A DNA stretch of 64,000 bases from a virus. The notes beneath the pieces are model-generated. The model did not search any database. It had not been told where the DNA came from and saw only the letters and a program-made list of their open reading frames with translations. The position numbers and the translations under genes were made by a program. Of this stretch, positions 1-64,000 are shown in pieces (within the stretch, counting starts at the first letter, position 1; the number at the start of each line of letters is the position of its first letter). Where the stretch lies: positions 1-64,000 of IMG/VR virus record IMGVR_UViG_3300020421_002453; one strand, 5' to 3'.

Positions 1-1224
1 GAAGCTACAACATTTACTACAAATGCTGCCTTATCAGCTAGGAGTACTACCGTACCAGATACTGTAGGAGATTCTGATGGTATAACTTTTAATTACATGG
101 CATCTAATGCAACTAATAAACCAACTGGAACAGACCACTCATTAATGACAATGTCCTATGGGCCCAAATGGCAAACTCAAATAGCTCAAGATTGGCGTAA
201 TGATGGTCGTTTATATATTCGTGGTCAAAATGATGGAACTTGGAGTAGTTGGCACCAAGTATATTCTGAAGATGATACTATTCCAACAAGTAATACAGCT
301 GCAAAAGTAACTTCGATAGTTGCTGGAGCTGGTATTGATGTAAATTCAGCAACAGGAGCTGTTACGGTAACAGCAGAAACTGCAGCAACAAATAATCCAG
401 GAGTTGTTGAGTTGGCAACTACTTCCGAAACCACTACAGGTACAGATGCTACAAGAGCAGTAACACCTGATGGGTTGAAAGATGGTTATCAAGGTTCAAC
501 AAATGTAACCACATTAGGTACAATCGGAACTGGTACTTGGCAAGGTTCAGCAATATCAACAACATATATTTCAAATACAAGTGGAACAAACACAGGTAAC
601 TCACAAACTACTTGGAATTATACATTAAATGGTAGTAGTGGTGCTAGTGTTTCACATGGAGAAACAGTAAACATTGATGGTGGTAATGGTATTGAATTTT
701 CAGAAAATTCAGCAAGAGATTTTGAAATAAGTTTTGCTACACCAACTACATTAAGAAATACATCACTTAAAATTGGTAGAGATGCACATAACCAAATTCA
801 TTTCAATACCGATAATATGATTAAGGTAGAGGTTAATAATGTAGAAGATGAATTTAGATTTGCATCTGGTGGTGATTTCCATGCTGATGGTGATGTTATT
901 GCTTATTCATCCACAACGGCTTCTGATAAAAAATTAAAAAAGAATATCACAAAAACAAAATATGGATTATCTGAGGTATTAAAACTACAAGGTCGTGAAT
1001 TTGATTGGAAACAAAAAGATAGAGGACATGATGTTGGGTTTATTGCACAAGAAGTACAAGAAGTAATACCTGAATTAGTTAAAGAAGTAACATCTTTAAA
1101 AGATAAAGGAACACACTTGACTGTAAATTATGAAAAATTAGTTCCTGTATTAGTAGAATCTATTAAAGAATTGAAAGAAGAAATCAACGATATTAGAAAA
1201 AAATGTGATTGTTTGAACAAATAA
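1..1224 (+). CDS. Tail fibre/adhesin with C-terminal S74 chaperone domain (5' end cut by window)
   Basis: The frame is open from the first base, so this is the 3' part of a longer gene and the ATG at 97 is probably internal. The N-terminal visible part (PTGTDHSLMTM...WSSWHQVY) resembles the pyocin-knob repeats of fibre proteins. The middle is Ser/Thr/Gly/Asn-rich, as in beta-structured fibres. The last 100 residues (SDKKLKKNI, GFIAQEVQEVIPELV, YEKLVPVLVESIKEL) match the intramolecular chaperone of endosialidase/peptidase S74, which trimerises the fibre and then cleaves itself off. A heptad-like coiled coil ends the protein. The role is host binding at the tail tip. The S74 call is firm; the receptor is unknown. 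Confidence 0.9.
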   Translation, partial: EATTFTTNAALSARSTTVPDTVGDSDGITFNYMASNATNKPTGTDHSLMTMSYGPKWQTQIAQDWRNDGRLYIRGQNDGTWSSWHQVYSEDDTIPTSNTAAKVTSIVAGAGIDVNSATGAVTVTAETAATNNPGVVELATTSETTTGTDATRAVTPDGLKDGYQGSTNVTTLGTIGTGTWQGSAISTTYISNTSGTNTGNSQTTWNYTLNGSSGASVSHGETVNIDGGNGIEFSENSARDFEISFATPTTLRNTSLKIGRDAHNQIHFNTDNMIKVEVNNVEDEFRFASGGDFHADGDVIAYSSTTASDKKLKKNITKTKYGLSEVLKLQGREFDWKQKDRGHDVGFIAQEVQEVIPELVKEVTSLKDKGTHLTVNYEKLVPVLVESIKELKEEINDIRKKCDCLNK

Positions 1225-1226
1225 GT

Positions 1227-1241
1227 TTATATTTATATATG
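1227..1241 (+). promoter_or_regulatory. Late-promoter-like motif TTATATTTATATATG
   Basis: One of seven copies of a TTGATATTTATTAATG-like element in this window, each lying roughly 15 to 65 bases ahead of a start codon. This copy lies about 40 bases before the gene at 1283. It is not the T4 late box TATAAATA. The promoter role is inferred only from repetition and position. Confidence 0.4.
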
Positions 1242-1282
1242 ATAATTAAATTAAGTTATAACAACATAAAGGAGTTATTGAA

Positions 1283-1576
1283 ATGGCAAAAGAAACAACA
1301 AATGAGATAAAGTTTACAGATGAAGAACTAACATCTCTTAGTGAGTTGAGAGAAACATATCAGGCAGTTCAAAATGACTTTGGTGTACTTAAAGTACAGA
1401 AAGTTTTATTGAATCAACAACTTGAAAATCTTGAGAAATCAGAAGGACAAGTTGAAACTAAGTATGTGGAAACCCAACAAGCCGAACAAGAACTTGTGAA
1501 ATCTCTTAATGAGAAGTATGGGCCAGGTAATCTTGACCCACAGACTGGAGTTTTCACACCAGTTAGTACAGATTAA
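1283..1576 (+). CDS. Small coiled-coil protein, unknown function
   Basis: A 97-residue acidic protein preceded by a good Shine-Dalgarno (AAAGGAG). Residues 15-75 are rich in Glu, Gln and Leu with heptad-like spacing, predicting a single long helix or coiled coil. The C-terminus (EKYGPGNLDPQTGVFTP) looks extended. It lies between the fibre and the tail sheath and has its own upstream promoter-like motif, which suggests a structural or assembly accessory role. I do not recognise the family. Confidence 0.75.
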   Translation: MAKETTNEIKFTDEELTSLSELRETYQAVQNDFGVLKVQKVLLNQQLENLEKSEGQVETKYVETQQAEQELVKSLNEKYGPGNLDPQTGVFTPVSTD

Positions 1577-1617
1577 TAAAAAAAATGACCTATCCCATGT
1601 ATTTTGGGAAATGTAAA

Positions 1618-1629
1618 TGATATTTATTA
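1618..1629 (+). promoter_or_regulatory. Late-promoter-like motif TGATATTTATTA
   Basis: Copy of the recurrent ATATTTAT element about 60 bases upstream of the tail sheath start at 1692. A perfect hairpin (1637-1653) follows directly, so the sheath mRNA would begin near or within that structure. Confidence 0.45.
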
Positions 1630-1636
1630 CTCGAAG

Positions 1637-1653
1637 TATATCGTTCCGATATA
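1637..1653 (+). promoter_or_regulatory. Hairpin in sheath gene leader
   Basis: Perfect 7-bp inverted repeat TATATCG/CGATATA with a 3-base loop (TTC), between the late-type motif and the sheath RBS. There is no T-tract, so it is not a terminator. It could stabilise the 5' end of a very abundant mRNA, or be a protein-binding palindrome. Confidence 0.45.
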
Positions 1654-1691
1654 TAAGGAATTAATAACATTAGTTAATTAGGAGAATAACT

Positions 1692-4031
1692 ATGGCTGAA
1701 AGAATAGTAAGTCCTGGAGTTTTTACAAGGGAAAAAGACTTATCTTTCTTACCACAAGGTATAGCTGAAATTGGAGCAGCAATTATCGGTCCAACTAAAA
1801 AAGGACCGGCATTTGTTCCTACTCAAGTAACAAGTTTTGCTGAGTTTCAAAATATCTTTGGTGAGTTAGATACTCGTTTTTATGTACCTTATACAGTACA
1901 GGAATACATTAAAAATGCACCGACAGTAACAATTGTTCGTGTATTAGGTTTAGGTGGATATCAGTCAAGTACAGTTAGATTAGAAGTATCAGCTTCAGCA
2001 GGGAATGTTTATAAAACTGTTGCAGTTTTAAAACCATCAAGAAAATCACCAACATTAGATTTAGGCGGACCAACATCTGCTTCTGTCGATGCTAGTGCTG
2101 ATTGGAATGCTACTGAACTAACGATTGGTACTAATAGTGCGATTACCGTATCTTTTGATACAGGTTCTGCAAACTATATTACCAAAGTATTTGGAACAGA
2201 CCCACAGACCACAAATCATGATGTATATGTTTACAATCAATACAAACATACAACATCAACATCAGGTTTTTCTGCTACAAATGATGTGAGAATAGTAAGT
2301 GCATCGAGTGGTGAAGATTTTACACACGATTATGCAGTTGCTACAACACCTTACATTGTATCTCAGTTAAGTGCTGGAAGTAGAAAAAACCTATTTAAAG
2401 TTAATACTCGTTCACATGGAACAAATGTAAACGATGATTTCAAAATCGCTATTGCAGATTTAACTGCAGCTGGTTCAGTACCAGGTAGTGATTATGGTTC
2501 ATTTGCATTAAGAGTATTAAGAAACAATCCTGGTGAAAACAACGATGGTGAAGTTCTTGAAGAATTTCCAAATCTGAACTTTGACCCAGATTCAATAAAT
2601 TTTGCACCAAGAGCAATTGGTGATAGATATGTAACAATCGATACGGAAGGCAAACTTACCTACAATGGTGATTGGCCAAACAAATCTGTTCATGTTTATC
2701 TAAGTGATTATGAAGCAAATCTTGAGGGAATAGATGAATCTCTAATTCCACATGGTTTCGCAGCAGCATCTAATCCAATTCTTGGAACAACATCCGTACC
2801 AAGTGGTTCATTCAAGACGGGACAAACTACAACAAATGGTGTGTTTGACCAGAATGTATACTATGGTTGGGATTTCACAAACGAAGATAACAAACAATAT
2901 CTTGCTCCATTACCTGCAAGTTCAGGTACTGGTAATAATGCTGTATTCTCACTTGAGAATATGGATGGACATGCTGATGCAAGTTCAATAGGAGCTGATA
3001 CATACTCAGATGCTTCTGAGAAAATCACTCTTGCATTATCAGCAAAAGCACAGAGAAAGTTTGTTGTACCATTTCAAGGTGGATTCGATGGTGATAATCC
3101 AACAACCTTAAAGGCTACTGGTACTAATATTGCGGCAAACAATACTCAAGGATTCGATTGTAGTGGAGCTAACGCTAGTGGTTCTGTTGCTTTCAAGAGA
3201 GCTATTAATGCTATCTCAAATCCTGATGAGTTTGATATAAACTTATTAGTAACACCTGGTATTATACATGAGTACCATAATTCAGTTACGAATCATGCTA
3301 TCAGTAAAGTTGAAGCTAGAGCAGATGCTTTCTATGTAATGGATGGTTCAAGATGGGGTAGAAGTGTAACGAATACTATTTCAGATATTCAAACACTTGA
3401 TACCAATTATGCGGCTGTATATTATCCCTGGGTTAAAGTACTTGATTCAGTTAAAAATAAACCAATGTGGGTTCCACCATCAGTTGTGTTACCTGGCGTG
3501 ATTAGTTTCACAGACCAAGTAGCTCATGAGTGGTTCGCACCAGCTGGTTTAAATCGTGGTGGATTAAGTTCTGTGTTAGAAGCAAAAACAAGATTAACTC
3601 ATACTGAAAGAGATGACCTCTATGAAGCAAGAGTTAATCCAATTGCATCTTTCCCTGGACAAGGTGTTGTTGTCTTTGGACAAAAAACACTTCAAGGAAA
3701 ACCATCTGCACTTGATAGAATCAATGTAAGAAGACTATTAATTAGACTTCGTAAGTTCATTGCAAGTTCTTCAAGATACTTGGTATTCGAACAAAACACT
3801 GCTGCTACTCGTAACAGATTCTTAGGAATAGTTAATCCATTCTTAGAATCAGTACAATCGAATAGTGGTTTAAGTGCATTTAAAGTAGTAATGGATGATT
3901 CAAACAACACACCAGATGTTGTTGATAGAAATCAGTTAGTAGGACAGATATTTATCCAACCTACAAGAACTGCTGAGTTCATTGTACTTGACTTCGTAAT
4001 ACAACCAACAGGAGCAGCATTTCCTGAATAA
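1692..4031 (+). CDS. gp18: Tail sheath protein (T4 gp18-like)
   Basis: A 779-residue protein that forms the contractile sheath around the tail tube. The N-terminus (SPGVFTREKDLSFLPQG, then GAAIIGPTKKGPAFVPTQV) is the hallmark of myovirus sheaths. The C-terminal third carries the conserved core (NPIASFPGQGVVVFGQKTL, NVRRLLIRLRKFIASSSRYLVFE, RTAEFIVLDFVIQPTGAAFPE). It is somewhat longer than T4 gp18 (659 aa), the extra length lying in the middle. The start is supported by AGGAG a few bases upstream. It is followed by a strong terminator and then the tube gene, the usual gp18-gp19 order. Confidence 0.97.
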   Translation: MAERIVSPGVFTREKDLSFLPQGIAEIGAAIIGPTKKGPAFVPTQVTSFAEFQNIFGELDTRFYVPYTVQEYIKNAPTVTIVRVLGLGGYQSSTVRLEVSASAGNVYKTVAVLKPSRKSPTLDLGGPTSASVDASADWNATELTIGTNSAITVSFDTGSANYITKVFGTDPQTTNHDVYVYNQYKHTTSTSGFSATNDVRIVSASSGEDFTHDYAVATTPYIVSQLSAGSRKNLFKVNTRSHGTNVNDDFKIAIADLTAAGSVPGSDYGSFALRVLRNNPGENNDGEVLEEFPNLNFDPDSINFAPRAIGDRYVTIDTEGKLTYNGDWPNKSVHVYLSDYEANLEGIDESLIPHGFAAASNPILGTTSVPSGSFKTGQTTTNGVFDQNVYYGWDFTNEDNKQYLAPLPASSGTGNNAVFSLENMDGHADASSIGADTYSDASEKITLALSAKAQRKFVVPFQGGFDGDNPTTLKATGTNIAANNTQGFDCSGANASGSVAFKRAINAISNPDEFDINLLVTPGIIHEYHNSVTNHAISKVEARADAFYVMDGSRWGRSVTNTISDIQTLDTNYAAVYYPWVKVLDSVKNKPMWVPPSVVLPGVISFTDQVAHEWFAPAGLNRGGLSSVLEAKTRLTHTERDDLYEARVNPIASFPGQGVVVFGQKTLQGKPSALDRINVRRLLIRLRKFIASSSRYLVFEQNTAATRNRFLGIVNPFLESVQSNSGLSAFKVVMDDSNNTPDVVDRNQLVGQIFIQPTRTAEFIVLDFVIQPTGAAFPE

Positions 4032-4057
4032 GTTTAATTTATAATTTGACTTATAAT

Positions 4058-4090
4058 AAAAAACCCCAGACAATTTGTTTGGGGTTTTTT
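4058..4090 (+). terminator. Rho-independent terminator after tail sheath
   Basis: An 11-bp A/C-rich stem (AAAAAACCCCA paired with TGGGGTTTTTT) with inner G.U, A-U and C-G pairs, ending in a T run. Because A and T tracts flank the GC core it could also act on the opposite strand. It separates sheath from tube expression. Confidence 0.9.
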
Positions 4091-4096
4091 GTTTTT

Positions 4097-4128
4097 AGGA
4101 GGTAACTATGATAATTAATTCATTATAA
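4097..4128 (+). other. Consensus RBS followed by a six-codon minimal ORF
   Basis: AGGAGG, a 5-base spacer, then ATG ATA ATT AAT TCA TTA TAA. The Shine-Dalgarno is the strongest in the region but opens only a hexapeptide. It may be a translated leader, a decayed gene start or chance. Confidence 0.35.
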
Positions 4129-4196
4129 GTCCTTTTTCTTATTTATCTTATATCTAAATATAACACTAAAACACTATACAAGTCAAGTCTTTTTTT

Positions 4197-4224
4197 TAAA
4201 AACTTCTAAAAAACTTCTAAGAAG
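4197..4224. repeat. Tandem AAAAACTTCTAA repeat with palindrome
   Basis: Two overlapping copies of AAAAACTTCTAA, the second extending into the palindrome CTTCTAAGAAG. The 15-mer AAAACTTCTAAAAAA recurs at 25611-25625 upstream of the ribonucleotide reductase, where an AACTTCTAAGAA copy is also present. It may be a regulator-binding site. Confidence 0.45.
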
Positions 4225-4267
4225 TAGGTAAAAAAGATACCTATGTAGATTCATTTTTTTTCAAAAA

Positions 4268-4283
4268 TTGATATTTATTAATG
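4268..4283 (+). promoter_or_regulatory. Late-promoter-like motif TTGATATTTATTAATG
   Basis: Identical over 16 bases to the element at 6113-6128. It lies 40 bases upstream of the tail tube start, the most convincing pair of the recurrent set. Confidence 0.5.
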
Positions 4284-4323
4284 TATTGAAAAGAGTAACG
4301 GCAAACTTAATAGGAGAAACATA

Positions 4324-4815
4324 ATGGCCGATATATTAACAACAGACGAAATATTTTTCACACCGTTTGAACCTAAAACGAAAAATCGTTTTGTGATGTA
4401 CATTGACGGAATACCATCATATTTTGTAAAAACTGCAAATAGACCTAATATTACATTTGAAGAGATTGAATTAAATCACATCAATGTTAAAAGATACCTA
4501 AAAGGTAAAGGAACTTGGGAAACATTAGAAATAACTTTATACGACCCTATTGTACCATCAGGTGCTCAGGCAGTAATGGAATGGGTAAGATTACACCACG
4601 AATCAGTAACAGGTCGTGATGGATACTCAGACTTCTACAAGAAAGAAATTACATTTAATATGTTAGGGCCAGTTGGTGATAAAGTTGAAGAGTGGATATT
4701 AAAAGGTGCATTTATTCAATCAGCAAATTTCAATGATTTAGATTTTGCTAATGGAACAGATGTTGCTGATATCACTTTAACACTTCGTTACGATTACGCA
4801 ATACTTTCATACTAA
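4324..4815 (+). CDS. gp19: Tail tube protein (T4 gp19-like)
   Basis: A 163-residue protein that polymerises into the inner tail tube through which DNA passes. Its length equals T4 gp19 (163 aa). Features typical of the family are FEPKTKNRFVMYIDGIPSYFVKTANRP near the N-terminus, the central KGKGTWETLEITLYDP, and the C-terminal DVADITLTLRYDYAIL strand. GGAG lies just upstream of the ATG. The position after the sheath is the usual one. Confidence 0.95.
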   Translation: MADILTTDEIFFTPFEPKTKNRFVMYIDGIPSYFVKTANRPNITFEEIELNHINVKRYLKGKGTWETLEITLYDPIVPSGAQAVMEWVRLHHESVTGRDGYSDFYKKEITFNMLGPVGDKVEEWILKGAFIQSANFNDLDFANGTDVADITLTLRYDYAILSY

Positions 4816-4854
4816 TAGTTCAATAACAGATTCTTAGGAATCACAGGAGGAGAC

Positions 4855-5082
4855 ATGAGCATGTGGGAAATTTTCAAAGATGACAATGAGTACAATGAGA
4901 AATCAATAATTGGTTTCGGTGCATTCACAATAATGGTTATTTTTGCAGGTGCAGATGTTGTTACTGGTATCATGGGTAAAGATTTAGTTATCAATGATGT
5001 AGTATACAATTCATTCCTATTCACTACTTTAGGTAGTTTCGGTATAGCTGGAGCAGAAAAGGTGTTGGGAAATAAAAAATAA
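4855..5082 (+). CDS. Small two-helix membrane protein, holin-like candidate
   Basis: A 75-residue protein with a charged N-terminus (WEIFKDDNEYNEK) and two hydrophobic segments, about 19-38 (SIIGFGAFTIMVIFAGADVV) and 52-68, ending in a short basic tail. AGGAGG precedes the ATG; a second in-frame ATG six bases later fits the spacing equally well. Size and topology suit a holin or other inner-membrane protein, but no lysin lies beside it, so lysis is only a possibility. The position between tube and tail chaperone is conserved-looking but unexplained. Confidence 0.7.
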   Translation: MSMWEIFKDDNEYNEKSIIGFGAFTIMVIFAGADVVTGIMGKDLVINDVVYNSFLFTTLGSFGIAGAEKVLGNKK

Positions 5083-5157
5083 AATAAATTCGTTTTTACG
5101 AAAGTTACAACATAGTTATATACATATGGTTTTAAATTCAATTCATAGGAGAAAATA

Positions 5158-5934
5158 ATGGCTGATAACCAATACGCTTTCCCTACTGAAACACTATCTT
5201 TACCATCAAAGGGATTACTATATCCTGAAGATAGTCCATTAAGTAGTGGAACAATCGATGTCAAATATATGACAGCAAAAGAAGAAGACATTTTAACATC
5301 AACAAATCTAATCGAAAGAGGTACGGTGATTGATAAACTTTTAGAAAGTGTAATCGCAGACCCTAAAGTTAAGATAGATGATTTATTGATTGGTGATAAG
5401 AATGCTCTGATGTTAGGTGCGAGAGTGTTAGGATACGGAAAGAATTATGTAGTAAACATAACCGACCCTGATACATCGTTAGAGGTTGAACACACATTCG
5501 ACTTATCTGCCTTAAAGACTACGAAATTTGATGAAAAATTATTCAAATCAGGTAAGAATGAATTTGAATATACATTACCAAACACTAAACGAGTAATAAA
5601 GTTTAAACTATTAACTCATAAAGATGAGAGAGAAATAGATACAGAGTTAAAGGCACTTAAGAAACTTACAGAAGTTACTGGTGTTTCTAATGAATTAACC
5701 ACAAGGTTAAAGAAACAGATTATTGCTATCGATGGTGAAACTGATAGAAAAAAGATTGAACAATTTATCAACAATCAATTTCTTGCTCTTGATTCAAAAG
5801 AGTTCAGAAAGTATTATGATAGTCTTTCACCTGATATCGATTTTAGTGTTGAGTATACAAGTCAAATAGGAGAGCCCCATACGGTAGACATACCAATAGG
5901 GGTTAGGTTTTTTTGGCCTGACGCCAGAATATAA
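5158..5934 (+). CDS. gp26: Tail assembly chaperone / baseplate gp26-like protein
   Basis: A 258-residue protein of the T4-type baseplate family (gp26-like). Recognisable parts are LSLPSKGLLYPEDSPL and YMTAKEEDILTSTNLIERGTVIDKLLESVI near the start, and a C-terminus ending FFWPDARI. It sits just ahead of the tape measure gene, where long-tailed phages place the gpG/gpGT chaperone pair. Near its 3' end is a run of seven T (5908-5914). Reading past this in the next frame continues into a 201-base open frame (see 5900-6100), so a fraction of ribosomes probably makes a longer product. RBS: AGGAG. Confidence 0.88.
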   Translation: MADNQYAFPTETLSLPSKGLLYPEDSPLSSGTIDVKYMTAKEEDILTSTNLIERGTVIDKLLESVIADPKVKIDDLLIGDKNALMLGARVLGYGKNYVVNITDPDTSLEVEHTFDLSALKTTKFDEKLFKSGKNEFEYTLPNTKRVIKFKLLTHKDEREIDTELKALKKLTEVTGVSNELTTRLKKQIIAIDGETDRKKIEQFINNQFLALDSKEFRKYYDSLSPDIDFSVEYTSQIGEPHTVDIPIGVRFFWPDARI

Positions 5935-6100
5935 AAAAATTCTGCACGAGGAAATATTCAGTTTAATTAATTACGGAAATGGGTTTACTTTTTCCGATGC
6001 ATATTCTTTGCCAGTTCATTTGAGAAGATTCTATCTCAAACAATTAATCGATGCCAAGAAAAAAGAAAATGAGCGAATAGATAAGGCTCAAAAGAAATAA
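5900..6100 (+). CDS. Frameshift extension of the tail chaperone (gp51/gpT-like)
   Basis: This frame opens at 5900 after a TAG at 5897 and has no start codon or RBS near its 5' end. It encodes GFFGLTPEYKKILHEEIF, then a GFTFSDAYSLPVHLRRFY-type segment and a Lys/Glu-rich tail ending at TAA 6098-6100. The upstream gene overlaps it across AGG TTT TTT TGG. A +1 or -2 slip on the T7 run joins the frames, giving a product of about 318 residues. The gpG-gpGT frameshift ahead of the tape measure is well known in long-tailed phages; here it is inferred from frame and position. Alternatively it is translated separately from a weak non-ATG start. Confidence 0.75.
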   Translation, partial: GLGFFGLTPEYKKILHEEIFSLINYGNGFTFSDAYSLPVHLRRFYLKQLIDAKKKENERIDKAQKK

Positions 6101-6112
6101 AAATCTTAAAAC

Positions 6113-6128
6113 TTGATATTTATTAATG
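6113..6128 (+). promoter_or_regulatory. Late-promoter-like motif TTGATATTTATTAATG
   Basis: 16-base identity with 4268-4283. It lies 30 bases before the gene at 6158 and would drive the small gene plus the tape measure operon. Confidence 0.5.
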
Positions 6129-6157
6129 ATTAAGAAAGTCTATTCAGGAGTTTAAAA

Positions 6158-6364
6158 ATGGCAAAAAGAAAAATAACAGTTGAGGGTTTCTTTGATAAAA
6201 TAAGAAAACACCTACAAAAGAACCTTGATGATAGGTTAGCTAAAGAGTTAGATGACATATTAGATAATCCATCAAAAGATGTTCGTAAAGCCGCAGTTCA
6301 AGCCACAAAGGCAACTATTGAACTAAATAAAGCTATCGAAAGATATAAAAAATCACAAAAATAG
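6158..6364 (+). CDS. Small basic helical protein, unknown function
   Basis: A 68-residue protein, Lys/Asp-rich, predicted all-helical, preceded by AGGAG. The N-terminus (ITVEGFFDKIRKHLQKNL) is amphipathic. It lies between the tail chaperone and the tape measure, so a role in tail assembly is plausible. No family recognised. It ends with TAG. Confidence 0.7.
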   Translation: MAKRKITVEGFFDKIRKHLQKNLDDRLAKELDDILDNPSKDVRKAAVQATKATIELNKAIERYKKSQK

Positions 6365-6411
6365 TATAATAAAAAGTGTTACATTTAATTTCATAAAGTA
6401 TGGATAACTAA

Positions 6412-8829
6412 ATGGCCGTGAACCTAAACGATATAAAGAAAGCTGCAAAAGCTCGTACTCAAGCATTTCAACAAGAAATGTCCGAAATCGAGAAGGTCAA
6501 ACTTGTCCGAAATCAAATAAAAGATATAGATAAAGAAATTGCTGCATTGGCAGTGGAGTATAATGGAGCAGTTGGTAAGGCTAAAGAAAAGGCATATGAA
6601 GCACTTAAGGCCAGAAAGAAAGAAAAGAGTGAGATAAAAGATACTATTACTATGTTATCTGATGAGGCAGAAACTTACGATACTATTACTAAGAGAATGG
6701 ATAAGATGAGTAAATCATCTCGTGATATTTTAGGATTTAGTGAAAAGAGAAGCTCGATAGAATTTGCGGCAGGTGAGGCCGCTAAGAAAGCAGCTCAAGG
6801 TAATGAAAAAGTTGCTGAGGTGATGAATGATATAATAGGAATTCAATTAGATTCATTAGATATATCATCACACAAAAATTTATTAGCTTATGATGAAGAT
6901 GCCGCTTTAGAAGCCATTCGTAATACAAGACAAGAAATAGCTATCTTAGAAGAAGATGGTGTTAAGGCTAATGAAGAAGAATTAAAGTTATTAAACGACC
7001 AAGTTAAGGCGGCTGAGAAATATGTTGATGTTGCTGGACAACTTTCTAAAGAAGCAAAAGAACAGAAAAATGCTTTCGATAAATTACACGAAAATAGTAT
7101 GGCCTTTGTAGACCAATTAGAGGGTGGAGTAGCAGCGGGTAAGGCTATGATAAAAGAATTAATCAAAAATCCATTAATGGCAATGGTTGCGGCAGCCGCA
7201 GCTCTTGGTAAAGCTATGGTGATGATTGCTGAACAATCAGCGGAGTTCAGAGATAATGTGGGATTATCTATAACACAATCTCAAAAGTTAGTACAGACTA
7301 TGAAGTTGGCTACACTTGAATCTAAATTATTAGGATATAATTTGGCGACTGGTGCTGGTGCACTTGTAGACCAATTTGGTAATTTAGACCAAGTAAGTTC
7401 AAAGAATTTAAAAACATTCGGTAGAATGGAAAAGATATTAGGAGTATCACAAGAGAGTTCAGCTACTTTATTCATGTCATTACAGAAAGTAGGTGGTGCA
7501 AGTGAAGAGGGTGCCATGGCACAGATGGCAAGTTTAAAAGCTTTAGGTGAGGCCAACAATATACCAATAGGTAAGTTGTTTGACGATATGGCTTCATCAT
7601 CAGAAGAGATTGCGGCATTCGGTGGAACTAATTTAACCAATATGAAACGAGCAGCAGTTGAAGCTCGTAGAATGGGAGTTAATTTAGGAACCACAATGAA
7701 GATTGCTGATTCCTTATTAGATTTTGAATCTTCTATCACAAACGAGATGGAAGCTTCTATGTTGATTGGTAAACAATTAAACTTCAACAATGCTAGAAGA
7801 TTAGCTCTTGAGGGTGATGTTGCAGGTGCCGCTAGAGATGTGGTGAAACAAATCGGTGGACAGGCTGAATTTAATAAATTAAATGTAATACAAAGAAGAA
7901 AACTTGCTGAATCAATTGGTGTATCAGTAGATGAATTAAGTAAGTTGGCTAGTGGTAAAGTTGAATTTAAACAACCAAAAGACCCTAATGCTCCATTGAT
8001 ATCTTCAAATGAAATGATAAGAGTTGCTATAGAAAAATTAATAATTGCAATGGGAGTTCTTGGTACAGCATTTCTTACATATGCCGTATTATCAAAATTT
8101 AATTTAGGTGGAAAGTTATTAGCTAAGTTAGGAATGGGTGGTGCAAAAGTTGGTGCTACAGCTATGAAAGGTGCTGGAGTAGCAGGTGATGTTGTTAAGG
8201 CTGGTAGTAAAATAGTCACTAAGGCTCCAGCAGGTGGAATGAAAGTTGCTGGTAAGTTTTACAAAGGTGGACAATTCATACCAAAGGCCGCTGCCGCAAC
8301 CGCCAAAACGGTTGATGTGGCAACTGATGTGGCTAAGACTGGTAGTAAAACCGCTGGTAAGGCGGCAGCCAAAACATTAGGAAAATCAGCAATTAAAAAG
8401 ATACCACTTCTTGGATTATTAGCAAGTGGAGTATTTGCCGCTGGTAGAGCTATGAAAGGGGATTTTGCTGGGGCTGGATTAGAACTTGCAAGTGGAGGTG
8501 CAAGTTTGTTACCAGGAGCTGGAACAGCCGCTTCGGTAGGAATAGATGCATTATTATTAGCTAGAGATTTAAAAAGTAAAGATACTGTAAAAGAACAAAG
8601 TGCTGAGATAAATGATTTACAATCACAATTAGACCAACAGGCTGAGATAAGTAATGCTGCATCTCAGATGGATGCTGAAACATCATTGTTTATGGAAATG
8701 TTGAAACAACAAGGATTAAGTGCTGAGGCTCAGAAAGAGTACAATGCAAAATCATTAGATTTATTACAAGAAGTAATTAACGAAGAAAAGGCTACAAGGA
8801 AGGCAGTAAACGAACTACCAGATGGTTAA
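6412..8829 (+). CDS. Tape measure protein
   Basis: An 805-residue protein that sets tail length and travels in the tube lumen. Residues 1-230 are coiled-coil helix (many Lys/Glu/Ala). Hydrophobic stretches follow near 246-270 (LMAMVAAAAALGKAMVMIAEQ) and 537-558. After these comes a long Ala/Gly/Lys-rich section (about 570-720) and a helical C-terminus. This alternation of coiled coil and membrane-spanning segments, the size, and the position directly downstream of the frameshifting chaperone define it. The start has only a weak upstream RBS. It is not closely similar to T4 gp29 by eye, so the call rests on architecture and synteny. Confidence 0.85.
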   Translation: MAVNLNDIKKAAKARTQAFQQEMSEIEKVKLVRNQIKDIDKEIAALAVEYNGAVGKAKEKAYEALKARKKEKSEIKDTITMLSDEAETYDTITKRMDKMSKSSRDILGFSEKRSSIEFAAGEAAKKAAQGNEKVAEVMNDIIGIQLDSLDISSHKNLLAYDEDAALEAIRNTRQEIAILEEDGVKANEEELKLLNDQVKAAEKYVDVAGQLSKEAKEQKNAFDKLHENSMAFVDQLEGGVAAGKAMIKELIKNPLMAMVAAAAALGKAMVMIAEQSAEFRDNVGLSITQSQKLVQTMKLATLESKLLGYNLATGAGALVDQFGNLDQVSSKNLKTFGRMEKILGVSQESSATLFMSLQKVGGASEEGAMAQMASLKALGEANNIPIGKLFDDMASSSEEIAAFGGTNLTNMKRAAVEARRMGVNLGTTMKIADSLLDFESSITNEMEASMLIGKQLNFNNARRLALEGDVAGAARDVVKQIGGQAEFNKLNVIQRRKLAESIGVSVDELSKLASGKVEFKQPKDPNAPLISSNEMIRVAIEKLIIAMGVLGTAFLTYAVLSKFNLGGKLLAKLGMGGAKVGATAMKGAGVAGDVVKAGSKIVTKAPAGGMKVAGKFYKGGQFIPKAAAATAKTVDVATDVAKTGSKTAGKAAAKTLGKSAIKKIPLLGLLASGVFAAGRAMKGDFAGAGLELASGGASLLPGAGTAASVGIDALLLARDLKSKDTVKEQSAEINDLQSQLDQQAEISNAASQMDAETSLFMEMLKQQGLSAEAQKEYNAKSLDLLQEVINEEKATRKAVNELPDG

Positions 8830-8839
8830 GGGATAGATT

Positions 8840-10615
8840 ATGGCATTATTTGATAAAGTAAGTGATATAACAGAATTTAATTGGCAAAGAAAAGTCGGTA
8901 GAACTGATGAAACCAACCAAGATAATTTACCTGCAAACACTACTGCTAATAAAAAATTAGAAGATAGGTTGGGTGAAGTTGATGACCAGTACGAAAAATT
9001 TAATGGTAACAAAGGATTAAGAACAGGTAATCTTGGGTTCGATGAACCATTTATTGTAAAAGAAGTAGGTGATGGGTATGATAGTGCTAAGTTTGATGAT
9101 GGGATATTCAGAGGTGGATTAGCATTGAATGTAGTTAGAGCGGCTGAAGATGTTACAAGATTGGCCAAATGGACTCTAACATCTAAAGGAGTTCTTTTTA
9201 ATCTAAAACAATTTGCACTACAGGCTCAAAATCCAATAGGTGAAAATAGAATATTTAATCCAGGTGGTATATTTGGTTCTGCCATACCTGGTATACATTT
9301 ACCACGACACACTAACGGAACCTTTCTTGATTTCCAAGACCCACCAAAGTATCAAACTGATAAAGATGGTAACAATAGAAAGATGCCTGAAACTGATGAG
9401 GATGCAGGAATATTTGGAGCTATAGGTGGAGCATTAGGAATAGGTGGTGCGAGAAAAACAAATAGATTACTTCAATTATATGATTCAAGGATGATAAAGG
9501 GTGAGGGTTCAGCTGGTAGAAATCCAGTTATTGGTGCACTTGGATTAGGTAACCAAGAATTTGAAGACCCTAAACGAGTAGTTGATAGTACATTAGGGCC
9601 TTATGGTGGGCCTTTAGAGGAAGAAACCAATCAATTTGGTTTCAGAAATGATACTCATGATGAATTAAGAGATTTTAATGGAAGTGCTATAACTGATGGT
9701 AGAGGACAAAGTAATATTCCACAAGGTAGTTTAATTGACGCAATAAAGAATGGATATGAAACACAGGCAAATGCTGAAGTTGTAGGATTTCAAGGTCAGA
9801 ACGATGATGAAACTGCTCAAAATGCAGAAGATTATAATCTTGGTAAAGGAAAGGTTGCTTATCGAGGTGGTTTATATTCAGTAGGAGTATCAAATCAATT
9901 ACAAGTTCCTTATGGTGGTAAGTTTGATAATATTGGATTTGCAAATACCGTAAATAACAAATTACCAAAAGATTTTATTAAGTTTAGAATTAGAGATGCT
10001 GTGAATGGTAAGTGGATAGTATTTCCTGCTCATCTTGGAACAATCACAGATACAATTACTCCTGAATGGAGTACAGAAAGATATATCGGTAGACCTGATT
10101 CAGTACACTTGTATAGTGGTGCTTCTCGTAGTGTAAGTTTTGATTTTAAAGTTGCTGCTTTTAGTAAACAAGAAATACCAATCATTCAAGAAAAGATGAA
10201 TGCTTTAGTTGGATTGGCTTATCCAACATTTAAGAAGATACTTAGTGGGGATGATGAAGAAAGACCAGTAGCACCATATGTTTATTTAACTATTGGTGAT
10301 TTATTTAATAACACACCAGGTTACTTTAATAGTATCACAGTAACTATGGAAGAAAATTCTAATTGGGAAATTGATGAGGGATTACAAATACCACATTACT
10401 TCTCTGTATCAGTAGAGTTTGTTCATGTAGGTAAATACTTACCGAACACATTAGGTAAACACTATGATGTTCCACACCTAAAAGATTTTGGAGTGGGTAA
10501 TGGAAACAATGGTGTATTTGGAAAGAATGACCCAAGAGATGGAACTACAAGTAGACCTGATATGCAAAAAGCTACAGACCCTAAACATTGGAGTAAGGGA
10601 GTTTATACAGACTAA
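8840..10615 (+). CDS. Baseplate/tail-tube junction structural protein
   Basis: A 591-residue protein. The N-terminal two thirds are Gly/Asn/Asp-rich with a hydrophobic Gly-rich patch (GIFGAIGGALGIGGA). The C-terminal third (GKWIVFPAHLGTITDTITPEW, YSGASRSVSFDFKVAAFS, then VTMEENSNWEIDEGLQIPHYFSVSVEFVHVGKYLP) looks like the tube-fold domains of baseplate proteins that initiate the tail tube, such as T4 gp48/gp54. It lies between the tape measure and a LysM-type protein, as expected for baseplate hub genes. The structural role is likely; the exact T4 counterpart is uncertain. Confidence 0.7.
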   Translation: MALFDKVSDITEFNWQRKVGRTDETNQDNLPANTTANKKLEDRLGEVDDQYEKFNGNKGLRTGNLGFDEPFIVKEVGDGYDSAKFDDGIFRGGLALNVVRAAEDVTRLAKWTLTSKGVLFNLKQFALQAQNPIGENRIFNPGGIFGSAIPGIHLPRHTNGTFLDFQDPPKYQTDKDGNNRKMPETDEDAGIFGAIGGALGIGGARKTNRLLQLYDSRMIKGEGSAGRNPVIGALGLGNQEFEDPKRVVDSTLGPYGGPLEEETNQFGFRNDTHDELRDFNGSAITDGRGQSNIPQGSLIDAIKNGYETQANAEVVGFQGQNDDETAQNAEDYNLGKGKVAYRGGLYSVGVSNQLQVPYGGKFDNIGFANTVNNKLPKDFIKFRIRDAVNGKWIVFPAHLGTITDTITPEWSTERYIGRPDSVHLYSGASRSVSFDFKVAAFSKQEIPIIQEKMNALVGLAYPTFKKILSGDDEERPVAPYVYLTIGDLFNNTPGYFNSITVTMEENSNWEIDEGLQIPHYFSVSVEFVHVGKYLPNTLGKHYDVPHLKDFGVGNGNNGVFGKNDPRDGTTSRPDMQKATDPKHWSKGVYTD

Positions 10616-10917
10616 TGAGTAGATATAAATACACAGAAATACAGAACGATAAAGTTAATAAGAAAAAAGTATTAACTACAACACTATATCCTGATATCGA
10701 AAGTAAAGATAGTGATGTAATCTACTATGCAAAATTTGATGATTCGTTGATGACTTTGGCAAATAAATTTTATGGAGACCAAACTTTATGGTGGATTATT
10801 GCAAGAGCAAATAACTTTCAAGGTAGAACTAAGTTCACAGTCGGACAGAAATTAGTTATACCGATGGATATTGGTGATGTAGTAAAACAATTAAATAAAC
10901 TTAATACCAATGTTTGA
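10615..10917 (+). CDS. LysM-domain baseplate protein (gp53/gpX-like)
   Basis: A 100-residue protein. Residues 40-85 (SLMTLANKFYGDQTLWWIIARANNFQ...VGQKLVIP) form a LysM-type module as seen in T4 gp53 and P2 gpX, which help hold the baseplate around the hub. Its ATG overlaps the preceding stop codon and its end overlaps the next gene by 8 bases, indicating translational coupling with both baseplate neighbours. Confidence 0.8.
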   Translation: MSRYKYTEIQNDKVNKKKVLTTTLYPDIESKDSDVIYYAKFDDSLMTLANKFYGDQTLWWIIARANNFQGRTKFTVGQKLVIPMDIGDVVKQLNKLNTNV

Positions 10918-13456
10918 ATTTAAACAAATAGATAAATTCGTTCAAAGGAGTTTATATAACCGAATAGATGCATTGAATCGGAGTGGTGAATTTACACCAT
11001 TAGAACCTATGAGTGATGGTTTTAATGCAATGGATTTCCTAACAAACGCCTGTTGGGCTAGAGTAACATCAGCTATACATGGAGTTGATGGTGATGGTAA
11101 AAAGAAATCAGAATTATTTAGGTTATCAAGTGCATTTAAAGATGGACAACCACTTAATAAACCATTAGCCTCTCAAGATAGTTTATACACAAATAATCCT
11201 GATACAACATTTAGACCACATAGTGGTATCCAATCTATTAATACTACATATAAAAGTAATTATGGTATACAAGAAACTACTATTACTTGGAAGTTTTGGG
11301 ATATAAATAAATTTCAAGAATATGAATCTGCTTTACTAAAACATGGTAGGACTGTGTTTGTAGAATTTGGTTGGTCAAACAATAAAGAAGTAGATATAAA
11401 ACCAGATGTTATTAATGATGAGGAAGAGTTTTTAAAATCATTTAAATCAACAAATTTAAAAATAAAAAGAGCTGGTGGTGATTATTATTGTACCATTGGT
11501 AAGATTACAAATTTTGATTACAAGATAAATCCAAATGGTGGATTTGATTGTACCACTACAATAGTTTCTATTGGTGCGGATTTATTTAAAAGTACTATTG
11601 ATGAGAACTTAAATAGTAAAGTAACTGAGATACAAGATTCTAATTTAAAAAAACTTGAAGATGCTTATGCTAACTCTAATTTTTATTTTGAGAAGTTCAT
11701 GGAAAATCTTGATAGTAATATTAAACTGGCAGTTAAGAATGGTGATGCAGGAGTGTATCATAATGGAGAAAAGGGTTATTGTAATTGGGCTTGGTTCGAA
11801 GATATCGTATTGAGTTCTTTCTTTGGATTTAAAACAGAAAAATTTATAGTAACTGAAGACCCATCTAATCCTAATAAAAATGTAAAGACGGATGCTGGTG
11901 AATTATCAACACAAATATTAAGTAGAAATTTAAAATATAGAGTAGATGGTGATGGTAAAATAGTTGGTACAGATGTAGAAAATTCACTTTGTAGATATGG
12001 TAAGTATACATTTACAATTAATAAAGATGTTATATTACCAGGTCGTATACCAGGTAGGATTAAAGTTAATGGTAATAATGCACTAAGAGGTGATATTGGT
12101 AGATTGATGAAGAAGAAACTTGGTGGAACAGATGCTTTCAAAGATTATATACATTTGTTTGAAGATTTTGAAAAAATAAATCAAAGATTTCCAAAATTTA
12201 AACATCCTGATAAAGATAAAGGTATTATACGAAACATGGTGTTTAGTTCAGATTATCTAAAACACTTTTTTAGTTCTGTTAATAACCTTGAAAATGCTAT
12301 GAATAGTTTTTGGGGTGCTGTGGCTTCATTGTACGGAGGATATTGGAACTTTGAGATGGTTGTTGATGTAAATAATACTGGTAAAATTGGTATGGTGGAT
12401 AGATTTGAAACTGAGGGTAGGGTTGCTGATAACAATCCTGAAGTTCGTGAAGATTATACAAGAGATAAGGCAAAGGCAAAAGCATTCTCTAATGATGATG
12501 AGGGTGCCGTAGATACTTTTATGTTCTCTAATTATGGGAAACATTCTTTATTTAAAGATTTTAGTGTAAATGTAAATCTATCATCTGAGATGGCAACTAT
12601 GGCATTATATCATAGTAATAAAAAACTATCTACTAATCCAAATAGTACTACAAACAAACCAGAAGATAAAGGTGCTAAAATACTTGGTGAACTACAAAAC
12701 GAGGCAATACGAGCTACTCAAGATGGTTCAGATATAACACCATTCGAAGATATATTAGTGCATGATGTTTCTAATCCTTTTATGAAAGGTGAGATGCAAA
12801 AGTATAAAACTAAAGTTAGTAATAATCCATCAGCCAAAGATGTTCTTGATGCACAATCTGGTGATACTAAATTAGAAAAAGTAAAACCATCACAAAAAGT
12901 AAATTTTGGTGATAAAAATAAATCTGAATTAGATGAAGAACTTAATAACTTAAGAGCAGATGAAGAAACAGCAAATGAAACAAGTGAACCATTTGATGGG
13001 TTAACATCCTTTGATGTTGATAATCCAGATAAGAATGGATTGATATGGAATTCAAATGGTACTATGATTGCATCTTATGAAAGAACTTTACTTTACTTTA
13101 TGAATAAAACACTACTATCTGATATGGAAGTAGACCCAATAGTACCCGTTGAAGTTTCATTCAGTATGCCAGGTATTGGTGGTTTAGATTTATTTGATAT
13201 GTTTGCAGTGGATTATTTACCTGAAACATATAGGAAATATGCTTTGTTCCAAATTAAATCACAAGAACATACTATTGATACTACAGGATGGACAACCAAT
13301 ATTACAGGTATCATGAGAGTAGATATGCAAAAATTAGTAAAACAAAAAGGAAAGATTACGGAACCTGAGTTCAAAGAAGTTTCTGGTGAAGAACAAGTAG
13401 ATTTTGTACAATTCACCATTGATTCAGAAAAAGACCGAGATGCCGAAGAAAATTAG
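10910..13456 (+). CDS. Large baseplate hub-type structural protein
   Basis: An 848-residue protein. The N-terminal region (RPHSGIQSINTTYKSNYGIQETTITWKFWDINKFQEYESALLKHGRTVFVEFGW) is typical of baseplate proteins that carry gp27-like ring domains. The C-terminal part (VDPIVPVEVSFSMPGIGGLDLFDMFAVDYLPETY...ITGIMRVDMQKLV) resembles hub beta-barrel ends. It sits last in the tail operon, after the LysM protein. It may combine functions of the T4 hub with an insertion; no lysozyme or cleavage motif is visible. The structural role is likely, the exact assignment is not. Confidence 0.65.
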   Translation: MFEFKQIDKFVQRSLYNRIDALNRSGEFTPLEPMSDGFNAMDFLTNACWARVTSAIHGVDGDGKKKSELFRLSSAFKDGQPLNKPLASQDSLYTNNPDTTFRPHSGIQSINTTYKSNYGIQETTITWKFWDINKFQEYESALLKHGRTVFVEFGWSNNKEVDIKPDVINDEEEFLKSFKSTNLKIKRAGGDYYCTIGKITNFDYKINPNGGFDCTTTIVSIGADLFKSTIDENLNSKVTEIQDSNLKKLEDAYANSNFYFEKFMENLDSNIKLAVKNGDAGVYHNGEKGYCNWAWFEDIVLSSFFGFKTEKFIVTEDPSNPNKNVKTDAGELSTQILSRNLKYRVDGDGKIVGTDVENSLCRYGKYTFTINKDVILPGRIPGRIKVNGNNALRGDIGRLMKKKLGGTDAFKDYIHLFEDFEKINQRFPKFKHPDKDKGIIRNMVFSSDYLKHFFSSVNNLENAMNSFWGAVASLYGGYWNFEMVVDVNNTGKIGMVDRFETEGRVADNNPEVREDYTRDKAKAKAFSNDDEGAVDTFMFSNYGKHSLFKDFSVNVNLSSEMATMALYHSNKKLSTNPNSTTNKPEDKGAKILGELQNEAIRATQDGSDITPFEDILVHDVSNPFMKGEMQKYKTKVSNNPSAKDVLDAQSGDTKLEKVKPSQKVNFGDKNKSELDEELNNLRADEETANETSEPFDGLTSFDVDNPDKNGLIWNSNGTMIASYERTLLYFMNKTLLSDMEVDPIVPVEVSFSMPGIGGLDLFDMFAVDYLPETYRKYALFQIKSQEHTIDTTGWTTNITGIMRVDMQKLVKQKGKITEPEFKEVSGEEQVDFVQFTIDSEKDRDAEEN

Positions 13457-13458
13457 TA

Positions 13459-13487
13459 TTTTGAGGATTTAATTTAATATATATTAT
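13459..13487 (+). promoter_or_regulatory. Sigma70-like promoter candidate (TTTTGA-17-TATTAT)
   Basis: Predicted to drive thyX and downstream metabolic genes at the boundary between the tail module and the next gene block. The same -35 variant with a 17-base spacer recurs at 19127 and 33141. The start point would fall near 13494. Confidence 0.4.
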
Positions 13488-13489
13488 AA

Positions 13490-13642
13490 ATGGTTATAAA
13501 TTTTCTAAAGAGTATAGTTCAATCTTTGTATTTAAAAATATGGTTAAGAACCACAAGTGGAAAAGAGTACGCTAAGAAATACAAACGAAGAAGAAAAATG
13601 GAACTTGCACAAATATTAAAAGGAGAAAAAAATGAAAATTGA
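13490..13642 (+). CDS. Possible 50-residue basic protein
   Basis: Reads MVINFLKSIVQSLYLK... then an Arg/Lys-rich middle and KGEKNEN, overlapping the thyX start by 11 bases; the thyX Shine-Dalgarno lies inside it. The N-terminal half is amphipathic and the rest strongly basic. There is no good RBS, and the promoter candidate just upstream would start transcription at or inside its ATG. It may be real but could simply be the thyX leader. Confidence 0.35.
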   Translation: MVINFLKSIVQSLYLKIWLRTTSGKEYAKKYKRRRKMELAQILKGEKNEN

Positions 13643-14324
13643 TGTATTAGATAAAGGATATATAGAATTAGTAGATACACTTGGTGATGATTTAACACCT
13701 GTAAATGCTGCTCGTGTATCATTTGGTGGTAGGAGTGATAAATTTGAAAATAAAGATAGAAAATTATCTAAGTTTTTAATTAAACACAAACACTTTTCAC
13801 CATTTAGACATCAACATGGTATGTTCATTATTAAAGCACCTGAGTTTGTGATGAGACAATGGTACAAACATGTCGTTGGTATTGAAACTACATCATCTCA
13901 TGTAACAAAAGACCATGCTTGGAATGAGATTAGTGGTAGGTATGTTCCATATGATGAATTTTATGAACCAACAGAGTTCAGAAAACAAAGTGATGATAAC
14001 AAACAGGCGAGTGATGGGTTAGTTGATAATCAAAAAGAGATGAAACAATTATGGACTATCTCTCAAATGAATTCCATTTCTGCCTATAAAGAAATGTTAA
14101 AGAGTGGTATGGCCAAAGAACAAGCTCGTAGTATATTACCACTTACAGTTTATACAAAGGTATGGTGGACGGCATCATTTCAAAGTGTTATGAATTTCAT
14201 TGAGTTAAGAGATGAACCAACATCACAAGTAGAAATTCAAGAATATGCTAAGGCATTGAAAGAAATTATGTTAGAGAAGTTTCCTGAAACAACAAAACTA
14301 TGGAGTGAAATATACTTAGATTGA
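13632..14324 (+). CDS. thyX: FAD-dependent thymidylate synthase ThyX
   Basis: A 230-residue flavoprotein that methylates dUMP to dTMP using methylene-tetrahydrofolate, with FAD and NADPH. It supplies thymidine for AT-rich phage DNA. Seen: FSPFRHQ (56-61) for substrate and flavin binding, RQWYKH (75-80) and NEISGRY (98-104), which together form a variant of the ThyX signature with an insertion between the two halves. The C-terminal helix MNFIELRDEPTSQVEIQEYA is also typical. RBS AAGGAG. It overlaps the next gene at TGATG. Confidence 0.95.
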   Translation: MKIDVLDKGYIELVDTLGDDLTPVNAARVSFGGRSDKFENKDRKLSKFLIKHKHFSPFRHQHGMFIIKAPEFVMRQWYKHVVGIETTSSHVTKDHAWNEISGRYVPYDEFYEPTEFRKQSDDNKQASDGLVDNQKEMKQLWTISQMNSISAYKEMLKSGMAKEQARSILPLTVYTKVWWTASFQSVMNFIELRDEPTSQVEIQEYAKALKEIMLEKFPETTKLWSEIYLD

Positions 14325-15211
14325 TGACAGGTTGGATACTATATAAAAGAGATATTAAGGAATCATACGAAACTCAGAGATTAGTTGAAGAGTTTGAAAA
14401 ACAAGATATAAAAGTTCGTGTGGTTAATCCACAAGATGTAGATATCTATGTGGATAGGGATGATAGAAAAAGTATTCGTGTTGATGGTAAGGCGAGAGCA
14501 TTACCTGATTTTGTAATACCAAGAACTGGTAGTGGAACAACCTATTTTATAAAGGCAATTATTCGTCATTTAGAGAGGTTGGGAGTGATACTTATTAATG
14601 GTAGTGAATCTATTGATGCAGTTAAAGATAAGTTATACTCACAACAAATACTTGGACAATCAAATCTACCTGTACCTAAAACACTATTGGTGAAACATCC
14701 AATCGATGTTGAGTTTATTGAAAGTAGTTTAAACTATCCAATTATTGTTAAAACATTAAGTGGTTCATTTGGTGCTGGTGTATTCTTAGTTGAGAACAGA
14801 AAACAATTAAAACAATTGATGAGAATGGCCGAGATAACTAAACCAAGTTATAACATTATTATTCAAGAGTTTATTGAAGATTCATATGGAAAAGATTTAA
14901 GAGTATTTGTTTTGAATGGTAAAGTAGTGGGTTGTATGATGAGACAATCTACAGATGATGATTTTAGAGCAAACATCACAAGAGGTGGTGAGGGTATTCC
15001 TTATCAAATTACAGAAGAGATTGAGTTCTTAAGTGGTGAGTGTGCAAGATTATTAAACTTGGATATAGCAGGTGTTGACCTACTATTTAATGATGGTGGT
15101 TATAGTATCTGTGAAGTAAATTCATCACCTGGTTTTGAGGGGATGGATAAGTTCTGTAAAACAAACATTGCAGAACAAATAGTTACTTATGTAAAATACA
15201 AATTGGGTTAA
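14324..15211 (+). CDS. RimK-like ATP-grasp ligase
   Basis: A 295-residue ATP-grasp enzyme of the RimK/glutathione synthetase type, which joins an amino acid to a carboxylate acceptor through an acyl phosphate. Seen: IIVKTLSGSFGAGVFLVE (ATP-binding Lys and Gly-rich loop), IIIQEFIEDSYGKDLRVFVLNGKVVG, and the metal-binding end VDLLFNDGGYSICEVNSSPGFEG. I take the ATG at 14324, which overlaps the thyX stop, rather than a TTG three bases earlier. The target could be a phage or host protein tail; T4-like marine phages often carry such ligases, with unknown substrate. Confidence 0.88.
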   Translation: MTGWILYKRDIKESYETQRLVEEFEKQDIKVRVVNPQDVDIYVDRDDRKSIRVDGKARALPDFVIPRTGSGTTYFIKAIIRHLERLGVILINGSESIDAVKDKLYSQQILGQSNLPVPKTLLVKHPIDVEFIESSLNYPIIVKTLSGSFGAGVFLVENRKQLKQLMRMAEITKPSYNIIIQEFIEDSYGKDLRVFVLNGKVVGCMMRQSTDDDFRANITRGGEGIPYQITEEIEFLSGECARLLNLDIAGVDLLFNDGGYSICEVNSSPGFEGMDKFCKTNIAEQIVTYVKYKLG

Positions 15212-16495
15212 ATGGTTATAGTAAATTCTAAAGAGAAGTGGGTTTCATTACAAAAAAGAATGAAAACTCAACACTTCGTTTATCTACAGATATTATCGGA
15301 TGCAAACAAACATCCTAAACAGAATCGTGTGTCTTGTTTTCTTATCGTAACACCATTTGAAAAGTATATTGTTCCTGTAAATCATAATGAGAAGTGGGGA
15401 ACTATAGAAAAGTTTGATGTAGATGATAGTAAAGTATGTGTGGGTGATATGAAATCATTTAAACATAATTCAATGATTGAGTGTGATGATATATTTGGAT
15501 TAATAGATTTGAATTGGTGCCATTATATGAAAACAAATGAACCATATGATTTTGATAAACATCTAACAAATGCACATCATCATAATTACAGAGTACACTT
15601 TGAAAAGGATAATGTGAATGATATTATTCCTTTGGTAAAACATGGTGAGTATCTTTCAAATGTTGCAGATGAATTGATGGGTTATGTTGAAGATTGTGAT
15701 TACTATGACCAAAGTATCTTAGAAGTTTTATCTGATGTAGAGAGTAATGGAATACAAACTACAGATGGTATTGTGTATTCAGAATATAATCCATACACAA
15801 GTACAGGTAGACCATCAAACAGATTTGGTGGTATGAACTTTGCAGCTTTGAATAAAAAAGATGGTAGTAGAAAGAAGTTTATTAGTAGATTCGATAATGG
15901 TGTATTGGTTGAATTTGATTATGATGCATATCATCCAAGATTGATTGGTGAGAAAATAAACTATGAATTTCCTAAAGGTAATGTACATCAACACCTTGCA
16001 GATACTTATGGTTTAAGTTACGAAGATGGTAAAAAATTAACATTTAAGTACTTATATGGTGGAATATCTCAAGAAATTAAAGATAATCCTTTCTTTAGTG
16101 AGGTAGATGTGTATATAAAGGACTTGTGGAGTAAGTGGAAAGCTAATAAAATCATCAAATCTGATATTTATAATAGAGTGATAAGTAAAGAGAATTTACC
16201 TGATATGAATCCTAATAAGTTATTTAACTATATGATTCAGTTGATGGAGACAGAACATAATATTAATATATTAGATGAGTTTTTCTTTTATATGCAAAAG
16301 GAAACTTTTAAGAGTAAACTAATTCTCTACAATTATGATGCTTTTTTGTTTGATTTTGATTACAAAACTGATGGGTTAGAATATCTCAAGAAAGTAAAGA
16401 ATATTATAGAGTGTGATGGTAAGTATCCTACAAGAGTTTATATGGGAGATAATTATCATACTATGAATGAGATAACGGAGAAACTACTTGTATAA
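15212..16495 (+). CDS. Reduced family A DNA polymerase-like protein
   Basis: A 427-residue protein with the palm and finger motifs of DNA polymerase I: TSTGRPSN (196-203), motif A FDYDAYHPRL (235-244, Asp236/238), an O-helix-like DGKKLTFKYLYGG (272-284), and motif C NYDAFLFD (374-381) keeping the catalytic Asp376. The usual His and Glu of the HDE motif are replaced. The first 170 residues show no clear exonuclease motif. It is far shorter than Klenow-size enzymes. A family B replicase is encoded at 30630, so this is a second polymerase, perhaps for repair or priming, or a degenerate one. The end overlaps the next gene. Confidence 0.75.
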   Translation: MVIVNSKEKWVSLQKRMKTQHFVYLQILSDANKHPKQNRVSCFLIVTPFEKYIVPVNHNEKWGTIEKFDVDDSKVCVGDMKSFKHNSMIECDDIFGLIDLNWCHYMKTNEPYDFDKHLTNAHHHNYRVHFEKDNVNDIIPLVKHGEYLSNVADELMGYVEDCDYYDQSILEVLSDVESNGIQTTDGIVYSEYNPYTSTGRPSNRFGGMNFAALNKKDGSRKKFISRFDNGVLVEFDYDAYHPRLIGEKINYEFPKGNVHQHLADTYGLSYEDGKKLTFKYLYGGISQEIKDNPFFSEVDVYIKDLWSKWKANKIIKSDIYNRVISKENLPDMNPNKLFNYMIQLMETEHNINILDEFFFYMQKETFKSKLILYNYDAFLFDFDYKTDGLEYLKKVKNIIECDGKYPTRVYMGDNYHTMNEITEKLLV

Positions 16496-17333
16496 TTTGA
16501 AAGATATTTTATATGAATCTTTAAAGAGCTATCGACATATGAGACCATATATGCAATCTGAACTTGACCAAGAAGTTGATGAGTATCTTGATAATGAACA
16601 TACTAAAAGAAAACTTCCAAAGTTTTGGAAAGATAAAGATGATGGTTATTCAGATATCAAAACTGCTTTATATGAATTTCCAAGTGAAGAAGAGATTCGT
16701 TCATTAGAAAACTCTGATGCTGGTGAAATATTAGATTTAGCTCCAGAGGATAGAATGAAAGAAGCTATCTCAAGAGCTAAGAAATATGGTAAGGATTACA
16801 AGAGGATTATTCAAGGGTTAAAAACTCAAGAGAAGATTCCAGCACCTATAGTTGTGAGGGATAAATCAAAAAGATTATATTTATTAGGGGGAAATAGTAG
16901 ATTGATGTTAGGAATAGCATTAGGATTAAATTTACCTATAAAGATTATTGATTGGAAAAAAGAAATCCAAGAAAATATTTTAGAAATAAGTTCAGGACAT
17001 ATCTCAACAGCAGATGAGGGAGAACCAGATACAGGTTTTTCACCTGCAGGACAAACGAGAGTGTTGGGTGTGGATGATAGTAAACCAGAGCCTTGGTATA
17101 ATAAAGGTGGTTACTCTCAATTACATTATCCAAAAGCTGATGACCCATATGGTGGAAAGAAAGATAAAAAAACAATACAAGTACAAGTGATTAAAAAAAT
17201 TAAAAACACTGGTGAGAAGTACGAGGGATTCCAAGATGCAGTTGGTAGTTGGGATAAGTATGGTAGTACAGATTATTCTAATGATTTCGATTATGGGGAT
17301 TTAGTTGATATGTACACAGGAGATTCTAAATGA
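16488..17333 (+). CDS. ParB/sulfiredoxin-fold protein
   Basis: A 281-residue protein. The central part (KIPAPIVVRDKSKRLYLLGGNSRLMLGIALGLNLPIKIIDW) is the ParB/Srx nucleotide-binding fold, with GGNSRL at 134-139 as the signature. The C-terminal 100 residues are Gly/Asp/Lys-rich and probably disordered. It starts at TTG (16488) inside the polymerase gene, with GGAG upstream; the next ATG would remove part of the conserved N-terminus. ParB-fold proteins in phages include nucleases and DNA-binding factors; the activity here is unknown. Confidence 0.72.
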   Translation: MYNLKDILYESLKSYRHMRPYMQSELDQEVDEYLDNEHTKRKLPKFWKDKDDGYSDIKTALYEFPSEEEIRSLENSDAGEILDLAPEDRMKEAISRAKKYGKDYKRIIQGLKTQEKIPAPIVVRDKSKRLYLLGGNSRLMLGIALGLNLPIKIIDWKKEIQENILEISSGHISTADEGEPDTGFSPAGQTRVLGVDDSKPEPWYNKGGYSQLHYPKADDPYGGKKDKKTIQVQVIKKIKNTGEKYEGFQDAVGSWDKYGSTDYSNDFDYGDLVDMYTGDSK

Positions 17334-18679
17334 ATTGGGATAAAATATTAAACGAATTAAGTTACATTATTAAAGATGGAAGTCCAGACTTGACTAATGA
17401 ACAACATCTTATTAAATTATGGGATATTTTAAAAGAACATAATTGGAGTGTTGAGGCAAGAGTGGAATTATTAAATAACTTATCAGGTACTAAAATAGAA
17501 GAACCGATAGTGGAAGCTAAAGGTGATACATCTGCAACTACATTTTATCACGAAGTAATGACTGGTATATTAGTTGGTGGTGGTAATAGTTCGTTTAAAG
17601 ATGGTGAAGAGGTTGGAAAGTTTTTTAAGAATGGAACTATAAAGGCGGTAAATGCTGGATTAGGAACAGTCAAACCAGATGGTTCGGCTTGGGAAAGATT
17701 CTTACAAAAAGACTCAATACCAAAATCAGCATTAGTTTCAGATGCAAAAAACTTATCTACAAGAGTTAAAAAAGAGTTGGGTAAGGGTAAGAATATGATG
17801 TGGACTGGCCCAACAAATGATGGTTCTAAATTTGGAGCTGCTGATATTGCTGGTAACTTTAGTGGTTATGGTGATGTTGGTATATCATTAAAGGCTGGAG
17901 TTGGACAATTAAAGAATTTAACATTAGGTACTTTTACAAAAATATTAGGAATGCCTGAGTTAAAAGGTGCTGAATTTATAAAGAAATATAATAAAAACTT
18001 TAACTCAATGACCAAAGATTGGATGAAGTTAGTAGAGAAGTTATTTAATTCATTAACAAAAGATAAAGAAGCACAGAAGATATTTAAAAGACATTCAAAA
18101 TCATCTTGGGATGCATATCAAAAAGAAATATTAAAAGAAGATGAATTGAATATATTATCAGAGGCAGTTGGATTTCCTAAACAAAAGTATTCTGCAAAAA
18201 CAAAAAAGTTTAAATACTTCTGTAGAAAACTTCAAGAAAAACATCATCCACAATGGAAAGATTGGCAGGTAAAAAGAGGTAAACATTTCAACGATATATT
18301 TTCAGAATTGTTTTCTAAAGAAGAAAATAATATTAGAATGAACTTGAGTACTCTATTTAAAAGACAATTAAGTGTAGGAGATACAAGTTTATTTTATGCC
18401 GCTAAAGGTGGTAAAACATTTTGGTTTATACCAAGTGAGAAACTCTATGATAAACAAATGGGGCCAGATAAGTTTATTGCCGATTATGAACTACAAGAAT
18501 CACAGGCTGGATACAAATTTTTATTAGATGTTGGTACACAAGAGATGGGTGGTATCGGTACTATTATTATTGAGATTAGATTTTCTACAGGACAAATGGA
18601 TGGAGCACCATCAGTAAAATCAAGTTACAAATTAGTAACCAAAGATTGGTCTGGATTATTGGGGGCCTTTAGGAGATAA
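17330..18679 (+). CDS. Unknown protein with a restriction-nuclease-like core
   Basis: A 449-residue protein whose ATG overlaps the stop of the ParB-fold gene. Residues 167-190 (KFGAADIAGNFSGYGDVGISLKAG) resemble the D...(D/E/S)xK core of PD-(D/E)XK endonucleases, with Asp172 and Ser186-Leu-Lys188. The C-terminus (FLLDVGTQEMGGIGTIIIEIRFS) is beta-rich. Middle segments are Lys-rich helices. I do not recognise a named family. Co-location with polymerase-like and ParB-like genes makes a DNA-processing role plausible, but it is inference. Confidence 0.6.
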   Translation: MNWDKILNELSYIIKDGSPDLTNEQHLIKLWDILKEHNWSVEARVELLNNLSGTKIEEPIVEAKGDTSATTFYHEVMTGILVGGGNSSFKDGEEVGKFFKNGTIKAVNAGLGTVKPDGSAWERFLQKDSIPKSALVSDAKNLSTRVKKELGKGKNMMWTGPTNDGSKFGAADIAGNFSGYGDVGISLKAGVGQLKNLTLGTFTKILGMPELKGAEFIKKYNKNFNSMTKDWMKLVEKLFNSLTKDKEAQKIFKRHSKSSWDAYQKEILKEDELNILSEAVGFPKQKYSAKTKKFKYFCRKLQEKHHPQWKDWQVKRGKHFNDIFSELFSKEENNIRMNLSTLFKRQLSVGDTSLFYAAKGGKTFWFIPSEKLYDKQMGPDKFIADYELQESQAGYKFLLDVGTQEMGGIGTIIIEIRFSTGQMDGAPSVKSSYKLVTKDWSGLLGAFRR

Positions 18680-18680
18680 C

Positions 18681-19094
18681 ATGAGAACACAATTACTATG
18701 TACATTCACAAGGGTTCCAAAATTAAATGAAATAATAGATGTTATTGTATCATGCAATGATATTCTATTTGATAAGATATATGTTTTTAGTAACCAAAAT
18801 GACCCAACACAATTAATGTGTACTTACAATGTTGAGTTTATGGATAACTTTGAAGAGAACATTGAGAACACTATATCGTTACACAGAAAGAAACAATCAA
18901 ATACACTCTATACAATCAACGCATTGAATGAAGTTATCAGAGAAAAGAACGGTGGAGTTCTTGATAAATCATTTCAAGTAGATTGGTCAGAGTTTCAAAA
19001 CACATTGATATTAACTGCTGAAAGTGGATTGAATATCATACCTACAAAAATACATCAAATTGTCGATGTAAACGACTGGCAAAAGAAAATTTAA
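18681..19094 (+). CDS. Conserved-looking protein of unknown function
   Basis: A 137-residue protein, start supported by GGAG in TAGGAGATAAC upstream. An alpha/beta pattern is visible (LLCTFTRVPKLNEIIDVIVSCNDILFDKIYVFS). It looks soluble, with no metal-binding or nucleotide-binding motif. It is the last gene before the 700-base non-coding RNA region. No function assigned. Confidence 0.65.
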   Translation: MRTQLLCTFTRVPKLNEIIDVIVSCNDILFDKIYVFSNQNDPTQLMCTYNVEFMDNFEENIENTISLHRKKQSNTLYTINALNEVIREKNGGVLDKSFQVDWSEFQNTLILTAESGLNIIPTKIHQIVDVNDWQKKI

Positions 19095-19126
19095 AAAAAA
19101 ATTAACTTTTTGCAAAATAAATGCTA

Positions 19127-19155
19127 TTTTGAGAATTTATATACATATATATTTA
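19127..19155 (+). promoter_or_regulatory. Promoter candidate for the structured RNA (TTTTGA-17-TATTTA)
   Basis: Same -35 form and spacer as the candidates before thyX and the sliding clamp. It would start transcription near 19162, just ahead of the terminal stem of the RNA. Confidence 0.4.
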
Positions 19156-19187
19156 TGTATCTAAAATGAGATACAAAGTTTTTTGAA

Positions 19188-19600
19188 AATTGAGAAATCG
19201 GAAAGTACTGAGAGTAATTAACTCGGTATGGGATTGGCTGAATAATGAGTATACTTCGGAAGCTCATAAGGCAATCACAGATTAGTTCGTGGTGAACCTA
19301 CTTAGGTGTAAATCATTTCGGTAGTTGAGACATCAATAATCAGAAGTACTTGAAGAAAAAAACAGAAACGATTCTGTTGACCTTGTTGTGGGTAAGGGTA
19401 ATACTGAAATCCCACTTAATGACTGAATAAACTAAACTCTGAGAGTTAAAGTAATGGCATAGAGGTTGTACTCGATTCAATGAGATTAACCATCTTGAGA
19501 ATCACTTTCATAACTGAAAGATGTTAGGTACAAGGTATAAAAAATCAGAGCTTCAAGTTGTAAGTAATCGTTAACCTTACATCCCCTAAGATTTCCAATT
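19188..19600 (+). ncRNA. Large structured RNA, about 413 nt, class unknown
   Basis: The ends pair: 19188-19199 with 19590-19600 form 11 bp with one bulged A. Inside are many exact hairpins: 19212-15/19221-24, 19232-36/19272-76 enclosing 19245-49/19263-67, 19280-83/19311-14 enclosing 19285-88/19294-97, 19325-28/19333-36, 19361-67/19372-78 (7 bp, ACGA loop), 19388-92/19411-15, 19435-39/19443-47, 19464-67/19488-91, 19505-09/19516-20 and 19559-64/19576-81. The region is stop-rich in all frames and less homopolymeric than the intergenic DNA around it. A terminator follows. It lacks the conserved strings of tmRNA, RNase P, SRP RNA or a group I intron core. By size and branching it is comparable to the large ornate phage RNAs (GOLLD, ROOL classes), but I cannot assign it. 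Confidence 0.75.
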
Positions 19601-19610
19601 AAAAATTTAT

Positions 19611-19683
19611 AAAAAAAAGGTTCAACCGTATTTTTAGTTTCCACTATATTAAAACTTTAAAAAACAACCGAACCTTTTTTTTT
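19611..19683 (+). terminator. Terminator of the structured RNA
   Basis: AAAAAAAAGGTTC pairs with GAACCTTTTTTTT across a long apical part that contains a further AGTTT/AAACT helix, ending in a run of nine T. It isolates the RNA from the downstream SSB gene. Confidence 0.8.
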
Positions 19684-19721
19684 GCAAAAGGCAAGAAAAA
19701 ATTGATTTTAATCAATCAAGG

Positions 19722-19752
19722 TTATATTTATTAATGTATCGATAAATGATAC
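19722..19752 (+). promoter_or_regulatory. Late-type motif and leader hairpin of the SSB gene
   Basis: TTATATTTATTAATG (19722-19736) is a copy of the recurrent element. The 5-bp hairpin GTATC/GATAC (19736-19752) overlaps its end. T4 gene 32 controls its own translation through a leader RNA structure; whether this hairpin has such a role is untested. Confidence 0.4.
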
Positions 19753-19797
19753 GAATGATAAATGAATAATAAAACTAAACAAATAGGAGAATGAATA

Positions 19798-20562
19798 ATG
19801 GATTTAAATGCAATTAAAAAGCGACTTAATCAGTTACAAACCACAAACAATCGTACTTCCAGTCTTTGGAAACCACAACCAGGTAAAACACAAATTCGAA
19901 TAGTACCTTATGCTTTCAATAAAGATAATCCTTTTATTGAATTATTCTTCCATTACAATCTGAACAATCGTTCATATCTTTCACCAATTTCTTTTGGTAG
20001 ACCAGACCCAATCGAGGAGTTTGCTCAAAAACTAAAAGGAAGTGGTTCTAAGGAAGATTATCAATTAGCTCGTAAGTTAGAAGCTAAGATGAGAACTTTT
20101 GCACCAGTCATTGTAAGAGGAGAAGAAAAACAAGGTGTTAAATTTTGGGGATTTGGAAAGACAGTTTATCAAGAACTTCTTTCAATAATCGCTGACCCTG
20201 ATTATGGTGATATCACAGATGCAGTAAATGGTCGTGATGTAGTTGTTGAGTTCTTATCAGCAGAAGAGACGGGAGCATCGTTTCCTACAACAAAAATCCG
20301 AGTAAAACCTAATCAAACACCGATTTCAGATGAACCTGAAACTCTTGAATTGGTTAAAACCCAACAAGATATTAAGGAAATCTATCAAGAGTTATCTTAT
20401 GATGACCTTACAGATATTCTGAATGAGTGGTTGAATCCAAGTGATGATAACACAGATGGTGAAACTACTACTTCTAAAGAAGAAGTTTCTAAAACTGAAC
20501 TATCAAATGCTAAAGTGAAGAGTAATACTTCAGATGCCTTTGATGAATTGTTTAATTCATAA
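19798..20562 (+). CDS. gp32: Single-stranded DNA-binding protein (T4 gp32-like)
   Basis: A 254-residue SSB that coats single-stranded DNA during replication and recombination. Seen: a short basic N-terminal segment, then SLWKPQPGKTQIRIVPYAFNKDNPFIELFFHYN (the conserved core start in T4-like SSBs), SYLSPISFGRPDPIEEF, and an acidic, Ser/Thr-rich C-terminus ending DAFDELFNS, the usual protein-interaction tail. It lies directly before uvsX, matching its partnership in recombination. RBS: AGGAG. Confidence 0.92.
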   Translation: MDLNAIKKRLNQLQTTNNRTSSLWKPQPGKTQIRIVPYAFNKDNPFIELFFHYNLNNRSYLSPISFGRPDPIEEFAQKLKGSGSKEDYQLARKLEAKMRTFAPVIVRGEEKQGVKFWGFGKTVYQELLSIIADPDYGDITDAVNGRDVVVEFLSAEETGASFPTTKIRVKPNQTPISDEPETLELVKTQQDIKEIYQELSYDDLTDILNEWLNPSDDNTDGETTTSKEEVSKTELSNAKVKSNTSDAFDELFNS

Positions 20563-20576
20563 ATAATAACAATATA

Positions 20577-20640
20577 TAGTGTGTGGCAACATACAAGAAA
20601 AGTAGAGATGGGTGTTATTGTATTCCCTAACTACACACTA
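20577..20640 (+). promoter_or_regulatory. Structured leader upstream of uvsX
   Basis: TAGTGTGTGG (20577-20586) pairs with CTACACACTA (20631-20640), 10 bp including one G.U. An inner ATACAA/TTGTAT helix and a GGG/CCC pairing are possible within the loop. The element ends about 10 bases before the AAGGAG of uvsX, so it could affect its translation, or be a small RNA of its own. Confidence 0.5.
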
Positions 20641-20662
20641 TTATTAACTTAAGGAGATTAGG

Positions 20663-21763
20663 ATGGCATCAGTAAATGATGTATTGGCCTCAAATTTGGC
20701 CGATAGTTTAAATAAAAAATTCAAAGATAACAAGGTAGCATACTTTTTAGATGGTACTGATAACACACCTACTGATATAAAAGATTTTATATCCACAGGT
20801 AGTTCTATGTTAGATTTGGCTATATCAAATAAACCTGATGGTGGTATCGCCGTAGGTAGAATCACAGAAATCAACGGATTAGAATCAAGTGGTAAATCAC
20901 TACTTGGGGCTCATATGTTGGCAGAAACTCAAAAGAAAGGTGGAATCGCAGTATATATAGATACTGAAACTTCAGTTTCTCAAGAGTTCATGGATGTGAT
21001 TGGAATTGATATGAGTAAGATGTTATATCTACATTTAGAAACTGTAGAAGATATCTTTGAAGCGATTGAAGAAATCGTAACCAAAGTAAGAGAATCAGAT
21101 AAAGATAGATTAGTTACTATATTAGTTGATTCACTTGCAGCCGCTACTACTAAAGTAGAGTTAGAAGCAGATTTTGATAAAGATGGTTGGGCAACAGCCA
21201 AGGCCATTATTATATCTAAAGCTATGAGAAAGATTACTCAGATGATTGGTAGACAGAAAATAGCCTTAGTATTTACAAATCAGTTAAGACAAAAATTAGG
21301 TGTAATGTTTGGAGACCCCTGGACTACAAGTGGTGGAAAGGCATTACCATTCCATGCTTCAACAAGAATTAGATTGAAGAACATGGGACAAATCAAAGAT
21401 ACGGCAAAGAATGTTCTTGGTATGAAGTGTAGAGCACAGATTGTTAAGAATAGATTAGGGCCACCTTTACGACATGCAGATTATGATATGTACTTTGATA
21501 GAGGTATAGATAATTATGGTGCATGGTTGACTGTGTTGAAAGAACACAAGTTAGTTAAATCAGGTGGTGCATGGTACACTCTTACAGACCAAGATGGTAA
21601 AGACCATAAGTTCCTATCGAAAGATTGGGAAGAGTTAATTACCAAAAATGATGAGTTGAGAGAGTATGTATACAAAATCATTTGTGATAAAGTTATATTG
21701 AAATACAAAGAGAAACTTGGTATTGATGATGTAGAATTCACAGATGAGGTTATCGGTGATTAA
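20663..21763 (+). CDS. uvsX: RecA-like recombinase UvsX
   Basis: A 366-residue recombinase that forms filaments on single-stranded DNA and drives strand exchange and recombination-dependent replication. Walker A is GLESSGKS (72-79). Also seen are the conserved IAVYIDTETSVSQEFM, the Walker B-like VTILVDSLAAATTK and the L2 neighbourhood ALVFTNQLRQKLGVMFGDPWTTSGGKALPFHASTRIRLK. RBS AAGGAG. The 3' end overlaps the flap nuclease gene. Confidence 0.95.
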   Translation: MASVNDVLASNLADSLNKKFKDNKVAYFLDGTDNTPTDIKDFISTGSSMLDLAISNKPDGGIAVGRITEINGLESSGKSLLGAHMLAETQKKGGIAVYIDTETSVSQEFMDVIGIDMSKMLYLHLETVEDIFEAIEEIVTKVRESDKDRLVTILVDSLAAATTKVELEADFDKDGWATAKAIIISKAMRKITQMIGRQKIALVFTNQLRQKLGVMFGDPWTTSGGKALPFHASTRIRLKNMGQIKDTAKNVLGMKCRAQIVKNRLGPPLRHADYDMYFDRGIDNYGAWLTVLKEHKLVKSGGAWYTLTDQDGKDHKFLSKDWEELITKNDELREYVYKIICDKVILKYKEKLGIDDVEFTDEVIGD

Positions 21764-22811
21764 TAAGAGACACTTATCGATACTCGAAGAGATTAAAAAA
21801 TCTGGCGGTAAAGTAGATAGTGGTGAACCAAATGACTCGGTTTTACTTATTGACGGATTGAACACATTCATACGAGTGTTTTCAGCCATACCTACTACTA
21901 ATGAGGATGGAATTCACATTGGTGGAATAGTAGGTTTTTTAAGGTCAATTGGTTACACAATCAACATGGTTAGACCTACACGAACTATCATAGTATTTGA
22001 TGGTAAAGGTGGGTCTAACCGCCGAAGAAAACTTTTTCCTGAATATAAAGCAGGAAGAAAAATGTCAGTTAGATTGAATCGACACTTAGATGTTTCACTT
22101 ACAAGAGAAGATGAACACAAGATGATGATTCGTCAATTGAATCGAGTAATAGAATACCTTGAATGTTTACCATTAACATTAATGAACATTGAAAATGTAG
22201 AAGCAGATGATGTTATTGGTTATGCAGCTAAGCATGTATTTAATGATAAGGTTACAATTATGTCAACCGATAAAGACTTTCTTCAGTTGGTGGATGATAG
22301 AATACAAGTTTATTCACCAACGAAAAAGTTGATGTATGATGAAGAAAGAATTGTGAATGAATATGGAATTAATTCAAAGAATTTCTTATTGTTCAGAGCT
22401 ATAGATGGTGATAAATCAGATGGGATACCAGGTATAAAAGGTGCTGGATTAAAAACACTACTGAAAGTATTTCCATTCCTTGAATCACCACACGAATATT
22501 CTATAGAAGATATTATGAAGAGTTCAAAAGCGAACCAAAAAAAATACAAAATATGTGAAACTATTGTAAATAATGAAGACCAATTACTTTTAAATAAAAA
22601 ACTAATGGACTTAACCGATAGTGTTATGGGTGGTAGTAGTAGACAAAAAACTCAACACATAACAGGAGAACCAATTCAGAGATTAGTTAAACACAAATTT
22701 CAAAGGATGTTCTTAGAGGATAAATTATACACTGCCTTACCAAACTTAGATAGTTGGTTACATTCAACATTCAATAGGTTGAATCACATGGCGGAGAAGA
22801 GTCATGGGTAG
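21744..22811 (+). CDS. 5'-3' exonuclease / flap endonuclease (T4 RNase H-like)
   Basis: Up to 355 residues. It removes RNA primers and 5' flaps during lagging-strand synthesis. Seen: VLLIDGLNTFIRVF, TIIVFDGKGGSNRRRKLFPEYKAGR, ENVEADDVIGYAA, TIMSTDKDFLQLVDD and the helix-hairpin-helix DGIPGIKGAGLKTLL. These supply the acidic metal ligands of the FEN/5' nuclease family. Two starts are possible: ATG 21744, without an RBS, or GTG 21756, which has GAGG six bases upstream. The GTG looks better and gives 351 residues. It overlaps uvsX and the next small gene. Confidence 0.92.
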   Translation: MRLSVINKRHLSILEEIKKSGGKVDSGEPNDSVLLIDGLNTFIRVFSAIPTTNEDGIHIGGIVGFLRSIGYTINMVRPTRTIIVFDGKGGSNRRRKLFPEYKAGRKMSVRLNRHLDVSLTREDEHKMMIRQLNRVIEYLECLPLTLMNIENVEADDVIGYAAKHVFNDKVTIMSTDKDFLQLVDDRIQVYSPTKKLMYDEERIVNEYGINSKNFLLFRAIDGDKSDGIPGIKGAGLKTLLKVFPFLESPHEYSIEDIMKSSKANQKKYKICETIVNNEDQLLLNKKLMDLTDSVMGGSSRQKTQHITGEPIQRLVKHKFQRMFLEDKLYTALPNLDSWLHSTFNRLNHMAEKSHG

Positions 22812-22989
22812 AAAAAGAAAATACCATAGTGAAAAAGAAAAACGAGAAGCCCAAAGAAAGTGGCAGATGGAACATTATAAAAGAAATGCTGAGGAAATAA
22901 AAGCCAAGGCAAGACAGAAGTATCGTGAAAAAAAGAAAAAAGATTTTTACGATAAAAAAGTACAAGATTTATATGGAAACTTAGGATGA
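22804..22989 (+). CDS. Small highly basic helical protein
   Basis: 61 residues, more than half Lys, Arg and Glu (MGRKRKYHSEKEKREAQRKW...). It is predicted as one long charged helix. It starts inside the flap nuclease gene and its stop overlaps the methyltransferase start, so it is part of a tightly coupled operon. Such composition suits nucleic-acid binding; no family recognised. Confidence 0.6.
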   Translation: MGRKRKYHSEKEKREAQRKWQMEHYKRNAEEIKAKARQKYREKKKKDFYDKKVQDLYGNLG

Positions 22990-24191
22990 TAATTTCAGAT
23001 TACTTTAAAAAGTTTTATGATATGAAACCATACATCTTTATTGATGAAGAAGAATGGAGATATATTATTACTACTTATGAAAAAGAAGAAGTAATTGAAG
23101 AGTTATCAAAAGTTTTACATACATATAGGCCACCGATACCAGTTATATCGGAACGACAAACACTTGATAGTTTAAACAAGCTCAAAAGCGTAAGGTGGCC
23201 AGAATTATTAGTAGAGAATAGTTGGTTTCCAAGAAATGAACAAGAATCGAAGTATTATTTAAAGAGTTGTTACTTCAGGAGGGATAATTCTGGTAATAAT
23301 GCTTCGAATCCCTTTCATATAGAAACAAGATGGAAAGTAGATTGGACGAGAACACCGAGTGGTTGGAAAACATGGCAGACTGTAAAGGGAATAAAAACTA
23401 TTGTAAGAGCGTTCTATACCTTAGACCAAGTATTAACAAAGGTAGATGAACAATCAATTAGGATGGCAACCACATTGAGAAAGTATGTTGCTTCTCAATT
23501 CAAACCAAGTATAGCAAAGGCATTTTATGATTATTATGGAAGTACTAATGTACTCGATTTTAGTGCTGGTTGGGGTGATAGGTTGGCTGGGTTTTATTGT
23601 GGAGAAAGTACAAAATCATTCGTTGGTATTGACCCAAACACCACCAATCATCCAAACTATAAAAAACAAATTGAGTTCTATGAGAAACACAGAACAATGT
23701 TCGAACAAGAAAAGAAAGTTGAGTTAATTTGTTCACCTGCTGAAGATGTAGATTATACAAAGTATGAAAATCACTTTGATACAATCTTTACTTCACCACC
23801 TTATTTCAATGTAGAAAAATATTCAGATGAGGATACACAAAGTTACATTCGATATAAAGATATTGATAGTTGGAATAAAAACTTTTTACACAAAACACTT
23901 GAAAAATTAATCCCTACCTTAAAAAAAGGTGGGATACTTGCAATTAATATTGCAGATGTATACAATCCAAAAGATAAAGGTTATTATGAAATCTGTAATC
24001 CAATGAATGATTTTCTATCAAAAAAAGGGTTACATTATGATGGATGTATTGGAATGGAAATGACAAAGAGATTCAATAGTGGTGGGGCTGGTAATGCCAA
24101 GAGTGAATACTTTGATGATAAATTAAAAGAACAAACACAAAAAACTCAAAATACAGCATTTGGAGAGCCAATTTGGATTTGGAGAAAATAA
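22986..24191 (+). CDS. DNA methyltransferase (TSPPYF type), copy 1
   Basis: A 401-residue SAM-dependent amino-methyltransferase expected to act on adenine N6 or cytosine N4 in DNA. Motif I is VLDFSAGWGDRLAGF (189-203) and the catalytic motif IV is TSPPYF (269-274). The N-terminal 180 residues may recognise the target. A paralogue with the same layout lies at 33931-35169; shared stretches include DFSAGWGDRL, EFY-KHRTMFE, FLHKTLEK, EICNPMNDFLS, GCIGMEM and EPIWIWRK. Flanked by replication genes, it could protect or mark phage DNA during synthesis. Confidence 0.88.
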   Translation: MIISDYFKKFYDMKPYIFIDEEEWRYIITTYEKEEVIEELSKVLHTYRPPIPVISERQTLDSLNKLKSVRWPELLVENSWFPRNEQESKYYLKSCYFRRDNSGNNASNPFHIETRWKVDWTRTPSGWKTWQTVKGIKTIVRAFYTLDQVLTKVDEQSIRMATTLRKYVASQFKPSIAKAFYDYYGSTNVLDFSAGWGDRLAGFYCGESTKSFVGIDPNTTNHPNYKKQIEFYEKHRTMFEQEKKVELICSPAEDVDYTKYENHFDTIFTSPPYFNVEKYSDEDTQSYIRYKDIDSWNKNFLHKTLEKLIPTLKKGGILAINIADVYNPKDKGYYEICNPMNDFLSKKGLHYDGCIGMEMTKRFNSGGAGNAKSEYFDDKLKEQTQKTQNTAFGEPIWIWRK

Positions 24192-24227
24192 ATTGTATTC
24201 TGAGAAAAAAAGGAACTAATTATATAT

Positions 24228-25589
24228 ATGAGTGAATCATTAATAAAATATGGTACTGGTTTTCAAAGTAAAATAATTACATCACTTCTTGTAGATAACA
24301 AGTTTATCAAACAAGTTGTTGATATTTTAGAGATTAGTTATTTTGATTCTGATAGTAATAAATTCTTGATTAATTCTATCAAGGATTATTTTTCCAAATA
24401 CAAAACAAATCCAACAATGGAAGCAATCAAAGTTCTGATTGATGATGTAGAGAATGATGTATTAAAAACAGCTATTGTAGATAGTTTAAGAAATGCATGG
24501 CAACATCGTGAGAGTAATGATTTAGAATTTGTTCAAGAAAAAACATTAGAGTTTTGTAAGAATCAAGTTGTTAAGAATGCTATTATGGATTCAGTAGAAT
24601 TATTAGAATCTCAAAGGTATGATGAAATAAAAACCATTATAGATAAAGCCATGACCGCTGGTATGGAAAGAGATATCGGACACGAATACATTACAGGTTT
24701 TGAAGAAAGAATGACACAACAAGCAAGAGTAACACAACCAACACAATGGGATAGTGTTAATGATTTGATGGATGGTGGATTAGCTGGTGGTGAACTTGGA
24801 GTTGTAGTTGCTCCTGCTGGTATTGGTAAGAGTTGGACACTTCAGGCTATTGGAGCTCATGCAGTTGCAAAAGGATTGAATGTAATTCATTATACATTAG
24901 AGTTAAATGCTCAGTATGTAGGGTTAAGATATGATACAATAGTAAGTGGACAACCAACAGGTAACTTACAATACTATAAAGATGATGTATTAAAGGCTAT
25001 AAATAAATTAAAGGGTAATTTAATTATTAAATATTATCCAACAAGAACTGCAAGTGTAAACACTTTAACAGCACATTTACAACAATGTGTATTACAAGGT
25101 ATTAAACCTGATATGATTATTGTGGATTATGCTGATATTATGAAATCTACACAACACTTCAATGAAAAAAGACATCAAATAGGTCATGTTTATGAAGAGT
25201 TAAGGGGAATGGCTGGTGAGTTTGATGTTCCATTATGGACAGCTTCACAGGCTAATCGTTCATCATTAGAGGAAGATGTGATTGGGGCTGATAAAGTTTC
25301 AGAGGATTATTCTAAAGTGATGACTGCTGATTTTGTAATGAGTATGAGTAGGAAAGTAGAAGATAAGATTGCAAACACAGGTAGATTTCATGTAATTAAA
25401 AACAGATTTGGACCCGATGGGATAACCTTTCCTGCTTCTATCAATACAAATACAGGTAACATACAAATATATGAGACCAGTACACAAGGTGGCCGTGAGG
25501 CACAAGGAAAAATGAACAATGCGGATGAGTATGTTCGTAAAACATTGGCACAGAAGAAGAAAGATTTTGATGCTGGTGGATTCGAATAG
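24228..25589 (+). CDS. gp41: Replicative DNA helicase (DnaB / T4 gp41-like)
   Basis: A 453-residue hexameric helicase that unwinds DNA ahead of the polymerase. It has an N-terminal helical domain (to about 150), then the RecA-type core: Walker A APAGIGKS (195-202), Walker B MIIVDYAD (Asp300), then DVPLWTASQANRSS and the arginine-finger area HVIKNRFGPDG. No primase domain is fused and no primase gene is seen in this window. The stop codon is TAG. Position between methyltransferase and RNR fits a replication operon. Confidence 0.93.
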   Translation: MSESLIKYGTGFQSKIITSLLVDNKFIKQVVDILEISYFDSDSNKFLINSIKDYFSKYKTNPTMEAIKVLIDDVENDVLKTAIVDSLRNAWQHRESNDLEFVQEKTLEFCKNQVVKNAIMDSVELLESQRYDEIKTIIDKAMTAGMERDIGHEYITGFEERMTQQARVTQPTQWDSVNDLMDGGLAGGELGVVVAPAGIGKSWTLQAIGAHAVAKGLNVIHYTLELNAQYVGLRYDTIVSGQPTGNLQYYKDDVLKAINKLKGNLIIKYYPTRTASVNTLTAHLQQCVLQGIKPDMIIVDYADIMKSTQHFNEKRHQIGHVYEELRGMAGEFDVPLWTASQANRSSLEEDVIGADKVSEDYSKVMTADFVMSMSRKVEDKIANTGRFHVIKNRFGPDGITFPASINTNTGNIQIYETSTQGGREAQGKMNNADEYVRKTLAQKKKDFDAGGFE

Positions 25590-25625
25590 AACTTCTAAGA
25601 AATTCTTTTTAAAACTTCTAAAAAA
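25590..25625. repeat. AACTTCTAA repeats upstream of RNR
   Basis: AACTTCTAAGAA (25590-25601) and AAAACTTCTAAAAAA (25611-25625) match the pair at 4197-4224 in the sheath-tube intergenic region. Position upstream of a promoter suggests a shared regulator site. Confidence 0.45.
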
Positions 25626-25635
25626 ATGAGAAATA

Positions 25636-25664
25636 TTGGAATATTCCGCTTTATATACTATACT
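25636..25664 (+). promoter_or_regulatory. Sigma70-like promoter with palindrome, RNR gene
   Basis: TTGGAA, 17 bases, TATACT; predicted start near 25671, giving a leader of about 42 bases. The perfect 10-bp palindrome GGAATATTCC (25638-25647) overlaps the -35 box, where a repressor or activator could bind. Confidence 0.55.
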
Positions 25665-25712
25665 TAGTTATGGTGAAAAAATATAAACAGAAAACACAGG
25701 AGTTAGTTTCAA

Positions 25713-27728
25713 ATGGTAGAAAACAAATTTAAGTTATCGGAAAATTTTGTTGCAAAATATAAGAGAAAAAAGGCACCTTTCGGGTTCAACGGATTAGGTG
25801 AATTAGTTTATATGAGAACATATTCTCGTATAAAAGAAGATGGTAAAAACGAAAGATGGTGGGAAACCGTTCAAAGAGTTGTAGAGGGAACTTATTCAAT
25901 GCAGTTGAATCACATTGATTCACATCAGTTAGGTTGGAATCCTTGGCAGGCACAGAAATCAGCACAAGAAATGTATGATAGAATTTTTAATATGAAGTTC
26001 TTACCACCTGGTCGTGGTTTATGGGCTATGGGAACTGCAATCACAGAAGAAAAGAATTTATATGCCGCACTAAACAATTGTGCATTTGTATCAACATCAA
26101 CAATCAAAGATGATTATTCTAAACCATTTTGTTTCTTAATGGATGCAAGTATGTTAGGAGTTGGTGTAGGTTTTGATACCAAAGGAGCGGGGGAAATACT
26201 TGTTAAGGGTGTAGAAAAAGATAGAGAAGAACAAGTATTTGTAATACCTGATACTCGTGAGGGTTGGGTAGAATCTCTAAGGTTATTATTGGAAAGTTAT
26301 TTTCATGGACAAGCACCAGTCAAATTTGATTATAGTTTAATTAGATTAGCAGGTGAACCAATTAAAGGATTTGGTGGAGTTAGTTCAGGACCAGACCCAT
26401 TAGAAGAAGTTCATGAAAGTATTACAGAAGTATTAGAGGGTAATGCGGGTAATCCAATCACAATCACAACAATCGTAGATATAATGAATCTGATTGGTAA
26501 ATGTGTTGTAGCAGGTAATGTTAGAAGAACTGCTGAGATAGTTTTTGGTGACCCTGATTCGGAAGAATACTTAGATTTAAAAAATTATAAAGTAAATCCA
26601 CATAGAGACCAATATGGTTGGACATCAAACAATAGTATATTTGCTGAGTTAGGTATGGATTATACAGAAGTATCAAAGAGAATCGTAGATAATGGAGAAC
26701 CAGGTTTGGCTTGGTTGGATAACATGAAAAAGTATTCTCGTATGAAAAATGGTGGTGATGATAAAGACCACAGAGTAATGGGTGGTAATCCTTGTTTGGA
26801 ACAATCATTAGAATCATATGAGTTATGTTGTTTAGTAGAAACATTTCCAGATAACCACGATTCATTTGAAGATTATGCCAAAACATTAAAATATGCTTAC
26901 TTATATGCAAAGACTGTAACATTGGGTAGAACACATTGGAGTGATACCAACAGAGTTATGTTGAGAAACAGACGAATTGGTTGTTCAGTTAGTGGTGTTG
27001 CTCAGTTTATCACACATAGAGGTTTAGATGAATTAAAAACTTGGTTAAATGGTGGATACGATGTTATACAAAAATGGGATGATGTGTATTCAGATTGGTT
27101 TGCTATTCCAAAATCAATTAAAACCACTTCAGTAAAACCAAGTGGAACTGTATCATTATTGGCTGGTAGTACTCCAGGTTTACATTATCCTGAATCAAGA
27201 TTTTATATTCGTAGAATACGATTATCAATCAATTCTGAACTCGTTGAACCACTAACAAAGGCTGGGTACAAAATAGAACCTGCTTTTGGTTCAGAGGATT
27301 CTACATTAGTAGTAGAAGTTCCTGTGGATGTTGGTGAGGGTATAAGAACTGCTGCTGATTTAAGTATATGGGAACAATTCTCATTGGCAGCATTCCTACA
27401 AAGACATTGGGCGGACAATCAAGTAAGTTGTACTGTAACCTTTGACCCCGAAAAAGAGGGTGATGAGATTCCAAATGTATTGAATTATTATCAGTATCAT
27501 TTGAAAGGTATCAGTTTACTACCAAGACATGATTGGGGGGCATATCCACAGATGCCTTATGAAGCTATTGATGAGAAAGAGTATAATAAACAAGTTAAGA
27601 AACTTGGAAAACTATCATTCGGTGTAATTAAACACGAAGAAGCAGAGATAGATAAGTTCTGTAATAATGATAGTTGTGAAGTTCCACCTTTAACAGGTGA
27701 CAACGATGACCAAGATTATGCGAATTAA
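25713..27728 (+). CDS. nrdJ: Adenosylcobalamin-dependent ribonucleotide reductase (class II, monomeric)
   Basis: A 671-residue enzyme reducing ribonucleotides (in the monomeric type, triphosphates) to deoxyribonucleotides using vitamin B12 coenzyme rather than an iron radical subunit. Seen: LPPGRGLWAMGT, NNCAFVST with Cys123, GVGVGFDTKGAG, NPCLEQS (Asn359, Cys361, Glu363: the thiyl-radical and acid residues), VKPSGTVSLLAGSTPGLHYP, and a C-terminal redox pair Cys650/Cys655. No NrdB or NrdA partner is present, and the length fits the Lactobacillus RTPR type. Activity thus depends on host or imported B12. A TonB receptor follows only 75 bases downstream. Confidence 0.93.
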   Translation: MVENKFKLSENFVAKYKRKKAPFGFNGLGELVYMRTYSRIKEDGKNERWWETVQRVVEGTYSMQLNHIDSHQLGWNPWQAQKSAQEMYDRIFNMKFLPPGRGLWAMGTAITEEKNLYAALNNCAFVSTSTIKDDYSKPFCFLMDASMLGVGVGFDTKGAGEILVKGVEKDREEQVFVIPDTREGWVESLRLLLESYFHGQAPVKFDYSLIRLAGEPIKGFGGVSSGPDPLEEVHESITEVLEGNAGNPITITTIVDIMNLIGKCVVAGNVRRTAEIVFGDPDSEEYLDLKNYKVNPHRDQYGWTSNNSIFAELGMDYTEVSKRIVDNGEPGLAWLDNMKKYSRMKNGGDDKDHRVMGGNPCLEQSLESYELCCLVETFPDNHDSFEDYAKTLKYAYLYAKTVTLGRTHWSDTNRVMLRNRRIGCSVSGVAQFITHRGLDELKTWLNGGYDVIQKWDDVYSDWFAIPKSIKTTSVKPSGTVSLLAGSTPGLHYPESRFYIRRIRLSINSELVEPLTKAGYKIEPAFGSEDSTLVVEVPVDVGEGIRTAADLSIWEQFSLAAFLQRHWADNQVSCTVTFDPEKEGDEIPNVLNYYQYHLKGISLLPRHDWGAYPQMPYEAIDEKEYNKQVKKLGKLSFGVIKHEEAEIDKFCNNDSCEVPPLTGDNDDQDYAN

Positions 27729-27741
27729 TATTTTCACATAC

Positions 27742-27775
27742 CCTGGCAGGCGACACACCAGGATAAAAATGTGTC
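27742..27775 (+). promoter_or_regulatory. H-type RNA pseudoknot ahead of the TonB receptor, possible riboswitch
   Basis: Stem 1: CCTGG (27742-46) with CCAGG (27758-62). Stem 2: GACACA (27752-57, in the loop of stem 1) with TGTGTC (27770-75). Loop 1 is CAGGC, the junction between stems is zero bases, and loop 3 is ATAAAAA. This is ideal H-type geometry, with an A-rich third loop as in preQ1-I and SAM-II riboswitches. It begins 13 bases after the RNR stop and ends 16 bases before the receptor Shine-Dalgarno. The GC-rich stems stand out from the AT-rich surroundings. No ligand can be named. It is unlikely to be a frameshift signal, since it lies after the stop codon. Confidence 0.6.
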
Positions 27776-27803
27776 ATTCACAAGTAACAACAAGGAGATG
27801 ATT

Positions 27804-30533
27804 ATGAATAAATATCGTAATCTGTTATCATCAGTGCTTATGATGACTGGACTGTTCGCACAGTCAATAGTCGGAGTAATAACTGATGTGGACTCAAATC
27901 CACTTGGAGGAGCTAACATTGTAGTTAACGGAACAGACTTAGGAGGAGTATCAGATAATACTGGTGCCTTTTCTATCAAAGTTGATTCTGGAACATATGA
28001 TGTAACAGCTTCTTACATTGGTTTCTCATCAATAACTAAATCAGTTGTTGTTGAGAAAAGTGCTACACTCGACTTCGTTTTAGAAGTTAGTTTTGTAGGA
28101 CTATCAGATGTTGAGGTGTTAGCATCTCGTGCATCTGAAACTACACCTGTTGCTTACACTAATGTTAGTAAAGAAGAAATGGAAGTGAGATTAGGTTCTC
28201 AAGATATTCCAATGATTCTTAACACAACACCAAGTGTATATGCAACTCAACAAGGTGGTGGTGCGGGTGATGCTCGTATCAACATTCGTGGTTTCAATCA
28301 AAGAAATGTTGCAGTGATGATTAATGGTGTTCCCCAAAATGATATGGAGAACGGATGGGTTTATTGGTCTAATTGGGATGGTGTAGGTGATGCTACATCT
28401 TCAATTCAGGTTCAAAGAGGTCTATCAGCTGTTAATCTTGCTACACCTTCTATTGGTGGAACAATGAATATTATTACCGACCCTACATCTTTTGAAAAGG
28501 GTGGAAAGTTCAAACAAGAAGCTGGTGATGGTGGTTTTCTAAAAACTACTTTTAACTACAATACTGGTCTTATTTTAAATGACAAGTTAGCTTTAAGTGG
28601 AACTATTGTTCGTAAAACTGGTGATGGAATAATCGATGGAACTTGGACTGATGCTTGGGCATACTACTTCGGTGGTTCATATGCTGTAAGTAATAAACAA
28701 AGGTTCGAGTTATATGCAATCGGTGCTCCACAACGACATGGACAAAATCTATACAAACAGAATATCGCTACTTACTCACAAGAGTTGGCTGGTGATGTAG
28801 ACGGATATGATACTGATGCTTTTGCAGAAGGTAACAAATTCGAAACTGAAGCTGGTAGATTTTTCAATCAGAATGTCGCACCTATTGACCCATCTTATAC
28901 AGGTAAACAATATTGGTATATGTATGGTGCAAGAACAACAGATAGATTCAACAAGAACTTCTTGAACGAAAGAGAAAACTTCTTCCATAAACCATTAGTG
29001 AACTTAAATCACTTCTTAGAAATAAACGATAAGATGGGTATCTCATCTATTGCTTATTGGAGTGGTGGTTCAGGTGGTGGAACTGGTACATATGGTAGTG
29101 TATCAAGAACACCAGCGGTTGAGGGAGAAAGATGGTATGCAAGTTCACCGTGGGCTTGGGATTGGAATGCTGAGATTGCTCAAAATTCTGATAACATCGA
29201 TGAAAACTTCTCTGTAGATGAAAATCGTTCAACAGGAATTCTTAGAAACTCTATCAATCGACAAGATACCTATGGATTAATTTCTAAATTAAATTATTCA
29301 GTTAATGATAACTTAGAAATACAAACAGGTATTGATTGGAGAACTGCTCGTATCGAACATGCTCGTGAAGTTAGAGATTTGTTAGGTGGAGATTACTATG
29401 TTGATTATGCTGATGACAATTTCGAGGACGGAAAAGTAGTTGGACTCGGAGATATAATCGCTTATCATAACGAAACAACTGTAGACTGGATTGGTGGTTT
29501 CTTACAAGGTAACTATACATCAGAAAAACTAAACCTATATGGTATGGGTGGAGTTTCTTCTATTAAATATAGTTATCAAGACCACTTCACAGTAGCAGAT
29601 GAAGTAATTACAGCTGACCCTATTTCTACTTATCAAGTAAAGGGTGGTGCATTATATAATGTAAATGAGAATCTTGGAGTATTCATTAATAGTGGATATG
29701 TTCAAAAGGCTCCTATCTTAGATAATGTAATCTACTACGATGGTGTAGTAGCTACCGACCCCGATAATGAGAAATTCTTACACAATGAACTTGGTGCCAA
29801 CTTTGGTACTGAGAAATTTGGTGTTAGAGTTAGTGCATACAACACAGATTGGAAAGATAGAAACTTGACTAAATCAGTACAGACTGGTCAAGGTGATTCA
29901 GGTGATACTGATATTATCTTCCTAAAAGGTGTTAACCAAAACCATAAAGGACTTGAAATCGAAACTAAAGTAAAACCAAATGATATGGTTGAACTTGATT
30001 TCATTTATTCTTATGGTGATTGGAAGTTCGATGGTGATGCCGATGGTACTTACCAAGAACAAGAGTACAATGATGAGAACCAAGTAATTGGTATTCAGAC
30101 CACAGATTACTCTTATGCACTTGATGGATTATATGTTGGTGATATGCCACAAACATCTTATATTTTAGGTGTTACACTTAAACCTGTTAAAGGATTAAGA
30201 CTTCAGGCGTTATACAAAACATATGATAGAAATTATGCTGACTGGTCACCTGATTCTCGTGAGATTGAGGGTGATGCGGACAGAGCTCAAGTTTGGGAAG
30301 CTCCTGGCTATTCAAAACTTGATTTACATGCATCTTATAAACTTCCTATCAAGGGATATGACATTTCTTTAAATGCTCATCTATTCAATGCTCTTGATGA
30401 AGTATTCGTACAAGATGCGGTTGACAACTCGAAATATAATGGGTGGGGTGATAAAGTTCATGCCGCACATAATGCTGAGGTATTCTTAGGAACACCAAGA
30501 TATGCAAATATTGGAGTTTCTGTTAACTTCTAA
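27804..30533 (+). CDS. TonB-dependent outer-membrane receptor
   Basis: A 909-residue protein that would sit in the host outer membrane and import a substrate with TonB energy. Start chosen at ATG 27804, six bases after AAGGAG; ATG 27798 touches the RBS and an earlier one at 27771 lies in the pseudoknot. A signal peptide (MNKYRNLLSSVLMMTGLFAQS) leads. Then comes a carboxypeptidase-regulatory-like beta domain (about 22-95; VGVITDVDSNPLGGANIVV), a plug (about 125-225; DIPMILNTTPSVY, INIRGFNQRNVAVMINGVPQND, SSIQVQRGLSAVN, IGGTMNIITD), and a long barrel ending in a C-terminal Phe (RYANIGVSVNF). All parts are present and uninterrupted. The architecture is typical of Bacteroidota/FCB cells, so it looks host-derived. 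The substrate is unknown. Confidence 0.93.
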   Translation: MNKYRNLLSSVLMMTGLFAQSIVGVITDVDSNPLGGANIVVNGTDLGGVSDNTGAFSIKVDSGTYDVTASYIGFSSITKSVVVEKSATLDFVLEVSFVGLSDVEVLASRASETTPVAYTNVSKEEMEVRLGSQDIPMILNTTPSVYATQQGGGAGDARINIRGFNQRNVAVMINGVPQNDMENGWVYWSNWDGVGDATSSIQVQRGLSAVNLATPSIGGTMNIITDPTSFEKGGKFKQEAGDGGFLKTTFNYNTGLILNDKLALSGTIVRKTGDGIIDGTWTDAWAYYFGGSYAVSNKQRFELYAIGAPQRHGQNLYKQNIATYSQELAGDVDGYDTDAFAEGNKFETEAGRFFNQNVAPIDPSYTGKQYWYMYGARTTDRFNKNFLNERENFFHKPLVNLNHFLEINDKMGISSIAYWSGGSGGGTGTYGSVSRTPAVEGERWYASSPWAWDWNAEIAQNSDNIDENFSVDENRSTGILRNSINRQDTYGLISKLNYSVNDNLEIQTGIDWRTARIEHAREVRDLLGGDYYVDYADDNFEDGKVVGLGDIIAYHNETTVDWIGGFLQGNYTSEKLNLYGMGGVSSIKYSYQDHFTVADEVITADPISTYQVKGGALYNVNENLGVFINSGYVQKAPILDNVIYYDGVVATDPDNEKFLHNELGANFGTEKFGVRVSAYNTDWKDRNLTKSVQTGQGDSGDTDIIFLKGVNQNHKGLEIETKVKPNDMVELDFIYSYGDWKFDGDADGTYQEQEYNDENQVIGIQTTDYSYALDGLYVGDMPQTSYILGVTLKPVKGLRLQALYKTYDRNYADWSPDSREIEGDADRAQVWEAPGYSKLDLHASYKLPIKGYDISLNAHLFNALDEVFVQDAVDNSKYNGWGDKVHAAHNAEVFLGTPRYANIGVSVNF

Positions 30534-30543
30534 TGGTAAAATT

Positions 30544-30570
30544 AGGGGGATTGAAATATATCCCCCTTTT
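30544..30570 (+). terminator. Rho-independent terminator after TonB receptor
   Basis: Perfect 8-bp stem AGGGGGAT/ATCCCCCT with an 8-base loop followed by TTTT. It closes the RNR-receptor transcription unit before the polymerase gene. Confidence 0.92.
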
Positions 30571-30629
30571 ATCAAAAATAAATTACACTTTCAGATTATT
30601 TTAATCTATTTATATTAAAGAGGTTTTAA

Positions 30630-33140
30630 TTGTACCAAGCAATACATTACGAAAAAAGAAGAAACAAAATTCACTTATGGGATGATAAAAAAGGTCATCT
30701 CGAAATACCATTTAAAAAATACGCTTATACAAAAAGTCCAACAGGTCTACATTTCACATTGGATGGTGATAAGGTAAAAAAGATTTATGAGTGGGATGGT
30801 GATACACCTAACTTATTTGAAAGTGATGTACCTGTATTAACAAGATTTTTAGTAGACCAATATACTGATTCCGATGAGGTAAGTGAGGGAATCAGAACTT
30901 TATTTTTTGATATTGAGGTAGAAGTTGTAGATGGTTTTCCTGATGTAATGAAGGCCAATGAGAGAATAACTTCTATTGCATTCTATGATGAATACTTAGA
31001 AAAGTATTTTTGTTATACCTTAGATGAAAAAAGAAAACTTGAAAATTGGGAAAATGAACACGAGATAGTTGAATTATTCCAAACAGAATATGAACTACTT
31101 ACAAAATTTTACCAAAAATATCTCGAAATACAACCACACATTCTAAGTGGTTGGAACTCTGAGTTCTTTGATATCCCTTATCTATATAATCGTAGTGTAA
31201 ATGTATTAGGTAAATCAGTTGCCGATATGTTATCACCTATTCGTAATGTGATGTACTCAGAGTATAAAAAGAAACATTCGATTGCTGGTGTTTCATCATT
31301 AGATTATCTAACTCTATATCGTAAATTCTCAGTTAACCAACAATCAAGTTATCGTTTAGATTATATTGGTGAGTTAGAAGTTGGTATGAAAAAGATTGAG
31401 TATCAAGGAACACTTAATGACTTATATGAAAATGATTTAGATAAGTTTATTGAATATAACATTCGAGATGTAAAAATCTTAGTTGAATTAGATAAGAAAT
31501 TAGATTTCATTGGTATTGCTCGTGGTATAGCCCATCTTGGTCATGTTCCTTATGAAGATGTGATGATGAGTTCAAGATATCTTGAGGGTGCTATTTTAGT
31601 ATATCTAAAAAAGATTGGAGTAGTTGCACCTAACAAACCACCAAGACCAAAGAAGTTTGATAGTGAAGAGAAGTTTGCAGGTGCTTATGTTCAACCACCA
31701 CAAAAAGGTAGACATGATTGGGTATACGATTTAGATATCACAAGTATGTATCCAAGTGTTATTCGTTCACTAAACATCTCACCTGAAACCAAAGTTGGTA
31801 AGATAGAGGGTTGGGATGCTGAACAACATTTAAAACAAGATTTGAAAAAAGAATATACATTATGTAATCGTAGTGGTAAAGAGATAGGTACAATACCAAA
31901 TACAGAACTAACTGATTACTTAGAAACTGCTGGGTTAAGTATTGCAAGTAATGGTGTTATGTATCGTACAGATAAACAAGGATTGATTCCTGCACTTCTA
32001 ACCAAATGGTTCAATGAACGAGTTGAGATGAGAAAACTCGTGAAGAAGTTTAATGAAGAGGGTGATAAAGAAAAAGAAGAATACTTTGATAGAAGACAAT
32101 ACCTACAGAAGATTTTGTTAAACTCATTGTATGGTGTATTGGGATTACCTGTATTTAGATTTTATGATTTAGACAATGCAGAGGCGACGACCCTTACTGG
32201 TCAAGCCTTAATTAAGTTCAGTAAAAAGATAACTAATCACTTTTATAATCGAGAGCTTGGTACTAACGATGATTATGTTATATACATAGATACTGATTCT
32301 ATTTTCGCCTCTGCAGTTCCTTTAATTAAAAAAAGATATCCAAATGAAAAGTTATCAGAAGTTATGATGACACAAAGAATTATGGAAATATGTGCAGAGG
32401 TACAAGATTATCTTAATCAGAGTTACAATTACTTTGCCAAGAAGTTTCTGAATGTAGAAGTAGATAAGCATGTATTTGATATTAAACAAGAGGTGGTTGC
32501 AACTACAGGTTTATTCATCACAAAGAAAAGATATGGTTTACATATTATTAATGATGCTGGTAGAAAAGTAAACACGATTCATGTTAAAGGATTGGATACA
32601 GTCAGAAGTAATTTTGCTGTGGCTATGAAAGATTTGTTGGGTAAAGTATTAGGTGATGTACTTGCCAAGGTTCCAAAAGAAAAGATTGATGAACGAATCA
32701 GTATATTTAAACGAAACATGAATGAACTTCATTATGATGTTATGGCAAATCCAATCGGTGTAAAAGGAATTGGAAAGTATGAAGTGAAAGATGAAGAATC
32801 ATCATTCAGTACTTATAAGAAAGGAGCACCAGTTCATGTTAAGGCCGCTATCAATTATAATTCATTACTACAACATTGGTACGAGGGTAGGAAATATGAA
32901 AAGATTGGTAATGGGAATAAGATTAAGTGGGTGTATTTAAAAGATAATGAGTTTGGTTTTGATACAATTGCTTACAAAGGTTATGAAGACCCACCACAGA
33001 TTTTAGATTTAATTAAAAATAAGATAGATAGTAATAGAATGTTTGAACAGGCCATGAGTAAAAAGATAGGAATGTTTTATGAGGCCATGAGTTGGGAAGC
33101 AGTAGTTGATAAAACTCAAAGTATTGAAAGATTTTTTTGA
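30630..33140 (+). CDS. gp43: Family B DNA polymerase (T4 gp43-like replicase)
   Basis: An 836-residue replicative polymerase with proofreading. Exonuclease motif I is FFDIEVEVV (92-100). Polymerase motif A is DLDITSMYPS (about 367-376), motif B KILLNSLYGVLG (about 494), and motif C YIDTDSIF (about 551-558), including both catalytic aspartates. The start is TTG at 30630, six bases after AAGAGG; no ATG fits the conserved N-terminus. The weak start codon may limit its level. Clamp and clamp-loader genes follow. Confidence 0.96.
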   Translation: MYQAIHYEKRRNKIHLWDDKKGHLEIPFKKYAYTKSPTGLHFTLDGDKVKKIYEWDGDTPNLFESDVPVLTRFLVDQYTDSDEVSEGIRTLFFDIEVEVVDGFPDVMKANERITSIAFYDEYLEKYFCYTLDEKRKLENWENEHEIVELFQTEYELLTKFYQKYLEIQPHILSGWNSEFFDIPYLYNRSVNVLGKSVADMLSPIRNVMYSEYKKKHSIAGVSSLDYLTLYRKFSVNQQSSYRLDYIGELEVGMKKIEYQGTLNDLYENDLDKFIEYNIRDVKILVELDKKLDFIGIARGIAHLGHVPYEDVMMSSRYLEGAILVYLKKIGVVAPNKPPRPKKFDSEEKFAGAYVQPPQKGRHDWVYDLDITSMYPSVIRSLNISPETKVGKIEGWDAEQHLKQDLKKEYTLCNRSGKEIGTIPNTELTDYLETAGLSIASNGVMYRTDKQGLIPALLTKWFNERVEMRKLVKKFNEEGDKEKEEYFDRRQYLQKILLNSLYGVLGLPVFRFYDLDNAEATTLTGQALIKFSKKITNHFYNRELGTNDDYVIYIDTDSIFASAVPLIKKRYPNEKLSEVMMTQRIMEICAEVQDYLNQSYNYFAKKFLNVEVDKHVFDIKQEVVATTGLFITKKRYGLHIINDAGRKVNTIHVKGLDTVRSNFAVAMKDLLGKVLGDVLAKVPKEKIDERISIFKRNMNELHYDVMANPIGVKGIGKYEVKDEESSFSTYKKGAPVHVKAAINYNSLLQHWYEGRKYEKIGNGNKIKWVYLKDNEFGFDTIAYKGYEDPPQILDLIKNKIDSNRMFEQAMSKKIGMFYEAMSWEAVVDKTQSIERFF

Positions 33141-33169
33141 TTTTGAACAATCTCGTATATATGTATATA
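33141..33169 (+). promoter_or_regulatory. Sigma70-like promoter candidate for the clamp gene (TTTTGA-17-TATATA)
   Basis: The start would fall near 33176, giving a 24-base leader that contains the clamp RBS AGGAG. It allows more clamp than polymerase to be made, as expected from their stoichiometry. Confidence 0.5.
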
Positions 33170-33199
33170 TAGAGAAAATAATAATAGGAGAAAAAGGTT

Positions 33200-33931
33200 A
33201 TGAGTAAAACTAAACTAAAGAGATTCATCGATAAGTATTCACTTGGAGGTGAAATCAAATCAGTTAAGTGGACGAGTAATGGTAACAAGTTATCAACAAG
33301 GTTTATCTCAGGTGATAAATCAGTTGTTGGTCATGTGGTATTGGATAAGTTTGATGGAATAGACCCATCAGATTTAGGTATCTATAATACACCACAATTC
33401 TCAGCTTTACTTGGCATTATGGGTGATGATGTTGATTTTAAATTAACTTCATCTGGTGATAAATTTATTAGTGTTGATATGGAAGATACTAAATTTAAAA
33501 CTAAAGCTAAATATATGTTAAGTGATTTGAGTGTTATCCCTACACCACCTGAACTGAAAAACTTACCAAGTGAATTTGATTTGGATATTAAAGTTGATGC
33601 AAACTTTATAAACACATTCATTGCTGGTAAAGGTGCTTTGGCAGATACAGAATCATTCACTATCGTTACTAAAAATGATAGAGTTGATTTAGTTATTGGT
33701 TTTAGTAATGTTGCAAGTAATCGTGTTACTATTCCTGTAGAAGTAGAAAACTATGTGGAGTTAGAACCGATATCATTTAATGCAAATATATTTGCAAACA
33801 TACTAAGTGCTAACAAAGAATGTCAAACAGCATCCTTGAAGATTAGTAAAGATGGATTGAGTAAGATTAATTTTAATATTGATGATTACTCTTCAGAATA
33901 CTACTTGGTTGCTTCACAACAAGTGAATTAA
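33200..33931 (+). CDS. gp45: Sliding clamp (T4 gp45-like)
   Basis: A 243-residue ring subunit that tethers the polymerase to DNA and, in T4, also activates late transcription. The sequence shows repeated beta/alpha domains of the PCNA fold (GIYNTPQFSALLGIMGDDVDFKLTSSGDKFISVDMED; VDANFINTFIAGKGALADTESFTIVT). Its length is close to T4 gp45 (228 aa). It lies between PolB and the second methyltransferase, and its stop overlaps the next ATG. Confidence 0.88.
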   Translation: MSKTKLKRFIDKYSLGGEIKSVKWTSNGNKLSTRFISGDKSVVGHVVLDKFDGIDPSDLGIYNTPQFSALLGIMGDDVDFKLTSSGDKFISVDMEDTKFKTKAKYMLSDLSVIPTPPELKNLPSEFDLDIKVDANFINTFIAGKGALADTESFTIVTKNDRVDLVIGFSNVASNRVTIPVEVENYVELEPISFNANIFANILSANKECQTASLKISKDGLSKINFNIDDYSSEYYLVASQQVN

Positions 33932-35169
33932 TGTATTTAGAATACTTCGATAAATTCCTAAACATGGAACCATATCTTTCTATAGATGAGAAAGAGTGGG
34001 AATATATTAAGGAAACATTTGATAAAGATGATGTTAAAGAATCTCTCGCCAAAGTGGCCATGACTTATGATATACCTTATGCCGAGATTTCAGAGAAAGA
34101 TGCTTACAAGGAACTAATGAACCTTAAAGGTATGAGACACAATGAAATCTTGGTAGAGGGTGATTGGTTTGCTCGTGAGGGAACGGAGTATAGATATGGG
34201 TTAGAGTTTGAGGGTAAACAACAATACTTCAGACGAATCAATACAGGAAATAAAGCTAGTAATTATTTCCAACAAGAGAATCGTTGGAGTGTGGATGGAA
34301 CAATTGCACCTGGCCCAAAAAGAACTTGGGAAAGTGAAAAGTTTATGACCAGTTTAATGGGAGCAGCTTATACATTAAAGTTACCAAGTTTAAATCGTAG
34401 TTCTTTTAGAACAATGATAGGATTGAGAAAGTATATTTGTTCTCAGTTCAAACCTAATGTTGCAAAAGTATTGTATGATAAATTAGATAGTAAAAGTATC
34501 TTAGATTTCTCAGCAGGTTGGGGAGATAGATTGGCTGGATTCTATGGTAGTGAAACAGGTGAGTTCTATATTGGGATAGACCCAAGAAAAGAAAATCATC
34601 CTATCTATCATAAACAGGCAGAGTTTTATGATAAACATAGAACGATGTTTGAAGTTCCTAAAAAAAGTATGTTTGTAGAATCACCAGCAGAGGATTTTGA
34701 ATACAAAGAAAATATGTATGATACCGTATTTACATCACCACCTTATTTTGGTGTTGAGAGATATAGTTATGATGATACTCAGAGTTGGGTTAGATATAAA
34801 ACTATTGAAGAGTGGAACGAGAAGTTCTTACATAAAACTTTAGAAAAAATATGGCCATCTATTAAAAGTGGTGGATATTTATTAGTGAACATTAGTGATG
34901 TATATGCTAGTAGTGGTGCTAAACAGAAGAGATTAAATTCTGGTGGGAAACATTGGTTAGAGATTTGTAATCCAATGAATGATTTCCTAAGTACATTTAG
35001 TGATTCAGAGTATAAAGGTTGTATTGGAATGGAAATGGCCAAACGACCTAATAGTGGTGGAGCAGGAACTGCTTCAGATGAAAGGTTCACCGAAGAATCA
35101 TTGAAACTTGCAGAAGAAACTAAAGAGAAAACATTTTGTGAACCAATTTGGATATGGAGAAAATTGTAA
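33931..35169 (+). CDS. DNA methyltransferase (TSPPYF type), copy 2
   Basis: 412 residues, paralogue of the enzyme at 22986-24191 along its whole length. Motif I is ILDFSAGWGDRL (190-201) and motif IV TSPPYF (268-273). The N-terminal 150 residues differ most, so the two copies may recognise different DNA sites. It is translationally coupled to the clamp (overlapping stop/start) and followed after one codon by gp44. A DNA substrate is inferred from the SPPY motif and from family knowledge. Confidence 0.88.
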   Translation: MYLEYFDKFLNMEPYLSIDEKEWEYIKETFDKDDVKESLAKVAMTYDIPYAEISEKDAYKELMNLKGMRHNEILVEGDWFAREGTEYRYGLEFEGKQQYFRRINTGNKASNYFQQENRWSVDGTIAPGPKRTWESEKFMTSLMGAAYTLKLPSLNRSSFRTMIGLRKYICSQFKPNVAKVLYDKLDSKSILDFSAGWGDRLAGFYGSETGEFYIGIDPRKENHPIYHKQAEFYDKHRTMFEVPKKSMFVESPAEDFEYKENMYDTVFTSPPYFGVERYSYDDTQSWVRYKTIEEWNEKFLHKTLEKIWPSIKSGGYLLVNISDVYASSGAKQKRLNSGGKHWLEICNPMNDFLSTFSDSEYKGCIGMEMAKRPNSGGAGTASDERFTEESLKLAEETKEKTFCEPIWIWRKL

Positions 35170-36093
35170 ATGGATGAAATTAAAAATACCTTATGGGTAG
35201 AAAAGTATCGGCCTTCAAACCTTGACACTTACATAGGTAATGAACACCTAAAAAGTAAAGTTAAGGTCTATTTGGAGAGTGGAGACTTACCACATCTTCT
35301 ATTGTATGGAAGGGCTGGTACGGGTAAGACCACTCTCGCTAAATTACTCGTTAATAATATAGATTGTGATTATCTATATATTAATGCTTCTGATGAGAAT
35401 AGTGTAGATGTAGTTCGTGAGAAAGTAAAGAACTTTGCCTCAACACTTGGATTCCAAGAGATGAAAGTTATTATCTTGGATGAGTGTGATTACATTACAC
35501 CAAATGCTCAGGCAGCTTTAAGAAACCTAATGGAAACATTCTCAAAACATTGTAGGTTTATCTTAACTTGTAATTTTGTAGAGAGAATCATTGACCCAAT
35601 CCAATCAAGATGTCAATCATTTCAGATTATACCACCAGATAGAAAACAAGTTGCAATTCATGTATCTGATATTTTACAAAAAGAAAATGTAGATGCAAAG
35701 GTAGATGATATTGTAACCATAGTTAATGGTGGGTTTCCTGATTTGAGAAGAGTAATCAATGGTGCTCAACGACAAGTTGTAAATGGTAAGTTAATTATTG
35801 ATGAGGGAATGAGTATCCAAAATGATTATAAGAACCAAGTATTAGAAATCTTGAAAACACAAGATAAAAAGAATTCATTTAAGAATATAAGACAACTATT
35901 GGCCGATTCAAAGGTAACAGATTTCTCTGATTTATTCAGATTAATGTTTGATACTGTAGATGATTGGGGTAAGGGTTATGTGGCAGAATGTATTTTAGTT
36001 CTGGCCGAGTATCAACAATCAGATGCTGTAGTTGTGGATAAAGAGATAAATATTATGGCAATGTTCATAGAATTAATAGGGAAAATAAAATGA
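35170..36093 (+). CDS. gp44: Clamp loader ATPase subunit (T4 gp44-like)
   Basis: A 307-residue AAA+ ATPase that opens the sliding clamp and places it on primed DNA. Walker A GRAGTGKT (47-54), Walker B DECD (104-107), sensor LTCN (132-135) and the SRC arginine-finger motif (146-148). Its partner gp62 is not adjacent, as it is in T4, but lies at 41011 beyond a 5-kb accessory block. The stop overlaps the next ATG. Confidence 0.95.
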   Translation: MDEIKNTLWVEKYRPSNLDTYIGNEHLKSKVKVYLESGDLPHLLLYGRAGTGKTTLAKLLVNNIDCDYLYINASDENSVDVVREKVKNFASTLGFQEMKVIILDECDYITPNAQAALRNLMETFSKHCRFILTCNFVERIIDPIQSRCQSFQIIPPDRKQVAIHVSDILQKENVDAKVDDIVTIVNGGFPDLRRVINGAQRQVVNGKLIIDEGMSIQNDYKNQVLEILKTQDKKNSFKNIRQLLADSKVTDFSDLFRLMFDTVDDWGKGYVAECILVLAEYQQSDAVVVDKEINIMAMFIELIGKIK

Positions 36094-36350
36094 GTGATAA
36101 AAGAAAATTCGTAGGTCAACAAGACCAACAAACACCACCACCACAAATAGATTTGGGTGATGCTGAAACAATAACTTGTGAAGAATGTAATAATGCATCT
36201 TTCATACAATCGTTCTTCTTAAAAAGAATATCACCTTTGGTATCACCAACAGGTCAAGAAGCTATTGTACCAATTCAAGTATTCAGTTGTGGAAGTTGTG
36301 GTTCAATACCAAAGAAAATGATGAGTACTGCTTTGCAACAAGGAGAGTAA
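36090..36350 (+). CDS. Small zinc-ribbon-like protein
   Basis: An 86-residue protein with two Cys pairs, CEEC (about 30-33) and CGSC (about 68-71), about 37 residues apart, the spacing of a zinc ribbon. The N-terminus is Gln/Pro-rich. It overlaps gp44 at ATGA. In T4, small RNA polymerase-binding proteins lie near the clamp genes; a similar role could be imagined but nothing in the sequence shows it. Confidence 0.65.
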   Translation: MSDKRKFVGQQDQQTPPPQIDLGDAETITCEECNNASFIQSFFLKRISPLVSPTGQEAIVPIQVFSCGSCGSIPKKMMSTALQQGE

Positions 36351-36791
36351 ATGTATTACAAGATAGATTTAAGTAATTACGAACCACGAGAAACTCGTAC
36401 TTATTTAGAGTTTGATGAGTATAAATTTAGTCCTTGTCAATTAGAATCTATTGAAAAAGAATTAAATAACTTCCAAGATTCATTTGGAAGACCTTGGACA
36501 GAGTGGGATATGTCTGATTTACAAGATAGATTAGAAAAAAATTGGACATTTTACTTAGTTAATGGTGGTTGGTGCTTTATAGATTGGGATAGAAAATATC
36601 CTTATTTATGTAATCGTTATGTGTTTCCAGAACATAGAGGTAAGGGGTTAGGAAAAGATTTAGTTTGGTTAAGGTGTAATGAAATCAAAAAACGAGGATT
36701 AAATACTGCCTCAATTAAATTAGATTGGTGGAACACACCAGCATTATCGGTTATAGAAGAAGATATTTTCACCGAAATTGATGATATTTGA
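36351..36791 (+). CDS. GNAT-family N-acetyltransferase
   Basis: A 146-residue protein. NRYVFPEHRGKGLGKDLVWLRCNEI contains the acetyl-CoA loop RGKGLG (96-101), followed by the expected helix and a strand with LDWWNTPALSVIEE near the C-terminus. It starts right after the zinc-ribbon stop. The acceptor could be a sugar amine for the glycan genes, or a protein; the sequence does not tell. Start of the accessory island between the clamp-loader subunits. Confidence 0.8.
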   Translation: MYYKIDLSNYEPRETRTYLEFDEYKFSPCQLESIEKELNNFQDSFGRPWTEWDMSDLQDRLEKNWTFYLVNGGWCFIDWDRKYPYLCNRYVFPEHRGKGLGKDLVWLRCNEIKKRGLNTASIKLDWWNTPALSVIEEDIFTEIDDI

Positions 36792-36803
36792 TATTTATAT
36801 ATG
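36788..36803 (+). promoter_or_regulatory. Late-promoter-like motif TTGATATTTATATATG
   Basis: Copy of the recurrent element 30 bases before the triple-Hint gene, suggesting that gene is expressed together with virion genes. Confidence 0.45.
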
Positions 36804-36832
36804 AAAAGTTTTATAGGAATTAAGGAAACAAT

Positions 36833-39097
36833 ATGTCAACGCAGATAACAAGAACAAAAGAATTTATAAATTATATTACAGGTAGTGCTGGTGGATGGCC
36901 ATCATTATCAAATGCTGGAATTCTTGGTAATATAGACTATGTCATAGAAAGTGGTTCCAACGAAGTAAAATTTATAGAAATGAATACCAACATTGGAATT
37001 ATTGGTAGTGCAGCAATACAAACAGGTAGTTACTTCGATGTAATATCAGATTATGCAAATGAAAAAGGATATACGACTACTTATGTTTACGGAGTTAATC
37101 AGAATGGTAAAAAAAATCCATCAACACTTCAACAACCATTAATTAGTGAGAGTTTTGCACGACATGATATACCGACCAATTTTGAATACAACAATAATAC
37201 ATCACACACTTATTTTTCACAAACAGGTCAAGCACAATATTCAGGTAGTTTCCACTTATTTATACAAACGCCTTGGTATGGTGATGATAATTTAAAAAGT
37301 ATAGTTAGTGGTTCATTTAATAAAACTACATTTAGAACATTCTTGGGTAATTCACCATTTAGTTCTTCTTTGATATCATTATTTGATAAGGATAATTATA
37401 CACCAAATAATAATTATCCAGATTATGTAGTTAAAACTGCAACTCAAGATTCGAGTATTCAAACTAATAAAATTGGTTTTTACACATACAATTCAACAAG
37501 TTCAAGTTATCAAAACGGAGTTGATAGTGGTTCTTTGATAGAAGAATATATTGTTCATAGTGGAAGTTATAAAGAGGGGCAATCATTCTTGGGTGTAGGT
37601 AAAATAGATTTTATGTTGACACCAGAAAAGGTTGTTGTGTTTGGTGATAGAGATGCTGGTAAAGATATTAAACTAAAACCGACAAAAACAGATAGTTGGG
37701 ATTATATATCACGAAGAGCAAAAACATCTGCAAGTGGTAGTTTAATTAAAATGTATGATGGTTCAACAAAACAAGTTCAAGATGTTGAAGTTGGAGATGT
37801 TGTTTTAAGTTATCAACCATATGGAATGCCAGATGAAACAAAAGATTATTTATCTTATACCACAACAGATTTAAGTGGTTCCACAACACAAGGTTCTATT
37901 GTTGTAGAAGCAATGAACACAAAAAATTATGGATATTATTTAATCAATGATAGTATTAAAGCACCTTATAATTTACAACAGGCAAGTAGTGATGTTAGAT
38001 ATTTTGTAAAACAAGGAGATACTTGGGAATGGATAACAACAGATGTTATTAGTACTGGAGATTATCTTTTAGACCCAAGTGGTAATGAAGTAGAAGTTGT
38101 ATCAAAGACAGAACATGATGGTGATGAACTTTGGTATTCATTAGATGTTGAGGATATTGATACTTACTTCCAATCAAATATATTGGTTCATAATATTCCA
38201 CCGAAATGTTTTGTAGCAGGAACACCAATCACTATGGGTGATGGAACTACAAAAGTTATTGAAAGAGTTGAAATTGGTGATGAAGTTATGAATTATAATT
38301 TCAAAGATGAAGAAGTTCAGACAGGTAAAGTTACCACGATTGATATGCCAATTCATGCTGATATTATAGAAATAAGTTTTAATAGTAAAACTACTAAAAA
38401 TACCTTTGACCATCCTTATTGGGTTGTTGGAAAGGGTTGGAGTTCATATAAACCAGAGTGGACTAAAAAACGATATGATATAGAATCAAACCAATTAGAA
38501 GTTGGTGATAAGTGTTTAGAACTTCGTGATGGTAAATTAGTGGAAAGAGAAATTACTAATATTGTTGAAGATATAAATCCAGTCCAAACTTATTCATTAG
38601 AAATAACAACAAACCATAACTATTTTGCAAATGATGTATTAGTTCATAACAAATTCTGTTTAATGGAAGACCAAGTAATTAATATGGGAGATGGTGTTTA
38701 TAAAAGAATTGATGAGGTAGAATTAGGTGAAAGTATTTTACAATACGATGAAGAAACTGAAGAGTTTAAAGAGGGTAAAGTAAATGTTATAAGAAAGAAA
38801 CTACATGATAATTGTTATGGAATCAAAGTTGAAAGTGGACAAACAATTAAAGCAACTGATAACCATCCATTTTTATTGAGAGATAAAGGTTGGTCTACAA
38901 TTGGTGAAAACAATCCAACATTTTTACAAGATGGTGGTGGTATTATAAAAGTTGGTGATTATGTTAGAGATATAGATGGATGGGTAGAAATTGTAGAAAT
39001 CAATAAAATTGAGGGAGAATATACAACATATAACTTGTTAGAACAAGATTATGGAACTATTATTGCTCATGATATTGTAACTCACAATTCACCTTAA
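36833..39097 (+). CDS. Protein with three tandem Hint (hedgehog/intein) domains
   Basis: 754 residues. Residues 1-298 are Ser/Thr/Gly/Asn-rich and unassigned (FIEMNTNIG and SLIEEYIVHSG faintly recall ATP-grasp pieces). Then come three Hint modules of about 150 residues. Hint 1 (about 299-454) opens SGSLIKMYDGSTKQVQDVEVGD and ends LVHN, but lacks an N-terminal Cys and the block B His. Hint 2 begins at Cys459 (CFVAGTPITMGDG), has TFDHPYW and ends VLVHN (606). Hint 3 begins at Cys609 (CLMEDQVINMGDG), has TDNHPF and ends THN(752)-Ser-Pro-stop. Hints 2 and 3 keep the residues for self-cleavage; no homing endonuclease is inserted. Late-type motif upstream. Possibly a self-processing virion or surface protein. 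Confidence 0.85.
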   Translation: MSTQITRTKEFINYITGSAGGWPSLSNAGILGNIDYVIESGSNEVKFIEMNTNIGIIGSAAIQTGSYFDVISDYANEKGYTTTYVYGVNQNGKKNPSTLQQPLISESFARHDIPTNFEYNNNTSHTYFSQTGQAQYSGSFHLFIQTPWYGDDNLKSIVSGSFNKTTFRTFLGNSPFSSSLISLFDKDNYTPNNNYPDYVVKTATQDSSIQTNKIGFYTYNSTSSSYQNGVDSGSLIEEYIVHSGSYKEGQSFLGVGKIDFMLTPEKVVVFGDRDAGKDIKLKPTKTDSWDYISRRAKTSASGSLIKMYDGSTKQVQDVEVGDVVLSYQPYGMPDETKDYLSYTTTDLSGSTTQGSIVVEAMNTKNYGYYLINDSIKAPYNLQQASSDVRYFVKQGDTWEWITTDVISTGDYLLDPSGNEVEVVSKTEHDGDELWYSLDVEDIDTYFQSNILVHNIPPKCFVAGTPITMGDGTTKVIERVEIGDEVMNYNFKDEEVQTGKVTTIDMPIHADIIEISFNSKTTKNTFDHPYWVVGKGWSSYKPEWTKKRYDIESNQLEVGDKCLELRDGKLVEREITNIVEDINPVQTYSLEITTNHNYFANDVLVHNKFCLMEDQVINMGDGVYKRIDEVELGESILQYDEETEEFKEGKVNVIRKKLHDNCYGIKVESGQTIKATDNHPFLLRDKGWSTIGENNPTFLQDGGGIIKVGDYVRDIDGWVEIVEINKIEGEYTTYNLLEQDYGTIIAHDIVTHNSP

Positions 39098-39118
39098 TAA
39101 AAACTAAAAAGGTTGTAA

Positions 39119-39739
39119 ATGAAACTAAACGATGATTTCAAATACTCAATACAAATACCTACATTTTTATCACACGAAAAGTGTGATGAATTAATAGAAC
39201 AAATAACCACAACAGAAGAAGTTGTAACAGGTGGAGTTGGTGGTGAGTGTGGTGAAGCAGCAATCATACCAGAGATACGAGTTACAGAGGAGTGGTATTT
39301 ATTTGACCAACCAGATAATAGATTAAGACCTGATAAATGTAATAATGATTGGAAATGGTTACAAGATAAAATATATCAAGTTGTAAAAATGGTTAATCAA
39401 GGTGTTTTTAAGTTTGATATTGAAGGTGCTGATGATGAATTGAAACTCATAAAATATCACGAGGGTGGATTTTATGGTTGGCATACAGATTTCAATGCAG
39501 GTAGTTGTTCCAATAGAAAACTTGTGGCAATCGTTCAATTGACAGACCCAAGTGAATACGAGGGTGGTGAAGTTCAATTTGGTATCCAAGATAAACATAC
39601 AAAAGAGTGGTATACAATGAACCAATTAAAAGGTTCTCTAACAATATTTCCTACATTCTTATCTCATAATGTTACACCAGTCACTAAAGGAACAAGATAT
39701 GTTTTACAAGAATTATTCATCGGAGACCACTTCAGATGA
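39119..39739 (+). CDS. 2-oxoglutarate/Fe(II) oxygenase (prolyl hydroxylase-like), copy 1
   Basis: A 206-residue dioxygenase of the P4H/2OG-Fe(II) fold that would hydroxylate a protein, sugar or nucleotide. Iron ligands are His122-x-Asp124 (YGWHTD) and His183 (LSHNV); Arg193 (GTRY) binds 2-oxoglutarate. It overlaps the next gene, a second enzyme of the same fold. Substrate unknown; the neighbouring Hint protein is a possible target. Confidence 0.88.
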   Translation: MKLNDDFKYSIQIPTFLSHEKCDELIEQITTTEEVVTGGVGGECGEAAIIPEIRVTEEWYLFDQPDNRLRPDKCNNDWKWLQDKIYQVVKMVNQGVFKFDIEGADDELKLIKYHEGGFYGWHTDFNAGSCSNRKLVAIVQLTDPSEYEGGEVQFGIQDKHTKEWYTMNQLKGSLTIFPTFLSHNVTPVTKGTRYVLQELFIGDHFR

Positions 39740-40350
39740 TAGAGAATATAACACAAAAGAAAAACTTTAAGTTTGTAGTTCACAAAGATAACTTTTTAAC
39801 TGAACAAAGATGTGATGAACTAATCAAAATGTTTGATAATTCAGAACAATATAAAGCGACGGTAGCAGGAACTTATACAGGAAGTGGTGCTGATGTAGTA
39901 AATGAAAGTGTTCGTAAAGTTCAAGAGGTTAGATTTAAGGACGATGTGATACTATCAGGTGGATTCAATCTAAACAAAAATATAAATATGGCTTGTGAAA
40001 TGGCAAATTTATTATTCTTTAACTTCGATGTATCAAATCAATTATCCAATATTCGTATGTTAAGATACGAGGATACAGGTAAATACGATTGGCATTTAGA
40101 TATAGGAAACGAAGAAACATCAGTTCGTAAAATCACTGCAATTGTTCAGTTGTCTGATGGAAATGATTATGAGGGTGGAAATTTTGAATTTAGTATGACT
40201 GATGAAACAGGAGAGAATTTAGCAGTAGGTAGTAGAAAAAAAGGAAGTATTATATTGTTTCCATCTTACTTAGGACATAGAGTATCACCATTAACGAGTG
40301 GTGTTAGATATTCAGTATTGACTTGGATGTTGGGAAATGCATTTAAATAA
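39736..40350 (+). CDS. 2-oxoglutarate/Fe(II) oxygenase (prolyl hydroxylase-like), copy 2
   Basis: 204 residues, same fold as the preceding gene: His120-x-Asp122 (YDWHLD), His181 (LGHRV), Arg191 (GVRYS), with the shared strand KITAIVQLSDGNDYEGGNFEF. The copies are clearly diverged, so they are an old tandem pair and probably have different substrates. It starts with an ATGA overlap and ends inside the sulfotransferase gene. Confidence 0.87.
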   Translation: MIENITQKKNFKFVVHKDNFLTEQRCDELIKMFDNSEQYKATVAGTYTGSGADVVNESVRKVQEVRFKDDVILSGGFNLNKNINMACEMANLLFFNFDVSNQLSNIRMLRYEDTGKYDWHLDIGNEETSVRKITAIVQLSDGNDYEGGNFEFSMTDETGENLAVGSRKKGSIILFPSYLGHRVSPLTSGVRYSVLTWMLGNAFK

Positions 40351-40978
40351 AGTATTAGTATTAGGTTGTAGTCGTAGTGGTACAACAGAGTTTTGTAAAA
40401 CACTACAAGAAGTTTCATCAAAGAAATTTGTATGGGAGTTTGGGTTTGATGACAATCTCAATAAATTAGTTAGTGGTTTAGGTATTACAGAATTTTTAGA
40501 TAGAATATACAAAGATAAAAATACTCTTGGAATCAAGTATGGTGTTTATCCACAGAAAAAAATACATTTAGATTTGATAGATTCTCATGATATTGTTTTT
40601 TTCTTATCAAGAAGAAATGTATTTGAACAGGCAATTTCATTGAACTTAGCAAAAAGAACGGATAAGTGGAGACCAATAGATTTTGGAGTTGAAACATTTT
40701 CACAAAAAGAAAAAGATGAATACAACAAGTTAAAAATTGAAAAGATTGAGGTTGAAGATATAAAAAAAGATATACAAGGTATTAAAGAAGCATCAATCAA
40801 GGTTATTGATTATTTAAAAAATCACAAGAGTTCAAGGATATTATTTTATGAAGATTTATTTGGATTCTTTTCAGGTGTGAAATTAAATACACAAACGAAT
40901 TATGAAAATATTGAGAACTGGCAAGAACTGAAAACTTTTTATGAAGAGAATAAAGATTTTTGTTATTTTGACTTATAA
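40337..40978 (+). CDS. Sulfotransferase-family protein
   Basis: 213 residues. VLVLGCSRSGTTEF (10-19) is the 5'-phosphosulfate-binding loop and FFLSRRNVFEQAISL (91-102) the 3'-phosphate-binding segment of PAPS-dependent sulfotransferases. It would add sulfate to a sugar or lipid, or be a related P-loop enzyme. It is shorter than many sulfotransferases but complete at both motifs. It overlaps the oxygenase gene before it. Confidence 0.8.
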   Translation: MHLNKVLVLGCSRSGTTEFCKTLQEVSSKKFVWEFGFDDNLNKLVSGLGITEFLDRIYKDKNTLGIKYGVYPQKKIHLDLIDSHDIVFFLSRRNVFEQAISLNLAKRTDKWRPIDFGVETFSQKEKDEYNKLKIEKIEVEDIKKDIQGIKEASIKVIDYLKNHKSSRILFYEDLFGFFSGVKLNTQTNYENIENWQELKTFYEENKDFCYFDL

Positions 40979-40981
40979 GTT

Positions 40982-40995
40982 CTATATTTATTTAT
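40982..40995 (+). promoter_or_regulatory. ATATTTAT-type motif / promoter overlap before gp62
   Basis: CTATATTTATTTAT is the most divergent copy of the late-type element. The same stretch supplies the -10 box (TATTTA, 40989-94) of a TTTTGA-17 candidate whose -35 is at 40966-71. The two readings cannot be separated by eye. Confidence 0.3.
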
Positions 40996-41010
40996 ATCTA
41001 AAAGGTTATT

Positions 41011-41442
41011 ATGAAAACAAAATCGTTATTCGACCATATTAAACAAATAACAAATGTACAAAACACATTGTATTGGGATTCACTCAATGATGGTGATAAG
41101 AAAAGCTGGAGCAACTATATGGTTCATCGTTTTCTTAGTATGAAATCAGAGTGGATTCAGGTTGTAAATGAAATACAAAAGTATTGGGAATTGAATCCTA
41201 AGAATGTGTATCAATTTTACATAGATATGTTACCACGAGGTAGAACATTCTTAAAGTATACGAAATCTAAAAAGAAATCAAAAGTTGAGAAGTGGGCTAT
41301 GGAACATTTAGTAGATTACTTTCAATGTAGTACACGAGAAGTAGAACAGCACTTAGATATTTTGACTAAAGAACAAGTTATCAGTATCATAATGAGATAT
41401 GGAGTAGATGATAAACAATTAAAAAAGATATGGACGAAGTAG
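41011..41442 (+). CDS. gp62: Clamp loader small subunit (T4 gp62-like)
   Basis: A 143-residue protein. The N-terminus SLFDHIKQITNVQNTLYWDSLNDGDKKSWSNYMVHRFLSM is the conserved start of phage clamp-loader small subunits; the rest is helical. It forms the clamp loader with gp44. It is shorter than T4 gp62 (187 aa) but similar to marine relatives. Its distance from gp44 (about 5 kb) is unusual. The 3' end overlaps the QueC-like gene. Confidence 0.85.
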   Translation: MKTKSLFDHIKQITNVQNTLYWDSLNDGDKKSWSNYMVHRFLSMKSEWIQVVNEIQKYWELNPKNVYQFYIDMLPRGRTFLKYTKSKKKSKVEKWAMEHLVDYFQCSTREVEQHLDILTKEQVISIIMRYGVDDKQLKKIWTK

Positions 41443-42230
41443 TGGAGAATATTTATTGGACTGGTGGATTTGATTCTACATTCTTAGTTTGTAAAAGGTT
41501 AATTATAGAAAAGAAACCAATTGAAACATACTATTTGAATTTTCCATGTGATGGTTATCAACATAATTACAATAGATTTGATTCAAGTAATTTTCATAAT
41601 TGTATGATTGATAATGAATTGAATGCTGTTGATAATGACCCATATGGTAGAAAAAGTTATGGTAGATATAGTAGATTAGTAGAAGTAGAAGTAATGAATA
41701 AATTAAGAGAAATGATTATCGATAAATTCCCATACACCAAAGAGTTGTTTCCTAAAGTGAATTTGGTTAAAGAATTTGAAATTGATTCTGAAGTCTTAAA
41801 TGATTCAAAAGTTATTTGTGATGAGTATAATTCAAGACCTGATAGACCAGACCAAAGTTTGTATATGATACAATTTTCTTTAAATTTAGATAAAGATATA
41901 TCTGTTGCGTGGGAAGCAGATAAGGATGGAGAAGATTATTGTTTATCAACACGATTGGTACGAAAGCATTTAAATAAAAAGTTTAAGGTACATAGTGATT
42001 CGATAAAAGAATTATGGTTGTATAAGAATTGGGTATTACCATTGGTAGAAACTTATAGAGAAGAGATGGTCAACATGGCACAATCTTTTAATTTCATAGA
42101 TATCTTGAAACATACTTGGTCTTGTAGGTTTCCAAAGAAAAACGGAGATGTTTGTGATGATTGTACATTAGATACTAAAGAACTGAAAAGAGTTGATAAC
42201 TACAAGGATATATTATGTATGACTATTTAA
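41430..42230 (+). CDS. PP-loop ATPase, QueC-like
   Basis: A 266-residue protein. YWTGGFDSTFLV (9-20) is the PP-loop that activates a substrate by adenylation. The C-terminus HTWSCRFPKKNGDVCDDCTLD resembles the zinc-binding Cys cluster of QueC (7-cyano-7-deazaguanine synthase), with three of the four Cys. The QueD, QueE and FolE partners are not in the window. Alternatives are sugar amidotransferases of the same fold, which would suit the glycan genes that follow. Confidence 0.7.
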   Translation: MDEVVENIYWTGGFDSTFLVCKRLIIEKKPIETYYLNFPCDGYQHNYNRFDSSNFHNCMIDNELNAVDNDPYGRKSYGRYSRLVEVEVMNKLREMIIDKFPYTKELFPKVNLVKEFEIDSEVLNDSKVICDEYNSRPDRPDQSLYMIQFSLNLDKDISVAWEADKDGEDYCLSTRLVRKHLNKKFKVHSDSIKELWLYKNWVLPLVETYREEMVNMAQSFNFIDILKHTWSCRFPKKNGDVCDDCTLDTKELKRVDNYKDILCMTI

Positions 42231-43456
42231 GGGAAATTCCTTTATCATATAGGGAAGAATATAATAATTTAGTTGTCAATGATAATACTATACATCATAA
42301 AGTTAAGTATCAACTTGTTATATTGGCCTACAAGGAAGAAAATTATATCGGTGATTGTTTAGATTCATTAATCAATCAAACAATATCACCAGATGAATTC
42401 GAAGTATTGATTATAAATAATTGTCCAAAGGAACAAGAGTTTGATAATACTGAAGATATAGTAAAAGAAAAATTAGATAGATACAAACATAATAATATAC
42501 ATTTAATAAATGTAAAGTTTCCTAAAGAAATTGCAAGTGCAGCCTTGGCAGCAAAATATGGTATGGATTATTCACTATATAGATGGAGTGATTATGAGGA
42601 TTTTAATGATGGAATAGTTGCATTTTTTGGAGCGGATAATATTTTTGAAAATCATTATGTTGAGGAAGTAATAAAAACATTTAAGAATCCATCAAAATAT
42701 GAAAACCCACTTCAATTGAATCCGATAGAAGAAGGTGAGGATAGATTAGATATATTGATAACGAATTGTGATAATTATAATTTCTCAAGTTTCGAAAGAG
42801 TAATTGATATTTCAGTACTGAAACCTTATCTAAATAAATTAGAAAGTATGAATGATTTATTGGGAAAGTGGTACTTTAAAAATTTTGATATAAATTGGGG
42901 AGTAAAAAAAGGAACTAAAGAAACCTTAGATGATAATTTATTGTATAGGGTGGATGATGGAAGTTCAGTATGGCCAAAAACATTTAGAGCATCAATATAT
43001 AATGATTTAGGTGGAGTTGCAATACAACCACAAGAAGAACAGGCTATAATCATAAAGGCCGTATTAAATAATTGTGTTATCAAATATAATGATATGACAA
43101 AGTTTACTCATGTACATAGGTTAGAAAAACCAAGAGTTCCTGATGGTAGTGCATCACAATGGCATTATGATAGTGCTCAAGCTTATATTAATAAGTCTGA
43201 ATTAAAGGCCCACTCTCTTGATTATTGGACTATGAGAAATAACATTGAAAAGTATTTTTACGAAAAAAAATTCTATAGTGGTTGGAGACCAAAGTTTTTT
43301 TTAGAAAAAGATTTAGATAAAATTAAGATAGAATCTGGTGATTCATATTTATATTTTAGAAATAAGTTTATTCACCAATATCAAAGTGAGATAAATAAGA
43401 TTTACAAAAAACAAAACATCAATAAAGTTATTGATGACATAAAGAAAAACCTATAA
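42215..43456 (+). CDS. Glycosyltransferase family 2
   Basis: 413 residues. The GT-A start QLVILAYKEENYIGDCLDSLINQTISPDEFEVLIINN is standard for GT2, which transfers sugar from a nucleotide donor. The usual DXD is represented by a GADN in VAFFGADNIFENHY. About 200 further residues of unknown function include basic helices. It starts within the QueC-like gene. First of the glycosyltransferases in the glycan region. Confidence 0.85.
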   Translation: MYDYLREIPLSYREEYNNLVVNDNTIHHKVKYQLVILAYKEENYIGDCLDSLINQTISPDEFEVLIINNCPKEQEFDNTEDIVKEKLDRYKHNNIHLINVKFPKEIASAALAAKYGMDYSLYRWSDYEDFNDGIVAFFGADNIFENHYVEEVIKTFKNPSKYENPLQLNPIEEGEDRLDILITNCDNYNFSSFERVIDISVLKPYLNKLESMNDLLGKWYFKNFDINWGVKKGTKETLDDNLLYRVDDGSSVWPKTFRASIYNDLGGVAIQPQEEQAIIIKAVLNNCVIKYNDMTKFTHVHRLEKPRVPDGSASQWHYDSAQAYINKSELKAHSLDYWTMRNNIEKYFYEKKFYSGWRPKFFLEKDLDKIKIESGDSYLYFRNKFIHQYQSEINKIYKKQNINKVIDDIKKNL

Positions 43457-43473
43457 ATGAAATGGAGTAAGTA

Positions 43474-44034
43474 ATGGGAAGTAATTATAGAAATGAAGAA
43501 TCTTTCTACATGAAAGAAATGGAATGGGGTGTAAACTCTAAAACAAATACCACTTATATGAATTATGAGTTTGATATAGATTCATTATATTCCACAATGG
43601 TTAAGTGTGATTATTTAGTTCGAGTAAATCCTAACACACCAATCAATCTAAAGATTGCATCATATGGCGGAGATGTTTATGCCATGTTAGGTTTGGTTGA
43701 TTATGTTAAAGGATTATCCGTACCAGTAAATACTCATTGTGTTGGTGCTTGTATGAGTGCTGCTTCAGTATTATTGGCAAGTGGTACAGGTACAAGAACA
43801 ATGACAAAACACTCAACCGTAATGGTTCACGAGGGTTCAGCATTTGAGGCAGGTAAAACTACAGATGTTATGAAAGGTGTTGACCACTTAAAAACACTAC
43901 AAGGTGAAATTAATAAACTGATGGGTGAAATAACTACTCAGGATGCAAGGTTTTGGGAACTTACACAAAGAAATGATACATACTTAGATGCCAAACAATG
44001 TTTAGATTATGGAATCATTGATGAGATTATTTAA
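43474..44034 (+). CDS. clpP: ClpP-like serine protease
   Basis: 186 residues of the ClpP/S14 fold. Catalytic Ser95 lies in HCVGACMSAASVLLASG and His119 in STVMVHEGS; INLKIASYGGDVYAMLGLVDYV is the conserved oxyanion region. The N-terminal 45 residues differ from cellular ClpP. It may process phage proteins or redirect host Clp proteolysis. No ClpX-like unfoldase is seen here. RBS GGAG. Confidence 0.9.
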   Translation: MGSNYRNEESFYMKEMEWGVNSKTNTTYMNYEFDIDSLYSTMVKCDYLVRVNPNTPINLKIASYGGDVYAMLGLVDYVKGLSVPVNTHCVGACMSAASVLLASGTGTRTMTKHSTVMVHEGSAFEAGKTTDVMKGVDHLKTLQGEINKLMGEITTQDARFWELTQRNDTYLDAKQCLDYGIIDEII

Positions 44035-44042
44035 AAAAAGAC

Positions 44043-44079
44043 TTGACTTATATAGTAAAAATGTGTTATATTAACACAT
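44043..44079 (+). promoter_or_regulatory. Promoter with a perfect operator-like palindrome
   Basis: TTGACT, 18 bases, TATATT with an extended -10 TG (TGTTATATT). A perfect inverted repeat ATGTGTTA-tat-TAACACAT (44061-44079) covers the -10 box and beyond, the classical place for a repressor. The gene at 44098 would start about 20 bases downstream of the RNA start. Confidence 0.65.
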
Positions 44080-44097
44080 ACTTAATTGGAGAATAAA

Positions 44098-44478
44098 ATG
44101 GTAAAGGTTATCAAAGATACACCTAAAGGTAAAACTAAGGTGGATGTTATCGATTATATGGAACAAAAATATCCAGAGATGACATCAGAATTCAAAAGGA
44201 TTCAACGAGAACAATATGAATTGTTCTTACACAAACAACATGACTATGGCCCACAGAATATTGCAGTTGGAACTGCATTAGTTAATGATGAAGATAAGAG
44301 ATTATCTCTGATGGGAATTTGGTTTAGGATTAATGACAAAGTAGAAAGAATTAAAACCATACTACTTAGAGGTGATGATGGTTCACTAAAGGGTGAGGGT
44401 TTGGTAGATAGTTATTCAGATATATCAAACTATGGAGTTATGGCACAAGTAGTAGCGAGTGGTAAATGGGCAAAATAA
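44098..44478 (+). CDS. DUF1599-like (nucleotide modification associated) protein
   Basis: 126 residues from ATG 44098, with GGAG six bases upstream; a TTG at 44086 is in frame but lies in the RBS. EQYELFLHKQHDYGPQNI carries the HDYG motif of DUF1599, a family linked by others to modified nucleotides. The rest is helical (WFRINDKVERIKTIL). It has its own promoter and operator, so is separately controlled. It overlaps the nuclease gene. Confidence 0.72.
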   Translation: MVKVIKDTPKGKTKVDVIDYMEQKYPEMTSEFKRIQREQYELFLHKQHDYGPQNIAVGTALVNDEDKRLSLMGIWFRINDKVERIKTILLRGDDGSLKGEGLVDSYSDISNYGVMAQVVASGKWAK

Positions 44479-45299
44479 GTTATTCACAATTTGCCAAGTG
44501 GGATAAGTGTCCTTATACTTGGAAACTCGATTATGTAGATAAAGAACAAACCTTTAAAGGTAATATCTACACACTATTTGGTACTGCCATTCATGAAACC
44601 ATCCAAGCATATTTAGTATGTTATTATGAAAGAACCATCAAAGAGGCGGATAACTTACCATTGATTGATATATTTAAGTACAGAATGGAAGAGGGTTACA
44701 AGGCCTCTATTGCTCAACATGGTGATGAGTTTCCTGTTACACTTCAAGAGATGAAAGAATTTTACAATGATGGTATTAACATTATTGAAGAGTTCAAGAA
44801 AAGAAAATCAAGCCACTTCCCTAAAAAGAATACTGAAATGTTAGGTATTGAGATTGGGTTGGGTTATGAATTACCTAAGAATCTAAAGTTCGTTGGTTAC
44901 ATGGATGTGGTATTACATAACAAAGTTACAGGTCGTGTAAAGATTATTGATATCAAAACTGCTACAATGGGTTGGAATAAATACCAAAAGGCAGATAAGA
45001 ACAAAACCAATCAGTTATTATTGTACAAACAATTCTTCTCAAAGGAACGAGATATTCCTATGGATAAGATTGATGTAGAATACTTTATTCTAAAACGAAG
45101 ATTGTATGAGAATATGGACTTCCCACAAAAGAGGATACAAGTATTTACACCAGCAAGTGGAACACCAAGTGTTAACCGAGTTATGAAGAGGTTACAAGAG
45201 TTTATGGATGAGTGTTATGATGATGATGGTGTTATTATTGCAAACGATTATGAGAAGTGTGAGAAGCATAAAAAATGTATTTTATGTAAGGGGTTATAG
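44466..45299 (+). CDS. PD-(D/E)XK nuclease, RecB/Cas4-like
   Basis: 277 residues. ISYSQFAKWDKCPYTWKLDY at the start, GTAIHE (39-44, His43), FVGYMDVVL (Asp147), IIDIKT (Asp162, Lys164) and a later Gln-containing QLLLYKQF make up the RecB-type nuclease core. C-terminal Cys residues (CEKHKKCILC) could bind iron-sulfur as in Cas4/AddB relatives. It probably trims DNA ends in recombination or packaging. Coupled to the DUF1599 gene. Confidence 0.88.
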   Translation: MGKISYSQFAKWDKCPYTWKLDYVDKEQTFKGNIYTLFGTAIHETIQAYLVCYYERTIKEADNLPLIDIFKYRMEEGYKASIAQHGDEFPVTLQEMKEFYNDGINIIEEFKKRKSSHFPKKNTEMLGIEIGLGYELPKNLKFVGYMDVVLHNKVTGRVKIIDIKTATMGWNKYQKADKNKTNQLLLYKQFFSKERDIPMDKIDVEYFILKRRLYENMDFPQKRIQVFTPASGTPSVNRVMKRLQEFMDECYDDDGVIIANDYEKCEKHKKCILCKGL

Positions 45300-45307
45300 T
45301 TATTAGT

Positions 45308-45760
45308 ATGAATATTCCAAATGTAACATTAAGAGTTTATATGCCAGATTTCGTGGGTACTTCAAAAGAAGATGAAGTTATCGAGAAGCTATCAGCTTGT
45401 TGCAATAAAGTACCAAATCTAAAGTTATATTTTTGGTATGATAAATCAGATAAAATCAACACAAAAGATTTTATATCCAAATGGGATAGGATACCACACC
45501 ATAATTTTAAAACAATAATTAGACCTCAGTTTTTTGATGCACAAAGAGATTTTATTTGGTATGATATAATACCAGTAAGATTTTATGATAATATAACTTA
45601 TTATAGGTTTGCTTTCAGATACAATACAGGAGTTGATGGAATACTAAATGGTATACAAGACTTCAAGGAAACATTTGATTTCGTAAGTATGGATAAAGAT
45701 AAACCTACAAAGAAAAAACAAAAGAGGAATGATGGTGAAGATAGCGATTATAGGGAGTAG
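45308..45760 (+). CDS. Unknown protein, 150 residues
   Basis: Alpha/beta protein with aromatic-rich strands (NLKLYFWYDKSD, FIWYDIIPVRFYDNITYYRFAFRY) and a strongly charged C-terminal tail (KPTKKKQKRNDGEDSDYRE). The tail overlaps the SLOG gene. No motif recognised. Confidence 0.6.
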   Translation: MNIPNVTLRVYMPDFVGTSKEDEVIEKLSACCNKVPNLKLYFWYDKSDKINTKDFISKWDRIPHHNFKTIIRPQFFDAQRDFIWYDIIPVRFYDNITYYRFAFRYNTGVDGILNGIQDFKETFDFVSMDKDKPTKKKQKRNDGEDSDYRE

Positions 45761-46136
45761 AAGCTACACCAATAAACGAAAGGTAAAAGATTTTATCTTC
45801 AAGTTAAAAGAAAAAGTTGGAGATGATTTAATAATAGTAAGTGGTGGACAAAAAGATGGAGTAGATGGTTATGTTAAGAAGTTTACTTTAGATTTTGATA
45901 TGAATTATAGTGAATTTCCACCACAACACTATCCACACAATTTACATTGTGTTAAAGAGAGTTATAATTACGGAAAACCTTATAGGGTATGGAATTATCA
46001 CAAAAGAAACAGAGAAATAGTTGAGTATTGTGATAATATAGTTGCATTTTGTACAAACGGTGAGGTTACAAATGGAACCAAATCGGCTCTCACATATTGT
46101 GAAAAAATAGAAAAAAAGTATATTATTATTGATTAA
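45729..46136 (+). CDS. SLOG-fold nucleotide-binding protein
   Basis: 135 residues. KIAIIGSRSYTN at the start, LIIVSGGQKDGVDGYVKKF in the middle and YHKRNREIVEYCDNIVAFC later match the SLOG/DprA-like Rossmann fold that binds nucleotides or signalling ligands. RBS GAGG. Such proteins occur in many phages; function here unknown. Confidence 0.8.
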   Translation: MMVKIAIIGSRSYTNKRKVKDFIFKLKEKVGDDLIIVSGGQKDGVDGYVKKFTLDFDMNYSEFPPQHYPHNLHCVKESYNYGKPYRVWNYHKRNREIVEYCDNIVAFCTNGEVTNGTKSALTYCEKIEKKYIIID

Positions 46137-46183
46137 GTTTATACTTATTATATATACATATATACAACAAGGAAATAGAAATT

Positions 46184-46381
46184 ATGAGTGATAATTTAAA
46201 ATTGACTTCGGTGAAGATAATCGATGAGTTATATAAAAAATTCAAGAACGAAACAATAGAGAATGAATTTTCATTGCAGAAGTTAGTAAACAGAACACTT
46301 GATAGGTTTGTTTACGATGAAGAATTTAGAAAAGAGATATTAGAACACAAGAATCTACATAAGAGTGGGAGTAGATTCTAA
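46184..46381 (+). CDS. Small ribbon-helix-helix-like protein
   Basis: 65 residues. The start NLKLTSVKIIDELYKKFKNE followed by FSLQKLVNRTLDRFVYD has the strand-helix-helix pattern of RHH DNA-binding proteins. It could be the factor acting at one of the palindromes in this window (for example 44061-44079), but that is a guess. RBS: AAGGA. Confidence 0.6.
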   Translation: MSDNLKLTSVKIIDELYKKFKNETIENEFSLQKLVNRTLDRFVYDEEFRKEILEHKNLHKSGSRF

Positions 46382-46400
46382 CAAATTTAAAGGGTTATAA

Positions 46401-47840
46401 ATGAGTGTAAAACTACCAAAGTTAAAATCAGTTCAAGTAGAAAACATATTCGCTAAGAAGAAGAAAATCCTATTACTATCAGATGACTTGAGAATGTCAA
46501 GTGGTGTTGGTGTAATGTCAAAAGAGATTGTATTGGGTACACTCGATAAGTACGATTGGGTACAGATTGGTGGTGCTATCAAACATCCTGATGAGGGTAA
46601 AGTTTTTGATATGAATGAACAGATACGAAAAGAGACTGGTATAAAAGATGCTAGTTTAAAAATATATCCTACAAGTGGTTATGGTAATCCAGATATGTTG
46701 AGAAAGATAATGGAAGTAGAAAAACCAGATGCTATCTTACACTATACAGACCCAAGATTCTGGCAGTGGTTATATCAAATGGAACATGAAATCAGACAAC
46801 ACATTCCAATATTCTATTATAACATTTGGGATGATTGGCCAGCTCCACAATATAATGAGAATTATTACGAGAGTTGTGATTTGATTATGAATATTTCTAA
46901 ACAAACACATTCAATTGTACAAGATGTATGTAAGAACAAACCAAGAACAGATTGGGATTCAACATATGTACCACATGGAATCAACGAAAAAAATTACTAT
47001 CCAATAACAGATGAAAAAGAATTATTGGAGATGAAAAAGTTCAAACAAGAATTATTGGGTGCTAGACCAAATGATTTTACATTATTATATGTAAACAGAA
47101 ACATCAGAAGAAAGATGGTTGGTGATTGTTTATTGGCATTCCAACAATTCGTAAATCAATTACCTGAAGAAAAAAGAAGTAGAGTTACATATGTAATGCA
47201 TACTCAACCAGTAGATAATAATGGTACAGATTTACCACGATTAATAGAACATCTAATGCCTGAAGTTAATGTAGTATTTTCACATAAAAGATTAGATGAT
47301 AAACAAATGAATTATCTATACAATATTGCAGATGTTACAATGAACATTGCAAGTAACGAGGGATTTGGTTTAGGTACTTGTGAATCACTAATGGCTGGAA
47401 CACCAATCATAGTAAATGTTACAGGTGGATTACAAGACCAATGTGGATTCAGAATCAAAGATGAACTTGTAAAGTATCAAGATTATAAAGAAATTAAATC
47501 TCTACATGAGTGGAAGAAATGGGAACATAACGAAGAATTAACTTGGGGTGAGTGGGTGAAACCTGTTTGGCCAAAGACTCGTTCATTAATGGGTTCAGTT
47601 CCAACACCATATATTTTTGATGATAGATGTGATTGGGAAGATGCATCAGTTCAAATCAAGAATTGGTATGAGATGGGTAATGAGGCAAGAAAAGAATGTG
47701 GTTTCAAAGGCCACGAGTTCGTAACAGGTGATGATTCAATGCAAAGTGCTAGATGGATGTGTAAAAACTTTTCAGACCATATGGAAACCGCTATGGATAA
47801 ATTTACACCAAGACAAAAGATTAATGTATACAAGGTATAA
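46401..47840 (+). CDS. Glycosyltransferase, GT4-like (GT-B fold)
   Basis: 479 residues. ILLLSDDLRMSSGVGVMSKEIV resembles the N-terminal donor/acceptor domain of GT-B enzymes. The C-terminal domain has TLLYVNRNIRRKMVGDCLLAF, YNIADVTMNIASNEGFGLGTCESLMAGTPIIVN (the E-x7-E type region). It transfers a sugar to a glycan or protein. The N-terminus KLPKLKSV resembles the end of the second GT4 (LKLPKLKKV), perhaps chance. A small basic protein gene separates the two GT4 genes. Confidence 0.9.
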   Translation: MSVKLPKLKSVQVENIFAKKKKILLLSDDLRMSSGVGVMSKEIVLGTLDKYDWVQIGGAIKHPDEGKVFDMNEQIRKETGIKDASLKIYPTSGYGNPDMLRKIMEVEKPDAILHYTDPRFWQWLYQMEHEIRQHIPIFYYNIWDDWPAPQYNENYYESCDLIMNISKQTHSIVQDVCKNKPRTDWDSTYVPHGINEKNYYPITDEKELLEMKKFKQELLGARPNDFTLLYVNRNIRRKMVGDCLLAFQQFVNQLPEEKRSRVTYVMHTQPVDNNGTDLPRLIEHLMPEVNVVFSHKRLDDKQMNYLYNIADVTMNIASNEGFGLGTCESLMAGTPIIVNVTGGLQDQCGFRIKDELVKYQDYKEIKSLHEWKKWEHNEELTWGEWVKPVWPKTRSLMGSVPTPYIFDDRCDWEDASVQIKNWYEMGNEARKECGFKGHEFVTGDDSMQSARWMCKNFSDHMETAMDKFTPRQKINVYKV

Positions 47841-47851
47841 AGGAGAAAACG

Positions 47852-48019
47852 ATGCCAAGAACTAAAGGAAAACAAAGTAGTAGAAACAAAATGACAAGTG
47901 TGAAACCAAAAAGAAAATACACACGAAGAACAAAGGTTGAGAGAAGACAAGAAGAGAATCCTTTTCTAAGGTCAGTAATCGAGGGATTTAAGAAGTTCTT
48001 AGAATCACCATTTAAGTAG
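47852..48019 (+). CDS. Small very basic protein, 55 residues
   Basis: MPRTKGKQSSRNKM... then an Arg/Lys-rich stretch and a C-terminal amphipathic helix (FLRSVIEGFKKFLESPFK). AAGGAG precedes the ATG, and the gap between the neighbouring glycosyltransferase genes is filled exactly, so it is probably real. It could bind nucleic acid or membranes. The stop is TAG. No family recognised. Confidence 0.7.
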   Translation: MPRTKGKQSSRNKMTSVKPKRKYTRRTKVERRQEENPFLRSVIEGFKKFLESPFK

Positions 48020-48027
48020 AGGTATAA

Positions 48028-49305
48028 ATGAAACCATTAATATTAGTTACAGCACCAATCACAACAAGAAGTGGGTATGGAAATCATTCAAGAGATATCG
48101 TTAGAGCTTTAGTTGATTTAGATTATGATGTAAAGATAAATTCAGTTAGGTGGGGAAGTACACCTACAAACGCATTAGAAGAGGGTAATCCAATTCATGA
48201 TGATATAAAGAAGAGAATATTAGACCAACCACGAATGGATAGGCAACCAGATTTACACATACACTTAGTTGTACCAAATGAGTTTCAACCATTGGGTAAA
48301 AAGAATATTGGTATGACGGCTGGAATAGAAACAACTGTTCCTCCTGTAAAGTGGATTGATGGTATGAATCGTATGGATTTAAATATACTAACTTCTCATT
48401 TCTCAAAGACTGGGTTTGATGAGTCTGTATTTGAACAAAAAAACCAACAAGGTCAAGTTACAGGTGAGGTAAAAGCTAAGAAACCTATGGAAGTTTTATT
48501 TGAGGGTGTTGATACTGAGGTTTATCATTCTACAACAAAAATATCTGATGAAGTTCAAGAAGCATTTAGTGAAATAGATTCAGATTGGAATTATTTATTT
48601 ACAGGTCATTGGTTACAAGGTAATCTTGGTGAAGATAGAAAAGATATCGGTATGATGTTGAAAGTATTTTTAGAAACATTCAAGAATAAACCTAAACAAC
48701 CAGGTTTGATTTTAAAAACAAGTGGTGCTACATTCTCTATTATTGATAGAGAAGAGATATTGAATAAGATACGAACTATCAAAGATGATGTTAAGGGTGA
48801 TTTACCACCAATTTATTTAATACATGGTGATTTTACAGATGTACAGATGAATGAATTATATAATCATCCAAAAGTAAAAGCACATATTTCTTTCACACAT
48901 GGTGAGGGATTTGGAAGACCATTGTTAGAGGCTGCTCAAAGTGGTAAACCTATTATTGCTAGTGGTTGGAGTGGACAAACAGATTTCTTGAATCCAAACT
49001 ATAGTGTATTGTTAAATGGCTCATTAACTAAAGTTCCACCAAATGCATTTCCAAAAGAAATATATGTTGAGGGTTCTCAATGGTTCACTGTAAATTATCA
49101 AGAAGCATCAAGTGCTATAGTTGATGTATTTACAAACTACCAAAACTATTTGGTTAAGGCTAAACAATTAGAGGCCTTCACTAAACAACAATTTAGTTAC
49201 GAGAAAATGAGAGATAAGTTAAATAAGATAATTGAACCACTACTTGATTCAGTACCAAAACAAGTAGAGTTAAAATTACCAAAACTTAAGAAGGTGGAGA
49301 AGTAA
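48028..49305 (+). CDS. Glycosyltransferase, GT4-like (GT-B fold)
   Basis: 425 residues. LILVTAPITTRSGYGNHSRDIVRAL at the N-terminus and, in the C-terminal domain, HISFTHGEGFGRPLLEAAQSGKPIIASGWSGQTDFL are GT4 hallmarks. It may act on the same glycan as the enzyme at 46401. The stop codon overlaps the start of the next gene. Confidence 0.92.
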   Translation: MKPLILVTAPITTRSGYGNHSRDIVRALVDLDYDVKINSVRWGSTPTNALEEGNPIHDDIKKRILDQPRMDRQPDLHIHLVVPNEFQPLGKKNIGMTAGIETTVPPVKWIDGMNRMDLNILTSHFSKTGFDESVFEQKNQQGQVTGEVKAKKPMEVLFEGVDTEVYHSTTKISDEVQEAFSEIDSDWNYLFTGHWLQGNLGEDRKDIGMMLKVFLETFKNKPKQPGLILKTSGATFSIIDREEILNKIRTIKDDVKGDLPPIYLIHGDFTDVQMNELYNHPKVKAHISFTHGEGFGRPLLEAAQSGKPIIASGWSGQTDFLNPNYSVLLNGSLTKVPPNAFPKEIYVEGSQWFTVNYQEASSAIVDVFTNYQNYLVKAKQLEAFTKQQFSYEKMRDKLNKIIEPLLDSVPKQVELKLPKLKKVEK

Positions 49306-49775
49306 TGGCTGAAAAAGTAATAACTTGTCCTGTATGTTTTAGTGGAGATAGATGTTTCGAAGATGTACAAGAACAGGCAGAAAAAACATTTAGTTCATAT
49401 ATGTGTTTTAAATGTGGATACACAAGTAATTCATCATATAAATGGGAATCACAAGAACTCAAACAGGCACAATTGGGTGCTACTCAATTGATGAATGATG
49501 TATCATTTTATGATGAAGATAGAGAGATAATGTGGTTTCCATCAGTATTAAACATGGGTTCTCTTGGTATGATTTATCCTGAGGGTATTGAAACCAATTG
49601 GGTATATAAGTTTGCTCAAGTAAGAAAACTTACAGAGTTGGAAAAGAAAGACCCTAAGTATAAAGGTCATGAACAAATGTTAGATGTAGAAGATGCCAAA
49701 GAATACGGTCAGTACGAATTCTTAGATGCTTGTAAAGATATGGGTGTGATAAAGGATTTAGATAGTGGCTCTTAA
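49305..49775 (+). CDS. Zinc-ribbon protein, unknown function
   Basis: 156 residues. CPVC (8-11) and CFKCGY (about 34-39) form a zinc ribbon at the N-terminus. The remainder, with DREIMWFPSVLNMGSLGMIYPEG, is mixed alpha/beta and looks like a conserved phage domain. It overlaps genes on both sides. No function assigned. Confidence 0.7.
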   Translation: MAEKVITCPVCFSGDRCFEDVQEQAEKTFSSYMCFKCGYTSNSSYKWESQELKQAQLGATQLMNDVSFYDEDREIMWFPSVLNMGSLGMIYPEGIETNWVYKFAQVRKLTELEKKDPKYKGHEQMLDVEDAKEYGQYEFLDACKDMGVIKDLDSGS

Positions 49776-50271
49776 AAACACAAGTTGGGATAAAGTTGAA
49801 TCAGGTCAGATAGTTAACTTCGTTTATAAAAGTAAGAAAGAAAAAAAAGGTACTAAACGAACCGTAATTATTATTAATTCTGATTACAAATATAGAAAAA
49901 AGAGTACTGGTAGAATCAAACGATTTGTAGTTGGGTTACAAATAGATATTGCAGGTCAAAGGCCTGTTCCAAAAAACCAATTGAATCAAATATTTGAAAG
50001 TTTTGGTGGCATGGAAATAGAGGGTGATGCTCTTGCTGTAAAGATGACAGATAGTGTAAACAAAAATAAACTTGCTACTGAAAAAACATATCAGAAGTTG
50101 AGAACCATAGTTAACAGATATGATATGTGGAGAACATTTGATAGAAGAGAATGTGCAAAGAGAAGAGTATATCTTGAAGTAGATTACAACAGAGTACCAC
50201 AAAATATTATAGACAACTTTCAAAAAGAACAATCAACGAAAATAATGGAACAATTAGAATATGAAAATTAG
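49765..50271 (+). CDS. Conserved-looking phage protein, unknown function
   Basis: 168 residues beginning at GTG 49765, inside the end of the zinc-ribbon gene. The N-terminal half is strand-rich and basic (VNFVYKSKKEKKGTKRTVIIIN); the C-terminal half is helical with many Arg/Lys. A nucleic-acid-binding role is possible. No motif recognised. It overlaps the next glycosyltransferase. Confidence 0.6.
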   Translation: MALKNTSWDKVESGQIVNFVYKSKKEKKGTKRTVIIINSDYKYRKKSTGRIKRFVVGLQIDIAGQRPVPKNQLNQIFESFGGMEIEGDALAVKMTDSVNKNKLATEKTYQKLRTIVNRYDMWRTFDRRECAKRRVYLEVDYNRVPQNIIDNFQKEQSTKIMEQLEYEN

Positions 50272-50908
50272 TTATGGGATTACGGTTTGTAATGAACAGG
50301 CCGAGTTGGATAATTTATTACATCATTTATCTAAACACATTAGAGAAGAAGATGAAGTGGTGGTTACACAAGATGTGAGTAATGAACATAAGGGTGTAAG
50401 TAAGGTTATTGAAAAGTATGAGTATAGTGATTACTTTAGAAATTTTAATGTAAATACATTTAATTTTAATGGTGATTTTTCTGAACTAAAAAATTATACA
50501 AAATCAGAATGTAGTGGTGATTATATATTTCACTTAGATGCTGATGAAATACCGAATCCAATTCTGATAGAACAATTACCAGAAATATTATCAATTAATG
50601 ATACAGATTTATTATGGGTTCCAAGAATCAATATTGTGGATGGAATAACACCTAAACACATGGAGATGTGGGGGTGGGGTGCTACAGAACAAGGTTGGAT
50701 AAACTTTCCTGATTATCAGGCAAGAGTTTTTAGAAATACAGAAGATATTAAATGGAAAAGACCAGTACACGAACATATTTGGGGTTGTACAACATACTCA
50801 CATTTACCACCACATGAAGAATTAACATTAAAGCATGTTAAAGATATTAAAAAACAAGAAAAACAAAACAATTTATATGGCGACATAGTAAGGAGAAGAA
50901 ATGGCTAA
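50261..50908 (+). CDS. Glycosyltransferase family 2
   Basis: 215 residues. ISYGITVCNEQAELDNLL opens the GT-A fold, and FHLDADEIPNP contains the metal-binding DxD. The end of the fold has WKRPVHEHIWG, common in GT2 enzymes. It is short, so it has only the catalytic domain. It overlaps the groES-like gene by 8 bases. Confidence 0.9.
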   Translation: MKISYGITVCNEQAELDNLLHHLSKHIREEDEVVVTQDVSNEHKGVSKVIEKYEYSDYFRNFNVNTFNFNGDFSELKNYTKSECSGDYIFHLDADEIPNPILIEQLPEILSINDTDLLWVPRINIVDGITPKHMEMWGWGATEQGWINFPDYQARVFRNTEDIKWKRPVHEHIWGCTTYSHLPPHEELTLKHVKDIKKQEKQNNLYGDIVRRRNG

Positions 50909-51209
50909 ACAATTAAGACCGTTAGATGCAAGAGTAATTGTAGAAAAGAGAAAAGCAAAAGAACAAACAGAGGGTGGTATTATCTTACCAGATAGTATTA
51001 ATGACCAAAAGCAAACATCACAAGGTGTGGTTCTATCAGTTGGGCCAGGTTCAAGGAATATGAATGATGGTGAACCAATGTCAATGGATATTAAGGTTGG
51101 TGATACTGTGATTTACCAAAAGTTTACAGGTATTGAAATGGAATATGATAATAAAGAAGTTGTTATTGTACCAGAGAGAGATATTATTGCTGTGGAGGAA
51201 GAATGTTAA
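50901..51209 (+). CDS. groES: GroES-type co-chaperonin
   Basis: 102 residues, the size of cellular GroES. LRPLDARVIVEKRKAKEQTEGGIILPD includes the mobile loop that docks to GroEL, and GDTVIYQKFTGIEM plus VPERDIIAVEE are the usual barrel strands. It probably caps host GroEL for folding phage proteins, as T4 gp31 does. Unlike gp31 it is close to bacterial GroES in sequence. Embedded among sugar genes. Confidence 0.95.
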   Translation: MAKQLRPLDARVIVEKRKAKEQTEGGIILPDSINDQKQTSQGVVLSVGPGSRNMNDGEPMSMDIKVGDTVIYQKFTGIEMEYDNKEVVIVPERDIIAVEEEC

Positions 51210-52162
51210 ATATTGAAAACTTAGAACAAGTATTTCACAAAGTAGTTCAGAGTGATGATTGGAAAGAACTACAAGAAAAGTTTAATGATTGTGATGATAT
51301 ATATGTACTTGGTCATGGTGGTAATTTGGCAGTTGCAGACCATGCAGCCATTGATATATCGAGGTTGAGTAATGGTACAAAAAATGCTCAATGCCCTGGT
51401 AGTGGAACCGTAGTTACATCACTAATCAATGATACTAACTTTGACCAATGGATGGTTCAATGGTTAAAAATGGTAACATCAAGTAAAACAGAATCCCAAA
51501 TGAAGAAATCTTTAATCTTGGGATTTTCTTCTTCAGGTACATCAAGAGATATTGTTAAGGCTTTACAATGGGGGTATTCTAATGATATGCAATTGGGTTG
51601 TATAACAGCCAAACCATTAATTGAAACTGTACCTAAAACATCAGAAGTAAGAATGGGTGTTGATTATTATCACACAGCAGAAGTATTATCATTACTACTA
51701 CAATATGAATTAACACATGGTAGTGGTAAAGTTTGTCCACCAATCGGAGGAAACAGACCAGAAGATATTGCACATTATAATAGTGAGAGAGATGTTCGTG
51801 AAATTGGATTTAAGGATGAAACAAAAAACATTGCTATTGATTTTGATGGTGTAATACATAAAAATTCAAAAGGTTATCACGATGGTACAATTTATGATGA
51901 ACCAATGGAAAACTCTTATCATGCATTAGAGAAGTTATCAATGGATTATGATGTAGTTATTTTTACTTGTAAGGCCAAACCAGATAGAGGATTAGTGAAT
52001 GGTAAGACAGGAACTGAATTAGTTTGGGAATGGTTAGTGAAATATGATATGGCACAATTTGTAACCAAAGTTACATCAGAGAAACCAAGAGGTGTTCAGT
52101 ATATAGATGATAAAGGATATCAGTTCACTACATGGAATAAATATTGGGATGATAATGCATGA
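51203..52162 (+). CDS. SIS-HAD fusion (GmhA-like isomerase plus phosphatase domain)
   Basis: 319 residues. The first 190 form a sugar-phosphate isomerase (SIS) domain with YVLGHGGNLAVADHAAIDIS (34-52) and GFSSSGTSRDIVKAL (108-120), like GmhA of heptose synthesis. Residues 208-319 form a HAD-type domain with IAIDFDGVIHK (DFDG 213-216) and VVIFTCKAK. In heptose pathways these two activities are separate (GmhA, GmhB), so the fusion could make a heptose or related phosphate. It is followed at once by a CMP-sugar synthetase. Confidence 0.85.
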   Translation: MLNIENLEQVFHKVVQSDDWKELQEKFNDCDDIYVLGHGGNLAVADHAAIDISRLSNGTKNAQCPGSGTVVTSLINDTNFDQWMVQWLKMVTSSKTESQMKKSLILGFSSSGTSRDIVKALQWGYSNDMQLGCITAKPLIETVPKTSEVRMGVDYYHTAEVLSLLLQYELTHGSGKVCPPIGGNRPEDIAHYNSERDVREIGFKDETKNIAIDFDGVIHKNSKGYHDGTIYDEPMENSYHALEKLSMDYDVVIFTCKAKPDRGLVNGKTGTELVWEWLVKYDMAQFVTKVTSEKPRGVQYIDDKGYQFTTWNKYWDDNA

Positions 52163-52892
52163 GATAACTGCTGTAGTACCTACAAGAAAGGGTTCTGAAA
52201 GAGTAAAGAGTAAGAACACTCGACCATTTGCTGGTAAGAGTTTGTTGGAAGTTAAACTTGAAACATTACTTTATCTTAAAGATAACACTACGAGATTTAT
52301 AAAAGATATAGTTGTTAATAGTGATTGTGAAGAATCACGAAGAATTGCAGAATCATATGGAGTACCATTTATAGAAAGAGACCCTTACTTGGCATCATCA
52401 GATGCTCCGATAGTAGATTATTGGAAAGAGGTTTTATTAAATACTAAAACAGAACATTCTATGTTATGTCAATGTACAAGTCCACTAATTAGTTACCCAA
52501 CATACACGAGAGCTATATGTGCTTATAATGGTAAATCTTTAATATGTGTAGATGATGTAAAAGATTATTTATGGTATGACCATGTTACACATGATGAACC
52601 ACACAATTACGATTGGCCAAACCATCCAAAAAGTCAAGACCTTGATGGACATTTTTATAAGTTGAATTTTGGGATTGCAATTATTTCAAAAGAAGAATTA
52701 AAAGAATTTAATAATATTAAAACACCGAATAGTATTCACTATCATTTGAGTGAACATGAGAACTTAGATATAGATAATACTACAGAATTTAAAATAGCGG
52801 AGATGATGTATAAGGAAAAGACTGATATAGAGATGATGTATCAAGAAAAGATGATTGCATTAAAGGAGAACAATGATGGAAATACTGAATAG
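52155..52892 (+). CDS. CMP-sugar synthetase (acylneuraminate cytidylyltransferase-like)
   Basis: 245 residues from ATG 52155, which overlaps the previous stop. EITAVVPTRKGSERVKSKNTRPFAGKSLLE carries the R-x-G-S-x-R-x2-x-K-N signature of NeuA/PseF/KdsB-type enzymes that activate sialic-acid-like sugars with CTP. FIKDIVVNSDCEE and the SDAPIVDYW segment fit. The C-terminal EMMY-EK repeat is unusual. It belongs with the aminotransferase, dehydratase and formyltransferase downstream. Confidence 0.85.
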   Translation: MHEITAVVPTRKGSERVKSKNTRPFAGKSLLEVKLETLLYLKDNTTRFIKDIVVNSDCEESRRIAESYGVPFIERDPYLASSDAPIVDYWKEVLLNTKTEHSMLCQCTSPLISYPTYTRAICAYNGKSLICVDDVKDYLWYDHVTHDEPHNYDWPNHPKSQDLDGHFYKLNFGIAIISKEELKEFNNIKTPNSIHYHLSEHENLDIDNTTEFKIAEMMYKEKTDIEMMYQEKMIALKENNDGNTE

Positions 52893-53619
52893 AAACGCAA
52901 ACGAAGTTACAACACTAAGGTTAGATTCACCTTATCCAGTATGGGTAATAGATAATTTTTTAAATGATATGACACTAAGAATGATACATGATAGATGGCC
53001 AAAGTTAGATGACCAAAACTGGCATGGTGGACATGAAATGATTGATGGTGAGAAGAACATACTTGAACAAGGTATGATTTCTTATGATACATCAGATACG
53101 AGAGGAATACTTCACGATTTTATAGAATACATTCATGGTGATGAGTTTACAGAAAGATTAGAAGATATTACTGGTATAGGTGGTTTAGTACCTGATTATC
53201 ATATGAGATGGTCAGGAATAAGAACTATGGTAAAGGATGGATTTCAGGCAGTTCATAGTGATGCCAGAGTTAGTCCTGAAACAGGATTAAGAAAAGAACT
53301 AACTTGTTTAATCTATTTTAATGAGGATTGGAAACCAAAAGATAGTGGGTACTTTGAAGTGTGGAATGATGATATGACAAAATGTACACATTCATTGGCA
53401 CCACTTAATAATAGATTAGTTATATTTCAAAATTCAGATAAATCTTATCATGGTGTACCAGAAGTAAATAAGGAAAGAAAATCTATAACATGGAGTGTTT
53501 TAAAAAGCGGTAAAGTTGGTGATAGAAGTAAAGCACTATTTGTTTCACGACCACAAGATGATAAAAAGGTTGGTGAATTAGGAAAAAAACGAGCTCTTGT
53601 AAAAGATGCTCACAAGTAA
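52873..53619 (+). CDS. 2-oxoglutarate/Fe(II) oxygenase, copy 3
   Basis: 248 residues. His128-x-Asp130 (AVHSDAR), His193 (SYHGVPE) and Arg202 (ERKSITW) are the iron and 2-oxoglutarate ligands. The N-terminus PVWVIDNFLNDMTLRMIHDRWP is the typical start of this oxygenase class in carbohydrate loci. It is not close to the pair at 39119-40350. It may hydroxylate the sugar or lipid of the glycan. RBS AAGGAG. Confidence 0.87.
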   Translation: MMEILNRNANEVTTLRLDSPYPVWVIDNFLNDMTLRMIHDRWPKLDDQNWHGGHEMIDGEKNILEQGMISYDTSDTRGILHDFIEYIHGDEFTERLEDITGIGGLVPDYHMRWSGIRTMVKDGFQAVHSDARVSPETGLRKELTCLIYFNEDWKPKDSGYFEVWNDDMTKCTHSLAPLNNRLVIFQNSDKSYHGVPEVNKERKSITWSVLKSGKVGDRSKALFVSRPQDDKKVGELGKKRALVKDAHK

Positions 53620-53630
53620 ACGGAGTTAAT

Positions 53631-54761
53631 ATGAAATATCCAATGTTTAAGGTTCACATTGATACAAAGAAGGCATTAGAACAGATAGAACCAGTTCTAA
53701 ATAGTGGATTTGTAAATGAGGGTGAACAAGTTACAGAACTAACACAATATTTTAAAGAGTGGTTTAACCATGAAAAAACTATTGCACTTAATAGTTGTAC
53801 ATCTGCTCTTACCTTGGCATTGAAGTTAAGTGATGTAGGGCCAGGTGATGAAGTTATTGCCACATCAATGACTTGTGTTGCATCAAACACACCAATACAT
53901 ACATTTGGTGCAAAAGTGGTATGGGCTGATATCAATCACAATACTGGTAACATTAATCCTGATGAAATTGAAAAACTAATTACACCAAAAACAAAAGCAT
54001 TATTGTGTGTTAATTGGTCAGGTCTTCCATGTGATTTAAAAAAGATATATGATATTTGTGAGAAACATGGTATAAAGTTTATCCAAGATGCAGCTCATTC
54101 AATAGGAGCACTATATAATAATAGTGAAATACATCATTTTGCACATTACACTTGTTATAGTTTACAGGCCATCAAACACATAACAACAGGTGATGGTGGA
54201 TTATTAGTTGTGAATACTGATAAAGAAGATTTCCAAAGAGCCAAAGCTCTAAAGTGGTTTGGTATAGATAGAGATGCAACCAAAGATGAGAAAGGTGAGT
54301 GGAAAGGACAAAGATGGGAAATGGATGTTGTTGAGGCTGGGTTTAAGTTTCATATGAATAACATTACAGCTGCCATTGGATTATCACAAATTCCACACAT
54401 GGATAGGATTTTAAACAAACACAAATTTAATGGGTTGTTGTATGAACAATTATTTAAAGACCATAAAGATATAAATGGATTACAATATCCTAAAGGTTCA
54501 ATACCAACATTTTGGGTGTACACTTTGATACTATCAGAACATTTAGATAGAGATAAGATAATACAAGAGTTGAATGATGAGGGAATAAATGCTGGGTTGG
54601 TTCATACACCTAATCACTACTACACTTGTTTTGATGATAGTATGGTAGATTTACCTGAAACAGATTACTTTCATAAACATCAAATCTCATTACCTTGTGG
54701 TTGGTGGTTAGAGAGTGAAGATATACAAATTATTGCGGAAACATTAATAAGTAAAGTATGA
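53631..54761 (+). CDS. DegT/DnrJ/EryC1 sugar aminotransferase
   Basis: A 376-residue PLP enzyme converting a keto-sugar nucleotide to an amino sugar. PLP lysine Lys182 in CYSLQAIKHITTGDGG, IQDAAHSIGA (Asp153) and SGFVNEGEQVTEL are seen. The length is normal. With the PseB-like dehydratase at 56983 it could form the first two steps of a pseudaminic- or bacillosamine-type pathway. It overlaps the formyltransferase gene. Confidence 0.95.
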   Translation: MKYPMFKVHIDTKKALEQIEPVLNSGFVNEGEQVTELTQYFKEWFNHEKTIALNSCTSALTLALKLSDVGPGDEVIATSMTCVASNTPIHTFGAKVVWADINHNTGNINPDEIEKLITPKTKALLCVNWSGLPCDLKKIYDICEKHGIKFIQDAAHSIGALYNNSEIHHFAHYTCYSLQAIKHITTGDGGLLVVNTDKEDFQRAKALKWFGIDRDATKDEKGEWKGQRWEMDVVEAGFKFHMNNITAAIGLSQIPHMDRILNKHKFNGLLYEQLFKDHKDINGLQYPKGSIPTFWVYTLILSEHLDRDKIIQELNDEGINAGLVHTPNHYYTCFDDSMVDLPETDYFHKHQISLPCGWWLESEDIQIIAETLISKV

Positions 54762-55468
54762 GAAAGATAGCCATATTAGGAAGTAGAGATATCTCAGTAA
54801 AAATACTTGAGTGGATTATCAAACAGAATGATTGTGAGATAGTTGGGGTTGTTGCACCAACATTCAAAACATGGTGGGATGATAAACTAAAGATTAGAGC
54901 TAAACAATGGGGAATAGATACATTTGATGATATTCAAGATGTAATAGATTTAAAACCTGATGTGATATTCTCTATTAATTATTGGAAGTTAATTACAGAA
55001 GAACATATCAATGCTATGGGTGGTAATATAATTAATTTACATCATTCATATAAATTAAACTACAGAGGTAGGTATATGTGTAGTTGGGCTATTGTGAATG
55101 GTGAAAGATATCATGGAACAACATTACATTATATTACACCAGAGTTAGATGATGGGCCAATAATAGAAAGTTATAAATGTGATATTAAAGAAGATGATAC
55201 TTCTGAAACACTATTTAATAGAGTGGAAAAGTTGGGTTATAAAATGTTCCAAGATACATATCATAAAATAATGAGTGGTGGGGTTACTAATTTTATAGAA
55301 CCACATCCATATCCAAAACATTATGATATAGATTCTAATAAAAACTTGGAGATAGAATATCCACAACCATTAGAAAAAATTTACGATTTTGTTAGGGCTT
55401 GGAGTTTCAAAGATAGACCAGGACCGTATTTCACACACAATGGAAAAAAGATAAAGTTAAAGATATGA
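54758..55468 (+). CDS. Sugar N-formyltransferase
   Basis: 236 residues of the methionyl-tRNA formyltransferase fold but shorter, as in sugar formyltransferases (VioF, FdtF types). The catalytic Asn93/His95 lie in NIINLHHSYKLNYRG and the Asp near 131-132 in ELDDGPII. It would transfer formyl from N10-formyl-tetrahydrofolate to the amino group made by the preceding DegT enzyme, with which its gene overlaps. Confidence 0.88.
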   Translation: MRKIAILGSRDISVKILEWIIKQNDCEIVGVVAPTFKTWWDDKLKIRAKQWGIDTFDDIQDVIDLKPDVIFSINYWKLITEEHINAMGGNIINLHHSYKLNYRGRYMCSWAIVNGERYHGTTLHYITPELDDGPIIESYKCDIKEDDTSETLFNRVEKLGYKMFQDTYHKIMSGGVTNFIEPHPYPKHYDIDSNKNLEIEYPQPLEKIYDFVRAWSFKDRPGPYFTHNGKKIKLKI

Positions 55469-56970
55469 AAATTACTTACACAGGCCATGCCGGTCTATTG
55501 ATTGAAACCAATGATGTAAATATATTATGTGACCCTTGGCATAGTGATAATCCAGCATTTTTTAAAACATGGAGTGTTTATCCAGACAATAGAAATTTAG
55601 ATTGGGATAATATTATTTCAAAAACTGATGTACTTTTTATATCTCACATCCATGAAGACCACTTTGATAAAAAGTTTTTAAAACGATTGTATTCAAAAAA
55701 CAAAGAAGTAAAAGTATTGATTCCAAATTTTCGTTATGATGTACTAAAAAACAAATTGAAAAAGGTTGGATTCAATAACTTTATAACTAAAGAGTTAAAC
55801 ATAGGTAACACAACAGCCGTAACATATTGTTCGGAAAAAATAGATAGAGAACGAGAAGATAGTTCTATATGTATTGATGATGGTAATCTTACTTTTTTAA
55901 ATTGGAATGATTCAACATTCACTCCTGAGAACAAAGAGGATATAATGAAGAGATTTGAGAAAATAGATTGGGCTACTGGTCAATTCTCTGGTGCTACTTG
56001 GTGGCCTACTTGTTACAATTATACCGAAGAGAAGAAACAAGGTTTTATATCACAATTCAAAGAAAGAAAAGTAAGTCATTATGAGGGAATGATAGAGTAT
56101 TTGGGTGTTAAAAAAATAATTCCATCTGCAGGCCCATCTTGTTTTTTACAAAAAGATATGTATCATCTAAATTACTTCGATGATAATCCAAGTGTATTTT
56201 TTGATTGTTGGGATATACCTGAGTTTAATGATATGAAAGAAGTTTATAGAGTTATGCCTGGTGATGAATTTACTTATGATACTATTCAAGATAGGAAGAT
56301 TAGACCATTTGATAAAAAAGAATATATTTTGGAAAATCAGTATTCAGTAGATTACACTTTAGACCATGATAAACTAAAATTAATTGATGAACTAATCATG
56401 AAAAAGTTTCCAAGTTTATTAGAGAACAATGGTTGGTTGAAAAAATATATAAAATCTAAGATTTATATTAGTGTTAAAAATTATAAATCTTTTTGTTTAG
56501 ATTTCAGAAAACAAACAGTTGAAATAGTTGATGAACCTGTAAGAAAAGGTGCGTGGTATATAATAAACATTGAACAAACAATAATATATACACTATTAAG
56601 TAAGAACATTGATGATTGGGAAAATGCAGCATTCTTAAGTAATACTTGTGTGTTCGAAAGAAATCCTGATACATTTAATCCCTGGATTGTTTCTTTTTTT
56701 AGAAACTTAGATAATGGTAGACTTCAAAAAATATATGATATAGTACAATCATCTGAGGTTTTAGAGGGTAAAATGGTTGTTGGTGATTATGAAATTGATA
56801 GATATTGTGTACATCAACAATATGATTTATTATACCATGGCGTGTATGATGAAGATGAAAAAACTATGACTTGTTTAGGTCATGGGTGGATATGGGATTT
56901 AGAATCGTGTGAGGGCATTAATTGTAGTGCCAAAATCGTATGTAAGAAAATAGTAAGACAAAGTGCTTAA
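55465..56970 (+). CDS. Metallo-beta-lactamase fold plus Rieske [2Fe-2S] domain (CMAH-like)
   Basis: 501 residues. The N-terminal MBL fold starts MKITYTGHAGLLIETNDVNILCDPW and has HIHEDHFD (61-68). The C-terminal part has Cys448-x-His450, 19 residues, Cys470-x2-His473 (YCVHQ... CLGHGWIWDLESCEG): a complete Rieske cluster motif. CMP-N-acetylneuraminate hydroxylase combines these same two modules, with the Rieske first; here it is last. With a CMP-sialate-like synthetase three genes upstream, a CMP-sugar hydroxylase is a reasonable idea. It overlaps the formyltransferase. Confidence 0.82.
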   Translation: MKITYTGHAGLLIETNDVNILCDPWHSDNPAFFKTWSVYPDNRNLDWDNIISKTDVLFISHIHEDHFDKKFLKRLYSKNKEVKVLIPNFRYDVLKNKLKKVGFNNFITKELNIGNTTAVTYCSEKIDREREDSSICIDDGNLTFLNWNDSTFTPENKEDIMKRFEKIDWATGQFSGATWWPTCYNYTEEKKQGFISQFKERKVSHYEGMIEYLGVKKIIPSAGPSCFLQKDMYHLNYFDDNPSVFFDCWDIPEFNDMKEVYRVMPGDEFTYDTIQDRKIRPFDKKEYILENQYSVDYTLDHDKLKLIDELIMKKFPSLLENNGWLKKYIKSKIYISVKNYKSFCLDFRKQTVEIVDEPVRKGAWYIINIEQTIIYTLLSKNIDDWENAAFLSNTCVFERNPDTFNPWIVSFFRNLDNGRLQKIYDIVQSSEVLEGKMVVGDYEIDRYCVHQQYDLLYHGVYDEDEKTMTCLGHGWIWDLESCEGINCSAKIVCKKIVRQSA

Positions 56971-56982
56971 GGAGAAATTTAA

Positions 56983-57981
56983 ATGAAAAATAAAAGAATA
57001 TTAATATTGGGTGGAACAGGTGCTTTGGGTAGAACTTTACTCGATAGATATCAAGATGATAATCAAATTATGATTTTTTCAAGAGATGAACATAAGCATG
57101 TGAATATGCAAAAAGACAAAAGATACCATGATGATGTTCAATATAAAATTGGTGATGTTAAAGATATAGATTCTATTAGAAATGCTATTGAGGATTATAA
57201 ACCTAATGTGGTAATAAATACAGCCGCATTGAAGCATGTTCCTATTTGTGAAAGTAATACCTTTGAATCTGTAAATGTTAATATTGTTGGACATAGAAAT
57301 GTTATCAATTCTGTTAAGAGAAGTAATCATCGAATAGAAACACTAATTTTTATATCAACAGATAAGGCCTGTAAACCAATTAACATTTATGGAATGTGTA
57401 AAGCAATTTCTGAGAAGTTATATATGGATTATGCAACTAAACAAGATGATATAAAAGTTTGTTTGGTTAGATATGGTAATGTATTGGAATCTACTGGTTC
57501 AGTAATTCCATTCTTCAAACATCTTATAGAAGTTGGTGATGGTGATGTATTACCAATTACAGATTTTAGAATGACAAGGTTTTTATTATCATTACCACAG
57601 GCTACAGATTTGATTCAATGGTCGTATGATAATCCTAATTCTCATGGTAAGATTGCTATACCAAAAGTTAAATCTTTTTTAATCTCAAACATAGCCAAGT
57701 GTTTACAACAACACTATGGTAAAGAGATGAAGATAAAAGAAGTGGGAATAAGACCAGGTGAGAAAATACATGAAGAAATGATTTCATCTGAAGAATGGTT
57801 AAGAACAGAAAATCATGATGAGAATTATTTAATAACTCAAGAGAATGAATTTTTCCAACCAGGTCAACCATCTACTATAGGAGTTGATGCTCCAATAGAA
57901 ATGTATTCCTATAGTTCAAAAGATGATTTAATGGATTTAGAAGAAACTATGAAATTTTTAAAAGAGACTGGTGTAATATAA
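56983..57981 (+). CDS. NDP-sugar 4,6-dehydratase/epimerase (CapD/PseB-like)
   Basis: 332 residues, extended SDR fold. NAD-binding GGTGALG (10-16), ISTDKACKPINIYGMCK (124-140, with Ser/Thr-Asp-Lys in place of the SDR Ser-Tyr pair arrangement and Tyr136, Lys140), VRYGNVLESTGSVIPFF and MTRFL are all typical of PseB/FlaA1/CapD. Probably acts on UDP-GlcNAc-like substrates to give the keto-sugar used by the DegT enzyme. RBS AAGGAG. Confidence 0.92.
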   Translation: MKNKRILILGGTGALGRTLLDRYQDDNQIMIFSRDEHKHVNMQKDKRYHDDVQYKIGDVKDIDSIRNAIEDYKPNVVINTAALKHVPICESNTFESVNVNIVGHRNVINSVKRSNHRIETLIFISTDKACKPINIYGMCKAISEKLYMDYATKQDDIKVCLVRYGNVLESTGSVIPFFKHLIEVGDGDVLPITDFRMTRFLLSLPQATDLIQWSYDNPNSHGKIAIPKVKSFLISNIAKCLQQHYGKEMKIKEVGIRPGEKIHEEMISSEEWLRTENHDENYLITQENEFFQPGQPSTIGVDAPIEMYSYSSKDDLMDLEETMKFLKETGVI

Positions 57982-58874
57982 TGTATACAATAAGAGAAGA
58001 TACAGAGTTTGGGTTGGATATGGTTAGAGGTTTACCAAGAGTTTGGCATTGTGTAAAAACCGAAACACCACATCAAATATTATGTAAACCTGGTTTAGTT
58101 GAGATGTATAGAGAGTTTACTGATAATGTTGTGGTTAATAAATCTTGGCATCCAAATAATCCTGATGATTTGTATGGTATTGAAAGACCAGAGTGGACAA
58201 TGGATATGTGGAATCCACCACCACTAAAAGAAATGTATAAAGATAAGATTGAGTTTGATAAACCAACGATTGTTATTAATAATAAGTTTATAAGTGAGTT
58301 ATCTTTAAATAAAGTAAATGAAACTTTAGGGAAATATCCAAGTATAGATTTAAGTATGGGTGCTATGATTGAAGATGATACATTTTGTTCAATAAATCAT
58401 TATAGTATGGAGTTTATTGATAAATTAGTTAAAAAATATTCTGATAAATTTAAAATAATTTACATTTCACCAATAGTAAGTGATAGTTATTTTAAAGACC
58501 ATCAAAAGATGATTAGAGTAAATGATTATGAATATCTTGAAGAAAATCATCCTGAAGTTTATACTATTAAACAACATATGAAAAATAGAAACATTAGTTA
58601 TAATATTGCACAATTTGAACTTGAAGCATCATCAGAAAAACATTTAAGTTTACTTGGTGGTAATTGTAAAGTATCTTCATATTTTGGTGGTGATGTTATT
58701 ATTTACCTAAGTGATATGTGGAAGTATGGTTCACCAGTTCATCGTGATGGTAAAAAAGGAGAAAGAGGAATATTCAAAACAGGTTCTTGGTTACGACACT
58801 TATCAGGTGCAAACATTATTCAATGTAATTCATACAAAGATATTTTTAATCATATAGAAACTGAGTGGAAATGA
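57981..58874 (+). CDS. Unknown protein in the glycan locus
   Basis: 297 residues. The pattern KPTIVINNKFISELSLNKVNETLGKYPS... HLSLLGGNCKVSSYFGGDVIIYLSDMWKYGSPVHRDGKK suggests an alpha/beta enzyme with a GT-B-like C-terminal half, possibly a glycosyltransferase. Not assigned to a family. Its start overlaps the dehydratase stop and its stop overlaps the next ATG. Confidence 0.6.
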   Translation: MYTIREDTEFGLDMVRGLPRVWHCVKTETPHQILCKPGLVEMYREFTDNVVVNKSWHPNNPDDLYGIERPEWTMDMWNPPPLKEMYKDKIEFDKPTIVINNKFISELSLNKVNETLGKYPSIDLSMGAMIEDDTFCSINHYSMEFIDKLVKKYSDKFKIIYISPIVSDSYFKDHQKMIRVNDYEYLEENHPEVYTIKQHMKNRNISYNIAQFELEASSEKHLSLLGGNCKVSSYFGGDVIIYLSDMWKYGSPVHRDGKKGERGIFKTGSWLRHLSGANIIQCNSYKDIFNHIETEWK

Positions 58875-59545
58875 ACAAGAGTATAACAGAATTAAAAAAC
58901 ATCCATAAGGGTGAAGATATTTGGATTATAGGTGCTGGTTCATCTATGGATTATGTTGATAAATCATTCTTTGATAATAAGATTTGTATTGGTGTGAATC
59001 AAATGTTTCAGTATTTTCCTTGTGAGTATGTAGTGGGTAGAGATTTACAAGTAAGAGTAAGGTGGGATGAAACCGTAAAAGAATTATCCAATAGAAAAGA
59101 TATTAAGTTTTTATATAGTAGATATCATCAAGGATATGGTGGAGAAAATCCAATAATTCCATCAGATAATTTCTATGAATTTGAAAGTGGAATAAATGAT
59201 GATATTAAAGGATTAGAGTGTGTTGGTACAGATAAGATGGTTGCAATCAGAACCACACTAAACACTTGTATAAATATTGCAGGTTACATGGGTGCAAAAA
59301 ATATAATGATATGTGGTAAAGATGAGGGTAAGATAAATGGTAATCTTTACTACAAAGGTTATGTAAAAGATAAATGGCCAGATGCTGGTAATTGGAGTGG
59401 GATAGAACATTGGTTGTATCTTACAGAGAAAAACACAATGATGGTTCGTGATAGAGTAAAGGAAGTTTATGATTGTAACATTCATTCATTGAATCCATTT
59501 ATTAATTTTAAATTAGAAGGAAATGAATATGAACCGACTAAGTAA
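58871..59545 (+). CDS. MAF/DUF115-like glycosyltransferase-associated protein
   Basis: 224 residues from ATG 58871 (overlapping the preceding TGA; a GTG two codons earlier is also in frame). DIWIIGAGSSMDYVDKSFFDNKICIGVNQMF is the Rossmann-type start of DUF115/Maf proteins, some of which add nonulosonic acids to flagellin. GAKNIMICGKDEG and a late HWLYLTEKN are typical. It supports the nonulosonic-acid reading of this locus. The activity is inferred. Confidence 0.7.
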   Translation: MNKSITELKNIHKGEDIWIIGAGSSMDYVDKSFFDNKICIGVNQMFQYFPCEYVVGRDLQVRVRWDETVKELSNRKDIKFLYSRYHQGYGGENPIIPSDNFYEFESGINDDIKGLECVGTDKMVAIRTTLNTCINIAGYMGAKNIMICGKDEGKINGNLYYKGYVKDKWPDAGNWSGIEHWLYLTEKNTMMVRDRVKEVYDCNIHSLNPFINFKLEGNEYEPTK

Positions 59546-60092
59546 AGATGAAGTGAAAGAATTGGTATTTGATATACCAGATAAGTTCCAATGGCCTACC
59601 ACTACATCGTGGAATTTTAAAAATCAATTGATTGATGAATTTTATGGAAGTGATTGTGATGTATTAGAAGTGGGTTGCCATAAAGGACAAACAAGTAAAA
59701 TACTATCTTATTTATTTAATAATGTTTTTACTATAAATATAAATCCACCAAGTACTGATTTCCCTACAGAAGAAAATATAATTTATGAACAAATGAATTC
59801 TTATACTGATAAATGGAAATTTGATAAGTGGAAAAATGTAGATGTAGTTATGATTGATGCTGTTCATCAATATGATGAAGTAAAACAAGATACTGAAAAT
59901 GCCTTGAAGTTAAAACCTAAATATATTATTTGGGATGATTATGGTAATGAAGAGTTTTCTGGTGTTAAAAAATATGTGGATGAGTTTGTAAAAGATAAAT
60001 ATAAATTAATCCCTATTGGGTTATCAGATGGCGAGTTTTTTAAGGCCAACGAAAAGATAGTTGGTTCAGAAGGAGTTATGATTAAAGTATGA
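59523..60092 (+). CDS. SAM-dependent methyltransferase
   Basis: 189 residues. DVLEVGCHKGQTSKILSYL is the SAM-binding motif I, and VDVVMIDAVHQYDEVKQDTENAL the motif with a His-containing Asp strand seen in sugar and class I methyltransferases acting in glycan loci. ATG at 59523 or 59529; the RBS AGAAGGAA favours the second slightly. It probably methylates a sugar. It overlaps genes on both sides. Confidence 0.82.
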   Translation: MNMNRLSKDEVKELVFDIPDKFQWPTTTSWNFKNQLIDEFYGSDCDVLEVGCHKGQTSKILSYLFNNVFTININPPSTDFPTEENIIYEQMNSYTDKWKFDKWKNVDVVMIDAVHQYDEVKQDTENALKLKPKYIIWDDYGNEEFSGVKKYVDEFVKDKYKLIPIGLSDGEFFKANEKIVGSEGVMIKV

Positions 60093-60859
60093 ATGCAATA
60101 TACATGGTGGCAATAGACCACAATAAATCTAATTGGAAACATTCTAATTTTTCACAATACTCTACTAAATCTTGGGAGAGATGGTGTGAGAAAAACGGAG
60201 TGGATTTTCATTGTGTAACAAAACATGATGAACGATATGGGTATCCTATATGGAATAAATTAAATGTAGTAGATGTATGTAAAGATTATGATAAGATTGG
60301 TATTGTTGATTGTGATACTATGATTAACATTAATGCTCCAAACATTTTTGATGAACTTGAAGATGGAATTAGTGGAGTACATGATGATAGTAATTTAAAA
60401 TGGATATATGATAGTATAAATAATTATGGTGTGTATTTTGCAAACGAAATGGATTATGAAAAGTACATAAATGCTGGAGTAGTATTTCTTGATAACAAAT
60501 CATTAGAGGTATACAAACAATTACAAGATTTTTATTTTACATATCAAGAAGAACTTGATAATTGGAATAAGGGTGGTGGAAGAGAACAAACACTATTTAA
60601 TTATCATGTACAAGGTATGGGTTTAAAGGTAAATTTATTATCAGCAAAATGGAATGTTTTAGATATAGGTAGAAGAGAGTTATGGCAATGTAATTGGCAA
60701 CAAGAACCACTAACAAATCCAAACAAACCATTTGAGTGGTTGGAGGCTGGTAAGAAACCACATTATGTTAACTATGGTTGTATTTACCACTTTACAGGAT
60801 TTCCAATTGAGATGAGAGAACAAGTTATGAGATATACATGGGAGTTAGAAAATGACTAA
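60089..60859 (+). CDS. Glycosyltransferase, GT8-like (GT-A fold)
   Basis: 256 residues. YDKIGIVDCDTMININAPNIF has the DxD (DCD) of retaining GT-A enzymes, and YINAGVVFLDNKS the next conserved strand. NYGCIYHFTGFP near the end is also seen in its neighbour. It starts with an ATG overlapping the previous stop. It is a diverged paralogue of the next gene. Confidence 0.8.
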   Translation: MNAIYMVAIDHNKSNWKHSNFSQYSTKSWERWCEKNGVDFHCVTKHDERYGYPIWNKLNVVDVCKDYDKIGIVDCDTMININAPNIFDELEDGISGVHDDSNLKWIYDSINNYGVYFANEMDYEKYINAGVVFLDNKSLEVYKQLQDFYFTYQEELDNWNKGGGREQTLFNYHVQGMGLKVNLLSAKWNVLDIGRRELWQCNWQQEPLTNPNKPFEWLEAGKKPHYVNYGCIYHFTGFPIEMREQVMRYTWELEND

Positions 60860-61586
60860 TGTAGTATTTTTAGTTGCCATAGGCAATAAAACTGAATATG
60901 AAGTTTGTAAACAATCTTGGAAAAAGTGGTGTGATAAACATGGTGTAGAATTAGTTGTACTTGACCAAGAGATACGACCAAAAGAAGAAATGTTCTATAA
61001 CTTTCAGAGATATTATATGTTTGAATTACTTGATAATATGGGGATTGATTATGATGGTGTATTGACTGTAGATTGTGATACACTAATTCATCCAAACACA
61101 CCAAACTTTTTTGAAACTACTGATAGAGATAAATTATATATGGTAAAAGATAATGGAAGTTATGATTGGATTATCAGAGGATTAGAGTGGTATAAACATT
61201 TATTCACTAACGATGGATTTGATATCTTTGAGTATTCTAATAGTGGATTTCAATTGATGGGTAAGAAACATAAAGATTTCTATACAAAGATGTTGGAGTT
61301 ATGGGAAGAAAAGGGTGATGAGATAATAGAGATATCTGAAAAATATGGATTGGGTAAAGAACAGGCCATATGGAATTGGATGATTAGAGAACATGATATA
61401 GAATATGAATTACTACCATACAAATATAACATGACAAACATGGCTACAAAAGAAATATTAAACATCAACATATTCACTAAGTTAGGTTGGATTTACCACT
61501 TTAATGGACTAGAAGGAAAAGAAGAGGGAAGTGTGAGAAGAGTAATGGAAGAAACTTATAGGTATTTAAATGAAATTGAATTATAA
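60852..61586 (+). CDS. Glycosyltransferase, GT8-like (GT-A fold)
   Basis: 244 residues. VVFLVAIGNKTEYEVCKQSWKKWC, then GVLTVDCDTLIHPNTPNFF (DxD) and YSNSGFQLMGKKHKDFY mirror the preceding protein, and GWIYHFNGLEG matches its end. Tandem duplication followed by divergence is likely. The donor and acceptor are unknown. Confidence 0.8.
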   Translation: MTNVVFLVAIGNKTEYEVCKQSWKKWCDKHGVELVVLDQEIRPKEEMFYNFQRYYMFELLDNMGIDYDGVLTVDCDTLIHPNTPNFFETTDRDKLYMVKDNGSYDWIIRGLEWYKHLFTNDGFDIFEYSNSGFQLMGKKHKDFYTKMLELWEEKGDEIIEISEKYGLGKEQAIWNWMIREHDIEYELLPYKYNMTNMATKEILNINIFTKLGWIYHFNGLEGKEEGSVRRVMEETYRYLNEIEL

Positions 61587-62610
61587 ATTTGCGATAGGTT
61601 GTTTAGTACAATTCTATGAGATACATATCATCAAGGATTATTTATTAAGTGTAAAGAATTCTTTAGAGAATGTAGAAAATAAAAATAATGTTTTGATTGA
61701 TATATGTTTTAATTTGAATCAAGGATTAGAAAAGGTTGATGATAATAAAACATCGGTTGGTGAACTACGAGATAAGTTCAGAGAAATACTAAAGGATGTA
61801 TTTGGTTATGACCATCATTATGATGATGCACAAAACTACAATATAAAATTAGTGGAACATGATACTAATGGTGGTAGTTCAATAGAACAGATTTATACTA
61901 TTGCAGATTATAGAAGAGAGTTTAATGAAAAGTATTGTGAACAAGTTGATGTGTTAATGTGGGGAGAGAGTGATTCACTAATCCCAAAACAAACTTGGGA
62001 AATATTACAGAACTTACATTTTGCATCAGAGAATAATGGTGTTCACAAGTATGTTAGTTTCTTTGCTACTTGTAAAATGTGGGATGATACTTGGAAAGTA
62101 TTAGAACATCCAGAGTTTACAGATAAACCATTCATAGAAATGGATACTGAGAATTGGTGGAGTTTACGATATAATATGAACCAAGATGAAATGGATAAGA
62201 TTAATGATAGAACTGAAGAATTGGATATACAACAAACAACACAATTAAAGTTTAATGGGTGTGGATTAGTTATATCATCAGATGTAATCAAGAGTGGTGC
62301 AAACATACCAAAGAGTGTATTCTTTGTACATGAAGATACAGCATTTATGAATAATTGTTTGATACATTTCAGAAACCAATTACCACAATATATTATTAAG
62401 AATATTTTATTGGTACATAACAGAAAGTTACCAAACAAAAGAATGTATATTAAAGGACAAGATATACAAGATGGTGATATGACAGAGATGAGAAAGAAAC
62501 AATATTGGTTTCACAATGCTGATAAGATGAGTCAAATGAATGCATTCAATACAACAGAACAAGGATATACATATTCATGGGAAGATGTATTTAGGGAGTA
62601 TAATGAATAA
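61570..62610 (+). CDS. Probable GT-A-type glycosyltransferase
   Basis: 346 residues. YKFAIGCLVQFYEIHIIKDYLLSVKNSLE opens like a GT-A fold. VLMWGESDSLIPKQTWEILQNL has an E-x-D in the place of DxD, and SVFFVHEDTAFMNNCLI a later acidic strand. No family is recognised with confidence. It overlaps both neighbours. Confidence 0.65.
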   Translation: MKLNYKFAIGCLVQFYEIHIIKDYLLSVKNSLENVENKNNVLIDICFNLNQGLEKVDDNKTSVGELRDKFREILKDVFGYDHHYDDAQNYNIKLVEHDTNGGSSIEQIYTIADYRREFNEKYCEQVDVLMWGESDSLIPKQTWEILQNLHFASENNGVHKYVSFFATCKMWDDTWKVLEHPEFTDKPFIEMDTENWWSLRYNMNQDEMDKINDRTEELDIQQTTQLKFNGCGLVISSDVIKSGANIPKSVFFVHEDTAFMNNCLIHFRNQLPQYIIKNILLVHNRKLPNKRMYIKGQDIQDGDMTEMRKKQYWFHNADKMSQMNAFNTTEQGYTYSWEDVFREYNE

Positions 62611-63310
62611 TTTAATAGTAGCAATAGATGATGTACATCCAGAAAAAGGTTGGGGAGTTGAGGGTGATGTTCAAGTACAATACCTTGAAAACCTACATCA
62701 TAATTTTGGAGTAAAGTTTAACTTATTTGTACCAAGTAATTACCACAATAAGTTTCCAATCACAAAAGAGTTTGTAGATTTTTGGACACAACACGATTGG
62801 ATAGAGTTAAGTAATCATGGACACTTTCATGCTTGTCAAGATAAAGAAATCACAGGTTTAAATAAGAAATCAGGTGAGAAAGTTATTTTGGAACTTGGTG
62901 AGATGGAGTTTATGGAACTACAACATGGTGATGCAGTTCAAAGAATACAAGAGAGTTTGAATTTATGGAATGCTTGTGGATATAGACCAAGAGGATTCAG
63001 AGCACCAGGTTGGGGAGTGAACCAACAATCAGCAGATGCTATCAGTAGTTATTTTGATTGGACGGCAGGACACAATAAAATAAATTCAGCAATAAAATGG
63101 GGATGTCAATTCTTTGAAGGTCATGATGGAATAAATGAATCTGATAATATAAATTTATATGGTAATACATTTATGTTTCAATCACATATTAATGGTACAC
63201 ATAATGAAAATGTGTGGAATGAAGAAAATTTTTTACATTTTGAGAAAGTTTTAGAATATTTATTATCACAATATAAAATACAATTCAGAACAATATCAGA
63301 GATAAAATGA
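62603..63310 (+). CDS. Polysaccharide deacetylase (NodB/CE4-like)
   Basis: 235 residues from ATG 62603, with AGGGAG upstream; the open frame extends further 5' inside the previous gene without an RBS. Asp-Asp (9-10) in VAIDDVHPEKGWG, the metal-binding ELSNHGHFH (His72, His76), GFRAPGWGVN (131-140) and FQSHINGTHNE fit carbohydrate esterase family 4. It would remove acetyl groups from an N-acetyl sugar. Confidence 0.88.
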   Translation: MNNLIVAIDDVHPEKGWGVEGDVQVQYLENLHHNFGVKFNLFVPSNYHNKFPITKEFVDFWTQHDWIELSNHGHFHACQDKEITGLNKKSGEKVILELGEMEFMELQHGDAVQRIQESLNLWNACGYRPRGFRAPGWGVNQQSADAISSYFDWTAGHNKINSAIKWGCQFFEGHDGINESDNINLYGNTFMFQSHINGTHNENVWNEENFLHFEKVLEYLLSQYKIQFRTISEIK

Positions 63311-64000
63311 AAGTTGCATTCTTTTCAGAAATAGGTAATAACCAAAAATATCCAAGAACTTTTCCAAATGCTCGTACAGAGGTGGCATGGTGTTTGGCAC
63401 TTGAAGCTCCAATGTGTAGTTTGACTCCATCACAAAAAGAAAGAATAGATGATGATTTTGATTTGGGTATTGTAATTATACCTAAGAATAATCCTGAACT
63501 AATTGATTGGGAATGGGTTAGAAGTAAATGTGATAAAGTGGCAGTAATGCAAGAAGGCCCACATTGGTATTTTCAAGACTATGACATAAACAATCAGTTT
63601 AATTATTATAATGCTTTGATGGAGGCCGATAGGGTGTATTGTCATAACGAATCTGATGTAAGTTATTATCTTGGGTTGGGTTGTAAAGATGTAAGAGTGA
63701 TGAGAAGTTTAATGATACCTGCTGGAATATCAAGTAGAGGTGATGATGAAATAGGTAATGGTGGAATAATCTTAGGTGGTAATTTTGTTTCTTGGTATGG
63801 TGGATTTGATTCTTATATAGTATCAAGAGAATTTGGATTAAAACTATCTGCACCATCAATGGGTAGAAAACAAGAACAAGAAAGTTTGATAGAAGATATA
63901 AACTATCTGCCATATATGAATTGGAGATTATGGATTACAGGATTAGCACAATATAAGTTTGGTGTACATTTGATGAGAACTCATGCTGCTGGAACATTTA
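63307..64000 (+). CDS. Probable GT-B glycosyltransferase (3' end cut by window)
   Basis: Starts at ATG 63307 overlapping the preceding stop and runs open to the window end (at least 231 residues). MKVAFFSEIGNNQKYPRTFPNARTEVAW, CDKVAVMQEGPHWYF, EADRVYCHNESDVSYYLGLG and GGIILGGNFVSWYGG look like a GT-B transferase, with a donor-domain fragment at the end (LMRTHAAGTF). The C-terminal half is missing, so the family is not fixed. Confidence 0.65.
   Translation, partial: MKVAFFSEIGNNQKYPRTFPNARTEVAWCLALEAPMCSLTPSQKERIDDDFDLGIVIIPKNNPELIDWEWVRSKCDKVAVMQEGPHWYFQDYDINNQFNYYNALMEADRVYCHNESDVSYYLGLGCKDVRVMRSLMIPAGISSRGDDEIGNGGIILGGNFVSWYGGFDSYIVSREFGLKLSAPSMGRKQEQESLIEDINYLPYMNWRLWITGLAQYKFGVHLMRTHAAGTF

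What the first reader, a model, noticed from the sequence alone, without database searches (positions are those of the whole stretch)
19127..19683. Large, highly branched non-coding RNA upstream of the SSB gene, class unknown
A 413-base stretch with no reading frame has ends that pair over 11 bp (19188-19199/19590-19600, one bulge) and at least ten exact internal hairpins, including a 7-bp one with an ACGA loop (19361-19378) and a nested two-step helix (19232-19276). A promoter candidate precedes it and a dedicated terminator follows (19611-19683). This looks like a stand-alone RNA rather than an mRNA leader. It lacks the conserved motifs of tmRNA, RNase P, SRP RNA and group I introns. Large ornate phage RNAs (GOLLD, ROOL) are established but I cannot match it to either.
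Basis: partly seen in the sequence, partly recalled or inferred. Interest (0 to 1): 0.88.

Follow-up and report, generated by a model that had tools for sequence, protein, structure and literature searches.

The report
Double-core manA RNA in marine phage
The unidentified phage RNA is a previously undescribed two-core form of a known but functionally unsolved marine RNA family (manA), made next to the phage's DNA-binding-protein gene with its own start and stop signals, which makes it a good test case for what this RNA family does.

Summary
Rfam identifies the RNA as manA (RF01745, an orphan riboswitch candidate), present as two cores: 19387-19585 (61.2 bits, above cut-off) and 19206-19418 (39.9 bits, E 2e-10). 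The cores share one central hairpin and lie inside one outer helix (19230-19234/19581-19585). That helix pairs in 86 of 86 homologues, through three alternative complementary sequences. Canonical marine-virus manA RNAs are single-core (49 of 50 records with one match, one with none).
At this locus the RNA has its own phage promoter and a covarying terminator hairpin, and SSB has a second copy of that promoter. Relatives exist that lack the RNA. A terminator separates RNA from SSB in 48/48 double-core loci, but in 0/17 canonical manA-SSB loci. So "stand-alone RNA" is supported here; yet the same RNA precedes hsp20 without a terminator, so a leader role is not excluded.
The 3' hairpin, with an invariant AUUUUUAGUUUCCAC strand, recurs without manA and gave no Rfam match where searched. 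No transcript has been seen; ligand and function are unknown. Verdict: new variant of a known kind.

The parts
18681..19094 (+). conserved upstream gene (137 aa, MRTQLLCTF...), last gene before the RNA
   Evidence: ORF; the same gene precedes SSB in most relatives, with or without the RNA; no Pfam match
19120..19150 (+). phage promoter of the RNA (AATGCTATTTT ... TATATATAT)
   Evidence: the motif, defined from these two promoters, occurs in the 64-kb window only here and at 19700; found in 28/28 RNA-bearing homologues tested; activity inferred
19156..19175 (+). 5'-terminal hairpin TGTATCT/AGATACA just after the presumed start site
   Evidence: direct reading; different but self-complementary sequences at this place in homologues (by eye)
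19188..19600 (+). double-core manA RNA; closed by P1 19188-19192+19194-19199 / 19590-19600
19206..19228 (+). P0 hairpin (TACTGAG/CTCGGTA)
   Evidence: 97.9% of cells paired, 3 of 7 pairs with two-sided change
19230..19234 (+). 5' strand of the outer manA helix (GGGAT)
   Evidence: pairs with 19581-19585; 100% paired in 41; GGGAT/ATCCC 62, GGAAT/ATTCC 16, GGGGT/ACCCC 6, G-U wobble 2
19206..19418 (+). manA core 1 (Rfam hit, full model 1-192)
   Evidence: 39.9 bits, E 2.3e-10, below the family cut-off of 55.2
19387..19418 (+). hairpin shared by both Rfam hits: 3' hairpin of core 1, 5' hairpin of core 2 (GTGGG/CCCAC at 19388-19392/19411-19415)
   Evidence: overlap of the two hits; 100% paired, 2 pairs with two-sided change
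19387..19585 (+). manA core 2 (Rfam hit, full model 1-192)
   Evidence: 61.2 bits, gathering score 55.2, E 3.8e-13
19581..19585 (+). 3' strand of the outer manA helix (ATCCC)
19611..19683 (+). 3' hairpin with invariant ATTTTTAGTTTCCAC strand and U-tract; intrinsic terminator at this locus
   Evidence: arms covary; 48/48 SSB loci have the terminator; recurs without manA
19700..19735 (+). second copy of the phage promoter, driving SSB
   Evidence: the motif is also found before SSB in 27/43 loci that lack the RNA hairpin
19798..20562 (+). gp32-like single-stranded DNA-binding protein gene
   Evidence: Pfam PF08804, E 5.7e-13

Best explanation
The feature is a double-core member of the manA RNA family (RF01745). 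Two complete manA cores sit head to tail inside one shared outer helix and share one central hairpin, followed by a separate conserved hairpin that here ends in a U-tract. At this locus it is most likely made as a discrete transcript of about 530 nt: started at its own phage promoter, ended at its own terminator, with SSB transcribed from a second copy of the same promoter just downstream. Shown by sequence comparison: family, two-core fold, shared helix, terminator hairpin, paired promoter motifs, presence/absence between relatives. Inferred: start site, termination in vivo, and action as an accumulated structured RNA (receptor for a ligand or protein, or trans-acting) rather than mainly as a switch on SSB transcription. 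Likelihood: family and two-core fold 0.97; discrete terminated transcript here 0.7; function mainly as a free RNA rather than an SSB attenuator about 0.4-0.45.
For: Family: both halves match the full RF01745 model, and homologues match likewise. Fold: 59/97 pairs with two-sided changes; outer helix complementary in 86/86 through three sequence types and one wobble type, with 2 to 4 independent switches on a tree built without those columns. Discrete unit: relatives with SSB at 76% identity or less mostly have a gap of about 97 nt with the SSB promoter and no RNA; relatives at 79% or more have mostly 690-810 nt with the RNA where the upstream gene is present. Promoter motif at 19120 and 19700 only. 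Terminator between RNA and SSB in 48/48 double-core SSB loci, in 0/17 canonical ones. No conserved antiterminator: a 7-nt complement of either terminator arm occurs at the same place in at most 2 of 39 homologues. L398 has promoter-hairpin-promoter-SSB without manA, so the hairpin/terminator is its own module.
Against: No transcript data. manA precedes gp32/SSB in two unrelated-looking phage settings (48 or more double-core loci, up to 29 of 120 canonical loci), which suggests a link to SSB expression. At hsp20 loci the 3' hairpin lacks a U-tract, and a few other double-core loci lack the hairpin, so there the RNA would be a leader. A terminator can be conditional even without a visible antiterminator.
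Confidence: 0.68

Rival explanations
1. Transcription attenuator (tandem riboswitch-like leader): transcription from the distal promoter runs through two ligand- or protein-sensing manA cores, and the state of the cores sets how much passes the terminator into SSB, on top of the constitutive proximal promoter.
For: manA is classed as a riboswitch candidate found in 5' UTRs (PMC2864571); SSB is the commonest gene after both canonical and double-core manA in these samples; the promoter-RNA-terminator-gene order is typical of attenuation; tandem aptamers are linked in PMC2864571 to more digital control.
Against: Terminator and P1 do not overlap and no conserved alternative pairing exists; SSB has its own promoter, also present in relatives without the RNA; at hsp20 loci the hairpin is not a terminator and is far from the start codon.
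Confidence: 0.33
2. Generic 5' transcript module: manA cores at the start of strong phage transcripts protect the RNA or modify RNA polymerase (put-like antitermination), without a metabolite ligand.
For: Canonical manA usually starts a few bases after a TTGACA/TATAAT promoter, and the genes behind it are diverse: SSB, transaldolase, ManA, tRNA-Asn; a tRNA cannot be regulated at translation. Phage promoters at this locus are followed by 5'-terminal hairpins.
Against: In the double-core lineage a terminator directly follows the element and is conserved, the opposite of what antitermination needs unless it is regulated; the high sequence conservation of the cores exceeds what a stabiliser needs (inference).
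Confidence: 0.15
3. SSB autoregulation: the phage SSB (gp32-like) binds its upstream RNA, analogous to T4 gp32 binding its own leader.
For: Repeated placement next to gp32-like genes; conserved AU-rich 3' hairpin also sits alone before SSB.
Against: Most canonical manA loci precede other genes or tRNAs; here the RNA is separated from SSB by a terminator and promoter; many relatives regulate SSB without it.
Confidence: 0.08

Closest known systems
manA RNA, Rfam RF01745 (Weinberg et al. 2010, PMC2864571; updated in Rfam 14, PMC7779021)
   Same: Both halves match the full model; CUGAAUAA and UAAgG motifs, outer GGGAN/NUCCC helix, multibranched P3-P6, 5' and 3' hairpins; marine viral setting; hsp20 and SSB neighbours
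   Different: Two cores in one outer helix instead of one; added closing helix P1; the long P7 stem of the model is degenerate; separate 3' hairpin/terminator; Bacteroidota-like phages (inferred); SSB behind its own promoter
Tandem riboswitches (glycine; glnA candidates in PMC2864571)
   Same: Two related cores in series upstream of a gene
   Different: Here the cores are nested in one common helix, not two separate aptamers; no ligand known; followed by a terminator without a visible antiterminator
GOLLD / ROOL large phage RNAs
   Same: Large, ornate, terminated phage RNA (general knowledge)
   Different: No match to either Rfam family at gathering threshold or at E<=5 over 19000-19800
put RNA of phage HK022 / EAR antitermination RNAs (from memory)
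   Same: Structured RNA right after a phage promoter
   Different: No sequence or structure match; a terminator directly follows; untested analogy

Membership tests
manA RNA (RF01745) | covariance-model score at or above the gathering score of 55.2 bits | tested here: met
   core 2: 61.2 bits. Core 1 alone: 39.9 bits, below cut-off but E 2.3e-10
manA RNA (RF01745) | outer helix GGGAG/CUCCC enclosing the core | tested here: met
   present once, around both cores; 86/86 complementary, two positions covary; canonical form GGGAG/CUCCC or GGGUG/CACCC has an exact complement in 99 of 109 sampled loci with those strands
manA RNA (RF01745) | conserved CUGAAUAA...UAAgG internal loop and P2a hairpin | tested here: met
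   present in both cores, P2 and P2a covary
manA RNA (RF01745) | multibranched P3 with hairpins P4-P6 | tested here: met
   P3, P4, P6 paired in 97.5-100% of cells in both cores with two-sided changes; P5 less regular, 72-84%
manA RNA (RF01745) | 7-bp stem with inner hairpin (agcgacg/cgucgcu) before the 3' hairpin | tested here: not met
   outer stem absent or mismatched in both cores; only the inner hairpin of core 1 (19361-19378) is recognisable
manA RNA (RF01745) | location in the 5' UTR of a gene (Rfam type Cis-reg) | tested here: inconclusive
   upstream of SSB but separated by a terminator and a promoter; at hsp20 loci no terminator
riboswitch | direct ligand binding that changes gene expression | not testable with these tools
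   no ligand known for manA; needs in-line probing and reporter assays
GOLLD / ROOL | match to the Rfam model | tested here: not met
   only manA passes in the window; none listed in the permissive search of 19000-19800
tmRNA, RNase P, SRP RNA, group I intron | match to the Rfam model or ARAGORN | tested here: not met

The most novel reading that the evidence does not exclude
Marine phages, probably of Bacteroidota, carry a stand-alone, self-terminated RNA in which an orphan riboswitch core has been duplicated inside one closing helix and joined to a separate conserved phage hairpin, giving a trans-acting or cooperative RNA device next to the SSB gene; the manA family would then not be only a cis-regulatory leader.
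Probability: 0.4. Interest if true: 0.75.

Novelty: new variant of a known kind. Interest (0 to 1): 0.56.

Why it matters
manA is an orphan: strong covariation, marine viral distribution, no ligand or function known to me. A form with two cores under one helix, present in some close phages and absent in others, with its own promoter and terminator, turns a vague "5' UTR motif" into a testable unit. The contrast of 48/48 terminated against 0/17 unterminated manA-SSB loci asks directly whether manA acts in cis or in trans. The separate conserved hairpin (AUUUUUAGUUUCCAC) is a second RNA module without an Rfam match in the sequences searched here.

Tried and rejected
GOLLD, ROOL, tmRNA, RNase P, SRP, group I intron: no Rfam or ARAGORN match. 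Isolated-phage DNA homologues: none by blastn; the nearest isolates by protein, Flavobacterium phage immuto and 'Microcystis phage Mel-JY01', lack manA and immuto has a 107-nt gap before SSB. Prokaryote genomes: no exact match to the double-core pattern. Conserved antiterminator: none. A protein in this stretch: no + strand ORF of 40 aa or more. Classical sigma-70 promoter: not supported. A first, over-strict regular expression for the phage promoter found nothing and was loosened, so that motif is defined partly from the two sites it finds. Tertiary contact between the core 1 GUGGUG loop and the CCAC of the 3' hairpin: considered, both nearly invariant, so not testable by covariation. Papers on manA function: none found beyond PMC2864571, PMC9964418, PMC7779021 and PMC7657543.

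Full report
WHAT IS THERE. The window lies in a 73-kb marine virus record. The stretch between a conserved 137-aa gene (18681-19094) and a gp32-like SSB gene (19798-20562; Pfam PF08804, E 5.7e-13) has no + strand ORF of 40 aa or more. The 413-nt stretch folds with z = -2.3.

WHAT IT IS. cmscan of the whole window gives one match over cut-off: RF01745 manA at 19387-19585, 61.2 bits against a gathering score of 55.2. A permissive scan shows a second manA match over 19206-19380, and the genome search extends it to 19206-19418 with 39.9 bits, E 2.3e-10. Both matches span the full model 1-192. They overlap in one hairpin (19387-19418). In the alignment of core 2 to the model, exactly the outer '[[[[[ ]]]]]' helix is deleted on both sides.

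ONE OUTER HELIX AROUND TWO CORES. The missing outer helix is formed by GGGAT just before core 1 (19230-19234) and ATCCC just after core 2 (19581-19585). In 41 aligned homologues this helix is paired in every cell: 30 rows have a G at the middle position, 11 have GGAAT, and the 3' strand changes with it each time. On a tree built without these columns the change occurred at least twice and up to four times. In a wider set of 86 distinct loci the pairs are GGGAT/ATCCC 62, GGAAT/ATTCC 16, GGGGT/ACCCC 6 and GGGAT/GTCCC (G-U) 2; none is broken. Two of the five positions therefore vary in a compensatory way. Canonical manA has GGGAG/CUCCC or GGGUG/CACCC in the same role.

COVARIATION OVERALL. For the 97 pairs of the proposed structure, 90.9% of cells are standard pairs, against 76.7% when 3' letters are shuffled and 36.6-46.9% when partners are slid; 59 pairs have two-sided changes; covariation score 0.443 against 0.181 shuffled. 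The shuffles do not correct for relatedness; the slid controls do. The long P7 stem of the Rfam model is missing or degenerate in both cores, so the family match is not complete.

HOW COMMON THE TWO-CORE FORM IS. Relatives were fetched by SSB protein and by DNA patterns. Among 50 records holding canonical manA, 49 had one match and one had none; no two canonical cores lay within 600 nt in 120 loci. Records found with the core-1 pattern almost all match manA, often twice. The core-1 pattern has no exact match in 84,980 prokaryote species genomes; canonical manA appears there in a Prochlorococcus single-cell genome and a gammaproteobacterial MAG. The nearest isolated phages by SSB protein are Flavobacterium phage immuto (42%) and Mel-JY01 (48%); immuto has SSB, RecA, exonuclease and helicase in the order seen here. 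A Bacteroidota host is inferred, not shown.

TRANSCRIPTION UNIT. A promoter-like motif (A-W-T..TTT, spacer, TATAYWTATW) occurs in the window at 19120, before the RNA, and at 19700, before SSB, and nowhere else; shuffles give 0.07 per strand. The motif was loosened after a stricter form failed, so it is partly defined by these two sites. It is found before the RNA in 28/28 homologues, and before SSB in 25/35 loci with and 27/43 loci without the 3' hairpin. In relatives with SSB at 76% identity or less the gap before SSB is mostly about 97 nt and holds no RNA; in those at 79% or more it is mostly 690-810 nt where the upstream gene is present. So promoter-RNA-terminator behaves as a cassette that is present or absent.

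THE 3' HAIRPIN. The arms of 19611-19683 change together (GGTTC/GAACC, GGCC/GGCC, GCCCC/GGGGC, GAGAGCC/GGCTCTC), while ATTTTTAGTTTCCAC and AAACTTAAAAA inside stay nearly constant. It is followed by a U-tract at SSB loci; the terminator test is positive in 48/48 double-core SSB loci and 0/17 canonical manA-SSB loci, where about 30 nt separate manA from the start codon. In two hsp20 loci (L092, L163) the hairpin is kept without a U-tract; in L090/L121 and L136/L162 it is degenerate or absent. The hairpin also occurs without manA: promoter-hairpin-promoter-SSB in L398, before a related SSB in L318 and others, behind hsp20-like genes in L377 and L382, and behind another gene in L326 and others. It is therefore an independent module. 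It has no Rfam match in the sequences searched.

HOW IT MOST LIKELY WORKS. Shown: family, fold, shared outer helix, terminator and promoter motifs, cassette behaviour. Inferred: a discrete RNA of about 530 nt is made here (0.7). Against a simple attenuator: no conserved antiterminator (at most 2 of 39 share a site), P1 and terminator do not overlap, and SSB has its own promoter. For a link with SSB or leader function: SSB is the commonest neighbour of both manA forms in these samples, and hsp20 loci look like true leaders. Canonical manA also precedes transaldolase, ManA and tRNA-Asn, so translation control cannot be its general function. I favour a free structured RNA at this locus (0.4-0.45), then an attenuator (0.33), then a general 5' transcript module (0.15).

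AGAINST WHAT IS KNOWN. Weinberg et al. 2010 (PMC2864571) describe manA in marine metagenomes, cyanophage and two gammaproteobacteria, in potential 5' UTRs; the text passages read mention tandem arrangements for glnA, pan and STAXI, not for manA. Rfam 14 (PMC7779021) updated the alignment. I found no paper on a two-core manA, but the library searched holds open-access papers only. Novelty: new variant of a known kind.

LIMITS. No transcript or ligand data. Counts of neighbours come from pattern-selected loci and are not unbiased frequencies. ORF calls behind manA are mechanical. E-values for single genomes are for one genome only.

Noticed in passing
window 19611-19683; L398 6550-6650 (- strand); L318, L326, L327, L377, L382: A hairpin with a nearly invariant AUUUUUAGUUUCCAC...AAACUUAAAAA interior and covarying outer stem recurs in marine phages with and without manA, as terminator or not; no Rfam match in the sequences searched.
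   Followed up: partly
L106 9960-10230, also L139 and L156: Behind the RNA and its terminator lies about 600 nt without a clear gene, including a compact structured-looking stretch after a short ORF; no Rfam match at E 0.5 and no tRNA.
   Followed up: partly
window 19156-19175 and 19735-19760; homologues: Both phage promoters here are followed by short self-complementary 5' ends (such as TGTATC...GATACA) whose sequence differs between relatives; possible 5'-terminal stabilising hairpins.
   Followed up: no
L187, L191, L195, L207, L212, L240, L245, L251 downstream of canonical manA: Canonical marine manA RNAs are often followed by another conserved hairpin/terminator, AGACCTAAGATGCAACTC...GGGCAGATGGTCTTTTTT (14 of 109 loci).
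   Followed up: no
window 27771-30533: A 920-aa TonB-dependent-receptor-like protein with CarboxypepD_reg and Plug domains lies in the phage genome; only distant, partial matches in isolated phages.
   Followed up: partly
window 36833-39097: A 754-aa protein carries intein/Hint splicing domains (Pfam), probably an intein inside a phage gene.
   Followed up: no
L351, L353, L397, L406 upstream of SSB: A more diverged double-core manA (GGGGT/ACCCC outer helix, 24-35 bits) with the same 3' hairpin before SSB.
   Followed up: partly
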